64,000 nucleotides of DNA from Sthenelais limicola (lineage: Eukaryota > Annelida > Polychaeta > Phyllodocida > Sigalionidae): positions 21,518,684 through 21,582,683 of the forward strand of contig OW804102.1 in assembly GCA_942159475.1 (NCBI GenBank). Reading direction: 5' to 3'. Within the stretch, counting starts at the first letter, position 1. The number at the start of each line of letters is the position of its first letter. Shown here piece by piece: positions 1-64,000 of this stretch. The notes below the pieces were generated by a model. It was not told the origin of the DNA. It ran no database searches and saw only the letters and a program-made list of their open reading frames with translations. Position numbers and translations under genes: made by a program.

Positions 1-396
1 ATATTTAAAATACTTAGCTGTAATCTTTGCAAGAAAAACCAATATATTCTACAACAATATATATATTTTTGACAACTTATCGTTAGTGGCTTTTTCTTGC
101 TCAGCACCACTTGTTTCATGATATCGAATCCTGGAATAAACACAATTGTTATAAACTTCAAGAAATATTTGATTCATTTTTTAGTACAGATTTCACATGG
201 ATAATCTCCTCCATAGAAATATAGATTTAAAATATAACTTCATTGTTTTAGTACACAGACGTTTCACATGGACAATCACTTCCATGGAAATTCTTAAGGT
301 ATGAATTGATTTTCAGAAATCTATCTCATAATTAGGTAATCACATCCTAATTAGAGAAACTTTTGTCTTAATCTATTTAATGAATATTAATTATAC

Positions 397-2545
397 CTCA
401 ACGGTGCAGGTCTAGCAGGCTCATCATTGGTGGGGACAGGAGCAGGAGTGGGAATAGCAGGGATCGTCGCCGATTCCTTTGGAAGCTCGGCTACTTGACT
501 TGACGTGATGTGAGTAGTAGCTAAGGTAGTAGCTAAGGTGGCTAAGGTGACGGCAGCTTCAGCGTCAGCTGGTGAGCATTAAAAAATATATTAAAATAGG
601 TGTCAGGTCTATACATTCATTTTATATTTTAAAGAAACATTAGACTTGTCGAGTTGGAAAAGTATTGTATCGTATTCATATGTACTTATGAATGATATTT
701 TCATGTGTGCCTTACTGCACAGACGTGCAGCGGGACAGATAATATGCTATACAATTGAAAAATTGGGCGTAGCGACGGGGTGAACCGATATCCTTGAAAG
801 AGTAGGAAGGGGATGGGGTTCGACCTGTTATATAACCAACAAGCAGGGACTTGGTTGATTACATATCAAGCCTTGCGGGAGTAATCTGATTTATTTATCT
901 CCGGGTATTTAAGAAAAAGGAGATAACTAAATATGTTAATAATTTTTTTCTTAGGATAAAAACAACTTAATTTGGAATAAGGAATAGGCTGTGGGACTAG
1001 GAATGGAAAACGCTTGAATATAACAATTCCTTCGCCAAAAACTTGTAGTAGCCCTTGGTACGGTGGTGTGTTCAGCTCAGCGTCGGCGATTCCAATGATT
1101 AGCTGCGCAAATTGCCCACTATTTATACTTAGCAATGTGTGCGGTCCAAAACGATTCGACCATATGCGATTATGTTCTCTCGTTTGGACCAGACTACTGA
1201 GACTTTAACATAGGAATCCCAATGCATGATCATGATTCTACGTTGCTCTGGTCCACTCGATGTTTATGCTTGAATATTAGGTTAGATTTTCAGTTTGGAC
1301 TGTACCATTGGGAGTTTAGCATTGAAAATTATTTTCTCATAGCGTTAACACCTGTGGTGTTTTTTATCTTGTCATTTTGTGAAGGAATATCCTTTCCTAT
1401 AGGATATTAGCAGAAACAATTTGTAGTTGTATTTGAATGATATCGTTTCAGATTTTTTTCCACCCATCCAAATTTACACACTTATCGATAGGCATATTTA
1501 ACTTTTTTTTACTGATAATTCATCCATACCTTTTTTTCTCAACCTCAGGTCACGTTTGGCGGCTGCCCGCTTTGCTCTCCACTGTTTTTTCTCCTCCTCT
1601 GTCATCTTTGCTTGTTTCGCGTCATAGGTCCTCTAGAATTCAACATAATACAGGCATATTAGGTTCAGATATTAGCTATCAAATTCGGATTTAATGAATA
1701 CTTAAATATTTCAGGATGTTTATATTTACCTTACCTGACCCGTTTTGGAAATGTAATCGATATGCGACCAACAGGTCATTCCAAATACATGTATTATGAT
1801 GGTTACCAAAAGGTCATTCTCAGTACATGCTGTTATTATAGGATTAAGGTAGTTGTAGAAGTGTCGTTACCAAGCCTAAAATCTTTTTTTTTTGTTTTTA
1901 CATCAACTTTATTCAATATGTCAACAAAACTTTCTCTTCCTCCAGCATATCGACATCAAGATTTACATATGCCTTTCTTCCTGCAAAGCACGCTCTATTA
2001 TGATTTTTCTAACGACGAATAACTACGGTCTGTTAAATATGACACTAGTTTAGTCCAAACATGGTGATATGGGTCGAGGATATCGTGGCTCCTCCCACTT
2101 TGACCCATACCGTACACATCAGAGAAACAATGAACTACATAACTCCATACATTTGACGTTGCCGCGATAGTCAACCCTCCGGTCCAAACATTTCACCCAA
2201 TGAATTATCGCTTTGTGGCCACGCCCCTTCTGACCCTTACCGTACACCTCTACTCTTTATACACAGGGCATTTTCTTTTTGACTCTGGTACATAAATCGC
2301 GCCTACTACCAAAAAGTCATTCTCTGTACATGTTCAACATAGCATAGGCCGAACAAGAGGTTTAATGTTCATGATAACATTTAAATTCATTTATCTTTGT
2401 ATTTTTTTCGTCATTTTTTTAAATATAAACTTACCTTTGCTCGTTCCCGGTTTTTTTCTAGATAATTGGAATCCTTCAAAGCTACTTTGTCTGCCCGATA
2501 CTGTTTGGCATACAGTGCTCCTGCTTTTTTTCTGTCACTAGGCAT
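397..2545 (-). CDS. Lys/Arg-rich protein gene, 5' part, three exons, partial
   Basis: Three minus-strand exons join in phase. Exon 1 (2545-2435) starts at ATG 2545 (MPSDRKKAGALYAKQYRADK...) and ends in phase 0 at a GTAAGT donor. Exon 2 (1632-1530) encodes a very basic helix (KMTEEEKKQWRAKRAAAKRD) and ends in phase 1. Exon 3 (568-397) is Ala/Thr/Pro-rich (ATIPAIPTPAPVPTNDEPAR) and ends in phase 2 at a GTATAA donor, so the gene continues off the left edge. A basic YxxKxR...KxRER repeat followed by a Pro-rich linker resembles N-termini of uncharacterised invertebrate proteins, some linked to transposons; that is recollection, not a search. The function is unknown. The acceptor of exon 1 at 2553/2554 is also phase-compatible with the membrane exon at 4952-5180, so these exons could instead be downstream exons of that gene. 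Confidence 0.5.
569..1529. other. Presumed intron, no recognisable gene
   Basis: The stretch lies between exons 2 and 3 of the Lys/Arg-rich gene. It holds only short ORFs without codon or motif support and no clear inverted-repeat element. Confidence 0.4.
1530..1632 (-). CDS. Exon 2 of Lys/Arg-rich gene
   Basis: On the minus strand the exon is bounded by TCTAG at the acceptor side and AAAG|GTATGG at the donor. It encodes 34 residues, about half of them Lys, Arg or Ala, and runs from phase 0 to phase 1. Confidence 0.5.
2087..2249 (+). repeat. Imperfect direct repeat, two copies
   Basis: A roughly 33-base unit ending in a CCGTACAC-type sequence occurs at about 2087-2119 and 2215-2249. Each copy is a GTGGC...CCC(A/T)TCTGACCC-like stretch. 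It lies in presumed intergenic DNA and its nature is unknown. Confidence 0.4.
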
Positions 2546-2553
2546 TTTTCCAT

Positions 2554-4259
2554 CTAGAAGAATTATTAAAGTTATATTGGAAAAATATTTTAAATGGTAT
2601 AGCACATTTAAAAGCATTTGATCATCAAATTATGAGCATGACACTATATACTCCAACACACACACAAGGACAAGGGCGAAGCCCAAGGATATGCTTATGG
2701 CATTGCCATTGTTTACATTGCTAGATGACCTCCGATAGCTTATACGATTATTTTTTTTGAAACACGGTGATTACTTTGCCTACAGAAACTTTTGGTTCGA
2801 CTACCGTGGTCTATGACACGAGATCTGCTTGTATCAACATAAAAATGACATATTTTTTACTTAAATACCTACCAGAATTCAAAAATGACTTGGTTGAAAA
2901 GGTTTTCAACACTGTCTCGAATGGAAAGTCGTCTGCTGCAAAACTTCCAGTAGTTTCAGGCGTTTACGCTAGTCGGCTCTTAACTTTAGTTCACCTCTTT
3001 GCCGAAAGACGACGGTAGGATACAAAGTCGACGGTAGGATACAAAAAGCATTTTGCCGTAAAAAGCATATAAAAACTACTCGGAAATTATGAATTTCAAA
3101 CTATATAGACTGATAATAAGCAAAGTGAATAATAAATGTCGAATTTATAGTTTATTATTAAAGTAATGCTTCATAAGCCCCGAAAAACCGTAATACGAAG
3201 CCGACGGTAGGATACACGGGCCCTTGTTCCACGGACTTTTGCCGCCATGTTATTTCTTCTCTACGAGTCATGAAAAACTCAAATTAATATATCTGATGTT
3301 CTATACATATATAACCCAATGCATTTGATCATTTTTCAACATCATTGGACAATTTTCTGTTTTTTTTAAAATTTCTCCGCCATAAACAACTATGCCGACG
3401 GTAGGATACAGGGGGGGGTACCCACTTTTTTTTTTTTTGATTTTTAATGGCTTTCGCCCCAAAATTATTTTTTTTTCAATTTTTTTTTACACAAATAACC
3501 TATACGTAACCTAGTATCATGACAAATAAAAATTTTTTTTTTTAAAAATGATTATTTAAAAATTCAGCAATTCCACGGTACATTGACAGTAAAAAAAATA
3601 GATTTTTGCCCCAAAAATGGGATTTTAATAATAATAATAAAAAAAAAGTTGGGTAAAAAGGCCAAAAATGTTGTTCCACAGGTTGGTTGAACCATCCAAG
3701 CACAAAAAAAAATAAAAAAATCTGATATTAATTGGTATTAAGCCCATTTAATCACTTTCCACGGTAGGAGACCAAATGTTGTCAAATTGGTGGAATTGGC
3801 CATATACGTGACAGACACTTATTGTTTGCATGTAACATTATCAAAACCATATGCCTTTATTCCATGTCTTTAGTATTGAAATTAATGACCATTTATTCAG
3901 GTATCTGACCTCCTAATCTAATGCTCTGATGATGGAATCAAAGCATTATTTACAATCCAGCTAATAACCTCCTACAACCTAAAGATATTTGTTTCAATTG
4001 GTATCCTCCTGACCATTGATAAGCAAATTCTAGTTATGTAAGGTAAGGCATAACAGAGATCTGTCTGCCATGAATGCACAGCCTTTAGAAAACAAGCACC
4101 CATGCCGCAACAGTGAGATGTTATCATAGAGGTGAGTGAAGGGGTAAGTGGAAAGATTTGGGACCCAGCGGTCATTCGAGGCCGGCGCTTATTTAAAATT
4201 AAATCACACAGTGCCTTTTCAGGGCAGGCCCTTATTTGGGGCCGGGTGCTTTATCAGTG
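2554..4259. other. Gene-poor A/T-rich stretch
   Basis: No supported coding exon was seen. The stretch contains long T and A runs (around 3430-3550 and 3640-3720), a G run near 3412 and the dispersed GACGGTAGGATAC motif. Confidence 0.4.
3011..3409 (+). repeat. Dispersed 13-bp motif GACGGTAGGATAC, four exact copies
   Basis: The 13-mer GACGGTAGGATAC is present exactly at 3011-3023, 3030-3042, 3203-3215 and 3397-3409. A degenerate form (CCACGGTAGGAGAC) lies near 3759. Spacing is irregular (19, 173 and 194 bases), so this is not a simple tandem repeat. The surrounding 2.7-3.8 kb is rich in homopolymer A and T runs. Confidence 0.7.
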
Positions 4260-5240
4260 AAATAAGGTATGCTAAATCACACAGTTTTGTACTAGCCAAA
4301 TTATAGTAGTGAAGATTACCATCACCAATGGGACTATATGCATATAATTCCTTTTACAGTTTTGATTAATTTAATAGAAAGACTATTCACAACAATATTA
4401 GGACAACGTTGTGATTCTGAACCTGGGAGAAAATATCAAAATGCATGATATATCAATCTTATCGCAAGAAAAAATACTGCCAATAGGGTGTGGTTATTAG
4501 AAATTATACAATAATTGTATCACATTATTTATTTCTTTTTGTTGATATTACAGTGGTGAACAATTGAATTGAATTAAATACATTTTTAATTGCCTTTTTA
4601 GATTTAATCTTATGTCACAATACACAATAGGGCAAATAAGTGTAATGGTAGCAGTGAGCAAATTGACGTAAATTATTTGCACACTTGTACCAATGTGTTG
4701 ACTGGAAATAAACAATTCCTACAAACTTAGTATTGTGGGTGATAAATATTTACTTTATACATCGCCCCATCAGAGGTGTGAAGTTATTCTTAAATTTCTT
4801 GAAATTATGAGAGAAATTACAACCGCATTGCTCAGCCTATAATAGTTTTGTGCTCCATATCCACTACACATCATCAAACTGGTGCAGTAGTGCACCTCAA
4901 AAACCCACTGCCTTAGACTGACTACTTAGCCTCCTTATAAAACAAACTTACCCTCTTGCCTTGGACGGAGGAAAATTACAGCACAAATGACCCCTGCTAC
5001 AAGTGCTGCAATCATGATTGCTAGCAGGATCCAGCACCAGAGCTTGTGGTCTCCACAATTTCCCCTTACAGGAGAAGGCTTTGCTTTGAAGCCCTTATTT
5101 GGAACATTGATGGAGACATTGTAGGCAGCACCACACTGGTGTTGTGTGAGTGTAGCAGGCACATGTATAGTGGATGCCATGGTGGAGGTATGTCACCGGT
5201 GAGCCTGGGTTACTTCAGGCTCCCTGGTTCTGCCAACAGA
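4260..5240. repeat. Segmental duplication, copy 1 (exon-bearing block)
   Basis: This block matches 29925-30980 in the same orientation. Shared landmarks include GCTAAATCACACA...TTTTGTACTAGCCAAATT, TACATCGCCCCATCAGAGGT and the whole membrane-protein exon with its 5' leader. The copies differ by many substitutions and indels in non-coding parts but little in the exon, so the duplication is not very recent and the exon looks constrained. Confidence 0.85.
4952..5180 (-). CDS. First exon of a single-pass membrane protein (paralogue of the Kazal gene exon 1)
   Basis: ATG at 5180 opens a 76-codon exon ending in phase 1 at GAGG|GTAAGT. It encodes a polar N-terminal half ([20 protein letters not shown]), then one hydrophobic helix ([20 protein letters not shown]) followed by RPRQE. 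It is nearly identical to the first exon of the Kazal-module gene at 30687-30915, with about five residue changes including Cys to Ser near residue 23. No Kazal exon was found between this exon and the left edge. It may therefore be an orphan duplicate exon, splice to exons outside the window, or splice to the basic exons at 2.5-0.4 kb, whose phase fits. Confidence 0.65.
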
Positions 5241-6160
5241 TGAAAATAATTGAGTGAAAGTTGCATATAGATTAGACTGCGGAGGGTAAGTATAAACAAC
5301 AACAGGGCATGATTGCTGTCTCAAATTGAGATTTTTAATATGTTCAGTCTAATTTGGGACGATTTCAAACCTCTCCAACCAGTACAAACAATGTGTAGTG
5401 ACTAGGACAATGTCCTCCCACGGTATTTATAGTTCTCTTAGGGCATTTAAGATTTACAATGCCTGGCTCGGCAGGCAAATATGCCCTAACATCATCCCAA
5501 AGAAGGACTAAAATCGAATAATAGCAGAGGATGGTGTCCAGGCAATCACTTTTCAACTTGCCATAGGGGATGGAGCATTACACAACTAAAACTCTTTCTA
5601 GCAGGGAGTATATATGGGGGCTCAGGGCATCAGAAAATGTATAGTTTGGCTACACCAGTCCTCTCAAATAATCAAAATTTAAGACAAAAACGATTTTCAA
5701 AACACAGTCATGAAAACATGACTTTGATAAACAGCAATGTGTCTATAGAAAGAGTTAAAAGAATTGAATGTGAGCGATTATTTTCCTTGTACATGCATGG
5801 CATAACAATGGAAAGGCCACCTTAATGCTTGTACCACTGTGGGTGAAGTCGCAAAAATGCAAAATCAGCAGCTCTACACATTTAGTACATTCTGCTAAAT
5901 TAGTCTGAAAAATGATAAATACATGAGTATATTTTGTATCGCGATGATTACAGATATATGTTTGGTTATGTTGAATTGTATTTCAAACCACATTTCTGTC
6001 TTAAATTTGGGATATTTGAGATGAATTCTGAAGGCAAGTTGTACATTTTTAGGCAGCATCACCCTTATACTTGTGTGAACGGAACATATTGGAATGCTGA
6101 CAACTTTAGAATACAATAACCCAATCCTACACATATTGATAACTCATAGTTGCGTCAGTT
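5241..6160. other. Spacer with a degenerate MITE copy
   Basis: No gene was seen. A diverged MITE family 1 copy lies at about 5847-6063, recognisable by CAGCTCTACACATTTAGTA and ATTTCTGTCTTAAATTTGGG. Confidence 0.45.
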
Positions 6161-6206
6161 ATGGAACAGTGAATTACCGCCTGATGGAACAGTGAATTAC
6201 CGCCTG
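6161..6206 (+). repeat. 23-bp tandem duplication at LINE 5' junction
   Basis: The unit, starting ATGGAACAGTGAATTACCGC, occurs at 6161-6183 and 6184-6206. It contains most of the target-site sequence that recurs after the LINE poly(A) tail. Confidence 0.9.
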
Positions 6207-6209
6207 ATC
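6195..6209 (+). repeat. Target-site duplication, 5' copy
   Basis: AATTACCGCCTGATC here is repeated exactly at 13114-13128, directly after the poly(A) run. The first two A bases could belong to the tail, so the duplication is 13-15 bp. Confidence 0.9.
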
Positions 6210-7231
6210 GGACTTCCGGTTTAACCTCGAACGTAAAGAGACGCCTCCTTGCTAGGACAACTAATCTTCTCTTTTTTTTCAGGTTTGGATAACCATCAGG
6301 GCTCAAGGATAAGCTGAACTGAACATAAACCTTCAGGGATTCTTCTGAAATTAAGTTCAACCCTTGTAAAGCTTTGGTTTTCTCATATCAAACATCGGAA
6401 ATTCTTGGACTCTCAAAATCAACGTGGTTCGCGCCATTTTGTCTAGTAGCAGCTAATCCTCGGATTATCGTCCCCATCGGAGAAATCAAAACCATCTCAG
6501 CCTGACGGACTAGAACACTCAGGACAAAGCAAAATAAGAACAAACTGCATCACAAACGGATGGATTCTGTGCAACAGGATTGATAACTCCTATAACTATC
6601 CCTTCAAGTACGAGCAAATGGATTAACGCAGGTTCGCTCCTTCTCACAAATGGGAAGCTCGCCGGCTTACAACTCTAGCTCCAGACAAAAGGATTGAAAA
6701 GGGAACAAAACCCAGAAATATCGCCAGACAAGGTTTGAAACCAAAGTGAAACTGTTTGTGTGTAAATGATTAGTAAACCAACTTTGACATTATAACCCCG
6801 CATAAGACTTAGTTACGATAAAGTTAATCTTTAATGCAAAGCATACCCTCTGTGTCGCCATCTGGCGAGTTAGTTGAAAAACAAAAATCAGTATAGGAAG
6901 TTGTGAACTCTCTCACTAGAGGTCGTGCCAAGCAGGAACAACACGAATTCCCTCCGTGCCGCTTGTAACCTTAAAACTGAGAAAGAACAATATCTGACGA
7001 TCAAGTAATACAGGGAATCCGTATAAATCAGAAAAGAACTCTCAAATCCGAGGAGAACATGGTCTAAGAATATCCAAATACCTCGCAATAGAAAAAGGCT
7101 AAGGGCAAATCACGCCAAGCGGAAGTACTAGCCGCCATTGTACCGGAAGAGAGAAAAAGGTAAAACATCCAGTGTATACGTACGAACCTACACCCGACAA
7201 ACCGGGTGCAACACGGATTTGCGCCAAGGAT
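6210..7231 (+). promoter_or_regulatory. LINE 5' UTR, presumed internal promoter
   Basis: About one kilobase precedes the first ORF1 ATG. The ORF1 frame is open back to 7103 but has no ATG before 7232. LINEs of this type carry an internal promoter here; no specific promoter motif was identified. Confidence 0.5.
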
Positions 7232-8851
7232 ATGTCTGCCACCACCGCTAACGGCGACAACGGTAACACCACCGCCAACGGCGACAACGGTAACACTAAA
7301 AAGAGACCTCTTGACGCTTCCCCCGAAGCTAATAAATCCCTGGCTAAACTCCCCAAGCATAGTGATAGAGAATACGAAGCTAAAGACATGGCTGGCGGAT
7401 CCACTATGGAGGTGGATAACACAAACAAGGTCCCAAATAAGGTCTCAAATGAACAGAACGCCAGTAAGTCCAAGGAAAAAGCTGCTGAATCCGGGCTTAA
7501 AACCTTACTCGCAAAAATGTCCCAAGAGAGGCAGAGGAGTAGCCAACAGGAACAGCAAGATTTTGAAGAACTCAAAAAAAGAATCGAGGAACTCGAGGCT
7601 ATTAGAGATGAAGTGAAGGAGGTACAATCTGACACTAACATCCTTAAACAAGACATGTCTGATGTGAAAGATTATAACAGTCAGAGGGACATCGCCATGG
7701 GCGGCTTTGATGACAGACTAAGATTCCAAGAAGAGGAGATGAAGGCAGTCAGAGGTGAATTGGCTTCCACATCGACTCCTAAAGACACAGACTGCATCAA
7801 ACAAAAGAGAGATGAACAAGAAAAGGACAAGGAGTTTATTCTTCAAGAAACTATCAAATTGGAGAGGAACTTACTTGTTTTAGGCATCAAGTCGAGAGTC
7901 GAAGAGTCAAACAATGATCTATTCGACAAGATTAACAAGGTAATCACAGAATACCTAATGCTTCATAACATAACAGTGAGAAGTGTTATAAGGATCGGCA
8001 AGAAAGATGATGTGCCCCTAAAAATCGAATTAGCATCTGTTGAACAGGCCAACATGGTTTATGACGCCAGACTGCGACTCAAACAGTTCGACGAAGAGAA
8101 TACACCCAAAGGCAAGGGAATGAACATCCGAAAGGATACACCATTCATCGTCCGCCAAAGGCTGGCAAAAGCGAGGGTTATATGTGCAGCAGCAAGAGCA
8201 AAACACTATGAGGTAGAGCAATTTGGCACCAACATTAAAGTAAATGGCATTCACTACCGGCACGACCAGTTGGACGGCGTCCCAACCGAATTGCTCCTAT
8301 CTCAGCTCTCAAAGAGGCAAGACGACAACACAGTAGTCTTCTTCTCATCTGACAACCCATTGTCCAACCATTTCAATTCTCCTTTCTTCCTTGACTGCCA
8401 AAGATTTGACCACGTGGAGCAATACCTTTTCTACCAAAAGGCCAAGATCGCCGGCGACCCTGTAAAACCTGCACTGGCCTTAAAAACAAAAGACCCAGTG
8501 GAATGTAAACGGTTTATGGGAAATGTGTTTGACGAGAAACACAGATGGCCTATCCATAGACAAGAAGTCCTACTCAAGGCGCTGCGGGCAAAAGCAAGAC
8601 ACAACGAGGTAGTCAGAGATTATCTCCTTTCGACCGGTGATAGAGTTATTGGGGAAGCATCCCCAACCAACAAAACATGGGGGATTGGTCTAGGCCTAGA
8701 CAACCCTAATGTTCTGGATGTGAGCATATGGCCCTCAGACGGCAACCTGGTCGGTAAAATGTGGGCAAAGGTCCGCGACGAAATTAGAAGGGATACTCCA
8801 CAAAATGCCGTCGAGGAATCATCCATGGAATCTAGTGAAGGGCATAATTAG
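7232..8851 (+). CDS. LINE ORF1 protein: coiled coil, RRM-like domain, C-terminal NADAR domain
   Basis: The 539-residue protein starts at the first ATG of the frame, 7232. Seen in order: an N-terminal polar tail with two copies of TANGDNGNT; a Glu/Lys/Gln-rich coiled coil (about 96-142); an L1-ORF1-like RNA-binding region (about 211-345) with ERNLLVLGIK, VIRIGKKDDVPLKIEL and FIVRQRLAKARVI; and a NADAR domain (about 364-525). NADAR hallmarks are FFSSDNPLSNHF, FDHVEQYLFYQKAKI with the family Glu, LLSTGDRVIGEASPTNKTWG and LVGKMWAKVRDEI. Known: ORF1 proteins bind LINE RNA as trimers, and NADAR-fold enzymes act as N-glycosidases on riboflavin intermediates or remove ADP-ribose from guanine bases. 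Inferred: the element carries an enzyme that may act on ADP-ribosylated nucleic acid or NAD metabolites. The domain looks complete; the usual Asp before the WG motif is Asn (PTNKTWG). Confidence 0.93.
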   Translation: MSATTANGDNGNTTANGDNGNTKKRPLDASPEANKSLAKLPKHSDREYEAKDMAGGSTMEVDNTNKVPNKVSNEQNASKSKEKAAESGLKTLLAKMSQERQRSSQQEQQDFEELKKRIEELEAIRDEVKEVQSDTNILKQDMSDVKDYNSQRDIAMGGFDDRLRFQEEEMKAVRGELASTSTPKDTDCIKQKRDEQEKDKEFILQETIKLERNLLVLGIKSRVEESNNDLFDKINKVITEYLMLHNITVRSVIRIGKKDDVPLKIELASVEQANMVYDARLRLKQFDEENTPKGKGMNIRKDTPFIVRQRLAKARVICAAARAKHYEVEQFGTNIKVNGIHYRHDQLDGVPTELLLSQLSKRQDDNTVVFFSSDNPLSNHFNSPFFLDCQRFDHVEQYLFYQKAKIAGDPVKPALALKTKDPVECKRFMGNVFDEKHRWPIHRQEVLLKALRAKARHNEVVRDYLLSTGDRVIGEASPTNKTWGIGLGLDNPNVLDVSIWPSDGNLVGKMWAKVRDEIRRDTPQNAVEESSMESSEGHN

Positions 8852-8899
8852 TGGATAAGGCAGCAAGAAGTGAATATTCGTGTGCTTGTATTGTTAAAA

Positions 8900-11800
8900 A
8901 TGCAGCAAACCGATATTCAAAACTTCGGCGCCTCCACCAAGCTAGTGTCTCTTAATATAAATGGTTTAAATAATGCCACCAAAAGAAAAGCCATATTTTT
9001 ACAGTTTAATCAGTTACAGGACACCATAGTGGCTCTACAGGAAACCCACTCAGTGAAGGCAAAAGAAAAAATATGGCAATCCCAATGGGGAGGGCAACTC
9101 CTTTTTGCTCATGGCACCTCTGCATCGAGAGGAATCATGTTTCTTGTTCCAAAAAGCCTGAAAAAGTGTATTGATTCTTATGAAGCTGACCCAAATGGTA
9201 GATGGCTGCATCTTACATTAAATATAAATAACACGGTCTTTTGTATTCTAAGTGTGTACGCCCCAAACAGTGACAAACCAAAGGAACAGACGGCCTTCCT
9301 AAATGAGATGAAAAACATCTTAGGTCTAATCAAATATGACAGATTAATTGTTCTAGGTGATCTAAATGCAGACATCACGTACAAACCGTCCAGCATTGCA
9401 AGCATAAAATTGCTCGATTTTATCAATGAACTAGACTTAGATGATATTGTCAGCGCAAGAAGTCAAGGCCTCCCGAACATTACCTGGTCAAGACTACAAC
9501 AAAACTCCAGACTCGACTATATTTTTGTATCTAATAACATGTCTAACAGAGTTCACAAATGCGAAATTGTTTCTAGCATTCACTCTGATCATAATGAAGT
9601 TAGAATAGATATGTATATGGGCGTGGCCGCCAGAGGTAGGGGGTACTGGAAGTTTAACACCAAGCTCTTACTTGACGATACCTTTGTGAATGGTGTAGAA
9701 AGAGAATATGAACGCACTAATAATGAAGCGCTCGGTTCTAAAGTTAAATGGGAATTCTTTAAGCTTAGAGTCAGGGAACTCGCAATCTCCAGATGTTGTG
9801 AGATAGCCAAATGCAGAAAACTTAAGAATGCTATGTTAAAAGAAAAACTTGATGTATTAGATAAAAAAAGAAGGTTAACTCTCGAAGAAGCGAATGAACG
9901 AAAAGCTATTTCTCAAGAATTAAGGGAGATGGAAATGGTGAGGGCAGAAGGAGCATTAATAAGATCTAAAGCCAAATGGGCCACGGAGGGAGAGAAACCC
10001 TCCAAATACTTTTGTGCATTGGAAAAGTTTAAAGCTGGCAAGAAGGTGATTTCAATTCTTAATGTAAATGGTTCTATCACTTCTAAACAAAGCGAAATAT
10101 TGGACGAAGGTAAAAATTACTACACTTCTCTCTACAAAAAAGTGCCTGTTTGTGACATAGCTGGTGAAGAATTTTGTAACCCTGTTCACGCCGTCCAACT
10201 TGGTGATGAAGACAACAAAATATTATGTAGAGAAATAACTCATGACGAAGTCGAAAAAGTGTTAAAGACCTTCAAGAAAAACAAATCGCCTGGGTGCGAC
10301 GGTTATACTGTTGAATTTTACTTGTACTTTTGGCACTTGATCAAACCCCTTTTTATGTGTATGTTAGAAGCTTGTCTAATCGACGGTGAAATGACCGATA
10401 ATCAGAAAAGGGGCATCATAAGCGTCATTCCGAAAAAGGATAATGATCTACTTCTGATAAAAAATTGGCGTCCAATTACCCTTCTTAATCTAGATTATAA
10501 ACTCATCTCGAAAACATTATCAAATAGACTGGCATCCTCCCTCCCTAACATTATAAATGAGGACCAGCTCGGTTTTGTTAAAGAACGATTTATTGGCACA
10601 GCGATCAGAAAGATCGATGATATTCATTCTCTCCTTGAATATAAGAAAGAGACTGGGATTATAGCGTCTGTGGATTTCTCCAAGGCGTTTGACTCCGTAG
10701 ATTGGTCATTTATCAGAAAAGCGCTAGAGTCGCACAATGTTCATAATACCTTTATTGAGTGGATCGAGACTCTCCTCCAGGACTCAAAAGCGACCTTTAC
10801 TAATAACGGTTTCTCCTCGCAATGGTTTCCAGTTGAGAAAGGTGTCAAACAAGGGGACCCAATATCAACATCCCTGTTTTTAATTGCAGTAGAGAAGCTC
10901 GCCGAGCAGTTAAGAATTGATGAAAACATACAAGGTATTAGGCTCCAAGAAAACAATGCGAAAATTGTACAATTCGCAGACGACCTTACATTGACTGTTA
11001 GAAATGAATTCTCCTTACTAACCGCGGTAAGAAAAATGGACAGATTCGCAGAAGCATCTGGCTTACATATTAACCCCGGGAAATCCAAAGGTTTTTTAAT
11101 AGGCGGAATTACAATCTCAAATAGAGACCTATTACAGTTTGATTGGACAAATAAGATGAAAGTCTTAGGCGTCACTTTGCTTAACCCTAGGAACGAAAAA
11201 GAAATGTACAAGATAAATAGTGAAAGTCTCTTGGCAAAGGTAAAGAGTACAATTAATGAGTGGAGAAATAGATATTTAACCGTTAAGGGTAGAATACTGA
11301 TTTGTAATGTGTTCTTACTTCCTGTTTTTCAACACGCCCTATCTTGTATACACATGGGTGAGGATTTACTCAAAGCGATTAATGATGTTATTCTGAATTT
11401 TGTATATGGAAAAAAACACCACAGTATTAGTGCAAACTTCATGGCACAAAAACCAGAAAATGGTGGGTTAGGTTTAAGGTTAATACATGAGATTTACGAC
11501 ACAAATAGAATCATGTGGACGCAAAGGATTCTTCATAAAAGACACAGTTCTTGGTTCAAAGCGCTAGAAGCCTTTCACGAAAGAGATATTGAAAATGTGT
11601 TTTTATGTAGGTATATGCCTAAACAGTTCTTAAATGAGTTTTACAAAGATATATTCAAGGTATGGAATAAATTCTATTTCAGCAACAAACCGGAGAATGT
11701 GAATCAAATTCTCAGAGAAAGAATCTGGGCAAACAGATTTATCAAAGAAAAAGGCCAGATGTTTTACTGGCAGGAATGGATAGATCATGGTATTACTGCA

Positions 11801-12703
11801 GTCGGAGACCTCTTCAATGAGAAGAGGAACTTTATGTCCTTGCAGGAGATAGCAAAAAACTATCAGTTCCACCCATCGTTTTATTCCAGAAAATCCTTAA
11901 GAAATGCCATTCCTGGTGAATGGACTAGATTGATTAAGCTAAATGAACCTGTTCCCGCAGATGATTCGGTTGATATAAAAATTGGTAATACCAATGTCAA
12001 CTTGGTAGGGTTGACCGCCAAAAAAGTGTATGACCAAATGATTAGTAATAAGAAAACGAAAGACGAAAAGCTTGACAAATGGAAGGGCTTATTGGGACTA
12101 ACCCAAAGACAATTCAATGAAATTGATTGGAAAGTCATATTCAAACGTCCGTACTTGTCTTCAACAGAGTCAAGGCTTCACGTTTTCCAATATAAACTTT
12201 TACATGGCACTACTGCATGCAATGGTTATTTAGCGCAAATTCGGGTAAAAACACATCCTAAGTGTGACTTCTGTCCTGGTGAAGACAATATTGTTCACTT
12301 TCTCGTAGAGTGTCCCAGAACCAAATCGCTATGGTCCGAGATACTTGATTGGATATATAACTCAGGTTATTTAAATGACGGTAAAAATGGTGACATTCTG
12401 TTTAAAAGAAAAAATGGAAGAATCTCTGTCAGGCCAATAGATATAATCTTTGGCATTGAGCAACCTAATGTATCGTCCAAAATTGTCAACTGGTTAATTC
12501 TCCAAACCAAGTCTTTTATTTACAGACAGAAGTTATTCGACAATGGTAGAATTGATATGTTAACCACCTTGTATGAGTTAAAGATGAGATGCAGAGTGGT
12601 GTTATACTCTTTCAGGATTCAAATGGTCGGTGATAGAGAAAAATCTCTATGGAAGAGAGTACAGGGGGACATTGAAGAGCTAATCTCAATACACAAAGGT
12701 TGA
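8900..12703 (+). CDS. LINE ORF2 protein: APE endonuclease and reverse transcriptase
   Basis: The 1267-residue protein starts at ATG 8900; the frame is open upstream to the ORF1 stop. Endonuclease (about 14-240) signs are VSLNINGL, the catalytic Glu in QETH, VLGDLNADI, DYIFV and SIHSDHNEVR. Reverse transcriptase (about 450-760) signs are SPGCDGYTVEFY, NWRPITLLNLDYKLISK, SVDFSKAFDSVDW, GVKQGDPISTSLF and the catalytic FADD box (about 692-695, Phe in place of the common Tyr). A C-terminal CCHC finger lies at C1122, C1125, H1133 and C1138 (CDFCPGEDNIVHFLVEC), as in zf-RVT. All catalytic residues appear intact. Known role: nicking genomic DNA and reverse transcribing the LINE RNA at the nick. It lies 48 bases after ORF1 in the same frame. 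Confidence 0.96.
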   Translation: MQQTDIQNFGASTKLVSLNINGLNNATKRKAIFLQFNQLQDTIVALQETHSVKAKEKIWQSQWGGQLLFAHGTSASRGIMFLVPKSLKKCIDSYEADPNGRWLHLTLNINNTVFCILSVYAPNSDKPKEQTAFLNEMKNILGLIKYDRLIVLGDLNADITYKPSSIASIKLLDFINELDLDDIVSARSQGLPNITWSRLQQNSRLDYIFVSNNMSNRVHKCEIVSSIHSDHNEVRIDMYMGVAARGRGYWKFNTKLLLDDTFVNGVEREYERTNNEALGSKVKWEFFKLRVRELAISRCCEIAKCRKLKNAMLKEKLDVLDKKRRLTLEEANERKAISQELREMEMVRAEGALIRSKAKWATEGEKPSKYFCALEKFKAGKKVISILNVNGSITSKQSEILDEGKNYYTSLYKKVPVCDIAGEEFCNPVHAVQLGDEDNKILCREITHDEVEKVLKTFKKNKSPGCDGYTVEFYLYFWHLIKPLFMCMLEACLIDGEMTDNQKRGIISVIPKKDNDLLLIKNWRPITLLNLDYKLISKTLSNRLASSLPNIINEDQLGFVKERFIGTAIRKIDDIHSLLEYKKETGIIASVDFSKAFDSVDWSFIRKALESHNVHNTFIEWIETLLQDSKATFTNNGFSSQWFPVEKGVKQGDPISTSLFLIAVEKLAEQLRIDENIQGIRLQENNAKIVQFADDLTLTVRNEFSLLTAVRKMDRFAEASGLHINPGKSKGFLIGGITISNRDLLQFDWTNKMKVLGVTLLNPRNEKEMYKINSESLLAKVKSTINEWRNRYLTVKGRILICNVFLLPVFQHALSCIHMGEDLLKAINDVILNFVYGKKHHSISANFMAQKPENGGLGLRLIHEIYDTNRIMWTQRILHKRHSSWFKALEAFHERDIENVFLCRYMPKQFLNEFYKDIFKVWNKFYFSNKPENVNQILRERIWANRFIKEKGQMFYWQEWIDHGITAVGDLFNEKRNFMSLQEIAKNYQFHPSFYSRKSLRNAIPGEWTRLIKLNEPVPADDSVDIKIGNTNVNLVGLTAKKVYDQMISNKKTKDEKLDKWKGLLGLTQRQFNEIDWKVIFKRPYLSSTESRLHVFQYKLLHGTTACNGYLAQIRVKTHPKCDFCPGEDNIVHFLVECPRTKSLWSEILDWIYNSGYLNDGKNGDILFKRKNGRISVRPIDIIFGIEQPNVSSKIVNWLILQTKSFIYRQKLFDNGRIDMLTTLYELKMRCRVVLYSFRIQMVGDREKSLWKRVQGDIEELISIHKG

Positions 12704-13072
12704 ACCTTCCTGCTCACTCGCATTGTGACTCCTCTCGCTAAAGAGAGACTGATGTTGTATTCCCTGTTTATTCCACTGTCTGATTTATTCTCCTTACCGC
12801 ATGTCTACACCCCCGAAGAATTATGTCCCCTTTTTTGTTTCTATTGCATAAACTACTCATTCGCATAACCATGTCTTAGCATTGTAACAGCCCAGATGGC
12901 AGGCAATTGAATAAAGTCTGTCGCAAAAACAAAAAAAATGTATCAATCAATTGTACCGCAAACTGTACTATTTTCTATTATCATTGTTAATCAAGGAGTC
13001 TGCAGCAGCAGAGTTGAATTGTGTTACCTGTTCTCGACTGTATCTTGAATATATGTTTGGAGAAGCTGGATA

Positions 13073-13078
13073 AATAAA
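13073..13078 (+). terminator. LINE polyadenylation signal AATAAA
   Basis: AATAAA lies 7 bases before the terminal A run. A second AATAAA is at 12910-12915, upstream of a shorter A-rich stretch. Confidence 0.75.
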
Positions 13079-13081
13079 CTC

Positions 13082-13084
<3 letters not shown>

Positions 13085-13113
<29 letters not shown>
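13085..13113 (+). repeat. LINE poly(A) tail
   Basis: A pure A run reaches 13115; its last two bases overlap the target-site duplication. Confidence 0.95.
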
Positions 13114-13117
<4 letters not shown>

Positions 13118-13128
13118 ACCGCCTGATC
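13114..13128 (+). repeat. Target-site duplication, 3' copy
   Basis: An exact copy of 6195-6209. Confidence 0.9.
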
Positions 13129-13419
13129 TAGTACAATATATTTCACCTCAAATTTTCTATGGAGAAGTTGTCTTATGAGTCCTACTAAGTTTTATGTCTG
13201 TATGCGCGCAATTCATTGGGTATAAATAAAATGAACGGATTCATGTTATAGAGCCCGATATCATACCACTAGTTATAAGGCATAACTTGACAGGAAAGAT
13301 CAATTGACAAAAACCTATTTATCAATTGACAAAAACCCTTTTAAAATGTCATCAGAATGAATGCTAAAATATCATCAGAACGGAAATTCGGCTTCTTTTC
13401 AAATTTTACCTTACAGTTA

Positions 13420-14095
13420 CATGTATTATTTATTAACATCATTAAGTTTATTTTCATTGGTTACCTTATCAATATGTATTATACATAATTGCAATATTCA
13501 ATAGACATAATTATATACTTCTGACATTGGGAACTACTGTTTATTTACAATATCTATTGCATATATTCCTTCATTATAATTATAGTCTAATCATAATAAA
13601 ATCATACTCTTTGCATGTATCCTCCAAGAAAAAGAATCGGTATCGTCATGTAAAGACAGTACGGACCCCACCCTTGCCACCCTACATTGAACTGCCAACA
13701 TAAAAACCAAATCTATCAAATATACAAGAGGTGCGGGTTTTTTTCATTGACTAACACTATTAACACATCAACCATATTCAAATCGATCTGGTTCAATCTA
13801 AACTCAGAGAAAAAATAAAATGACTTACTTGGGTTCGAATAGATGACTATATTATGACAATCTTTCTCTGTGGTGTCGTCGCTGATAGTGAAAGTCTCCC
13901 CAGTTCTGCTCCAGATCACACTGTCCTAGACGTACATGCGTTGTATAGAATACATGTATATTGGGTAAGTTGCCAGGAACTGTAGTATTCATCTCCACCA
14001 ATCCTCGAATTTAAGACAGAATTGAGGTTCAACATAGAGTTCGACATAGACGAACATAATCTTTGGGATCAATGCAATAGAAAACGTATACAAGG
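13420..14095. repeat. Segmental duplication, upstream block copy 1
   Basis: This block matches 33790-34625 in the same orientation. Shared landmarks are CTAATCATAATAAAA, ATCATGTAAAGACAGTACGG-type sequence (one mismatch), CCCCACCCTTG and a GGAGCAGAACTGG-bearing stretch on the minus strand. Each copy ends in a MITE family 1 element, so that MITE predates the duplication. Confidence 0.8.
13829..13925 (-). CDS. Possible orphan coding exon in duplicated block
   Basis: On the minus strand GTCTAG|GACAGTGTG opens a 97-base open stretch ending at CCCAA|GTAAGTC. It encodes about 32 residues (DSVIWSRTGETFTISDDTTE...CHNIVIYSN). The homologous copy at 34356-34452 has lost the AG acceptor and gained short internal duplications. 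No family was recognised. It could be a real exon of an undetected gene or a chance frame inside a repeat. Confidence 0.3.
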
Positions 14096-14857
14096 TAACT
14101 AATATGTTAGTTGATGGAGCGTGAATATTATTAAGTGACGGAAACCAACGGGTTAGTTAACTGTTTTATTATATGTGAAGTATATAAGGTATACACATAT
14201 TTTATTTTAAAATATTTTTTATTGGCCTTGTACATTTAAAACCTTTGTCAATCTTGGTAATATATGTGGGTGTACTTCTGACTTCTTCTTCCTTGCTTGG
14301 CAGTCATCGTTCCAGTTTCGTTCAGACGACATTCATTTCTTTTCCTTTCCAGTTTTTCAATGAATGGAGGCTTCGGTCTCGAGACCTGCAAACCCCTCTT
14401 GTGTGTTATGTTCGAGAAAGACAGCCTATGCTTTTAATGATATAAATAGAAAAATATGTTTTGGGCCATAAAGTTGAATTTGGGCCGTAAACATAGAAGA
14501 CCAACAGATTGGTTGCCATGACTACTCACTAGTGAAATACGCACTGCATGTTCATAACTCACTCTAGATCTATGTATTTACTTATTTTCTTTCCTCCAAA
14601 GCACCACTGTTGATATGCATTGCAATTCTTTTCTTCATACTTTCCATCATGTTACATGTTGTCTGTTTTTACATCATAATGTCGGCACTTAAAGCTCTTT
14701 TTTGCTTTTGCCTCTGTTTCTACAGTCATTCCCCATCGAAGTGCACGGTGCATTTTCCACCGGAGAGCGATTTTAGAAATACGATAATAATAATAAATGG
14801 GTGATAATTAATATATATAAAGAGGTTACACAATCTTACGTAATGTCTCATAACAAG
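14096..14857. other. Intergenic stretch, nothing identified
   Basis: Only short ORFs without domain signals are present, and no clear repeat was recognised. Confidence 0.35.
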
Positions 14858-15133
14858 GTGGATTCTCCACCGGGGAGGATATACCCTGTCACAGCAAGTG
14901 GCAATACAATACTTATCAAATTAAAGGGAAATATTCCCAATTTTTAAATAGAAACACCCCGGTTTCCGAAGAACAGTGTTCCATTAACATAACTATTGGT
15001 GGGGAAAATATTAATATGCTCGATTGCCCAATTGAAACCATTATAACGCTCTGATATCAAGGAAAATATCAACTATGAAAAATTCAATACATGGCAAATC
15101 CTTTTACAAGTGAGGGACGAAGACCTCGACCAG
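14858..15133 (+). pseudogene. Possible decayed exon with frame breaks
   Basis: A protein-like stretch (VDSPPGRIYPVTASGNTILI, then QCSINITIGGENINMLDCP, then YEKFNTWQILLQVRDEDLDQ) runs from an AG acceptor to a CAG|GTAAGG donor. The first and last parts share a frame and the middle part is in another, so the exon has stops unless two compensating indels occurred. The composition suggests an extracellular domain; no family was recognised. It may be a broken gene or a coincidence. Confidence 0.3.
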
Positions 15134-15329
15134 GTAAGGTGGAAAAATGTATTTCTAGATCTATTTAGGGTTACAGATGAGACTAGATTAAAAGCCCTGT
15201 AGTGCAGGCTCCTTCATATAGGATTATAACTAGTAACGTTTACTTGTATAATACGAACATTAAGAAACCGCCTATGTGCCTTGTAACGGTATTGACGATA
15301 TAATGTCATTTCTTTATGTATTGTCCCAG

Positions 15330-15454
15330 TAAAAGATCCTTCTGGACCCATAGAGTTTATCATAGAAAAAAAGAGGAGTGTTATTCAAATCAAGAAACAA
15401 GAACTCACTTCAAGGCAAATATTTATTCACCGATTTGGTGCTTGTGGAAAATAA
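15330..15454 (+). pseudogene. Possible terminal exon of the decayed gene
   Basis: After a TTGTCCCAG acceptor, a frame encodes KDPSGPIEFIIEKKRSVIQI and ends at TAA 15452-15454. An A-rich (AAAAT)n tract with AATAAA-type signals follows. The phase does not match the donor at 15133, which argues for decay or no relation. Confidence 0.25.
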
Positions 15455-15916
15455 AAAAATAAAATAAAATAACATAAAATAAAATCTTTAATTGTATGCC
15501 CATCATTTCTTACATCTCCTATAGATAACTAACTCCTTTAGGGTCTCATTAACTTGTGTATAATATACTCTCTCAACGTTGTATTGTTTATTCTTATTTT
15601 CTGATCAATTATATGGTCTAGATTTGTAATTAACATAATATTTTATCGTATTTGCATTGCTTTGCGAGCCTCTCTGCTGCTTTAGTTCCATGTGTATACA
15701 TGTATTATATGTTCCAGGGTTCAATACCCGTGATTATAGATTGGCAGGAATTTATTTTCTCCACCTAACCTCATAACTACCTCCATCAAGGTCTAATGTC
15801 CACCTTCCGTACACCCATTACATAATATTACATCAAATTACGCCATTTGTCATATTTAATACATTCCAAATTAAACCCCGTTGATTAGACATCTTTATTT
15901 CTATGTATTTCCATAG

Positions 15917-16047
15917 GCAGAAGACCTCGCGTGGTTATTAAAGCTGAAAGCGACTCCAACTGCACTCACCTCGGCGCCTGTAATACTTTCACCGCGCGCG
16001 AATCTAGGTCACCCAGATCCTTCTGCTTTAAAGAATTACACCTATAA
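15917..16047 (+). pseudogene. Possible further exon fragment
   Basis: After the acceptor CCATAG, an open frame RRPRVVIKAESDSNCTHLGA continues to TAA at 16045-16047. Its GC content is higher than in the flanks. Function and linkage are unknown. Confidence 0.2.
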
Positions 16048-16170
16048 CACGCCCCTTTGTTCTTAAACCATAAAAGCAACTGCAACAGTCTCGCAATGTA
16101 ACGATATATAACTCTCCTGCCGTTTATCTATTATTGTTTAATCTATTATCTACATTCTACAAGAAGCCTG

Positions 16171-16284
16171 TTAAGGATCTAGTCCACTAAGCCGATTCTC
16201 ATGCGATTCTCACAGAATTTAGTTTAAAAGAGTCCTCTGCGGCGCAATATCTCATGAGAATCGGTTTAGTAGACTAGGCCCTTA
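16171..16284. mobile_element. MITE family 3, short hairpin element
   Basis: The left arm TCTAGTCCACTAAGCCGATT pairs with the right arm AATCGGTTTAGTAGACTAGG-type sequence around a short centre. A better-preserved copy is at 33422-33522. A TTAA-like sequence at the ends suggests TTAA targeting, but this is uncertain. Confidence 0.75.
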
Positions 16285-16802
16285 GTTTTAATAACTCTTC
16301 GGCGGAGGTTTCTTTTAATTCGTTAATCATAGATCTCCCGACCGTGGCTTTAAACTTACTTTTTCTCAGTGCAGCTTTATTGTATTCAACGCCTCTAAGC
16401 CCCACAATGAATTAAAAAAAGATTTTTTTCTTATATTAATTCAGAATTATTATTTTACTGGTGTTTTCTCCCTTTTCTGGTTATTGTAAGTGATAAGAAT
16501 GATAAAAACAACAAAAATCTCAGATCTACAATTAAGCGTCCACTTCCCCTCCTCTACTATTCACAGATTTAGTTCTGCATCCAGCCTTAATTAACATGGA
16601 TTGATAACCTTCATTATGGTGCCCTGTCAGGTGTATAATGCATTTTACACCAAAGAGGGAACCAGCAGCCCTTCAATATAGGTCATTAATTCCTTTAAGT
16701 AATTGGAATATATTTTACATGCCATGAACATATAATCGTCTGCGGCTTAATCTTAAATTTATAATCATGGCACAATGAATACATGATTGGTAACTTTCAT
16801 TA

Positions 16803-17118
16803 AAACTGCATTCTCAGCTATTATGGCAAAAGGAATCTTACTATATGTACTATAACTATGACTCGTAGGGCTGTATTATGCTGTATACATATGTTTAAAC
16901 AAGAATTTCAAATTGAATCGGCCGACTGAGAATAGCCAACGATAGGCAATATTAAGCTGCTCAGAAATATAAATGTGCATGTTCATGAAACCTTGCAGCA
17001 AAAATACCTGAACGAAATCCTACAAAACTTCAAATGACGTTTAAATGGGTTGGAAAAGAACAACAAAATATGAACTGTTTAGTTTTTGACCAATGCTAAC
17101 TGAGAATGCAGCTTTAAT
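16803..17118. mobile_element. MITE family 2, complete copy
   Basis: The ends are inverted (AAAACTGCATTCTCAG and CTGAGAATGCAGCTTT). The inside carries GGAAAAGAAC and TAGTTTTTGACCAATGCTAAC blocks seen in about eight other copies in this window: near 18225-18442, 20085-20267, 22690-23015, 24370-24485, 33127-33340, 40497-40715, 41490-41575 and 60971-61334. No coding capacity. Confidence 0.85.
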
Positions 17119-19841
17119 ATTATTTTCTACAATTAATAAATTCAATCCCCAAAGCACAAATCATATATCACTCAAATTATTAATTTATTAACCAGTCGAT
17201 TTTATATTGATTAACATTGAGGTAACTTTTGCACTTCATTATTTTGCTATTTATTGAGGGTTGGCAAAGAATACTGATTTTTGTTTGTTTGGCCTCTTGT
17301 GTATTTTACACTATCCATAAATTCAGGGTTATTGAAATAATTATATTGGTGCTGCTCGTACAAAATGATTGCAGTTTGATCCATCGGCTTCACTGTTGTC
17401 AAGTTCTGAAATTACAGTTAAAAGAAGAATTACAGTTAGATTCGTTGGACAGGAATTGAAAATGCAACATGGGAATGAAATAGGCAGAAATTATTTTCTG
17501 CCTATCCTATCGCAATTTAATGCAAATGCCAAATTTAGATTAAATTTGTTGTATCAGGATTGACTGAGAATAACATCTGAAAATGATGTAACGATTATTA
17601 CTGAATAAACATATTAAAAAGACTAAATCATGTAGTATATTGTATTCATATGTTCCCAAATTAAATAGTTACAGAATAATTGCCTGCTGGCTTGATTTCT
17701 TAAAGATATTCATTTCAATATGCAAATGTATAATTAGCTGTGATTAGTCCTGTGAAAGATTCTCCATCAGACAAAGAATCGTTGACATTTTATTGTCATA
17801 TGAGATTATTATTTTAGATACAAAATTAGCATGGTTGAAATACATCTACAGACACTCTTGTCTCTCCCAGGCAGTGTCTTAAAGTGTGACAGAAATTTTC
17901 GTTATATTACATTAATTAACTTGGTTAGATTAAGAAAGAAATCTGTTGGATAAGCAAAGCCTGAAGGGCTCTAATGGAATAGAACATACTACCACTCCCT
18001 TGTTCTCATTTTCCAATTGGCCTGGAAATATTAAAATAAACCTGATATGTACTGCCTTTGTAACATGTTGATGATATCATTAGTGGCAGTCTCAGAAATG
18101 TCCAGTCCACAGCATTAGGGCCATTAGGTTGGCCACAGCTGCATATATTTTGTTCAGTTATTGTTTGTTTACAGGTCAGGTTGTTTAACAAATGATTTAA
18201 TGAAATACCATCTATTTTTTTAATTGGTGCTCCTTCCTTGCATTCTCCGATATTATGGCAAAAGTAATCGTTCAGAATTTACTTAGAAGGTGAAGTTGAA
18301 TTGGATGAGAGAACTCAAGAAATACTACATGAAGGCACAACAGAAAAGGATTTTGGCAGGGTCTTCTAAATAAACACGTGGACATTTAAGTAGAAACAAT
18401 TTTTTTTGACTAACATTAACTGAAAATGCAGCTTTTGATTACTTATTTCAGGGAGAGAAACATCAAATAAAATCCATTGCCCTATAAAATGGTCAAATGG
18501 CCCTATAAGATGGTTAAAGGGTCTATAAAATGGTTAAATGGCCCTTATATATCATAGATATATATCATATATCTAATCTATATATACCCCTTAAAAAGGA
18601 AGGAATAGGTTCCTGAATTAATGGGTGATGTGAAACCTTTCCACCTCACAAGTGAGCTTCTCCTCTCAGGCAAAAGGAAGTAAAACAAGTATCAGTGACA
18701 GTTATTTCTATTTCTCAAGGAAACAATGGTAGGTTCCACTTCACCCCCACTTCAATCTTAGTTATGCAGAGAATTGAAATATGGTCAGTTCCACAGTGAA
18801 CTGCCTCTCCTGTCACTCTCTGCTACAGAGCTCTGCTGCCCCCTGTGTCAGAGGTAGAGGTTAGACAATTTAGGTTTCTTTCTCTGCTCTCCCCGGTGGA
18901 CAATATGCCACAGCACAAGTGAAGTGGTGCCTGATGCGGCAAGCGGTCTTAGAAAGCAGCCTTTGAGATGAGATGTTTATCATTTTGCATTTACCTGTTA
19001 CACATTTGAAAGCTATATATATATGGCAGGCTTTCACACTGCCACAAAAAGCACAGCTGCTATTTGCATTCCCTATACCAAATTCCATATATTAGAATGT
19101 TTCCATAGCAACAAATTACAATGACCAAGTAAACAAAATTCCAGATTGGACCTATAGGCAAAAATGATCAGCACATTGAAAAGTACCTTTATGCCAAATT
19201 TCATGCTTTTATGAAAAAATGCACAATTGGTCCTATATTTTGAGCTAATCAACTGCGCTATAAAATATTGCTACTAGTTAAGATAAGAATGACCAAGGGA
19301 TGGAGTGGGAAGCAATATAACCGCGCTACCGGAGCCAAGCGACACTATGGCTTTCCCGGGTAGTCCCGCGTTTTTTTATTTATTTCACCTTTACTTTTCA
19401 ACATGTATCCGGAAATGACAGAAATATTGGTAGAATTAATTTCGTTTTGGTTGACGTTGAAGTCTTTGTTTATATCATGACGCTCGTTATGACTTCCGTC
19501 ATGACGCATTTGTATTTCTATGCACCGTTTTTTCAGACCAGCGAGGGTCAGGACTATATTTTAGAACGCAAAATTATTTAATTCTGTACTATCATGTACA
19601 TTTATTTCGCTTACTGTTTTGCAGTAAATTACTCTACTAAACGTATTCAATTATTTTTCTTTTAATTCTGCAACTCATTTGTGCGTTAATACTATTATCG
19701 TTAGAGAACTATATTCATTCCATATTAGCCTGAGGCCCGATATGACCGTCATATCGGCCGCAGGGACTGAGTTGCGCTTTCAGTGTTAACTCAATGGGCC
19801 ATGTGTATTAACCACATTCAAAGGTGAAATAAAAGGAAGAC
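17119..19841. other. Intergenic, repeats only
   Basis: The stretch contains a degenerate MITE family 2 copy (about 18225-18442), a 24-bp minisatellite (18482-18547) and a palindrome near 19736-19765 (CGATATGACCGTCATATCGG). No gene was seen. Confidence 0.45.
18482..18547 (+). repeat. Minisatellite, about 24-bp unit, three copies
   Basis: The degenerate unit CTATAAAATGGTTAAATGGC is repeated, followed by a palindromic ATATATC-rich run. Confidence 0.7.
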
Positions 19842-19999
19842 CTACCCGCCTCTACAAGGGCATTCTCCAGGACATTCCGGCGTAACATTTTCACCATAAC
19901 AAGTATCTACAATCAGGCTGCATGCGTTTCCATAGGTTTGCCCATTTGATCCACAAACAGGTTCATAGACTGCAGTACAGGCAAGTGTGCATGGGTCAA
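19842..19999 (-). CDS. Kazal exon 7 (last), with stop
   Basis: This module reads [20 protein letters not shown]...[10 protein letters not shown] followed by TAG. The acceptor TTTCAG lies at its upper end. Confidence 0.85.
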
Positions 20000-22900
20000 C
20001 TGAAAACAAACTGCCCTATTTAGTTCACATATGAAGCTATAGGTGTAGCCAGCGAGCCCGTGAGCTATAATAAGTGATGCCACCGCAGTTCATGAAAGGA
20101 TATCGGCGGGCCTCCAAAATATAAGTTTCGACTTTTATGAAGCCATGCAAAAGAACTATTAACTGGACAAAATCCTCCAAAATTGTTGTCAGATGACTTT
20201 TTAGGAAGAGAACAGAAAAAATAGTGGATAATCTTTAGTTTTTGACTGATATTAACCAAGAAGCTTTAATTGTGTGGGTGTGTGTGTTTGGGGGGGGGGC
20301 ACTTCTGTTTCTTTCTTTGATGTCTGTTTGTTCAAACGTTACATAAGAGATATGAATTAATTAATAGAGGCAAAAAGGCACTATAACGGTATGGCATCTA
20401 TGCCAAGTAATTGTTGTGGTCTTCTCTCACATGCAGTTGTTTTACATAGGCATTAGTATGGTGTGTGTATATTTATTGGAATGTACATATATGGATCAGA
20501 TTTTCAGAAAATGTACAATTGGCAGATCTACACATTTAGTAAATGTTGCTAAATTAGGCCGGAAAGTGATACCAGGTATATCTGAGTATATATGGTATCG
20601 TGTTGATTTATAGTATCTGTTGTGTTATGTTAAACTGCATTTGAAGCTCCTTTCTGTCTTAAATGGAGGTTATTTGAGAGGATTGGTGAAGGTGAGTTGT
20701 ACATTTTCTGAAAATCTGACCCATACAATCACCTGAGGGGGCTAGAATTATCAATGGTTGATAAGGGGTGAAAGGGGAAGGGCTGGAGGGTAGACAGTTG
20801 TGATTGAAATTGTTCTGGATGGTGTACACCGTATACATAATCATTGAGACGTAACAAACGTATTGAGGTACATCAATAAACAGGAACAGGATATCAAAAT
20901 GATGACAGATGACAGGTAGGTTTACATCAGTCGAGTGAATGGTAGAGTCTTAAGTAATTGGAACAACAATACCAAAGAGCGTAAATATAATATAACAAGC
21001 TAGTATGGGTGTACAAGGGTAATGTACTGGGGTAGGAAGCAGGTTATTAGGTGGTAATTCATGAAAATAATTCTGAAAATGATTATGTCTATTATCTGAT
21101 TGCGTGGTAAATATTTGTGGCAAATAAAAATGTTTTAAAGAAAATTAGTATTTTTCATACACTTTTCATCTATATTGTTAAAACTATATTTCAGGCATGT
21201 TATGAAAACAGCTTGTTGAGATGACTCATCTTATCTTAAATTTAGTGTTACTTACTACAGGGGCATTCACCATCGCAAGCCTGGAGAAGACGCCCTGGCC
21301 CTTGATACTCGCATTTAGCATAATTTACCAATGCACAATCATTGTAGTAAGTTTCTCCATCCGTTCCACAAACAGGTTGATAAAGTTGTATACATGCCGC
21401 CAAAACACATGGTTCGACGCTTGTTGTTTGACCTTAGAGAAAATACAAGGATTGTGAAAAGCATACATAAGAGATAGAGGATATTTTCTTTAATACTAAT
21501 GAATGCAAGAATAATGTATGTGTTAACAGTTGTTATGTATTAAAATCAAATATTTTAAAATTCACAAATCTGTCTTGTATATTTGAGGAATTCCGTGATG
21601 TTAGAAAACAAGGATTTGTGAAAATGTATTTTCACAACTCCATTTTTTCTATCATCAAGGAATTTCGATTGCTGTTTCTTTATGCCCAACTCCAGCCAGA
21701 TAGAACACCAACCCACTCCCACCCCAGATATACATACTATTAAACATGTACCCTCGAACAAAAACTTCCCCAATGACAAATAACCTCTGGATATATCGCC
21801 CTCATTTTCTGTCACATATCAAGATAAACTGTCAAGATAAACTGAATCAACGAAAATAGATAATTCGTTAAATAGATCAATAGATAACTAGATTAGCGGA
21901 TTAACAGATACACAGATTGCTGGAAGAATAACTTGTTTCCTATTTTCTATGAGTAATACAAACATGTGACGATGTGAAGCCTGTGCTTAATACGAGAGCC
22001 AACTCGTCTTTCTTATATATGCGTTTTATGTAGCATTATATGCATTTTCAGTTTTTTTCACACCAGTTGGCCGTTGCCCCGGGCCAGAATCATCAAAATC
22101 TCGCTCCTCACCTCTCCCTCTATCTATCTCCCTCCTCCTCTCTCTCTATCCCCCTCGCCCTGTCTCTCTGTCCTCACCTCTCCCTCTCTCCCTCTCTCTC
22201 CTCTCTTTCTGTCTGAAGATTTCCCTCTTCTCTCTGCACTCACTGTTCTTTCTCCCTTCTCTTCCACTTTTTTCTCTCTTTCCTCTTCCATTAAACCCAG
22301 TATGTCCTCGTTAGAATAAAATAGGGGGTTAAACAGGGGATTTATGAGAGAGCCAATGTTCTGTCTGTGTTTCATTTATAGTGAACATATCTACATTACC
22401 ACAAGGACATTCTCCATCGCAGGCTTTCTGAATGAAGATACCCTGGCACTTGATCATTCTAAGAATAATGAGTGGCGAGGAAAGACCAAGTGACTGAGTG
22501 AGGGAGAATGGGATGGAAGGAAGCTATTTTTAGATGTTTACCATATCAGGACTTGGGGAACAGGGCAATTAACAGCTGACGTATCAGTGTCCAGTTTCTG
22601 ATAGATACCAGCTGATGTGTTGGCATGAAGCCAAAATGTCTGAGAATGAAATGACTTCACATTGGACAAGTCTTTGGTTCCTCAGTCAAGGCCATAGTGA
22701 CTCTAACATGAGAAAATATTTTTGAAAATATTGTGTTTTAAACAAAAAAACAACAGAATCAAGTCTACTGCTGTATGTTTGTTTGAGAATTTGAAGTTGA
22801 ATCGGCGGAGAGAAAATGACTGCCAGTGAACAATAACAATACTCAAAAAAGGATTTGGGTGAGTCTCCAAAATATAAATGTGGATGTTCATGAAGCATTT

Positions 22901-25900
22901 TAGCAAAAACAACTGGACAAAATCCTCCAAAATTTGGTAAAATGACCTTTAGATGGGTTGGAAAAGAACGGAACAAAAAGTAGAAAACCTTTAGTTTTTG
23001 ACTGATGTTAACTGAATGCAACAAAAAGGAAGCAATAGTGTCTTCAGCAGCTTTTATGGAATGCCATGTGAATTATTTTGCATTGTTTTATTTTGACACA
23101 ACTTAATTGCTGTCACCTCATATGTTAATTGTTTCTTCTAGGAAGCACATTAATACAGATTGCAGGTGTAATTGAAGCAATTGAACTAATAGAACCATTT
23201 TTTTCTGACTGACAGTTTTGTGCTTGTATAAGGCCATTATGCTCTCATGATTCATTATTCCTTTAATGTGAAGTTATAAAAAACAAAAAAACAAAAACTA
23301 TTTTCTTTTCAGCTCATCTCTTCTGCTTTGTTGAATAAAAAGTCAACTCCATGTCTTACCTGTGGGACAAGGACATGCTTGATCACATTGTTCATCCAGT
23401 GACGGGTCAATACATTTCGCTCTTCTTAACTCACAGGAGTTTGAATATGTAATTTCATTAGACCCACAAACAGGTCGGTAGATTTCAGCACAAGGAAATG
23501 AACATGGAGGGTCTGAAAAATAGAATTTAGTTTTGTACAAGAGGAAAAGAAAATGAGAATTGGATCTCAACTAGAGTGATATTCTTTTTCCGGTATTTAT
23601 AGGGTATTGTTATAAATTGTTTTTGCAACTGCAAGGGCTATCCCCCAGATGTTATTTTATTAGAATTATGGAGCTACACCCTGTCCAGCCTCTGAAGAAC
23701 CTAAACCCCAATGCTAGCCTATACCGGTACTCTTTGATATCTAGGTTCTACAGAGGCTGGACAGAGTGTATCTAGGTATGAATAAGTCAAGTCAAGCTTC
23801 CAGTTCTTAATCTTCTTTATTACAGATTTTGGTCATCGGCGTCTGACATATCAATATTGCCAGTTAGAGTAGGAGCACCGGGTTGAGGAGAAATCCTTTT
23901 CATGACCTGGAGTGAGAGTCTATCCTTCATTGCTTAAATTATCTCCTGACTGCACAAGGTCTGAATGTTCTTTCACTACTGTTCATGTTAAACATCTATT
24001 CACTCATTTGTATTCATATTTGCATATCTCGTGTACCTCATGAAACTTGTGGAGACTGACATTTGAACACCTTAAGCACCTTAAACACCATCTTCAGGAG
24101 AGATGATGGCAGACATTAACATTTCTAATAACATGGATCTGTTCCAGAAATATGAGAAACAAAAATGTTTCTTTTCTTTACTGTTTGGTTCTTATTGTTA
24201 GAAAGTAGAAGAGTGGAATCTTAGCGATGAATGAATGAACTGAGTATCTAAAGATAATCCCAAGGTAATCTGATTAGTTTTTGTTGGTTTATTGTTGTAC
24301 AATTATGTTCAGCAGGTGACTACCTTCATCAGAGATAATTGACTACTATCAAATGCATGAGTGGTATCAAAGCTCCATTCTCAGTTATTACAACAAAAAT
24401 AACACTGATACATTTGATTCAAACCAAGTACCTATGGGATGCTGTAACATAATAACAGGTGTTATCTTAGAGTGCAGCTTTAGAATGAGCACTACAAGTT
24501 TCACACATGTACAAGTAGTTTTACCAGTAACATGAATTTTCATAAATTGTTATGCTTTGTATAACATAATCTGTTGTAGAACATAATTATTTATTCCTGG
24601 TATAACGAAATAAGAAGAAAAGCATCCACTTGAAAGCTAGTGAAAACAAAAATACCCACAAAATCTTAATATTTGGGAAATATTCCTCACTATCACTAAA
24701 ATCAAAAAGAAAACTTCCAGGACTCCCACTATAAAGTGATATCTCTTCCTACCTCGCTAATGATATTATAACCTAGTGGAATACAAATGGCCTAGGCATC
24801 CTCTTAAATAGGTATTAATAAGCATATGTATGCCTAATTAGTCCTTCCTGTAATTGACAAGTGCAGGCCGACCAATAGGGGGCCCACTCCTGATCATTAG
24901 ACTAGAGGTCACCATAGGGGTAATATATATGCCATGAAAGATCAAAATTTAGTATGCTAGTATGGGTATACATTATATATATATGACACAAGGAGGTATA
25001 ACAACATCTTGGAAAGTAGAATATATGTCTTACCTGTGGTGCATGGACATTTCCCATTACACTGTATATTGATGTATGGGTTCCTACAAGCTGCCTTTCC
25101 TAACTCACACAAGTTGGAATAGGTTACCCCATTAGATCCACAGACAGGTTGGTACTCAGTAGTACAAGGATAATCACATGGGGTAGCTGGAGTACATGAG
25201 AAACAGAAATTGATCTCAACCAATGTAAAATCCTTTTGATTAAAGGAGTACCAATACCAATGGGACTGCCAAATCATATCAATTAAATTTAATGCAAAGT
25301 TTACTTTTTTAGGAACTTGATTATATATATATTGTAGATGAAAGAGTGATTCACTCACCCCAACTCACTCTTACTCACTCACTCCTATTCACTATTACAC
25401 ACCATTTGATATTGAAATGTTGTGAAATTTTCTTGAATTAGTGTGGAACATTTTGGATCATTTAATGAACCACCTGTCTATGTATTGCATGATTTATTGG
25501 CACGTCTCCATATTAATAGAGGCAGCCACACCAATGTATAAATGGAATGGATCAATCCAGGATTTATTTTTTAGCCCTCTGTACCCAAAAGTGAAACGAT
25601 TCATGAGAATCAACCATTCTATTCCCCCAGATTTGACATCACATGTATGAAACATTTAATTTTTTTAGACACTTTAAACACCATCTTTATGAGAGAGGTG
25701 GTGATAGTCTTTAACCCATTCAGGCCGCGAACTGCTTTAAAGCATTCCCACGCGTGTGGCCGCGTATTGCCTTAACGCACTCCCACGCATTTGGCCGCGT
25801 ATTGCCTTAAAGCACTCCCAATACATAGGACGCATAATGCGTAAAAGCACTCCCACGCACAGGACGCGTAATGCAATAAAGCACTCCGTGGGAAAGGACG

Positions 25901-28900
25901 CATATTGCCAAAAAGCATCAGAATAACAATGTTATTCAATGGTGGCGACGTAACAGGCCGTCCTTAAGCTACATGACGTTATTAGAATGTGCGTCATCCG
26001 GAGAAAAGTGGACGCGGTGGAGCGTCATCCTCATGTGACGATATATTTCAGACAGACGTCATCAAATGAATGTTCTTTTCCCGCGCTTGGTCGTCAAGCA
26101 AAACGCAACGTTGGCAGTGCTGTCCTGAATGGGTTAAGAACTGGGTCCAGTTACAGCAACATTAACAAAAATCTTCTATTTTTTTACCTGTAGTGGAGCA
26201 TGGACATCGTCCAGGACATTGACTATATAAAGACGGGTCCCTACAAGTCGCCCCTTGTAAATGACATTCGTTACTATATGTAATACCATTAGATCCACAC
26301 ACAGGATCATAGTATGCAGGACAGAAAACATCATCACATGGGGGACCTGAAAACAAGTTTATTTAGTTCACATGAGTTTCCATATGTTACCCCTTTAGAT
26401 CCATATTGAAAGAATGTTAGGTACATTGCAATACAAGGATGACTACATGGAAGAACAGGAAGTAGAATATACAGTATATAGAGTAGAATCCCACCTATGG
26501 GATTGAGGGATTATTGGTCACATAACGGGTGTTATATAGGCATATAGCCTCTTCCAAGTACCCATTGAAGTATAGGTTTACCCACGCTCATCAATATGTG
26601 GTCCATTTTTAAGAAATATGCCCAGGTGGCCCTTTTCGCTTACCTTCAGCCCCTCTATCCCTCACTGTAATATTCATTGATATTACAAGAAATCCTACTG
26701 ACAGATTCCTCTTGGCATGAGAATTCCGCAGATATTGTTAAGGTGTAAGAAAGGAACTCGGATACGCGTGTAGACTTCGTGAGAAGGACAATATATATAT
26801 TTTATTATCGGGCTGATGTATATTTCATGGGCTAAAAGCCTTTAAAATCGATATTTTCATAGACGAATGTCAATGAATAAACATTCGAAGCTGGAGATTC
26901 AGAAATCTATATCAATTTGCGTTTTTATATCTGATTGATTTTGCTCAGTCACCAGGTTGGAATTTTTATGCATTTTAGTAACCCAACTTATAAACAATAT
27001 CTAAAAGGTTTTTTTTTCACATGCTGCTCACTTTCATGCAATGAACTTGTTGTATGACACAAGAATAAAAATTATTTGATATATGTTTAAAACAATCCCA
27101 GTCCCAATAGAACCGTAAGTAAGGATGTTATGCCTGTTTTAAAAAAATCAATGGGAAAATGGCTATTAATGTGTGTTTTTACATCGCCACATTGATTAGT
27201 TGTGCTTTTCCATCTTATTGTAAAAAATCCTTTAAAACTGATGTGAATATATTATATATTGGGCAATTGATTATTTTGTTGTCAGTGCAATATGAATGGT
27301 CTGAACAGATATGCCTTGTGCATAGAAAGGGAAGACCTGTTTTTATGTCGCACATTTTTACGTCGCACGTTTTTATGCCGCAACATTTGCTTGAAAGAGG
27401 CAAACCTATCACAGATAGAAATTTGTAACATATACCAAACAAATTGCAAGAATCTTAGCTTTCTGCTGATGTATAATCATCCAGATCGCATTAGTACAAG
27501 CAAGGCCACTGCCAAATGAATATATACATTTCTACTTTTCAAATGACCATGTATTGATATAAATATTTAAAATGAACATTTTCGGCCTTAGATTCCTAGA
27601 TAATCGACCCTTGATGACATTTCTTTCAGGATTATATAGAGGGAAATATGAGGTTTCAGAAAATATAATCCACAAATCTATCATCTCCAATGTAAATTTC
27701 ATTTTTCCTCATTTCCATCCCTGAAATGTAACTCTTTTCAGAGCCTTTACTATAGTGTTTTTACGTCGCACAGGCCTTCACCCTTGATTGGAAAATAGCA
27801 ATTAAGTATCTGGCAGAAATAATGTTTGATTCTTCTAGGTAAGATAATAATAACAAAGCTATAGTATTCTTTTTTTCTCTCATTTCTTGAAAATAAGCAG
27901 AATAGTAATGAATGAAAAAAGGTCAGGTGGTGCCAAGGCTATAGTTGAAAAGTGAACTCATTTTTAATTTTGCCATTCCTAAATCAAAATGAGACTTATT
28001 TCATCACAAGTTGCCAATATTTTGAGGAAATAGTCATATGTCCCGAGGAAAATGCCAAATCGAACCCAATATTAATTTCTCATTGTCAAAATCCAAATAT
28101 GTAGTGGCAGTTTAATGTCTGACGTAAAAACATATGAAATCCTAATCCTGTCTCTTTTGTTATGTAGAATAAAAACTATTTAATCAATTTAGTAGCAAAT
28201 TTAGATTTGAAATGCTCCATTACTCTACTGTAGGTTCTGTAAATATGGAAAACATTGAAAGGATTGTTTTTGGCACAATATTTCAGGCTACTGGGCCCAT
28301 TTCGTAGGAATGGACCATGTATGTACCAGCACCAGGAGCGCCCAAGCATAGATGTTCTATTAAACACTCTTTTAAATACTACCATCGTGTGAGTGTCATT
28401 CTTACTTACTCTCTTCATATTCATCTACAATAGCCCTTTAGGTCTATATAATACAAGATGATCACTTTACCAGATATGTTTTGTTATCTATTAAATCTCC
28501 TTATTGGGACTGAGCCAGACTGAACTGAGGGACTGAACCAGACTGTAAAAATTACTGAGGTAGTCCTTATGCAAACATCCATTCCACTGTAATCAGAATT
28601 GTATCTCAACAAGAGCAAAATGTTTCAGATTAAAGGGGTATAACATTTCCACTATAATTGCAAAATTATATCAATTGAATGTAAAGTAAAGGATGCATAT
28701 ACAAGCATGAGTGCTATACATTATCCTGAATAAAGATGTTTGTTTAAAAATAATAGAACAAAATATTGAGATATATGCTACAATCTAATAAAAAAATCAG
28801 TTCTACACTACCACTTGAACGGTTCACATGTCTTATTTCCAACTTTAGTTCTTCATTAACTACAATAGCCAAGCAAACCCTTCAATTATATCTTACATAG

Positions 28901-30915
28901 AGATATATCACTGGTGAAGAACTTGTATAATATACAAAAGATGCATAAAGGTATTCATACCGCATGGACACTGCCCATCACATTGCTTTGTGACCCAGGG
29001 TTCTTTACAGGTTTTTCTCTGCAGTACACAATCATTTTCATAGGTTTGGCCATCGGTTCCACATACAGGATCGTACAGAAAATTGCAGTTCAAATTACAG
29101 CCAACATCTAGACAAAATAGGAGAGTATCATCATACATACAGGTTGAAGGAGCATGAATCACGCATCAGTGTTGCAATGAGAGTGATAGTCCAAACTAGT
29201 GGAATCTACCAGTTGATTTATCATATCAAAAGTAAATCTAGAATAACATAAAGTGTAACATTTTCAGCCTATAAATTCGAACTGGAAACCATTCAAACCT
29301 ACATGTTTCATTACTTTAGCCACACATATGAGCAATTATATTGTGTGGTCTGTGAAATTAAATCTTAAATTCGTTTTATATACCATAAAAAAATGTAAAG
29401 CTTATAAATATGCATAATCATAATGAACATGCATAGATTGAATGAATCTATTAAAGCCTGATGGACTAAATTCAGAAAGATTGAGGGGGTAAGACAGGGT
29501 TACATACTACAAGGACATTGGCCTTGGCAGTCAATGCCTAGTCGTGGGTTCTTGCAGAGAGCCTTTTCAAACACACATCCATTGCCGTAAGTCCTCCCAT
29601 CAGTGCCACATATTGGGTCGTACTCCTTAGTGCAGTATTCATCATCACATTCCTTGCCTCCTGTAAAAATGTCACCATTGATTAATTCTGAATCTATTTG
29701 TTATTAACATTGCACTATATAAGGCTAGTATCTCACTAGCACATGTGAGAGGGTGCAGGCATCAGGATCCCGATGTATGTTATGATCTAAATGTTTTGAT
29801 CAGTGGAGGCATGTAGGAGACGCTTGCACCATTTACACCATAGGCCTGATTTTGACCAACACATGCAGGGGAGTAATCCCAGTCTTATTCTCATCATGAA
29901 CCATCAAAATTTCTCTATATAGGCCTATGCTAAATCACACACAATTTTGTACTAGCCAAATTGTAGTAGTAACATACCAAAACTAAAGGGACTACATGCA
30001 TATAATTCTTGTTACAGTTTTGATTAATTTAATAAAATCATATTCAGAACAATATAACAACAGTTTTGTGATTCTGAGCCTAGGAGAAAATATCAAAATG
30101 CCCCATAAATTACAGATATGGTAAGTAGGTTGAAAATACAAAAACGATAACATTTTAGTTATTATAAAGAATACTAAATGTGTTGTAATGTTAAGAAGAG
30201 AGGGTTGCAATTGCTAGTAGCTAGCTCCAGTCAGAAGATTGTTGCACCAAATTTCATTCAATGAAATCAAATCACAAGAAAAAGGTACTGCCAATGGCGT
30301 GCGGTTTCGAGGATCTCTACAATTGTATCAATTTTATTATGTTGATTAATGCATTAGTGTTTTTAAATTAAGGTCAAAATGTTTGCAACAATTAGTGTCA
30401 TGCATCATGTGCCATTGCAGCAGTGAGCAAGTAAACTTAAAGTAATTCCATGCTTGTACCAATGTGTTGACCGGAAATAATCAATCCCTAGAGACTTAGC
30501 ATTGTGGTGATAAATATTCACTCCATACATCGCCCCATCAGAGGTTTAAAGATTCTGGTGAACACAAGTGAAATGTTATGGTCTTGTTGATGGATATGGG
30601 GTCAACAGAATTATTAAGATTTTTTTTTAAATGATAAAAAACAGGACATGGACTACTTTAATAGACTCCCTATGAAACAAACTTACCCTCTTGCCTTGGA
30701 CGGAGGAAAATTACAGCACAAATGACCCCTGCTACAAGTGCTGTAATCATGATTGCTAGCAGGATCCAGCACCAGAGCTTGTGGTCTCCACAATTTCCCC
30801 TTACAGGGGAAGGCTTTGCTTTGAAGCCCTTATTTGGAACATTGACGCAGACATTGTAGGCAGCGCCACACTGGTGTTGTGTGAGCGTAGCAGGCACATG
30901 TATAGTGGATACCAT
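19842..30915 (-). CDS. Single-pass membrane protein with seven Kazal modules
   Basis: Eight minus-strand exons: 30915-30687, 29660-29508, 29107-28961, 26346-26188, 25186-25034, 23512-23360, 21432-21256 and 19999-19842 (stop TAG). All joins are phase 1, and the coding length is about 440 residues. Exon 1 gives a 47-residue polar N-terminal part and one helix ([20 protein letters not shown]). Each later exon encodes one Kazal-type module with the pattern PC...C..xYxPVCGS(N)GxTYxNxC...C...QCxGxCPC. Known: Kazal domains are serine-protease inhibitors or extracellular modules, and the residue before or after the second Cys sets specificity. Inferred: a type II membrane protein showing a Kazal array outside the cell. 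Two further modules are decayed in introns (22400-22466 and 26367-26452). Exon 8 might instead splice on, but reading through gives an immediate stop. Confidence 0.88.
20490..20724 (+). mobile_element. MITE family 1, complete copy
   Basis: The left end GATCAGATTTTCAGAAAATG is the inverse of the right end CATTTTCTGAAAATCTGACC. The inside carries AGATCTACACATTTAGTAAA and CTTTCTGTCTTAAATGGAGG. Other copies or fragments: 5847-6063, 13963-14100, 32620-32700, 34485-34725, 41375-41440, 43879-44110, 46330-46572, 47138-47337, 59725-59990 and 60787-61373. It has no ORF of its own. Confidence 0.85.
21256..21432 (-). CDS. Kazal exon 6
   Basis: This 59-codon module is longer than the others, with an insertion before the last three cysteines ([20 protein letters not shown]). 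The acceptor is CTCTAAG and the donor GTAAGT. Confidence 0.83.
22085..22275 (+). repeat. CT-rich simple sequence
   Basis: A polypyrimidine (CTCTCC)n-like tract lies in the intron upstream of the decayed Kazal exon. Confidence 0.85.
22400..22466 (-). pseudogene. Decayed Kazal exon, 3' half only
   Basis: On the minus strand [19 protein letters not shown] precedes a GTAATG donor. It matches the C-terminal half of Kazal exon 6 (QACDGECPC). The N-terminal half and its cysteines are missing, replaced by unrelated sequence. Confidence 0.75.
23360..23512 (-). CDS. Kazal exon 5
   Basis: This 51-codon module reads [20 protein letters not shown]...CDQACPCPT, phase 1 to phase 1. The acceptor is TTTTTCAG and the donor GTAAGA. 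Confidence 0.88.
23667..23776. mobile_element. Small hairpin element
   Basis: The left arm ACCCTGTCCAGCCTCTGAAG pairs with the right arm AGAGGCTGGACAGAGTGTA across a centre of about 55 bases. It lies in a Kazal-gene intron. Confidence 0.75.
25034..25186 (-). CDS. Kazal exon 4
   Basis: This 51-codon module reads [20 protein letters not shown]...CNGKCPCTT, phase 1 to phase 1, between ACTCCAG and GTAAGAC. Confidence 0.88.
25711..26136. mobile_element. Inverted-repeat element carrying a minisatellite
   Basis: The ends TTAACCCATTCAGG and CCTGAATGGGTTAA are inverted. Inside, 25723-25921 holds five to six copies of a unit of about 35 bases, GGCCGCGTATTGCCTTAAAG followed by CACTCCCACGC. It lies in the intron between Kazal exons 3 and 4 and is GC-richer than its surroundings. 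Confidence 0.85.
25723..25921 (+). repeat. 35-bp minisatellite inside the element
   Basis: Successive units start at GGCCGCG or GGACGC(G/A), drift in sequence from left to right, and end in CACTCC-type blocks. Confidence 0.85.
26188..26346 (-). CDS. Kazal exon 3
   Basis: This 53-codon module reads [20 protein letters not shown]...[10 protein letters not shown], phase 1 to phase 1. The acceptor is TTTTCAG. Confidence 0.87.
26367..26452 (-). pseudogene. Decayed Kazal exon, 5' half only
   Basis: On the minus strand [20 protein letters not shown], then GNSCE, aligns with the start of a Kazal module. The PVCGSNG core has become FFQYGSKG, losing its Cys, and the second half is absent. It lies just upstream of exon 3. 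Confidence 0.7.
26460..28960. other. Kazal-gene intron, nothing else recognised
   Basis: The AT-rich sequence contains short repeats of a TTTTACGTCGCAC-type motif near 27350 and 27760. No further exon was seen. Confidence 0.4.
28961..29107 (-). CDS. Kazal exon 2
   Basis: This 49-codon module reads [20 protein letters not shown]...CDGQCPC, phase 1 to phase 1, between GTCTAG and GTATGA. Confidence 0.87.
29508..29660 (-). CDS. Kazal exon 1
   Basis: This 51-codon module reads [20 protein letters not shown]...CQGQCPC, phase 1 to phase 1, between TTTACAG and GTATGT. It has Ile in place of the usual Val before the core Cys. Confidence 0.87.
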
Positions 30916-30980
30916 GGTGGAGGTATGTCACCGGTGAGCCTCCGTAACTTCAGGCTCTCTGGTTCTGGAAGCACATGAAC
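29925..30980. repeat. Segmental duplication, copy 2 (exon-bearing block)
   Basis: Partner of 4260-5240; it carries the active first exon of the Kazal gene. Confidence 0.85.
30687..30915 (-). CDS. First exon of the Kazal membrane gene
   Basis: ATG at 30915; 76 codons, ending in phase 1 at GAGG|GTAAGT. The transmembrane helix is at residues of about 49-70. A conserved leader of about 55 bases upstream of the ATG is shared with the 5' copy. Confidence 0.85.
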
Positions 30981-31469
30981 ATAATTAGGGTGATTTGATA
31001 TAGGATTTATGACTGGTAAACAGAGGCGAGAGTAGAGGGTCATGGGTAATTTTAACCGGAAGAGGGGCCTTGGTCACCTGTGTTTACATTATCTGAGTAT
31101 GAACCCAGAGAGGTCTCCTAATAAAAGTCACTTTAGTGAGAAAAACATCTAATATCACCACCAAATTTGATGTATTAGACAACACAATGCACATTAATTG
31201 TGTTGTTACCGGATTTTTTGTCTGCTCCTGAAAAATTGATAAATTGGCAGGTAAGTTGGATACGGTTCCATGGATGACTGGTATCAAATTCCTTTTCTTT
31301 CCGGACAAAATAAATCAATATTTGGACATATTTAGCTCAAGGAGGAGCATCCACCAGCTCACAACCTTCATCCTACTTCATTTTTTTATAATAATTAGAG
31401 AAAACAAATACCAGAATGGCCCCTACAGGTGGATGAATACAGACACTATATACAGTGGATGAGCGAGAG

Positions 31470-31500
31470 TGAGCGGAGCGGAGCGGAGCGGAGCGGAGTG
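31470..31500 (+). repeat. (GGAGC)n microsatellite
   Basis: About five pure pentamer units. Confidence 0.95.
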
Positions 31501-32696
31501 GATGAGCTGGGGTGTGTGTGCTCTGCTGCTACATAAACTACCCTGTTTTAATTGTGAAATTACATAGTGTGATTTTTCCCCTGACTTTAGTCACATAAAA
31601 CAATAGTAACAATGAAATTAGCAAACACCTTCGCATCTCCGCAAAGCATGTTACTCTTCAGAAATCACATGTGGTTCTCCAAAAGAAAACACATAGTGCA
31701 GATTACCTAGTAGCGGGGATGGTAACAAGCTAACTTGGGATATATTGGGTGAAGTATTGAAACAATTTGGTTTTATATATAACTCAACATAAAGGAACTG
31801 ACTCTTTTAATCAACAGAATACCAAATCCACTCAGATATAGTTAGTATTTATAAACAAAAATCAACCTAATTTAGCAGAATTTACTGAATGTGTACTTCG
31901 GACATCCAAAGAGGCGTTTAAGTATTTTTTTGTAGAGTTTGAATTATTTTATAGTGAATAAAGTATGGTGAATGTGACGTTTGCTATGTAGAAGATGCAC
32001 ACATAAGATGTGTTTTTATATTATGGGGTTTAATCAAAGTGTATGGTTGGGTAACTCCTTACTTGTTGGGTTATGGCATCACCACCTTGTTTCAATGACT
32101 CCTTTTTTATAGTTAGTATACACAGATTAAAATAGATTTTGGAGGAAATTGCACTTTTCATGCCACCCATATCACACATTAAAGTGGGTAACATTTATAT
32201 TGGGCCAACTTTGAACTAACTAGTATGCAATGATAAAACGACAGGCATGGAGTATGATAAACTTGCCCCTTAAAATTATTAGGCAACCAAGGGAATTGTG
32301 CAACCCGCTTAATATTATCCATATAATATACGGGTAAAGTGATTTCTAGGAAAGGAGGTAGAAATCCATATAAGGAATAGAGGGGTTTCTTTATCCCGAA
32401 TGTTCTTGGAATTTGTTGTATTACAGACCACTTTACTCATCTGTAGAGGTCTGTCCCCCCTCTCTGGATGTCGTCGTATGTGGTTTGTGAAGGTATCTGG
32501 GGTGGAAATGTGATTTTGAAGCCTTTTTTAAATTGCAATCTCTACACTCTATTTATAGTCTGGGAAAGCCCCTGTGAGATACTACGTCATTTCCCACAAC
32601 CTACGTCCAGGGGGGCCTAAATACATAGGTCATATTTTCAGAAAATGCACAATTGGCAGCTGTCCACATTTGATAAACTCTGCTCAATAAGGCTGC

Positions 32697-32870
32697 AATT
32701 TGGGGAGGGAGAGAAAGCCGGGAGGGGGAGCATGAGAAAGAGGGGAGGGATAGGGGGGTGGAAAATTAGAGATGGGGTTGGGAGAGAAAAACAGGTATGA
32801 AAGTCAGAGAAGAGGGGGAGGGAAAAGAGGAAGAGGGGGAAGTGTGGGGAGAGTGGGTGACCGTCAGGAG
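32697..32870 (+). repeat. G/A-rich simple sequence
   Basis: A polypurine tract of GGGAGGG- and GAGAAAG-type runs. Confidence 0.85.
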
Positions 32871-33126
32871 GACGGGTACTTTGCTAGTAAATATATAAAG
32901 GTGCAACCCTACGAGTTAAGGGTTGGAGTTGAAATAAATGTTATACAGTTTAAAGTGTCAGTAAATAGTAAATAGTTATTATATTATTTTGCCACATCCC
33001 CAATATTGAACGACGTTTGTTTATTTATATACAGGTATAGAGGGGACAGTTCAGATGATGAGTCATATATAGAGAACATCGGACCTTTTCTTCTCTTTGC
33101 TATATTTAGAATAAATTTAGAATTTG

Positions 33127-33340
33127 TTTAAGGCTGCACTCTCAGTTAACATCGGTCAAAAACTAAAGATTTTCTACTTTTTGTTCCATTTTTTCCAAAC
33201 CATCTAAAAGTGATTTGACCTAAGTTTGAATCAATGTCCACATTACAGTGACCCACCGAAATTCTTGCTGGCGGTAGCTCACTTAAAATCGCTCAACCGC
33301 GGCCTTTTTCTCTCGGCCTATTTGACTCCAAAAAATCTAT
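33127..33340 (-). mobile_element. MITE family 2, reverse copy
   Basis: It starts AAGGCTGCACTCTCAGTTAA, the inverse of the usual right end, followed by CGGTCAAAAACTAAAGATTT. The other end is disrupted near the 46-bp palindrome. Confidence 0.75.
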
Positions 33341-33384
33341 GTTCTGCTGCTATGTTATGTATACATAACATAGCAGCAGAACAT
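33339..33384. repeat. Perfect 46-bp palindrome without spacer
   Basis: Two 23-base arms (ATGTTCTGCTGCTATGTTAT... and its exact inverse) meet at TATA with no loop. Confidence 0.97.
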
Positions 33385-33421
33385 TGATAAATTCAGTCCC
33401 ATAAGCCATATATAATATGAG

Positions 33422-33522
33422 TAAAGGGCCCAGTCCACTAAGCAGATTCCCATGCGATTCCCAATTAATTCAGTTCACGGCGCAAAATCGCATGAGAATC
33501 GGCTTGGTGGACTAGGCCCTTA
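33422..33522. mobile_element. MITE family 3, well-preserved hairpin
   Basis: The left arm GGGCCCAGTCCACTAAGCAG is inverse to the right arm GGCTTGGTGGACTAGGCCCT with few mismatches. Total length is about 100 bp. Confidence 0.85.
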
Positions 33523-33789
33523 AATCTGGTCAGATTCTATCATCGTAATAGCTGAGAATACAGGCTTAGTTAACGGGTGTGGCTCTTTGTCTTGTACACC
33601 AATTAATACAATTCAGGACCATGTATTACTATGTACGTATTGTACTAGGGCTATAGGGCTACCATCAGAACGAAAGTTCCACCACTTTTTTTGTTATTAC
33701 AATCAAGGGCCATAACATTTAATCGGCACCTATACAAACAACGCATGTCAACCACTTTTTCAAATTTTACATTACATGTTCTAAAAATA

Positions 33790-34625
33790 TTTTACATTAC
33801 ATGTACTAAACATACAAACCTATTATTTTCATTGATGAAATTCATTCATTCATTAATTAATTCAATATGAAATGAAAGACCTCTAGTACAACCATCGAGG
33901 CACAGCGATACAAAAATAGGCCAATACGGTGTTTATATACAATTCTAATGGGCCCTATGAAATAACATGATATAATTATATATATTGCACATATACTTCT
34001 GTCATTGGAAACTGCTCTTTTTAACGAATTTATTGCTCTGTAAGGAGTATAGAGGGCATTTCCTCACATATAACAATACTCATCTAATCATAATAAAACC
34101 CTACTCTTTGCACATATCCTCAAACAATCTATGCATTCGGTATCATCATGTAAAGACAGTACGGACCCCACCCTTGTCACCCCACCGTAAACTGGCAACA
34201 TGACTATCAAATCTACAAATTCTACAATACTATCTAAACTACGCACTATTGGCTAACACTAATACCAGATTGATCAACGGTAGATAGTTGTATATTTAAA
34301 CTATTTAAAATTACCTTGTTTAGTCTAAACTTAAAGAAAAAGTACAATGACTTACCTTGGATGTATGGAAATATGTATGGAAATCTGTCCCTGTGGTTGT
34401 GATTGTGATTGTGAGGGCCCCTCCAGTTCTGCTCCAAATAACACAGCCCCAAACGTAAGGCGGTGGTGTATACATAAGGGTTAAGTCGTCAGAAAATGTA
34501 CAATTCATCTTCACCAATCCTCTCAAATAACTTAAATTTAAGAGAAAAATGAGGTTCAAAATACAGTTCAACATAGACGACCACACCTTTTGAATCAACG
34601 CAATGGAAAATATACTGTGATAAAT
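33790..34625. repeat. Segmental duplication, upstream block copy 2
   Basis: Partner of 13420-14095. Its copy of the possible exon (34356-34452) lacks the AG acceptor. Confidence 0.8.
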
Positions 34626-34725
34626 CTACAGTATTTATCAATTTTCAAGCACAAATTAACAGAAATATTACATTTATAGAACTGCCGATTGTACATTTTC
34701 AGGCGAGCTGACCCATTATTAAATA
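34485..34725 (-). mobile_element. MITE family 1, reverse copy
   Basis: The ends GTCGTCAGAAAATGTACAAT and CGATTGTACATTTTCAGGCG are inverted, with CACCAATCCTCTCAAATAAC inside. Confidence 0.85.
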
Positions 34726-35790
34726 GTCGTGAGCTAGTCACTCCCTGGTCTTGACTGATTTACACCTCACTATTTTGCGAAGAAAATAAAGAAAAATGGG
34801 AGCGATTTGGAAAATATATCAGGCGACGAAACAACAGCATTTTTCAGCTTCAACATTATATAATATTTCAGCTACTTGAGGCTAATAACTGTCCAATTTT
34901 GTAAAAAGAAAAAAAGGTGAGATGGGTAAGTGGCGAATCAGGTTATGCATCTGTGTCTATAGTTTGGTCCTGTATATATGCGTTCAACGGCTAATGCAAT
35001 CCCAGCGTTTCGTGGGCATGTAATATGTTATACATTCACACTTGGATAGTTTCACTATTACTTGGTGCATATAATGACAGAAGGACCAATAATTGCAACA
35101 CAGGCCAAATAGGATTACGGATTCAATAATTCTGTAAGTAATTGCTTTGAAAGCCACTAAGTAGGCCTATGATGTGAACATGATATTAATCGACATCAAT
35201 GTCTACGCTCCTCTCATTTCATCTCATTCTCACAATCCCATTAATTAAACCCTATATTCTCAATCTGAAGTGCAATACAATATGCATGTGCGCCACCTAT
35301 AATCTTGATTCTCATAAAATGATGGGAGTTGTATGTCAGTGTAAAAGCTATATAAAACATGTTCAGCATGGAATATTTAAAAGGGATTTGATGTAAATAG
35401 CCATGTATTTTCCATGATTCAATAAAACAAGACATCATCTTTCCCAACATGGGAAGGTTTTTAGAGATCATTTGTACACAATTATACTGGTGGAAAGAAC
35501 CTTGAATTTTTCAATGAAAATGTTGCTAAATACTTGTATGTCAGATTTGAACTGAATCCCCTCTAGCATTCACTGTAATAAAACATGTGCGGTGAGACAC
35601 GCAAATTCCCCATTTTGTATCCTTTAGTTATTCAAATTAACGAATTTATCGTTATCATTAACCCCGCGCTCAAACCCTGATATAATAATTTCCATCGTCT
35701 ATAGGGGACCACTCCCCTCAGCCTCTCTATCTCTCCCCAACCCCCAACCCCACTCAGTTTCTGATAAAATGGTAAAGTCGTTTTGTAAGT

Positions 35791-35918
35791 AATATATCAG
35801 GAAGGATATAATTATATACAAAAACAACATTTGGGAATGGGAATGGACCTTTATAATATATCAGGAAGGATATAATTATATACAAAAACAACATTTGGGA
35901 ATGGGAATGGACCTTTAT
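35791..35918 (+). repeat. Exact 64-bp tandem duplication
   Basis: The unit beginning AATATATCAGGAAGGATATA occurs at 35791-35854 and again at 35855-35918 with no visible difference, so it arose recently. Confidence 0.95.
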
Positions 35919-38511
35919 TCTCACATATTATTCCTTGTTTAATTTATATCAAAACATTGAGAAGAGACATCACAAAAAAAACAAGATCATGACTGAAAAT
36001 CTTTTTGTTTTTGTTAAAACAGTTTTATTTCGCAGTTAGGGAATCCAAATCTAGACTAAAATTATCATCTATACACCATAGTTGCTGACAGCGCAGTCAG
36101 CTAATTAGACACGTAATCTAAGTTCCAGGCGTAATTAGGGAGAGGCACACCAGATATTGGTACCAGTTACCGTTAGACCGAAGCATATCTTCTTTCTGGA
36201 AACCTGGAAATTATCCAGGTTATTTCTATAAATAGGTGGTATAATATTATACACGTGTGTACAACATCATGATCAGTCTTAAGTTGGCCTGTTGAATGGT
36301 TACCGTTTTAATCTACTATTAAGTAACTATTATTATAAATGAGGGCTGAGGATTGCCAATTCCCTATCGGCGTATACTATCAACCCCATAGTATATTAAC
36401 TCCACCCATTTATTTAACATCGAAATACGTTCAGAATGGGTTCATAAACATTGTGGTGAATTTTGTTATCGTAATTCCAATAAGAACCATACATAATCAA
36501 TTAGGTGTTATTAATATCTTAATCTATCACATGCATTGTCTAAATCTGAAATTATATCAATCACCAACGCTACTTCATGAAGTGGAGAACGTGGCAAGTG
36601 ATTATATGTCCAGCCATCTTATTCCAAATATTACATAATACTCTGTTCCTTGTATGTTTTCGTTATATGAAAAATGCAACACCCCTTGAGGGGACTTATT
36701 CACCAAGTAGAATCAATAAAAAGAAACATCTATACATTGAAGTGAGTATAGATTCCTTCCAGATTTTCTTTGAGATTTATATTAATCATTCATTGATCTC
36801 ATTGTAATTCAGAGCCATCAGACTGACCACCCGTCCATTAATCCAGAATACAATATCCTATAATATTATGGTGAGGGTATATAATAAAGAGGAGTCAAGC
36901 GAACAATTTTCTTTTCGTTTTTTTAGCACATTTTTATCTACACCAGACTCAAATATCAATAGTGTGAGAGAAGGTTAGAATCCTATGTGATTTGCGCTGC
37001 TCTTTCTTTATATCTTGATGTTAATAGAAGAAAATGCGGAAAAAAAACAAAAATACTAGAACATCTAAAGGGACACCATTGACTCACGTGTAACAAGCAC
37101 CACATGTATACACGTAAACTGTTCTTTAGGTACCAATGATTATCATATTGGTTATCCAGTGGACACCGGGTCTTACCCCACCCCACCCCTACAAACTCCT
37201 CTCCAAATATCAGATTACATCAAATTAAAAAGGGCGGCAGGGGCGAATAAATCACCAATTTCTACCCATATCTATGCAATGTTGAAGTAATAAGGGATGT
37301 TCTAGGGGAGAAACAAGTTAGATGCTTATTTGTTTTGCAAGTATACGATATCATTTTTTAAACAAGGAACATCACAGGAAAGCAGTACGAGAGACTAGCC
37401 TCAACATGATTATATTCATTGATATTTTATACCATTTACTTAATTATACATAGGGTTGGTCATATCCGAGACTAATTAGTCTTGGTCTCCTTTTCTGCCT
37501 TTTTAGAAGATGCATGGAAAGTTATAAAGCACTGGCAGATTTCGCAATTGAGTTTTTTTTTTTGACAAAATTTATTCAGGTAAACAGACAAACAAACAGA
37601 CAGACATCTTCACAAAAATATTGCTATAATTGTGATTGTCATTATGTCCTGACTTAGTCAGTCTATTCATAGAAAGCAGAGAGGAATCTTTTCCTAAACA
37701 GCCAGATTAGATTTAATTTTTAAACCTTATGTAGAATTAGAAAAAAAATTATAATATTATAAAGTTTTAATAAAAAGATGAGTGATGAGATGAAGATTAC
37801 TGTCTATTAGGATATACATCGTCTATTAAAGCGAGTGTCATTGATATAATGGATCCTGTGATAACAGGTAATATATAACCATACACGCAATTTAAATTAA
37901 TAATAATCAATCGACCATTGGGAGCATATATATAAATAGTACAATATTTGTACTTAATGCCAAGACAAGGAGAGAATCTAGGAAGCTTGACTACGTATGA
38001 GGTATTTTGTCACCTGTTTAGTGACTATACCTTTTATACATATTACTATAATCAAATAGTCAAATAGCCAATAAAATTCGACCAAGGTTTCTCTCATGGA
38101 GACAGGTACGAGCATAGGATTTGTCAAGATAGACGCATTATTCACAAAGCAATATAACAATACGAATTCGAATACGAAAATACAAGCATAGCAGAACATA
38201 CAATAATACCAGACATAGCAAATAAATCATAGCATATCGGGGCAGAGGGCGGACACAAACAATCACTACAATAATATAATTTATTGTTTTCAAATATTTC
38301 TTTCCTCTTCTTTAACTAAATTTGATAACTAAAACTAGAACTAAATAAATAAAACCTGTTTAGCTATCCTTCCAATAGATATTTATTTCTTTAAGGACGA
38401 ACTAAACAGTTTGTGATCCCCAAGGACTCTCAATCTGTCAGGTAACACATTCCAGGTGGAGTTTATAATGCCCAGATGCAAGTGCTGTTTATAGTGAGTC
38501 TTGACTTAGAT

Positions 38512-38695
38512 GGATTCATTTCATTTCAAGAATTCTTTTATTTGTACAGATGGTGAAATACAGTATGTAGTTTAGTCAATAATGATAATAATAATACCAT
38601 TTCTTCTGACGAATGCCTAATTGCAAATTCTGAATTGACAGTTGCTCAAAAGTTTCAAAAGTTACAATGTTGTAAATTATAAGGAACAAGAAGGA
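38512..38695 (-). repeat. Dispersed repeat, possible LINE 3' end fragment
   Basis: TTTCAAGAATTCTTT...TTCTGACGAATGCCTAATT resembles 48405-48560. The orientation and a TTGAA-like tail suggest retroelement 3' ends; this is uncertain. Confidence 0.4.
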
Positions 38696-39307
38696 TATAT
38701 ACAACGAGATTTACTTGACCTATTTAGGCAATTAGGGTAGGAAGGGACTAAAAAGATTAATAACCTCGGCATGGTGGGTGCTCGGGATTTACAGTCCTTC
38801 AAACATTATTCGGCTTCACCTCAGGATGTTTTGAAGGACCCCTTGCGTCCATCATGCTGAGGTCAGTAATCCTTTAACAGACCTTTACCAACATTGAACA
38901 GTCTTGCATACCACTATTAGTTATAACCTGCGGTTAAAGTATTCATTCTTAAACCCTGCACACACACAGCCGATTTGCCCCCCAATTGTCGTATATAATT
39001 ATATCCTTCCTTTACCATTATATCAGAAACTGATACAGGACCAAACTATTGACACAAATGCACAACCAGATTCGCAATTTACCCTTCTCACCCTTTATTT
39101 CAAAAACATAAACCAGAATGAAATCATGGGATTCATCGGGAGACCCAAATCGGGGGACAATCGGGGGCAAATCGACTGTGTGTGGGCAGGGGAAATCTCC
39201 TTCTATAGTTATAGTATTCAATTTAAGAGTCATGAAATCCCTCCTCTGGTTATACTTTTCAGTCTGAGCGTTATTAAATCCTGTGGTTATAGTATTAAGT
39301 CTCAGGC

Positions 39308-42300
39308 TTATGACGTTTCCTCCTGTAGGTCATCACAGAAGAGCAGGTCAGTTATCTCAGCCAAACTTGTGATACTGTCAGAAGCCATCATGAGTTTGAA
39401 ACCTTTGTCTATGAACTTCAGATTGTCAGTGTTGCTAACTTCAGCATAGCATCGAAAACCTGTATAGACTGGACTGAAATAAATAGGGAAGAAGAGGCTT
39501 ACAGAACAAAACCTGTCTGGTGAGAAAATACATTGTATTATCGTTAAGGTTATATTTGAATGCTAGCAAAGAATTTCTTTTCTCATGATATTTCAGGGTT
39601 TACAAACACCTTAAGTAAATGCAATACTTACAAGTGAAAAATATGAAAACCAGTCAAGACTGCCACTTCTGACATTATGGATTTTGTTGAATCAAGAGCC
39701 CCAGGATGTTCCCTGAATTCACTTAGGAAGGCATTCACTAAAACATATGATAGAGGTTGCATTGAATAGTGTGGAGTCGAAGATTTGAATTCCTAAATTG
39801 AGCCTAATTATACCAGTACTGAACAAGGTCAAAAACAGGCTTAATTGCCTGAATCATGTAAACAGAGATTGCTAAGGCCAGTTGTGTTAAAGTTTGTTTG
39901 TTGTGTTAAAGTATAATAATACCCAATTACTTCAGAGTTGTAGAAGTGGATTTTAATATTTCAAATAATGTGTGGACCCGATTCTTTTTGTGAAGTAAAA
40001 GATTTTGTGATGATTGTTCTTAATACATTCTTACCCAGCTCTTGTATGCATGTTATAGCCAATCCATGAAGCTTGTTTTTTCCCAATGTGCACAATTTAT
40101 TCTTTACATCTTTGGTTGCCATATAGTAGTACATGATAAGTTCACTGATACTGAAATAACAGTTGCCCAAGGTGCCAAACTCAAAATCAACAATCTACAA
40201 AGAAAATGCCAATATAAACTTATCACATCACAAAGAGTATAAGTGTATGTATATTGAATTTAAGTTGTAAAATGAATAGGGATGCTTGTGCAAGTAAGTG
40301 AGAAGCGATCAGTCACTTTGAGTGGAATGCAGGCACAACTATAGGCTATATGTTTAAGAATTAGTTTCTAAGGTGATTTTGGGTAGGGTGGGGGGTTATG
40401 GTCAGGGCCTCATCTCATGATGTTGATTAAAGAAATACCCTAAGGATGCAGTCCTGACTATATAGTACACGTATCATATGCATCATATCACATATCATGA
40501 AGCTGCATTCTTAGTTATTATGACAAACTAAATCTTACCAAAGGCAGGGCCACCAAATATAAATGTGGACGGCTATAAAACCCTGTAGCAAAAGCGACTG
40601 GACAAAATACTCCCAAGTTTTGGTCAAACGCCTTTTAGACAGGTTGGAAAAGAAGAGAACACAAAGTAGAAAACCTTTATGTTCTGACCATTGTTAACTG
40701 AGAGTGCAGCTGTAAAAGGCTTCCCACCCACCCAAAAAGGCAAAACACCTACAGCCACTCGGTCCTGTGAAACCATGAATGAATTGTTATTAGAATCAAG
40801 CTGCATCAGACAGTCTTCCCTCATCCATATCTTCCTCAGAAAACCTAACATTCCTGAAGTGAGAACTTCTGACATGTATTGTCTAAATTGGAGATCATCA
40901 AGAGGTTTCACCATGTAATGTTTTCCATTCGCCATATACTCTTCTAGCATGGTAAAATTAAAATCCATGTATAACTTCATCATTTTGTCGTTTCTGAAAA
41001 AAATACCAATTCATTAATAAGGAAACGCTTTGACAATTTAATGTCCTTAAAATCACCCTATTTCTCCGAAACCTGTATAGATATATATATTGTTTCTAAT
41101 GTTTTACTATACTCGACTAGAGTCCTTATCTAGGCTCAAAGATAGCAAATTGAGATATAGATAATCCATATTTAGGTTACAGGATAATAGAGTATTCTGT
41201 AGCCTTGTAGACGTATTCTAGAAGTTTGTAAGCTTCTGGTAAAAAAGGTAAACTTTAGGAAAGTTCCAGTGTATTTTGCAATTTGCACGCCACTTTAATC
41301 TCTGTTATTGAGAATGCGAATTGTACTATATATATGTCCTATGACCCACCCCATCAATGGTTATATCTGGGTCAGAGCGCCAGATAATGTGCAATCTGTA
41401 GCTCTACACGTATAGTAAATTCTGCTAAATTAGGCTGAAAAATCTACATATGATATATATTTCTTGGGTCAAACAAACCTGTTCAGTTAAAGCTGAACTC
41501 CGAAAAATAAATTTCTAGATTTTCTTCCATTTTTTTTTTAACCCATCTAAAAGTCATTTGAGCGATTTTTTTGAGGATTATGTGTGATTGTTATATTTTA
41601 TTAAAGTTCTTTAATGGAGTACACATGTCCATATTGCTATTATAGTACTGACAACTTAAGTTGTTGCTTACACAACGGTTTCCCTCAGCTGGGTCCACCT
41701 CTCCTCACTCACCACCTTCCTGTGGGTGACACACGCTATGTGACCAATCATGTGTCCAAGTTTTGCCGCTACCTTAGGACAACCGTCCCCCCTCCGCAAG
41801 GTATATCCAAGATTCTCCAGTCCCTCCAGGTACTCCATAGCAACTATCCATGAAGGCAAAACGATACATTTTTAGGGTAAGCCAATGTAATGTATTATAT
41901 TAAAGAACAAAAGATCTTCGCCAAATTCATTACAATGGTGCTATTAACTATGATTACTTACTGATGTTTACTTCTGAATCGTACACATATGGTTTTGGAA
42001 CATAACCAGGCTTGATAGTATGCACCTCTCTCATAGACTGGAACTCAAGGAGCTGCCTTTCCAAGGTCACTTCTAATTCCTTAAAATTAACCATGATTTA
42101 ATTTCTTTGGGTTTTAAAGCAGAACGTAATTCAATTCACAACAACCTGATTTGATTATGTCTTGCTTCTTACTGTTTAAAGTGTTATATTATCTTATGTA
42201 TGTCTAATCTAAATTGAGAAGAAAATGTTAAATCTTTAAAACTCCAATGAAATTGAATGAACTGAACAACATCATGTTTATGATATATTCTCTATGTTGC

Positions 42301-44293
42301 TCAAATGTATGTTGGTATGATTGAAACGTATCACAGAATGTGAAATATCTACGACATGAAATTTAATAAAAAAAAATTTTTTATGAATTTGATTTAATAT
42401 CTCATGTTTTATTATGATCAACATTGAGAATTATTCAATTTTTGTACAATAAAGGGTGGTCTCCACTGGCTGCGGTAAGCTCTGCAGTAAGCCTTGCGAT
42501 GGTTTGTACTGGTTCTGTAGGTGGTGAGGAATGACGAGGTCCTTGCCTTCATGGCCAGTGAACGATATAGGCAGGACCTCGCCACTCTTCAACAACACAG
42601 CACCATCGCAAGGCTTACCGCAGAGCTTACCGCAGAGCTTACCGCAGCCAGTGGATACCACCCTTAAACAAACAATATATGAACCAACCACATCATGGGC
42701 TTCTTCAGTGCCATACTTCAGGATAACAGACTGAGATTTCTCAGGGTTCTCCACAATGTAAATACAATTGATAATTCCAATGCCTGCCAGGCGTGAAATT
42801 ATCACCTTTGAACCATTATCTGCAATAAACTGAAATATAAGATAATATTGTGATGGATTGTATATGAATCAGAAGACCTACTTTATGCTGCTACTATCAC
42901 GATGACAATACAAATATTGAATTTGATTATTACAATGATAATTTGTCCTATTTACTTTGTACTGAGGTCAAACATACACGTCTAGACACCTGAATTGAGT
43001 TTTAAAAATGTGCACATTTATTGATATAGTTTAGCGCTTCTTTCCTTTATAGCAAAGGGGGAAGGGGGAAGATGAAAGGGGGGAAAGGCCAGATGCTTTG
43101 GTCACTTAAGTGTTCTTTATGTATCAGTAAACATCACCTACTTGATATGTGCTATTATGACCTGGCTTAGAGGGGAGAAGATCAAATCTAAGACAGGAGG
43201 ACCTTGCCCCAAAATTGGATCGAGGGAGGTGAGCCGAGCCCATAGCCCAGCTGTTTTTTATGAGGATGTGAACTGATCAACAGGGACTAATAGAATGCCT
43301 TCTTCCACACCTCGACATCAGAGAGAAACCCCCGCATTATAATTACCCTGCCATAAACTATACCTAATCGATCAACTGACCAACCATCTCCGAAAAGCCC
43401 CCTGATAAGCAGCAAAACATGTAGGATCAGCCATGATATAATAAAATAAAGATAACATTGGAAACAATAATTTAGAGTTTACATTCTCTTTTCTATACCT
43501 GGATTTAATTTGAAATTCACAAAAAATTTATAATTTATTTTAGGTCAATCAAGGAGATATGTTGTTAACTTGAAAATTCATTCCTTTTCCATGAACACAA
43601 TGTAAGTGTACTTTAAATGGAAATAAAAGGATTTAATATACACAGGCATACTCCTCTGAGATATCATCTTTATTTCTCATTTCTATGGCATATTGTTACT
43701 ACATAAATCTACTTTTATACATTTTATATTTTCATATTACATATTTAAACCTCATATTCGATAGATCCCTATACGTGTATGGGTTTATACTATGATTTAA
43801 CACAATATTTTCCCACTTTATTACTTCCTCTTACCTTCCTACATAATATTCATCTAATTTAATATCTTGCTAGCATTAATGGGTCAGGTCGTCAGAAAAT
43901 GTATAATCAGCAGCTCTACACATTCAGAAAATATTGCTAAATTAGACTGAGAAATGATAAATACTAGGTGTATAAGTATATTTGGTATTGCCTCTATCCT
44001 AACAGTCTGTTTTACCATGTTGAAGTGTATTTTTAACCTCATTTCTGTCTTAGATAAGGGTTATTTGAGAGAATTGTTGAAGGTGAATTGTACATTTACT
44101 GACGATCCGACTCTATTACTACCTGGCCACAGTAAGTGTGTCAGGAGTACTATATATATGACACATTTACAGCTAAGTATTTAGAGGTGATTCCAACCTT
44201 CCCTTATCAGCTCACCTTTAACGCAAGATGATCTTTATGTTTCTGCCCAAACATGAGTATCTTCTTCCTCATATCGGGCGTGACTTCCATCAT
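39308..44293 (-). CDS. Methylthioribose-kinase-like (APH fold) protein, possibly catalytically altered
   Basis: Eight exons join in phase: 44293-44216, 42829-about 42692, 42079-41962, 41843-41672, 40993-40759, 40194-40035, 39737-39632 and 39473-39308 (stop TAA). This gives about 390 residues, close to the usual length of about 400 for MtnK. The alignable order is VILKYGTEEAH (ATP-Lys strand), KPGYVPKPYVYDSEVN, IIAMEYLEGLENLGYTLRRG, CLMQLDSNNNSFMVSQDR, IVDFEFGTLGN and the C-terminal helices. Known: MtnK phosphorylates methylthioribose in methionine salvage using HGDLH and a DPEF-type metal site. Here HGDLH corresponds to QLDSN (the Asp may be kept) and DPEF to DFEF, and the following GFD motif is lost. 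Reduced activity or a pseudokinase is inferred. The exon 2 donor is uncertain because a MITE lies next to it. Confidence 0.68.
40497..40715 (+). mobile_element. MITE family 2 copy in an intron
   Basis: GCTGCATTCTTAGTTATTAT at the left and GTTAACTGAGAGTGCAGCTG at the right are inverted. The element lies immediately downstream of exon 5 of the kinase-like gene. Confidence 0.85.
42450..42666. mobile_element. Foldback MITE adjacent to exon 2 of the kinase-like gene
   Basis: The left arm GGGTGGTCTCCACTGGCTGC pairs with the right arm GCAGCCAGTGGATACCACCC. The right arm holds three copies of GCTTACCGCAGA, which read CTGCGGTAAGC on the gene strand. The centre (GGCCAGTGAACGATATAGGC, AGGACCTCGCC) is related to 50478-50540. 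Confidence 0.88.
43020..43090 (+). repeat. G/A-rich low-complexity tract
   Basis: A GGGGAAGGGGGAAGATGAAAG run lies in intron 1 of the kinase-like gene. Confidence 0.6.
43879..44110 (+). mobile_element. MITE family 1, forward copy
   Basis: GGGTCAGGTCGTCAGAAAAT at the left and TTACTGACGATCCGACTC at the right are inverted. It lies in intron 1, just downstream of exon 1 of the kinase-like gene. Confidence 0.88.
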
Positions 44294-46329
44294 GAGAATT
44301 GATGAGTCATGTAGAGAACGTCTATTAAATGTGGATTCTCTTTTTTAGAGGATATGTGTGTACACGTTTGTATAGGCTGTATAGAGAGTCAGCTGACAGC
44401 AATGTTTTGAGTATGAAATGGGCGTTGTTACAGTTGAAAGCGTGGATCTGAGTGGCTAGTACCTGGTAACCAAGATGCTTCCCTAGCAACAATGGCTACA
44501 CCTACGTTCTGGTCATCAATAATCTACAAACATCGTGGAGAAGAGAGAGAGAGAAGGTAGGTTTTGGCTGTCAACTTTTATATTTTATTAAAATCATAGA
44601 TACAATTGTTGAAATAAAGGATGTGAAACATTGTATAAGATATACGGTGTGGATTGATATGATGATGAATATAATTTGATGAGATAAGGTATATTGATTT
44701 AATTATGAAGTAGTTTAGAGTTGTGAAATATGATGAAAAGAACTGAAGTGGAGGATGGGCATATATGACTGTGTTGTAAGCACAAGGAGAGGCAGAGATC
44801 AAGTGAGGCAGAGAGCGAGTGAAACATAGAGAGAATGGAGAGGTAGAGGAACTTGTGGTAATGTGCAGGTAGTTGATCGATCACTCACTCCCCCTGGTGT
44901 AATATGACACCATGAGAGAAACATTTACACTGTTATTTCATAATCATTTGGAAGATTTAGTGCAGTAGTAAGGCTCTTGATGGGGCAGGGGTTCCATTTC
45001 CTTTGATTTGTTTGTACAAATATTTCTATTCAGGAATAATACAGTCAGATACACGCTCACGTGTGTGAAGTGATTTTCGTTGTGTCCTGAGGATCGTGCA
45101 AGGTTATAACAGCGAGGATTACATTTTAGGATTCTTTCAGAGTTACAATTATATAAAGATTTTTAACTATTAGTTAACAGTACTAGATATGAGATAAAGA
45201 GACATAAAAAGTGAAGATGATAGTTATAGGCTGGTAGTAGTTTCACATATCTAATATAAGAAGTGGGGAGTAGGTAGGGTATACCTAGAGTTGGATCATT
45301 AATATACATATGACTATACCCTTGGAAGGTTTAACACCTTAAATACATTTATATATAAGATTATCGAATATCTCTTGCGTAAATTTAAGAGGGTGTTAGG
45401 AGGCCTTTAACACGCACTCTTATCGTGTATAGTGCAATGCACCCTCTGAATCATAGCTCCTTTCTTCATAATCATGCGGCATATGATCGTGTTCTAGGGT
45501 AGGCTAATAAGCGACAGTTGGAGAGATAATTATTTGATCTTGGACCAGACAGAACGAACTTCATGGAAGTGGAGAGACACACATGTATGTTATGTAGGCC
45601 TAATGGTTATAAGTTAGATAGGCAGTAGCAATAGAACAGAAATAGAATAATTTGAAAAAAGAGACCTTTCCCTACTCTAGGTGGCGGGATTATAAAGAAC
45701 AATCCTTAAGAACAATACTTTGGTCTAAAAACCCATGTAAACAATTATTGTCAATTTTCTCAATTTCTGAAACCAAATTGCATCGGTACCACCATATGGT
45801 ACAAAGCAATGTGTATCTTTGTATGCGAAAACAAGCTATAAACTGCTAAGCAATTTTTTGCGCTAGTAATTAATAATTGTTACTTCATATCATGTTGGGT
45901 TTTTTGGTTTTTCTTTGTTTCCCCCCGGGGATATTCCCGTCTTCTTATTCTTCATATCATGTTGTTAGTGTATAGTTCCCACGAAATTTTTGTGTCGATC
46001 AGTAATAATGATGATGTATATTTGTAGTAATAGTATTAGATGCAACTTGGAACCAGCCACGGATATTAGTATCAATCCTAATCAACACACAATATACACC
46101 AACAAGAACATTAGGGTGGTCTGCAAGACATGCTTTCATTAGCAGTATCTATTTAAACTAAACTCATTTAAAGATCCTTTTCCCGTGAGTATAACACTAT
46201 CAATGTAACTACACCGGCAAAAATCATTTTACAATACAATACAATAACGCCTTACTACTATGAACTGTCAGATTAGACACGCTTAACTGTGCAGGCTTTC
46301 TATAAGTTGCCTGGCGTACATAGGATCTC

Positions 46330-46572
46330 ATATGGGCCAGATCTTCAGAAAACGTACAATTGACATTTACCAATCCTCTCAAATAACCCAAATTTAAGAC
46401 GAAAATCAGGTTCAAAATACATTTCAACTTAAGCAGACAGATTCATCGAATGAATACAAAACAGAATATACTCAGATATACATAGTATCTGTCAATGTTC
46501 ACTCTAATTTAACAGAATCTGATAGATGTGCAGAACCATAGATTGTGCATTTTCTGAAAATCTGACCCGTTT
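46330..46572 (-). mobile_element. MITE family 1, reverse copy
   Basis: GGGCCAGATCTTCAGAAAAC at the left and TTTTCTGAAAATCTGACCCG at the right are inverted. Confidence 0.85.
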
Positions 46573-46634
46573 AGCCATTGCCCTGAATATAAATTAGACA
46601 AGCTAGCTATGTAGCGTGTGCCCCATATAGAACC

Positions 46635-46860
46635 ACATTATTGGCCCAACGCTGGTATGCCAACGTAGGAAGGCCACCATTGGCCCAATGCTGGCCCAAC
46701 ATCGGCAGGAATAGGGGTCCAATGTCGGATTGCCAATGAACATCGGGTTAACGTTGGCCCATTATTGATTTTCCCCAACGAAGGGCCAATGAACAAAATG
46801 CCATTGGAACAATGTTACCAATTTCATGGGTGATGTTGGGCCACCGAAGATGTGCTATTT
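46635..46860. repeat. Degenerate palindromic CCAAC/GTTGG repeat
   Basis: Many alternating TTGGCCCAA-, CCAACGTTGG- and CCAATG-type units, irregularly spaced. This resembles a repeat style common in marine animal genomes. Confidence 0.7.
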
Positions 46861-47137
46861 TATAGGCCTACAGTGCTCTGTAAGCTACAAGGCATCTAGT
46901 CAAAACAACTGAGACTTTGAGGTATCAGAAGTAATTTATTTGTATCATCTCGACTTTTTTTTGCCATCTGTAACATTCCCTAGTGGGAAAGCACCTAGAA
47001 GTAGTGGAACATGAAAGGGATACAATATTTTGTAGCCCTGAAAGTAGTGAAATCCCTTTGAACATTTGCTATACCGAAATCATCACCAAAATATGTATTT
47101 GCTTGTATTGTATTGTGTTTGAATTCACTATAGGATG

Positions 47138-47337
47138 AAGTTGTCGGAAAATGTACGATTCGCTTTCACCAATCCTCTCAAATAACTCAAATATAAAAAA
47201 TGAGGTCAACATAAACGAACATATCTTTTGAATCAAACCCAAAGCAAATATACTCAGTTATACCATTTAAGCACAAATGAACAGAAATGATAAAAGGTGT
47301 AGAACTGCCAACTGTACATGTTCAAACGACCTGCCTC
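47138..47337 (-). mobile_element. MITE family 1, reverse copy
   Basis: AAGTTGTCGGAAAATGTACG at the left and AACTGTACATGTTCAAACGA at the right, with CACCAATCCTCTCAAATAAC inside. The ends have decayed. Confidence 0.8.
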
Positions 47338-49939
47338 CATAATGGGCGTAAGACAGCAAGAAAATAGGGCAATAATTGGGGCATGGAGGACCTTTTTAAA
47401 TCATGCGGCAGAGACATAAGATAGATCTATATAGATCTGCAGAAGCATAACGTTATTTACTAGTAATTTGTATCTCCGAAAGTATTTGATTAGTATGACA
47501 TTAGTTTACAGGATAGAAGCAGCTGCTGCTTTACCAGCAAGCTTAAACCTCAGCTCAGACCCCAGCTGGACCTAAATATTGTACAATCATTTTGCCTGAT
47601 TGTGGCCTTTCACTTAGATCGATCTCAAACCTCACTGGAAGGTAAGATTTTCATTTCGTCTGTGTATGATATAGACATGCTAAAGCAGCAGGTGTGTCCT
47701 TGACTTCGGTATAATTATATAGTATAAATTGTTCCTGAGAAGGATCTATAATTACCAGTTGAATTCAGCATATAATATAACGGATATGTGACATTCTAAT
47801 TGGAAAATCCACTTACGGTAGTTGGCTTAATCATCAGAAGTAAGTAATATATGAGTTGGAATATTATATAATGTAATATAATTTATAAAATATTGATTTA
47901 TGTTTTGAAGCGATTTGAAGAGCCTAAATACACCTCAAAGTGCCTCCAAACCAAATCCAGAGCGAAGAGAAGCAAATTCTAAAATCCATTTATAGGGAAG
48001 GTGGATTCTATAAGTTGATTCAATTCTATTTGCATTTCCAATGCTATTTGAGTTAGTGTGCACAAAACTGCCAGCTAATTAAATTACGTTTGCCAGAAAT
48101 TTAAATTTAAATTTACAGAGTGTAGTGTAAATAGAACTGAATTGCTCAAAGAGCAATGGTAAATGATTAATGGCCAACATGGAGGGACTACTGGTGCACA
48201 GTTTGGTCTATAATCCCTCAGCATCACCACAGGATTATACACTAAATAGTGCACCATCAAGCTCGCAATGGAGGTTATTAAGCTTTTTAGTGTCTGTGTT
48301 AGGTTGTTAGAGCCTCTGGAGTGTTCAAGGCAGTGACTAATGCACAATGGAACTGTTTTTCAAATCAGTTTGCAATTATTAAATTTGGTTTCATTTTAGT
48401 GTGTCAATTCAATTCAAGAATTCTTTATTGCTGTTGTTTTTTTACAATAAGGTGGTCCAACAATCTAAATAAACAGTAATTGTTCAGATAGGTCTTCTGT
48501 CGAGTGCCTAATTCTTGCTTTGATTGTTAATTATGTTACAGAGTTTCAATAACGTAAACATTAAATAAATTAAAGGTTTTTAACATGAAATAATTGTAAC
48601 TTTATGAGATGGAAGATGAGAAATGTGTGAAGTGTGAAGGGGATATAGTTTGGACTTCTCTTCTTGACCTTGTGTGCGAGTCTGACCCTCATCCATTGAT
48701 GTAACCAGAGCAGTTAGAGGAGAGGCACTGACCCGGGTCCAAACAGTTAGTGAAGCTAAAAAAACAATATCAATTTTTGTGACGCTGGCCCAGTGCTTGG
48801 AGGAAGGACCTGGTTCATGAATCCATGAAAAGTGGTGGATGCAAACTATGTCACAATGTCACAGCATTGTGAGGGTGACACTGCCCATGTACCATGAAGT
48901 AATCCAGTTTTTATATAGCTTAAAGTGTGAACACAATTAAGCCCGGTGTCCATTAGACCGAATACATGCATGTTTACAAATGGTGTGCATAAACAGGAGC
49001 CCTCACCTCCTATTTACCTGTGGATACCAATGTTCCAGTAAATGGGCATGTGAAAATCCTATACAGTCAAGGCCTGTTCTGATTTTGAGCACCCCAATTT
49101 GTAGGGCAGATTTATATATAAGAGCATGGTATCAAATGACCAGAGCAGGGTGACCCTCTGAACCTCAGGACCATACCTCAGATGTGAGGCTCTCCAAGTG
49201 GGACTAGAGATGGGAAGAGTATTTTATTAAAAATAACTATATCAACCCAACAATCATTTTTTTGACAAATAAATTCAGAAATCATTTGACTAGTGTTTTC
49301 CTCCTCTTCTAGTAATTTCAAGTGGCACAAATGCTCAAAACAACTCGTATTTACAGTTTAGCTTCCAGAACTCTATTCTCTGTAACTCTAGCCACTTGTG
49401 GTCAAGTGATGATTAAGTAGTATACATTGGGTTGGAAAGGATGGCAGAGGGCATAGAGAGGGGTATCAGGAGCATAGGTGGTTTATGTGTCCTTTTATGC
49501 ACATCTATGTACTAGTGGATACACCACGTTAACCTAGCTGACTATCTTTACTCTATTATAGAGGGAAATTGATAGGTTACTGCAACTGACAACATTTTTT
49601 GTTGACGTCTTCCTCTTCTCTGAAAAGGCCAGACACCTGGAATGTGAATTACTTCTAAGTGTTTTGCAATTGGAAGATAGTACCTGCAACAGATGTAGAT
49701 CCGTAATATTGGTATACTAGAGATGAATACAATCCCAATATCCTTAAGCATAACTAGAAGCCAAATAAAACAGTATTCCATGATTATCAAGTGTAATGCA
49801 TAAATAAATCCTAGAATGAATTGCTGTTAATGTTGGATATAATGTAGTTTAGGAGATAAATGATAGGAAGGGTAAGTAGTCCATCTGTTAATTTGCTCAT
49901 TATGGCCATGATACTTACACTCTCTATATTCAGGCTGTC

Positions 49940-50015
49940 CTGAGAATATTTGTACTGTACGTATGAAAATGTTCAATATCCTGAATAAAATATTTTTAAA
50001 TCTAATCTAATCTAT
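49940..50015 (+). repeat. Probable non-LTR retroelement 3' end
   Basis: GAATAAAATATTTTTAAAT is followed by (TCTAA)n-like units, typical of short-repeat LINE tails. No coding part is attached. Confidence 0.4.
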
Positions 50016-50477
50016 TCATACCATGTCACCACCTGGAGGGCCTAATACCTGATAGCCACCACGACATCAAACCTCACATTAACCCTCAAGTCAGAACTTC
50101 TAAGGGGTGGAATTTGAGTGGGTTTTCCATTCATATTTTAGCTGATTTCCTCCGTTTTGTATCGAGATATAGGTGTATGGTACAGCACTAACCCGGTGGC
50201 GCTCATGTGCTGGTATTGCACCGTTCTCTATAATCAAAAGATGGCATGCCTAACATCAGCATCTCCCAACAACCTGTGGGAATTCCATAAATAGAAATGA
50301 ATATTCGCTAATCGCAAATTTCTAACTAAAAAATAATTATGAATGTTATGAAACGGGCCCCAAGTGCACTGTACACACCAAAGCAAATAGGACGTATTTA
50401 TAACTGGAGGTGCAACTTAAACAACCTCCCCTCTGACTACTTTTACCTTTTATTAATTCAGGTTCTAACACAATCAA

Positions 50478-50540
50478 TAGGCCAGTGAAGCATATAAGGA
50501 GGACCTCGCCACCCCTCGCCACCCCTCTCCACCTACAGAA
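50478..50540 (+). repeat. Fragment related to the foldback MITE
   Basis: GGCCAGTGAAGCATATAAGG and AGGACCTCGCCACCCCTC match the centre of 42450-42666. It lies in the presumed 5' UTR of the NHL gene. Confidence 0.65.
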
Positions 50541-50573
50541 CCAACACAAAAACAAGAAGTAAAGTATTCACCA

Positions 50574-53500
50574 ATGAAAATGAGCTTGAGTCTCAGTGTG
50601 CCTAGCCAAGCGTACTCCAACAAGTCATATGATGATACCCAAGACTACTACTTTCAGCCTATAGATGTTGACAGTCAATATGACTATATTGCTGACAATA
50701 AATATAAACATATTGCTGACACACCCAGCTCCCCGTCTCCCCCTACAGAACCAGTGCAACAACAACCCAGCTCCCCAGTAGAGGACTCTCCTGTCTATGT
50801 AGATCCATCCTCTAACCCTGCTGCCGGTGCCCCTGGGTCATGCTGCAAGTCGCTGCCCTGTTGGAGCTGGATCAGCATCATCGGTGTGTTTATCATTGTC
50901 GCTGCAGTAGCTGGAGTAGCATGTGTCTTTCTTCTCCAAGGTGAATTATATTTTCCTTTTACTCTCTACCTTGAACGGTCCTTATGCCCCGTCTACACAG
51001 GGGCGAATTCAAAAACTGGTGGGAATCTGGCACTTGCAATCGTTTGCATGTGAAATCGGAGAAATCCCGTGCGAATCGGCGGGGAGCTTGTGCGATTTCA
51101 GAAATAATGCTCTGCGATTTGGCTTTTTAGTCTCTACACATGTGCGATTTCAGGTGCAAACTGATGTGAAATCGCAGGTCTGTATTCGCAGCAGATGTGC
51201 GATTTGGATCACTTAAAATTATAAGAAAAATGAGGGAGAGAAGACCGAAAATATTTTTTGAGGTGTACTTGCGACTATTTGACAAAAGGGGGTAAAAATC
51301 AATTTATAATCTCAAATTTTTAACATACTTGGGACAACATGTCTGTGCATGTTCTGTGAAAAAATCGTTATGATTCATCCATAATTCGTTAAGATACACC
51401 TGTTCAAACATACCTGCAATCACATGCGAATTTCGGATATTTCCGAAATTCGCATGACCTCCTGCGATTAGTCTTGGACAGTAACAGAGGTGTACAAATT
51501 GTCGTGGCTAGCCCTACACATATGCGAATGCTTGTAGAAGTATGTGCGATTCCATTTGAAATCGCATCAACTGAGATTGTTCACATGCGATTTGGGTTAT
51601 TTCACCTGCGATCTGGCATATCTGAAATCGCACATGAATTTGCATGTGTGTGGGGCAATTTTTGCTCCTGCAATTAGTCATAGGATTCTGCAAATGGTCG
51701 CAGCTGTCCCTACATAGGGGCGATTTAGTTTTAAACAACAATGCGATTTCGTCTGAAGTCGCACGAATTGCCGCAAGGCCCAAATCGCATCCCAATTCGC
51801 CCCTATGTAGACGGGGCATACGGCCGAGACTAAAGGGATAAATACCCTCAATTTCAGGCTTGCTTGTGAACCAGTTGGTCATTAATGCTTACTCACTGCA
51901 CTTCCTTCAGTCTGATGGTAAGGTGGTCCAAAGCTTCTTCAATCCAGACAGTTAGGAGGGCTGCTGATGCCTTAAGCCTGGGTTCCACTGCCCTGCTACT
52001 TCTCCCGCTCCTCCTCCCGCTTCTTGATCAAAGAAGCGGGAGCAATAATGGGGGAGTAACAGGGATGGGTGCTATTGGCTCCCGCTACATAGCCATGTAA
52101 CTTTCCCCTTCTTTTGGCGGATTTCTGAAGCTTAGAGTGCTCAGACTATTTATTATCAAACATTTTTTATATTTAATGGCCGCTACTTTGTAGCTGAAGA
52201 AGTGGGAGCTGAAGTGGGGCACTGGCACCCCTCTATGTTACCCCTCACGCTACTTGATGCTTTCATTTCCATGTGAAAATAAAATGTCATCTGCTCAAAT
52301 TTCTGACTAGCAGTAAAAGTAGCGGTGGAAGAAATGTGGCAATAGCACCTATTCCGGTTACTTTCAGTTGCTTGCTCCAGACAGCAATAGACAGTCGAAG
52401 TAGCTGGAGGGGTAGTAGCCAGCCAGTGGAACCCAGTTAATAAATCGACAAATTGACACAGCCTTGGTTTTGAGAATTGCCAATTAAATATTGTCATTTT
52501 TTTATAATCAATAAATCAACATTGCCGTTTCTTCTGAGCAAATTCAAATTTATAATTTACCAGGAAATGAATCCATTTGAAAAATGAGGGAGAACCACTT
52601 TTATCCTTGGTGAAAACCACTTTTTGCTGTACAATGAAGGCCACCTGCCCTCTGGTCAGAATAGAGAGACTAGTGTAACACCCTAATTATATTCAGGTGC
52701 CTTTTGCCATCATAGTAAAGTCTAAACTATTTGTTTTTGTGGGTCATTCACTCACATAGTATTACACCTGTCCCTTGTAACTTAAACTACCTAGCCAATA
52801 ATTGTGTGTAAACAGAGACTAGTCAATCAAGATCTTAAACTGAAGCAAACAACTATTATATAATTTCAATGATAATGTCTACTTAACCTTTTAATAAAGC
52901 AATTGAAATCATGATTTGTACTAAATCATCAAATTATCATCAAATTCCAGATGCTGGCTCTGCCGATTATGCCCTTCTGCCAACAAGATGTGAGTTCATG
53001 ATGAATTTAATCATTATTGCTGCTATTGTCTAATCAGGATGAAAGATGATATATTCAATTGAAAAAGTCGTTGGGGCAATACAATATTAACAAAATTATG
53101 AGTGACTGTAAGACAAGGCTGATGTGAAATGTTTACTATTTACCAATTTACTATTAACTGCCAGCCATAAATATTGCAAAACTTGTGTTCATACATAAAA
53201 GTCAACATAAGATATAGATACTTTTTAGATTTCCTGAATTATTTTTTTTATTTATTTTTTTTGCAAATCCATTTTTATTACCAAAAGACATAAACAAGTG
53301 TAGATCAATATTACATCAAAGTAAAAATGGTATTGCAAAACAGCGTATTAACAAGAAATGTTCAAAGGTCATCAACAGGAGAGGTTCACACATTAAAAAT
53401 ATGAAAAGTGTGCGGCTTTGGATGTTTCACATTAATCTCTGCCACATTAAAGTGAGATTGGAGTCTTATACATTTTTTGCTAGCAGTGGTGAATAAAATG

Positions 53501-54429
53501 ATACCTTTAACAGAGGTGGTTTTAATACGTTTTTATATCTCCTAATGTTAAAACCAGTTGAATCCAATTGATCTCTACTTTTCAAATATGATGGTATCTC
53601 ACTAATGCCCTGACCGATGCACTATTTTTTAATTACAGGTGAAAACATCATGCTCTGTAAGGTTGACCCTGGGATACGTGACCTGTGCTGGTTCGATGAA
53701 AATACTCTGGTAGTTGTGCAGTGGAGGAGTGACAATGTAACAAAGATCAGCATAGACAAAGATAATGCGACTTGCACGCACAGTCTCATAGACTCCGGTT
53801 ATTATGCCGAAAGAGTTGTATGTTCCACACATACTCAGCAAATTTATGTGACAGATAGTAGTAATTCCTTAATCAAGATTTACAACTTAACGTCTGGCAA
53901 GAAAGAAACATGGCTCCCACAGGGTATTCAGGGTCCATTCACTGTCAGTGTGAACCAAGAGTACATCGTTGTGAGTCCACTAAGGGCTACACATATCTCA
54001 GTGTACAACATAAAGAGAGAACCACTCTACAAGTTTCAGGTTTCTGAGAATGGCACAGTGGAGATGTCCTACACTTACTTGACCTCTCGAAGTGTGTGGC
54101 TGGCCACGACAGTCTTCCCTGACCACCAGCTATTGATTTATGACATGAACACTGATAACAGAATCCACACAGTAGGAGAGAGTTTAAACTACCCACTAGA
54201 TGTGGTTGGTGGCCCTAGTGATGGCTCAGTGTTTGTATGTGACTCTAGTAACAATAGAATCAGTGTGTTCACTCTGCAGGGTGACTTTGTGTCTAACCTA
54301 ACTCAAGTTAGCAAAGAGAAGCTATTGCCTTGGTCCATGTCCATAACACAGTGGGGAAGTTCCAGCATTATGGCTTTGAGTAGAGGTTCAAGTAAAACTA
54401 AAGAGCTATTAATCTGCAGCCTGCACTGA
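50574..54429 (+). CDS. Membrane-anchored NHL-type beta-propeller protein
   Basis: Three exons: 50574-50940, 52951-52989 and 53639-54429. All joins are phase 1, giving 398 residues. Exon 1 encodes an Asp/Tyr-rich and Pro/Ser-rich cytosolic-type tail (DDTQDYYFQPIDVDSQYDYI), a CCKSLPCWSW stretch, and one helix (ISIIGVFIIVAAVAGVACVF). Exon 2 is a 13-residue linker. Exon 3 encodes the C-terminal propeller of about 260 residues with NHL-like strands such as LCWFDENTLVVVQW, QIYVTDSSNSLIKIYNL and GSVFVCDSSNNRISVFTLQG. Known: NHL propellers bind proteins or RNA. A membrane-tethered one would be extracellular if the protein is type II, which is inferred. The start is the first ATG of the exon. Intron 1 carries two MITEs. 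Confidence 0.85.
50985..51818. mobile_element. MITE family 4, TA-flanked foldback
   Basis: 25-bp terminal inverted repeats start TGCCCCGTCTACACAGGGGC at the left, with one mismatch at the right. TA flanks both ends, as expected for Tc1/mariner-type integration. The inside is filled with inverted GCGATTTC/GAAATCGC units and a near-perfect palindrome at 51422-51456. It lies in intron 1 of the NHL gene. Confidence 0.9.
51972..52440. mobile_element. MITE family 5, shorter copy
   Basis: TTAAGCCTGGGTTCCACTGC at the left and CCAGTGGAACCCAGTTAA at the right are inverted. The inside has CTTCTTGATCAAAGAAGCGG. A larger relative is at 57438-59227. Confidence 0.85.
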
Positions 54430-56118
54430 GGCAGATATCCTCAATATTTTGGGCAAATGACCTGATGGAGGGTTCAAACTGATCAAGACATGGCCTAAAA
54501 ACAGACCAACAATAATGATCTAATAATGAATACTTAAGTTAATAGTTGTTAGATGGAATGCACCAAGTGGTTGTAAAATAACGTATCAGACATACACAAA
54601 GTGAAAATGTACACATCATCAAGAGTGGCATAGCCACAAGTGATGATGCCTACATTTACAATAGATAAACACACTAATGACTGCCTGTTGGTATATTGTA
54701 TTTCTTCTGGCAAGGGCCAAACAAAATTATACACAGCATAGAGGCTAGACTAGCAAGTCGGTGTCCTCTTGTCCATACCTGTTTTTAATTCAAAAAGCTT
54801 TTGGGATTATTCCATGCTCATGCCTGAGGATCAGTAGAGGGACAAGGTCAAGTCTCAGCTTTCCATACTTAAACCGACTCAAACATAAAAACTAGAATTA
54901 ACATGCAAAGTGTTTACTTAGCAGATCAACTACAAAAGTGGTGTTGGAGAGAAAGGGGATATGTTGAATCTACTAATGGTTAATACCCTGTTTGATATTA
55001 CTGTTCACCCTGATATTTAAAAGCTAGACAAGAAAGGGAAATAAAACAATTGAATGCAAAGTCTAAATCACAAGAAATGTCTTGTTTTTTTATTTGTAAA
55101 CAAATGAAATAAAGGACAGTAAAACCTTGTATCATGGATACGAACACCTCGTATGGATAGCTAGGGTCTGTCAGTACCCTACTGTACATTCCTGTTATCG
55201 TGTCCTTCCTTAAGCAAATACCTCACTGTTGTAGACACTTTAGGCCAAGCAAATGGCGCCCCTAGTGACGAGGTTTTACTGGGTCTACTTTATTAAAGTT
55301 GCACCCACACATTAGTGTTTTTTTTGCCATTTCAATAGTATCCAAATCGTTAATGTGTTGCTGCTGTATTAATTGATTCATTTCGCTTATATTAAACCCT
55401 CAAATGAAATCTTTCTTTCCAATTCTCATAGGTTGAAGTATACTACCGTATGTTTTATCAGAAAAACTTCTATCAAATGAGTCTTATCAGAGATATTTGA
55501 ATGATAAGTAATCTGTTTACAATAAAGGTGTGCCTTGCCGAAATCCATGACCGGCTACCATCTCAGGTGGTGTAATCCCAGATTGTGCTATCTATTTTGG
55601 AGTGATGTCAGATAGCGGTAGGCCTATTGGGTGATTCCCCAATTAAGATAAAAAACATTAACTTTTCTGTCCACTTGAGTAGAAGGGCAGCACCTTATCA
55701 TGGCCCGAACGTCTTCACTGTTATTTGAAATTGGTGGTACTGCTGTCACCTTGTGAACCATACATTACACTTCAAGACTAAATATTGTACTGAACCTCTG
55801 CTGATGGAAGCATTGGACTTATCTTTCTGGGTCTCAAGGTGTTATGTTGATGATATAATTATGCTTTAGCATTCTTTAATGTAAGTGTTTTCCACTTGTT
55901 TCTGTCCTTAAAGTCTCCAAACAATCCATGGTTTTTATATTCCTACAACTTAAATTTGACTTTTCATTTTCACATCATCTCTGATCTCAGCGTCCTCCAT
56001 ATATCTCTTCTTTTCCTTTTTCTTTCCAAAATTTGTATGGAACCATCAGTATCTAATGTACCACCTTGATTCAATATTCACTAATCAATTTAATACAGTT
56101 TCTTGAACCATATCAAAT
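54430..56118. other. Intergenic stretch between convergent genes
   Basis: Convergent 3' ends of the NHL and KCNMB-like genes. It holds the inverted-repeat element at 55120-55282 and no gene was seen. An AATAAA at 55108-55113 could serve the NHL gene but is distant. Confidence 0.4.
55120..55282. mobile_element. Short inverted-repeat element
   Basis: CAGTAAAACCTTGTATC at the left and GACGAGGTTTTACTG at the right are inverted, about 160 bp apart. Confidence 0.65.
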
Positions 56119-59100
56119 TCAAGCTTCATCATTATTCTCAATCTTAACAAACTTAACTATACTGTCAGAATCAGAACCTCCATCGCGTTCCCCCTTTACC
56201 CACTCGATGTTATATATACAGCAGCTGCATATCAGAAAGATGAAAGCCAATACTGCCACAACACCAGGGATGAGTAAGGCAGTCAGTACATGCTTGAATG
56301 GATACACCTTGCGACCAATTACAAGGGATGAATCTGTAGAATCGTAATAACATTCAAACTTTCCAAAGCTCCTTCTGTCATTTAAGATGTCCATTTCTTC
56401 ATGTACGGCCACATCACTGGCTTGGGCATCGATTCGGCATGCATATATGGAACACTGAAAACAAAATTTATATAAAATGTGATAATGATAAAATAGAATA
56501 GTTATGATAAATTCAAGAAACAGGGCCTATTTTTACTTCACAGCATGGACCCGGAGAATGATCAGCATCTACCTCCCTGAATCTATTCAGCTTTAAATTT
56601 AAGGAGTGCACACTTACATTACGGCTCTGGCTAGCTTGTACAGCATCGGTGTAGTATGTTGCATTTTTCTCAGTGCCACACTGATTTTCATAGCGTACAT
56701 CGACTCGGAAACATGGGTAGGAGGAAGGTGGACACTTAGTCTTAGTGGGTCTACGCGCACCGGCCTCTCTATTACTGAAACAATGAAATATATACAATGA
56801 AGGGTGTTATATAAGGTTAGGATTCTTGGCTCCTCCTTCTGGGCGTGCACAGAGTGAGAGCCAATGAGAATGAGTCAGTGTAGGGCTCCTGATGTGGGGT
56901 CTCAATTCCTTTGTCACTATTAAGAAAGAACATTTAAAAAAATAGAAACAACATTCCTCACTTGTCATGAAGAAAATTCTTTTATCATTTATCAAAATTC
57001 TTTTATCGTTTGTCACTAAAGCCTACCTCTATCGATTTATCAATCATAAGAAAAGGCAATTTTGATTTGTTGAGCTTAAAAAAGAAAATATTTATTGAAA
57101 TATTAGGATTCTCCTCCTGCTGTCAATGAGCACGAGTCAGTGTGTGAGCACGTATGAGCTGCTCCATGTATAGATCTAAATGTATGTACCCTAGTGTGGT
57201 CGTAATTTAATCAAATTAAAAAAATGTGCCTTGAAGAGTGGTTTGGGAATCCATCTTGGACAGAATGGTCAGAGCTATAATATCCAATCGGGGATCGACA
57301 GGTATTGAAATGTCTCTAATATGACGATCTTTAACAGCAACGAAAGAGCTACATATTAAATCAGAAAGCTCATACAATAATATTCCAGTTTGTAGGCGAG
57401 CATCAAGGTCCTGTGCTGTGGTGAGCTGTTACAGACTAAAGCCTGGATTCCACTGCCACGCTACTTCTCCCGCTACTCCTCCCGTTTCTTTGGTCCTGCT
57501 ACTTATAAAAGCTGGAGCAAGTAGCGGGAAGTAGCCGCTTCAATTCAAACATGTTTGATTTGAAACGGCTACTTCCCGTTACTTCTAAAGTAGCGGGAGC
57601 AAAGCGCCCCCCCCCCCCCACACCCACTCAATGCTAAAAAGTGTACTTTTTTTGTTCCCAATTTCGCGGAGAAAGGGGTCATTTTTCAGGACCAAACGCA
57701 GAGCGCGAAATCAGAAATAAGGGTACCAATTTGCAGCTGAATTCCGCGAAATACTGAAACTGTTTTAGCATTTTTGCAAGTGAAATCCGCGAAATGCTGG
57801 AAAAGGGGGTTTCTTTGTGGCATAAAAAGCATATAATTATGACAGAATTTCCGCGTGCTGACAATTCACAGGATGATCTTATTACATAAGAACAAGCTGA
57901 AACACATGCATGGAGGAAATATGACAGATATAAGAGGTTTTCATGGAAAAGAACTTGCACTCCCCCCCCCCCCCGCCCCCCCCCCCCACACACACCTATA
58001 CATCTATCAATTTTCCTTCTCCTCCCCCTTTCCTCCCCCTCCCCGACTACCTCCCTTGCTCTCCCTCCCCTTTTATCCCCCCCTCCTTCACCTCTCCTCT
58101 TCTTCCTCCTCCACATTGATCCCCTTCCTTCTTCCTCCTGCCATTCCTACCTTCCTGTCCTCATCCTCCGTGCTCCTCCAGGAGGATGTTGAGGTGGGGC
58201 AGACGGAACGGAGATGGAGAAGGGGTTTGTAACAGGTCTAGTGAGGTAGTAGGACGGGGAGGAGAAGGAGGAGGAGGGGAGGAAACGGAGGAAGGGGAGA
58301 AGGAGTAGGGAGATGATATTTGGCTTCATTAAAGAATAAATGATACTCATTAGTTACCTGTCTGATTAACACCAACGTTATACTTTTATATACCTGTCCC
58401 GGGATAAATACATCTTTAAACTTCATTACTTCGTTCCCTTTTGTTACACTAGTTGTAACATATGTTTGTGAAAGTGGTATAAATTATACAAGACTCCCTG
58501 AAATCATAACAAGGGGTCCTTTTTGGCATAAAGTTTTCCGTGTTTTGCCACAAAAAGGCGGGGGGTAAAATGGGTATCATGTTAAGCAAGACTCCTTGAA
58601 ATGTGACCTGCTCTGCGAAAATGGGTCTTATATGCTTAGATATGAAATGTAAAATGTGTTTTAGGACATAATATGCTGCAAAAATTATGTTGATACGAAA
58701 AACAGAAGCCGAGATATAAAGTTCTGAAATATGATGTGTTGAAATGGGGTAAATAGCCAAAACTGCTGTACGGTTTTTACTTGCCGAACTTTCGTTAAAC
58801 CCTCATATGATTTTGAAATGCGCATCATTTTCAATAAATTAAATAATATATTGCCATTTTTCTGAAAATTTAAGTAATTCAAATCTGTTTTCAGTATCTT
58901 AATCATCAGAAAATTCTCTTTTGACTTCATTCAAATTTGAAACAATTTGATGGCATATAGGTTTCCATGGAGACCAGAATCCTGTTAAACGTCATTATTG
59001 ATGATTTGGATGTTCCATTTTAGCATCAAATTGTTCGCGTTTTGCCACAAAAAGTGTGTGTGTGTGTGTGGGGGGGGGTAACATGCCTTGAAAATTCGCG

Positions 59101-62100
59101 GAAAAGGGGTACTTTCCAAAGGCTGGAACAGAAAAGCGTACAGGGGGGGGGGGGGGGGGGGGGGGCGGGGAGCAAAGAAACGGGAGGAATAGCAGGAGAA
59201 GTAGCGTGGCAGTGGAACCCAGGCTTAACCGTCTCTATGGCTCATTGTGTTCGTATGGGGAGACAACATCCTGACAATAGGGCATTTGCATGTCTCACTG
59301 TGCATGTCTTATAACAGGGCATGCTGGATGGATGGTGTGCGGACAGAATTCCGCCAGTGAAAACCTCCCTAGGCATAACCCCGCCGTCAGAACCCCCTCC
59401 CTCTTCCAGGCAACCCCCCCTTGCCAATATCCCGCCATGCCAATACCCCGCCCGCCAGAACCCCGCTATTCAGAACCCCGCGCTGCCTTCATCCAGCCAT
59501 ACCTGGCGGGGTTTTGCCCTAGAACCGGGATGGATTTAGGTCAAATCTGACATAAAAATATTGATCAATATGTACGGGGAAATTGAATCCGTGCCCAGGT
59601 GCTACTGTATACATGCATGGTCAAACATTCATAATATTGTTCCTGGCTCCCCTAAAGCGAATAGCGATTCGATCAAGTGATCTCAACTATACACACACAA
59701 TAATAAATGGCAGCATACGTGCGTCAGGTCATTAGAAAATATACACAATCGGCAATTTTACATACATTTTGCTAATTCTACTGTATATTACTTCTGTAGT
59801 GGTCCAACAATAAAATTATTTTATAACATGAACTGTACTGGTGGCGTGGTCATGTTTTTATTTGTTATTTAGTCGCATGTTGGTGTGAGTATATTAGATG
59901 TATAGTGTTGATTTCAGAGTTCTGTTTGGTGATGCTGAACTGTATTTAAAACCTCATTGTTATCTTAAATTGGGATATAAGAGCCTGCCTGAGATATTTT
60001 AAAACTAATATATTATTATACAGAAGCTTAAACTATATTTGTATATTCTGGCCTAGACGCTCCAAAATACAGGCTACATTCGGACGGACATTGCATTTGG
60101 CACTGGCTATGGTAATACCGTAGAGAAAGGTAATACCATACTATATTTTGCTCAGCCTTTTTAGATCGAATAAGTTCTTGACCCATGCAGTAAGGGATTA
60201 GAATAACACCTGTTACCTCTCGTGGAGCTATATATTTGAACTATATGTACAGTCACTCAGAGATTGGTCTCGGACTGTGGAACTGCTTTGGAAAAATATG
60301 ATCAGACAATGATCTTTTCATGAGACTATATTATGTGAGCGAATTGAACTTAACTAGATAATAGATGTATTCAAATAACGAATAAGCAAAATCCGCAGTT
60401 AGCTTCATTTTCAGAGCATGATATTTTAGTATTATAATCGAGTCCGATTATCCTACTTAACTAGGAAAGCATTCAGATGAAAAAACGCAAGCTTAGCTAA
60501 TTATTTCTATAATTATCTTGTTGGCCTTAACGTTGAAAACAAATGGTGAAATAAATAGCTCTCGCATTCGTTATGTGTTACAGAGATTTGATATTCTATG
60601 TGTTACACATGTTCAAGATAAATACCATGGTGTAAAAAGTATTTAATTGTGTCTGTAATTCAGCTCTGCCGAATCAGGCTTGAATAATCTAGAGACGTGC
60701 ATTTGCCCACACCTGAACCTAAGTTTTAAGGACTTATCATTAAAGCTAGATTATATTTTCCTAAGTAGCTAAAACCATAAACCTTACGTGGGTCAGATTG
60801 TCAGAAAATGTGTACAATCGGCAGTTTTATACACATTTAATAAATCCTTCCAAATTAGGCTGAAAAGTGACGAAGGCTAGGTGAGTATCTTTGGCATTGA
60901 GATGATTTAAGATATATGTTTGTTTATGTTAAACTGTTTTTTGAATATCATTTCTGTCTTAAATTCTGGTTATTTGAAACTTCATTCTCAGCTATTACGA
61001 CAAATAAATCCGTAACAAATGTATCCATATTATGACTTATAGGAGTGGATGTTCTACTGCTGATATGTTTATATATTAATAAGAAGTCGAATCGGCGGAG
61101 AAAAAACAAGTCCTTCAAATACAAATAAGGACATTTAGAAGCCCTCTAACAACAAAAACTGGACAAACCCTCCAAAACTTTGGTCAAATGACATTTAGAT
61201 GGGCTGGAAAAGAACGAAAGAAAATGTTTTTTTATATATATTTTTTTTTAATATTTTTGTAAAGGACCAGATCACCGCGATGGTCGTCTTCCTCTAGCAC
61301 CTGACCGATGTTAACTGAGAGTGCAGCTTTAAGAAGATTGGTGAAGGCCAATTGTACATTTTCTGACGATCTGTACCATTGGAGTAGGAGTAGTGTGTGC
61401 ATCGTGTGTTATATGTTTCTCTTCCTCTCCAATGCTTGCTGACTGCCTTATCAAGGGCCGAGCTACTATAAAATTATGCAATATTTGGAATTATACAACA
61501 TACTGGTGCAGCATGATTTTATAAGTGCAAATCAATACTAATGACGATATATACACAAGCTGTATATATGTATGTGGTATGTCGCAGACGAATGAGTTAT
61601 AAGTCGAGAGAACTGATTTTTTTTAAAGACACCATCATATCTGAAAGTTAAGAGATTAATATTTGAGATTAATTAAGTGGATTCCAATGATATGAACATT
61701 TAAGGAATTTAAGAAGTAATTTGTATATTTGATGTTTGATTTTGTATTTGTTTGAAAAATTAGTTTGCAATATTTCATGGTGGACAATTACTAGTAAAAA
61801 AGTACCTTAGAAACGCGAGGATAAATATATATATCTTTAATAGACTGTCCTGAAATTTGGTAGATATATTCCTACAACGTAAAGCGCTAGATATCCCTAA
61901 ATGAGCACATTCTTACAAAGAAATTTTGGTAGATGTGTTTGAAGCTTGACCTTAATGATTAATAGTTGGAAGCCATTCCCTATTGTATGGATCAATGCAA
62001 TCTCTAATAAGGCCTTAAATGCTATACAAATAGTCACTAACATGCTGTATATCCCGACTATAATAATCGTCAAATTCTTAAGATTGTTCTCTCTTGTCAT

Positions 62101-62789
62101 TGTATGGAACTATTACAGAACGACCGGAAAATATTGCTATAAAAAGAGTTAGCATTGTTCCTTGAAAACTTTAAAAGAATAAAAGCTACCATGATTTACA
62201 AACTAATTCAAAGAACTAAGCTATGATAATTATCCCTGCTGTAGGACCATTATACCTCCCCAATTCCATTTTTTCTTCTTTTATTTACTATTATTTTTAT
62301 ACTGCAAATCCGTCTGCAAATGAGGGTTGCGTTACAAACAAGCATTTCACAGTGTACAATGAAACGTATTACTAATTGAGGACATGTACATATCTATATA
62401 GGCTCACGTGAAATAATTCAAAGAAGAATAACCATGGCCAATAATACTAATGATAAGGAACGGAGTCAACTTAATTGAAGACACCTCACATCGAATTCTG
62501 GTAATTAACTATTTAACCAAATAATAAATAAACTGAATTTGAATAAACAAACTAAACTTCTACTAGGGTAATCTAACCGAGTTTACCTTTGAGAAGTATG
62601 GGAATAGCAGTATCGACACGGCTCTGACCCAAGGTATTGGACCTTGGTAACTTTGCACTGAGCCTGTTTGAAGTTTTCAGCCGCGTTGAAGTCCTGTAGC
62701 ACAGTAAATATAACGGTAACTAAAGCCCCTGTCGCTAAAACTCCAAAGATAGTTGCAAAGATCATCCGACAGGTCCTTGCGCGAGCCAT
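56119..62789 (-). CDS. BK-channel beta-subunit-like (KCNMB family) protein
   Basis: Three exons join in phase: 62789-62587, 56774-56618 and 56454-56119 (stop). The protein is 231 residues, within the KCNMB range of about 190-280. There are two membrane helices: IFATIFGVLATGALVTVIFT near the N-terminus and VLTALLIPGVVAVLAFIFLI near the C-terminus. The loop between them has at least eight cysteines, the motif SYPCFRVDVRY and FGKFECYYDSTD, which match the family YPC..V.V and F.C.YD positions. An N-glycosylation sequon (NAT) is visible in exon 2. Known: KCNMB subunits modulate calcium-activated BK potassium channels through the extracellular loop. Inferred from architecture and motifs; an arthropod TipE-type subunit is an alternative. 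Intron 1 is 5.8 kb and full of repeats. Confidence 0.72.
57438..59227. mobile_element. MITE family 5, long foldback in KCNMB-like intron 1
   Basis: Terminal inverted repeats of about 57 bp (left AAAGCCTGGATTCCACTGCC; right GGCAGTGGAACCCAGGCTTA) enclose 1.7 kb. The inside has C runs at 57605-57619 and 57962-57987, CT-rich and GA-rich tracts (57960-58310), and a G run at about 59143-59171. Repeated TTCGCGGA and TTTTGCCACAAAAAG-type words also occur. No transposase was seen. Confidence 0.88.
59330..59520 (+). repeat. GC-rich CCCCGCC minisatellite-like stretch
   Basis: AACCCCGCC, CAGAACCCCGC and ATACCCCGCCC units recur at about 15-20 base spacing. GGCGGGGTTTTGCC at the right is inverse to the units. 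Confidence 0.6.
60787..61373 (+). mobile_element. MITE family 1 interrupted by MITE family 2
   Basis: The left part of family 1 (GTCAGATTGTCAGAAAATG...TTCTGTCTTAAATTC) stops at about 60970 and resumes at about 61335 (GATTGGTGAAGGCCAATTG) to end in ACATTTTCTGACGATCTG. Between them lies a complete family 2 element. Confidence 0.85.
60971..61334 (+). mobile_element. MITE family 2, nested copy
   Basis: The inverted ends TTCATTCTCAGCTATTACGA and GTTAACTGAGAGTGCAGCTT lie inside a family 1 element. An extra T-rich and unrelated segment at about 61225-61300 suggests a further small insertion. Confidence 0.83.
61380..62586. other. Rest of KCNMB-like intron 1
   Basis: AT-rich; no further exon or repeat was recognised. 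Confidence 0.4.
62587..62789 (-). CDS. KCNMB-like exon 1
   Basis: ATG at 62789. It encodes the short N-terminus, the first helix and the loop start (KVTKVQYLGSEPCRYCYSHT). The donor AAAG|GTAAAC is in phase 2 and fits the single T that opens exon 2. Confidence 0.72.
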
Positions 62790-63640
62790 GATCAGTTGCG
62801 ATCCTCTTGCGGGTAACTTGAAGGTGAGGTGTCCAGTTTATCGTGGTCGTGAGAAAGTGAAGGTAGGTTTTTTAACGCTAGGATATTGTTACGTAATCAT
62901 CTGGAATATTGGGCACAAGTAGCCTGTGCACGATCACTCCTTCTTGGCCACATGCATCATTATAGGTCGTTCTACTAAGATTTGACAGTTGAGCTTGAAA
63001 TTAAAATGAGGTATACCTACGAAATTGTCGCATGGCGTTGACATCAACCCATCATCAATGTATTCGATATATATTATCTGTCATGTTGAAAGGTCTTATC
63101 GCTATATATATAATACATACAGATTTTTTAAATTCCAGTTTTCATAACATGGAACATGGAATTGGACATTGCATTCTACAATGTAGCTCTTCCATTTTGC
63201 CCATGAAATAATACATTAAGGGTTCTCAAGCCTATTATGAAAAAGTAATCAGGTTTTCCCCAAACTTGAATCGTGTGTAGGCCTACACATGATCATACCA
63301 AGGCCACGTATGATTTTTAAAAGCATTTCATCGACTAGTTTTTAAAATATGGGGTGGCAAATATTTTGACTCTTTTACTATTGGTTCCTCTGGAAAATGA
63401 TGAATTTTCAAAACATATTCCTATTTCTCACCAAGAACCCATAATCAACTTTTTTCAGCTGTAATATATACAGCCTGGAGGTGTTATGTTCGGCTGACCT
63501 TGTACCTTGTGTAAGCACTGTTGGGGAAATAAAGCTACGGAAACAGAGGTCGTTGTCCAGTTTTACTTTCCCTTAGTTGAGAGGAATATCGAACCTGGGT
63601 TGTTTAAGTAATAGCACGACAGTTATCGCAGGCTGGATAA
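62790..63640. other. Upstream region of KCNMB-like gene, nothing identified
   Basis: No clear exon. Near 63480-63570 a GAAATAAAGCTACGG stretch resembles the end of an LTR or retroelement, but no partner sequence was seen. Confidence 0.3.
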
Positions 63641-63649
63641 CTAGTGTCA

Positions 63650-63920
63650 CCATAGGGCAATTAGAGCCTGAGTTTATTGTCCAAGCTGGCCCTCTATGCC
63701 TGACGGGAATCCTGTCGAGGCCGGAGGCCGAGACAGGTTTCCAAAGGCATAGAGGGCCAGCGAGGACAATAAACGAAGGCTCTAATGGCTTTAGTCCCCG
63801 TTGGTTGGGCTGTTTACCGGAAGTTCTCTAGGCATAGAGGGCCAGCGGGACCGGTAGTGACCACTGGCCCTCTATGTGTCTATAACGGGCCAGCTCAGAC
63901 CAACCAACGGGGACTAATTA
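63650..63920. repeat. Compound foldback at the right edge
   Basis: Nested inverted arms: TTAGAGCCTGAGTTTATTGT at about 63660 against ACAATAAACGAAGGCTCTAA at 63768-63787; GGCCCTCTATGCC against GGCATAGAGGGCC, which occurs twice more; and TAGTCCCCGTTGGTTGG against CCAACCAACGGGGACTA. No ORF with support. Confidence 0.8.
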
Positions 63921-64000
63921 CTGATAAACTACCTGTAGAAGAGCCTACAGCCCCGAATTGGTACGAGCAACCTCTGGGGTTCACTACAAATATATGGAAA

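What the first reader, a model, noticed from the sequence alone, without database searches (positions are those of the whole stretch)
8321..8851. LINE ORF1 protein carries a complete C-terminal NADAR domain
In an otherwise intact L1/Tx1-type LINE, ORF1 continues past its RNA-binding part into about 160 residues with NADAR hallmarks: a VEQYLFYQKA helix with the family Glu, STGDRVIGEASPTNKTWG, and a closing GNLVGKMWAKVRDEI. NADAR enzymes are known N-glycosidases and guanine ADP-ribose hydrolases. A retrotransposon packaging such an enzyme with its RNA could remove ADP-ribose put on nucleic acid by host PARP-like defence or repair, or could use NAD metabolites. The fusion sits in an undamaged ORF, so it is probably maintained rather than accidental.
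Basis: partly seen in the sequence, partly recalled or inferred. Interest (0 to 1): 0.88.

Follow-up and report, generated by a model that had tools for sequence, protein, structure and literature searches.

The report
Jumping gene carrying a NADAR enzyme
A freshly inserted, intact LINE retrotransposon encodes, at the end of its first protein, a complete NADAR domain of the kind that removes ADP-ribose from guanine bases; such domains in oyster LINEs were mentioned in print in 2025, but what they do for the element is unknown and can now be tested.

The parts
6195..6209 (+). 5' copy of the target-site duplication (AATTACCGCCTGATC)
   Evidence: exact 15-bp match to 13114-13128; the first A's are ambiguous with the poly-A tail
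6210..13113 (+). full-length LINE, about 6.9 kb (5' UTR about 1 kb, ORF1, ORF2, 3' UTR, poly-A)
   Evidence: bounded by the TSD and poly-A; no second copy in the window by blastn
7232..8851 (+). ORF1, 539 aa from the ATG (GTG-started ORF of 559 aa listed from 7172)
7568..7684 (+). probable coiled coil of ORF1p, about residues 113-151
   Evidence: best heptad windows start at residues 113-124, up to 7 of 8 a/d positions L/I/V/M; simple count, no dedicated predictor
7832..8275 (+). probable RRM + C-terminal-domain-like RNA-binding part, about residues 201-348 (inferred)
8351..8788 (+). NADAR domain (Pfam match), ORF1 residues 374-519
   Evidence: PF08719 E=1e-20 (residues 394-539 of the GTG-started 559-aa form); structure match
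8417..8419 (+). codon E396, equivalent of E43 of P. nicotianae NADAR (E88 of E. coli C7 NADAR)
   Evidence: phmmer alignment to 8bau; same residue in 19 of 20 other rows, the miss (L029) being a wrong reading frame taken by my script
8438..8440 (+). codon K403, equivalent of K50 (K95 of E. coli C7 NADAR)
   Evidence: same residue in 19 of 20 other rows, the miss again L029
8654..8656 (+). codon E475, equivalent of E125, the Glu that marks the YbiA subfamily
   Evidence: same residue in 19 of 20 other rows, the miss again L029
8900..12703 (+). ORF2, 1267 aa from the ATG (GTG-started ORF of 1277 aa from 8870)
8948..9592 (+). APE-type endonuclease domain of ORF2
   Evidence: PF03372 E=1.1e-13
10427..11179 (+). 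reverse transcriptase domain of ORF2
   Evidence: PF00078 E=2.3e-39
12128..12334 (+). zf-RVT-like C-terminal region of ORF2
   Evidence: PF13966 E=2.6e-4, 22 bits, below its 27.5 cut-off
13085..13115 (+). poly-A tail, 31 A (the last ones shared with the TSD)
13114..13128 (+). 3' copy of the target-site duplication

Best explanation
The ORF1 protein of this young LINE has a C-terminal NADAR (YbiA-type) ADP-ribosylhydrolase domain. SHOWN here: domain, fold, retained catalytic residues, in-frame fusion in an intact and recently inserted element. INFERRED: ORF1p multimers coat the element's RNA through the middle part of the protein and so hold many NADAR domains on it; there the enzyme removes ADP-ribose from guanine bases of the element's RNA, and of its cDNA or target DNA, which would otherwise block translation, reverse transcription or second-strand synthesis. 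The most likely writers are guanine-N2 ADP-ribosyltransferases of the host or of invading microbes (pierisin/CARP-1/ScARP/DarT1 type) rather than PARPs. It is thus an element-borne repair or counter-defence function, as proposed for NADAR and macro domains in RNA-virus polyproteins. My estimate: NADAR domain real and part of ORF1p 0.98; catalytically active 0.75; guanine-ADP-ribose on nucleic acid as the relevant substrate 0.5; overall as stated about 0.5.
Against: Two ADP-ribose contacts of the P. nicotianae enzyme are changed: R79 (pyrophosphate) is G430 and D130 (water-mediated) is N480; the adenine-stacking Y84 falls in an alignment gap. 9 of 30 otherwise invariant columns are lost, while each of the 17 comparison rows keeps 30 of the 30 to 32 columns invariant in the rest; the window is the most diverged row of that set. 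Binding without hydrolysis is not excluded. E125 itself was not, in the passages I saw, mutated in a YbiA-type NADAR; its role rests on structural equivalence to D171. No second copy, so no dN/dS. RNA binding by the middle part is not shown. The host is unidentified, so whether it has a guanine transferase is unknown.
Confidence: 0.5

Rival explanations
1. The NADAR part is an ADP-ribose or nucleotide-binding or structural module without important hydrolysis: it docks the ORF1p particle onto ADP-ribosylated protein or chromatin (for example at DNA breaks) and so helps localisation.
For: R79 and D130 equivalents changed and 9 of 30 invariant columns lost. The SGNH esterase of other LINE ORF1ps binds phospholipids and liposomes and is suspected of a membrane-targeting role besides its activity (abstract of PMC3905857).
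Against: The Glu-Lys-Glu set is complete; a pure binder would not obviously need all three. None of the NADAR passages I read describes a NADAR as a pure reader.
Confidence: 0.2
2. The domain acts on small molecules: riboflavin-pathway intermediates (TIGR02464 function), cyclic ADP-ribose-type signals or NAD caps, sparing the element from a small-molecule immune signal.
For: Best curated NCBIfam family is 'riboflavin biosynthesis intermediates N-glycosidase' TIGR02464, above cut-off. Viral NADARs, phage ones above all, are proposed to prefer soluble ADP-ribose derivatives (passages of PMC9503650).
Against: A free enzyme would do this better than one fused to a particle protein (inference). The same paper favours macromolecular targets for NADARs of eukaryotic RNA viruses. 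E. coli YbiA, which I recall as a TIGR02464-type riboflavin-intermediate glycosidase, also hydrolyses guanosine-ADP-ribose (PMC11125620).
Confidence: 0.15
3. Passenger: the domain was picked up by chance from a host, viral or bacterial gene, and is hitch-hiking without selection; the young copy has simply not decayed yet.
For: Only one copy examined. LINE relatives L001 (complete ORF1, 345 aa) and L006 (partial) have ORF1s without a NADAR.
Against: The tail has diverged to about 30% identity from known NADARs yet keeps the catalytic set and 21 of 30 invariant columns, although much of this divergence could predate capture. NADAR is reported in several oyster Tx1 families and in a Gypsy lineage.
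Confidence: 0.12
4. Assembly artefact or chimera joining a NADAR gene to a LINE.
For: Single window; reads not available.
Against: The NADAR lies inside an element bounded by a perfect TSD and poly-A, in frame, ending 48 bp before the ORF2 ATG, with no N in the window; a similar fusion is reported in oyster.
Confidence: 0.02

Closest known systems
Crassostrea gigas Tx1 LINEs with YbiA-family NADAR domains in ORF1 (Repbase families noted in PMC12477816, 2025)
   Same: Tx1/L1-type LINE, NADAR in the ORF1 protein, YbiA subfamily
   Different: I saw only the text of the paper (section 5 part 1 and passages), not the sequences; position in ORF1, catalytic residues and intactness are not given there. 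Whether this window is one of those families or even the same species is unknown
[quoted passage not shown]
   Same: retrotransposon-borne YbiA-type NADAR, conserved across families
   Different: LTR element, domain in Pol rather than ORF1
Phytophthora nicotianae NADAR (PDB 8bau) and E. coli YbiA (2b3w)
   Different: stand-alone enzymes; R79 and D130 of 8bau are not kept in the LINE domain
NADAR and macro domains in RNA-virus polyproteins (passages of PMC9503650)
   Same: an ADP-ribose-removing domain fused to replication proteins of an RNA-based parasite
   Different: virus, not retrotransposon; function there also mostly inferred
SGNH/GDSL esterase in ORF1p of CR1, RTE, RTEX and Penelope elements (abstract and sections 12-13 of PMC3905857)
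   Same: hydrolase in the C-terminal part of a LINE ORF1p, active site conserved
   Different: different enzyme; those ORF1ps were reported to lack RRM domains, whereas this one probably has an RRM-like part

Membership tests
NADAR superfamily, YbiA subfamily | profile match above the curated cut-off over the full domain | tested here: met
   PF08719 75.1 bits against 35.1, profile 10-163 of 163; TIGR02464 80.8 against 73.7
NADAR superfamily, YbiA subfamily | YbiA fold (five core helices, two small sheets) | tested here: met
NADAR superfamily, YbiA subfamily | conserved Glu and Lys (E43, K50 in P. nicotianae) | tested here: met
   E396, K403
NADAR superfamily, YbiA subfamily | Glu in the last strand (Asp in the BC4488 family, His in phage NADARs) | tested here: met
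   E475 in GEAS; definition from passages of PMC11125620
NADAR superfamily, YbiA subfamily | other ADP-ribose contacts of P. nicotianae NADAR (R79, W89, R93, D130, W133) | tested here: inconclusive
   W89, R93, W133 kept (W439, R443, W483); R79 is G430, D130 is N480
NADAR superfamily, YbiA subfamily | hydrolysis of guanine-linked ADP-ribose | not testable with these tools
   needs the purified domain
L1/Tx1-type LINE | ORF2 with APE endonuclease and RT | tested here: met
   PF03372 51.9 bits against 24.5 and PF00078 135.7 against 29.6
L1/Tx1-type LINE | C-terminal zinc-binding (zf-RVT) region of ORF2 | tested here: inconclusive
   PF13966 E=2.6e-4, 22 bits against a cut-off of 27.5
L1/Tx1-type LINE | RT falls in the Tx1 clade on a tree with named references | not tested
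   tree holds no labelled Tx1 or L1 reference; nearest row P0012, 47% identity, joined at 100/98
L1/Tx1-type LINE | poly-A tail and target-site duplication from target-primed insertion | tested here: met
L1-type (coiled coil, RRM, CTD) ORF1p | RRM and CTD folds | tested here: inconclusive
NADAR-bearing Tx1 LINEs (C. gigas) | homologous fusion at the same place in ORF1 | not tested

The most novel reading that the evidence does not exclude
Some invertebrates use guanine-N2 ADP-ribosylation of nucleic acid (CARP-1/pierisin-type transferases) against parasitic nucleic acids, retrotransposons included, and this LINE lineage carries its own eraser tethered to its RNA particle: a DarT1-NADAR-like arms race in animals. 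This would give clam CARP-1 and animal NADARs a physiological role.
Probability: 0.15. Interest if true: 0.92.

Novelty: new member of a known kind. Interest (0 to 1): 0.55.

Why it matters
Among the hydrolase families tested in PMC11833690, NADARs were the only one that removed ADP-ribose from guanines in RNA (abstract and passages), and the roles of NADARs in eukaryotes, animals included, are called unclear (PMC11125620). A young, intact LINE with one on its RNA-particle protein gives a concrete setting in which to ask whether nucleic-acid ADP-ribosylation restrains transposons in animals. If the domain is only a passenger, it still is a clear case of enzyme capture by ORF1.

Tried and rejected
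Search for more copies in the host genome: the genome search (the same request 13 times) did not complete, so copy number, dN/dS and host identity are open. NADAR part scored among proteins of ORF1-like length: 0 of 800 candidates at E<=0.001. NADAR domain alone: 11 of 279 candidates, all 11 with PF08719; the 4 of 11 that carry an organism name are actinobacteria (Streptomyces, Nocardia). NADAR part and ORF2 as single queries in viral contigs: 4 and 3 stretches, no relative; ORF2 alignment in viral contigs: none of 80 stretches. ORF2 alignment in bacterial and archaeal genome contigs: 22 loci of 107 stretches, 9 of the 22 titled as symbionts of Bathymodiolus mussels (8 B. brooksi, 1 B. septemdierum) and so probably host contamination. 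The NADAR profile hit 0 of these 22, and tblastn of ORF1 found nothing at E<=1, but many are too short to hold ORF1; of the 7 of 22 whose ORFs I listed, L001 has a complete and L006 a partial L1-like ORF1 without NADAR, and L008 a different ORF1. This does not show that NADAR LINEs are rare.

A tRNA or known structured-RNA target of insertion: none found in the window; beside the junctions Tandem Repeats Finder shows only a 23-bp duplication and the poly-A. PARP-type marks as substrate: disfavoured by PMC11833690 and PMC13036486 (passages). No L1 ORF1p chain appeared among the 50 rows shown in each structure search with the middle part, whose model is too poor to judge. Alignments A4-A6 misaligned the ORF1 middle part and were not used.

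Rows dropped before the column count: P0002 (truncated start), L029 (my script took a wrong reading frame) and L031 (same protein as L030). Apart from the window, P0002 is the only row with neither Arg nor Lys at the R79 position. The tree used 28 of the 120 ORF2 hits listed and 5 loci.

Literature searches that gave nothing further on NADAR in retroelements: (listings only). Two mollusc LINE papers searched for the word (PMC11203168, PMC10294476) hold no 'NADAR' in the main text. PMC13092281 and PMC7824862, listed with one 'NADAR domain' each, were not opened.

Full report

ACTIVE SITE. 8bau numbering starts at -1, so chain positions 45, 52 and 127 of the phmmer alignment are E43, K50 and E125 of the paper. 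They align with ORF1 E396, K403 and E475. In E. coli C7 NADAR the counterparts are E88, K95 and D171: D171 exchanges lost efficient activity, E88Q was inactive while E88A seems to have had a smaller effect in vitro (the passage is cut), K95 is essential for efficient hydrolysis, and none of the substitutions described in the passages at these sites rescued from DarT1 (passages of PMC11543638). E125 itself was not mutated in the passages I saw. W89, R93, W133 and K75 are W439, R443, W483 and K426. R79, a pyrophosphate contact, aligns with G430, D130 with N480, and Y84 falls in a gap. In an alignment with 17 other NADARs (10 from the protein collection, 7 from viral contigs; 3 rows dropped, see Tried and rejected) mean identity is 30% over 157 columns; 21 of the 30 invariant columns are kept, and the nine lost ones include G429 (now Met) and D480 (now Asn); every other row keeps 30 of its 30 to 32. 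So the domain is diverged but has its catalytic core.

THE ELEMENT. It is bounded by AATTACCGCCTGATC at 6195-6209 and 13114-13128 with 31 A at 13085-13115: about 6.9 kb, full length and young. ORF2 (ATG 8900, 1267 aa) has APE endonuclease (E=1.1e-13), RT (E=2.3e-39) and a sub-threshold zf-RVT hit. Its RT finds 1059 of 4931 candidates in the protein collection at E<=0.001, the best 120 listed; on a tree of 34 rows the window joins P0012, an unnamed protein (source tag lgn), with 100/98 support at 47% identity. No other copy lies in the window. The middle of ORF1 looks to me like a coiled coil followed by RRM and CTD of an L1-type ORF1p; this rests on a heptad count and a poor model, not on any significant match.

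RELATED ELEMENTS. Of 22 LINE loci found in bacterial genome contigs, 9 in assemblies titled as symbionts of Bathymodiolus mussels, none has a NADAR by profile, but few hold an ORF1. L001 has a complete 345-aa ORF1 that ends at the part that looks to me like the CTD, L006 a partial one. This suggests, without proving it, that the NADAR is an addition to the end of a standard ORF1; the sequence similarity of these ORF1s to the window's is not significant.

PRIOR ART. PMC12477816 (section 5 part 1 and passages read) reports a Gypsy lineage in Ectocarpus with NADAR in Pol, and ORF1 proteins of several Tx1 LINE families of C. [quoted passage not shown] Searches for NADAR with retrotransposon, for YbiA/LINE/ORF1/NADAR/transposable element (at least 3 terms), for 'NADAR domain' with transposon, and for DUF1768 with retrotransposon found 104, 1267, 3 and 0 papers, of which 20, 20, 3 and 0 were listed. 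Judged from titles and abstract starts, no listed paper other than this one reports the fusion; I opened one more for its NADAR passage (PMC7853720), which is about nematode genes. The kind is therefore known; this is a member of it with the active site, completeness and insertion age worked out.

MECHANISM. From what I read: NADARs cleave ADP-ribose from guanine N2 in DNA, eukaryotic members included (PMC11543638); [quoted passage not shown] the bacterial NADARs tested do not, or hardly, remove PARP10 uracil marks (PMC13036486). Clams have a guanine-N2 DNA transferase, CARP-1 (PMC11209040); that NADARs erase its marks is stated in PMC11543638 to be assumed, not tested. For NADARs in RNA-virus polyproteins PMC9503650 supports a macromolecular target, while elsewhere it posits that viral NADARs may prefer soluble derivatives or RNA-processing by-products. 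Put together: an ORF1p-tethered eraser of guanine ADP-ribose on the element's own nucleic acid. Fold and residues are shown; activity, substrate, RNA tethering and benefit are inferred. The precedent for a hydrolase on a LINE ORF1p is the SGNH esterase, whose active site is conserved across clades (sections 12 and 13 of PMC3905857).

LIMITS. One copy, no selection test, host unknown, own-genome search unreachable, Repbase elements not available for comparison.

Noticed in passing
L008 1-1362 and 1771-5595 (contig NZ_CAHJWD020000152.1, Bathymodiolus brooksi symbiont assembly, probably host DNA): A LINE with a 1275-aa ORF2 (APE and RT above cut-off, zf-RVT below it) follows an ORF1-type frame, open at its 5' end, with CCHC zinc knuckles and a GDSL/SGNH esterase. 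Esterase ORF1s are reported for CR1, RTE, RTEX and Penelope, without structural RNA-binding domains (PMC3905857); this ORF2 looks L1/Tx1-like to me, but its RT sits on a long branch.
   Followed up: partly
window 6161-6206: A perfect 23-bp tandem duplication that contains most of the target-site sequence lies directly at the 5' junction of the LINE: either a 5'-junction duplication made on insertion or a pre-existing repeat.
   Followed up: no
P0002 (132 aa, unnamed, source tag lgn): Among 11 NADAR hits this has the highest identity to the window (40%), and it also lacks the GR loop; its 4.6-kb contig could be another NADAR retroelement, but I had no tool to fetch it.
   Followed up: no
literature: PMC7853720 (passage): A Medea (toxin-antidote-like) locus of Caenorhabditis tropicalis holds extra copies of genes whose C. 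elegans homologues share NADAR/YbiA-like domains: another hint of NADARs in animal genetic conflict.
   Followed up: no
window 35790-35918: Two perfect copies of a 64-bp unit in tandem.
   Followed up: no
window 24960-25364 (-) and 53617-54429 (+): Kazal-type protease inhibitor exon (PF07648 E=1.1e-10) and an NHL-repeat open frame of 270 aa (PF01436 E=1.7e-9): probably host genes, consistent with an animal genome.
   Followed up: no
window 56122-56526 (-): Open frame with a weak, below-cut-off match to the beta subunit of calcium-activated potassium channels (PF03185 E=0.0012).
   Followed up: no
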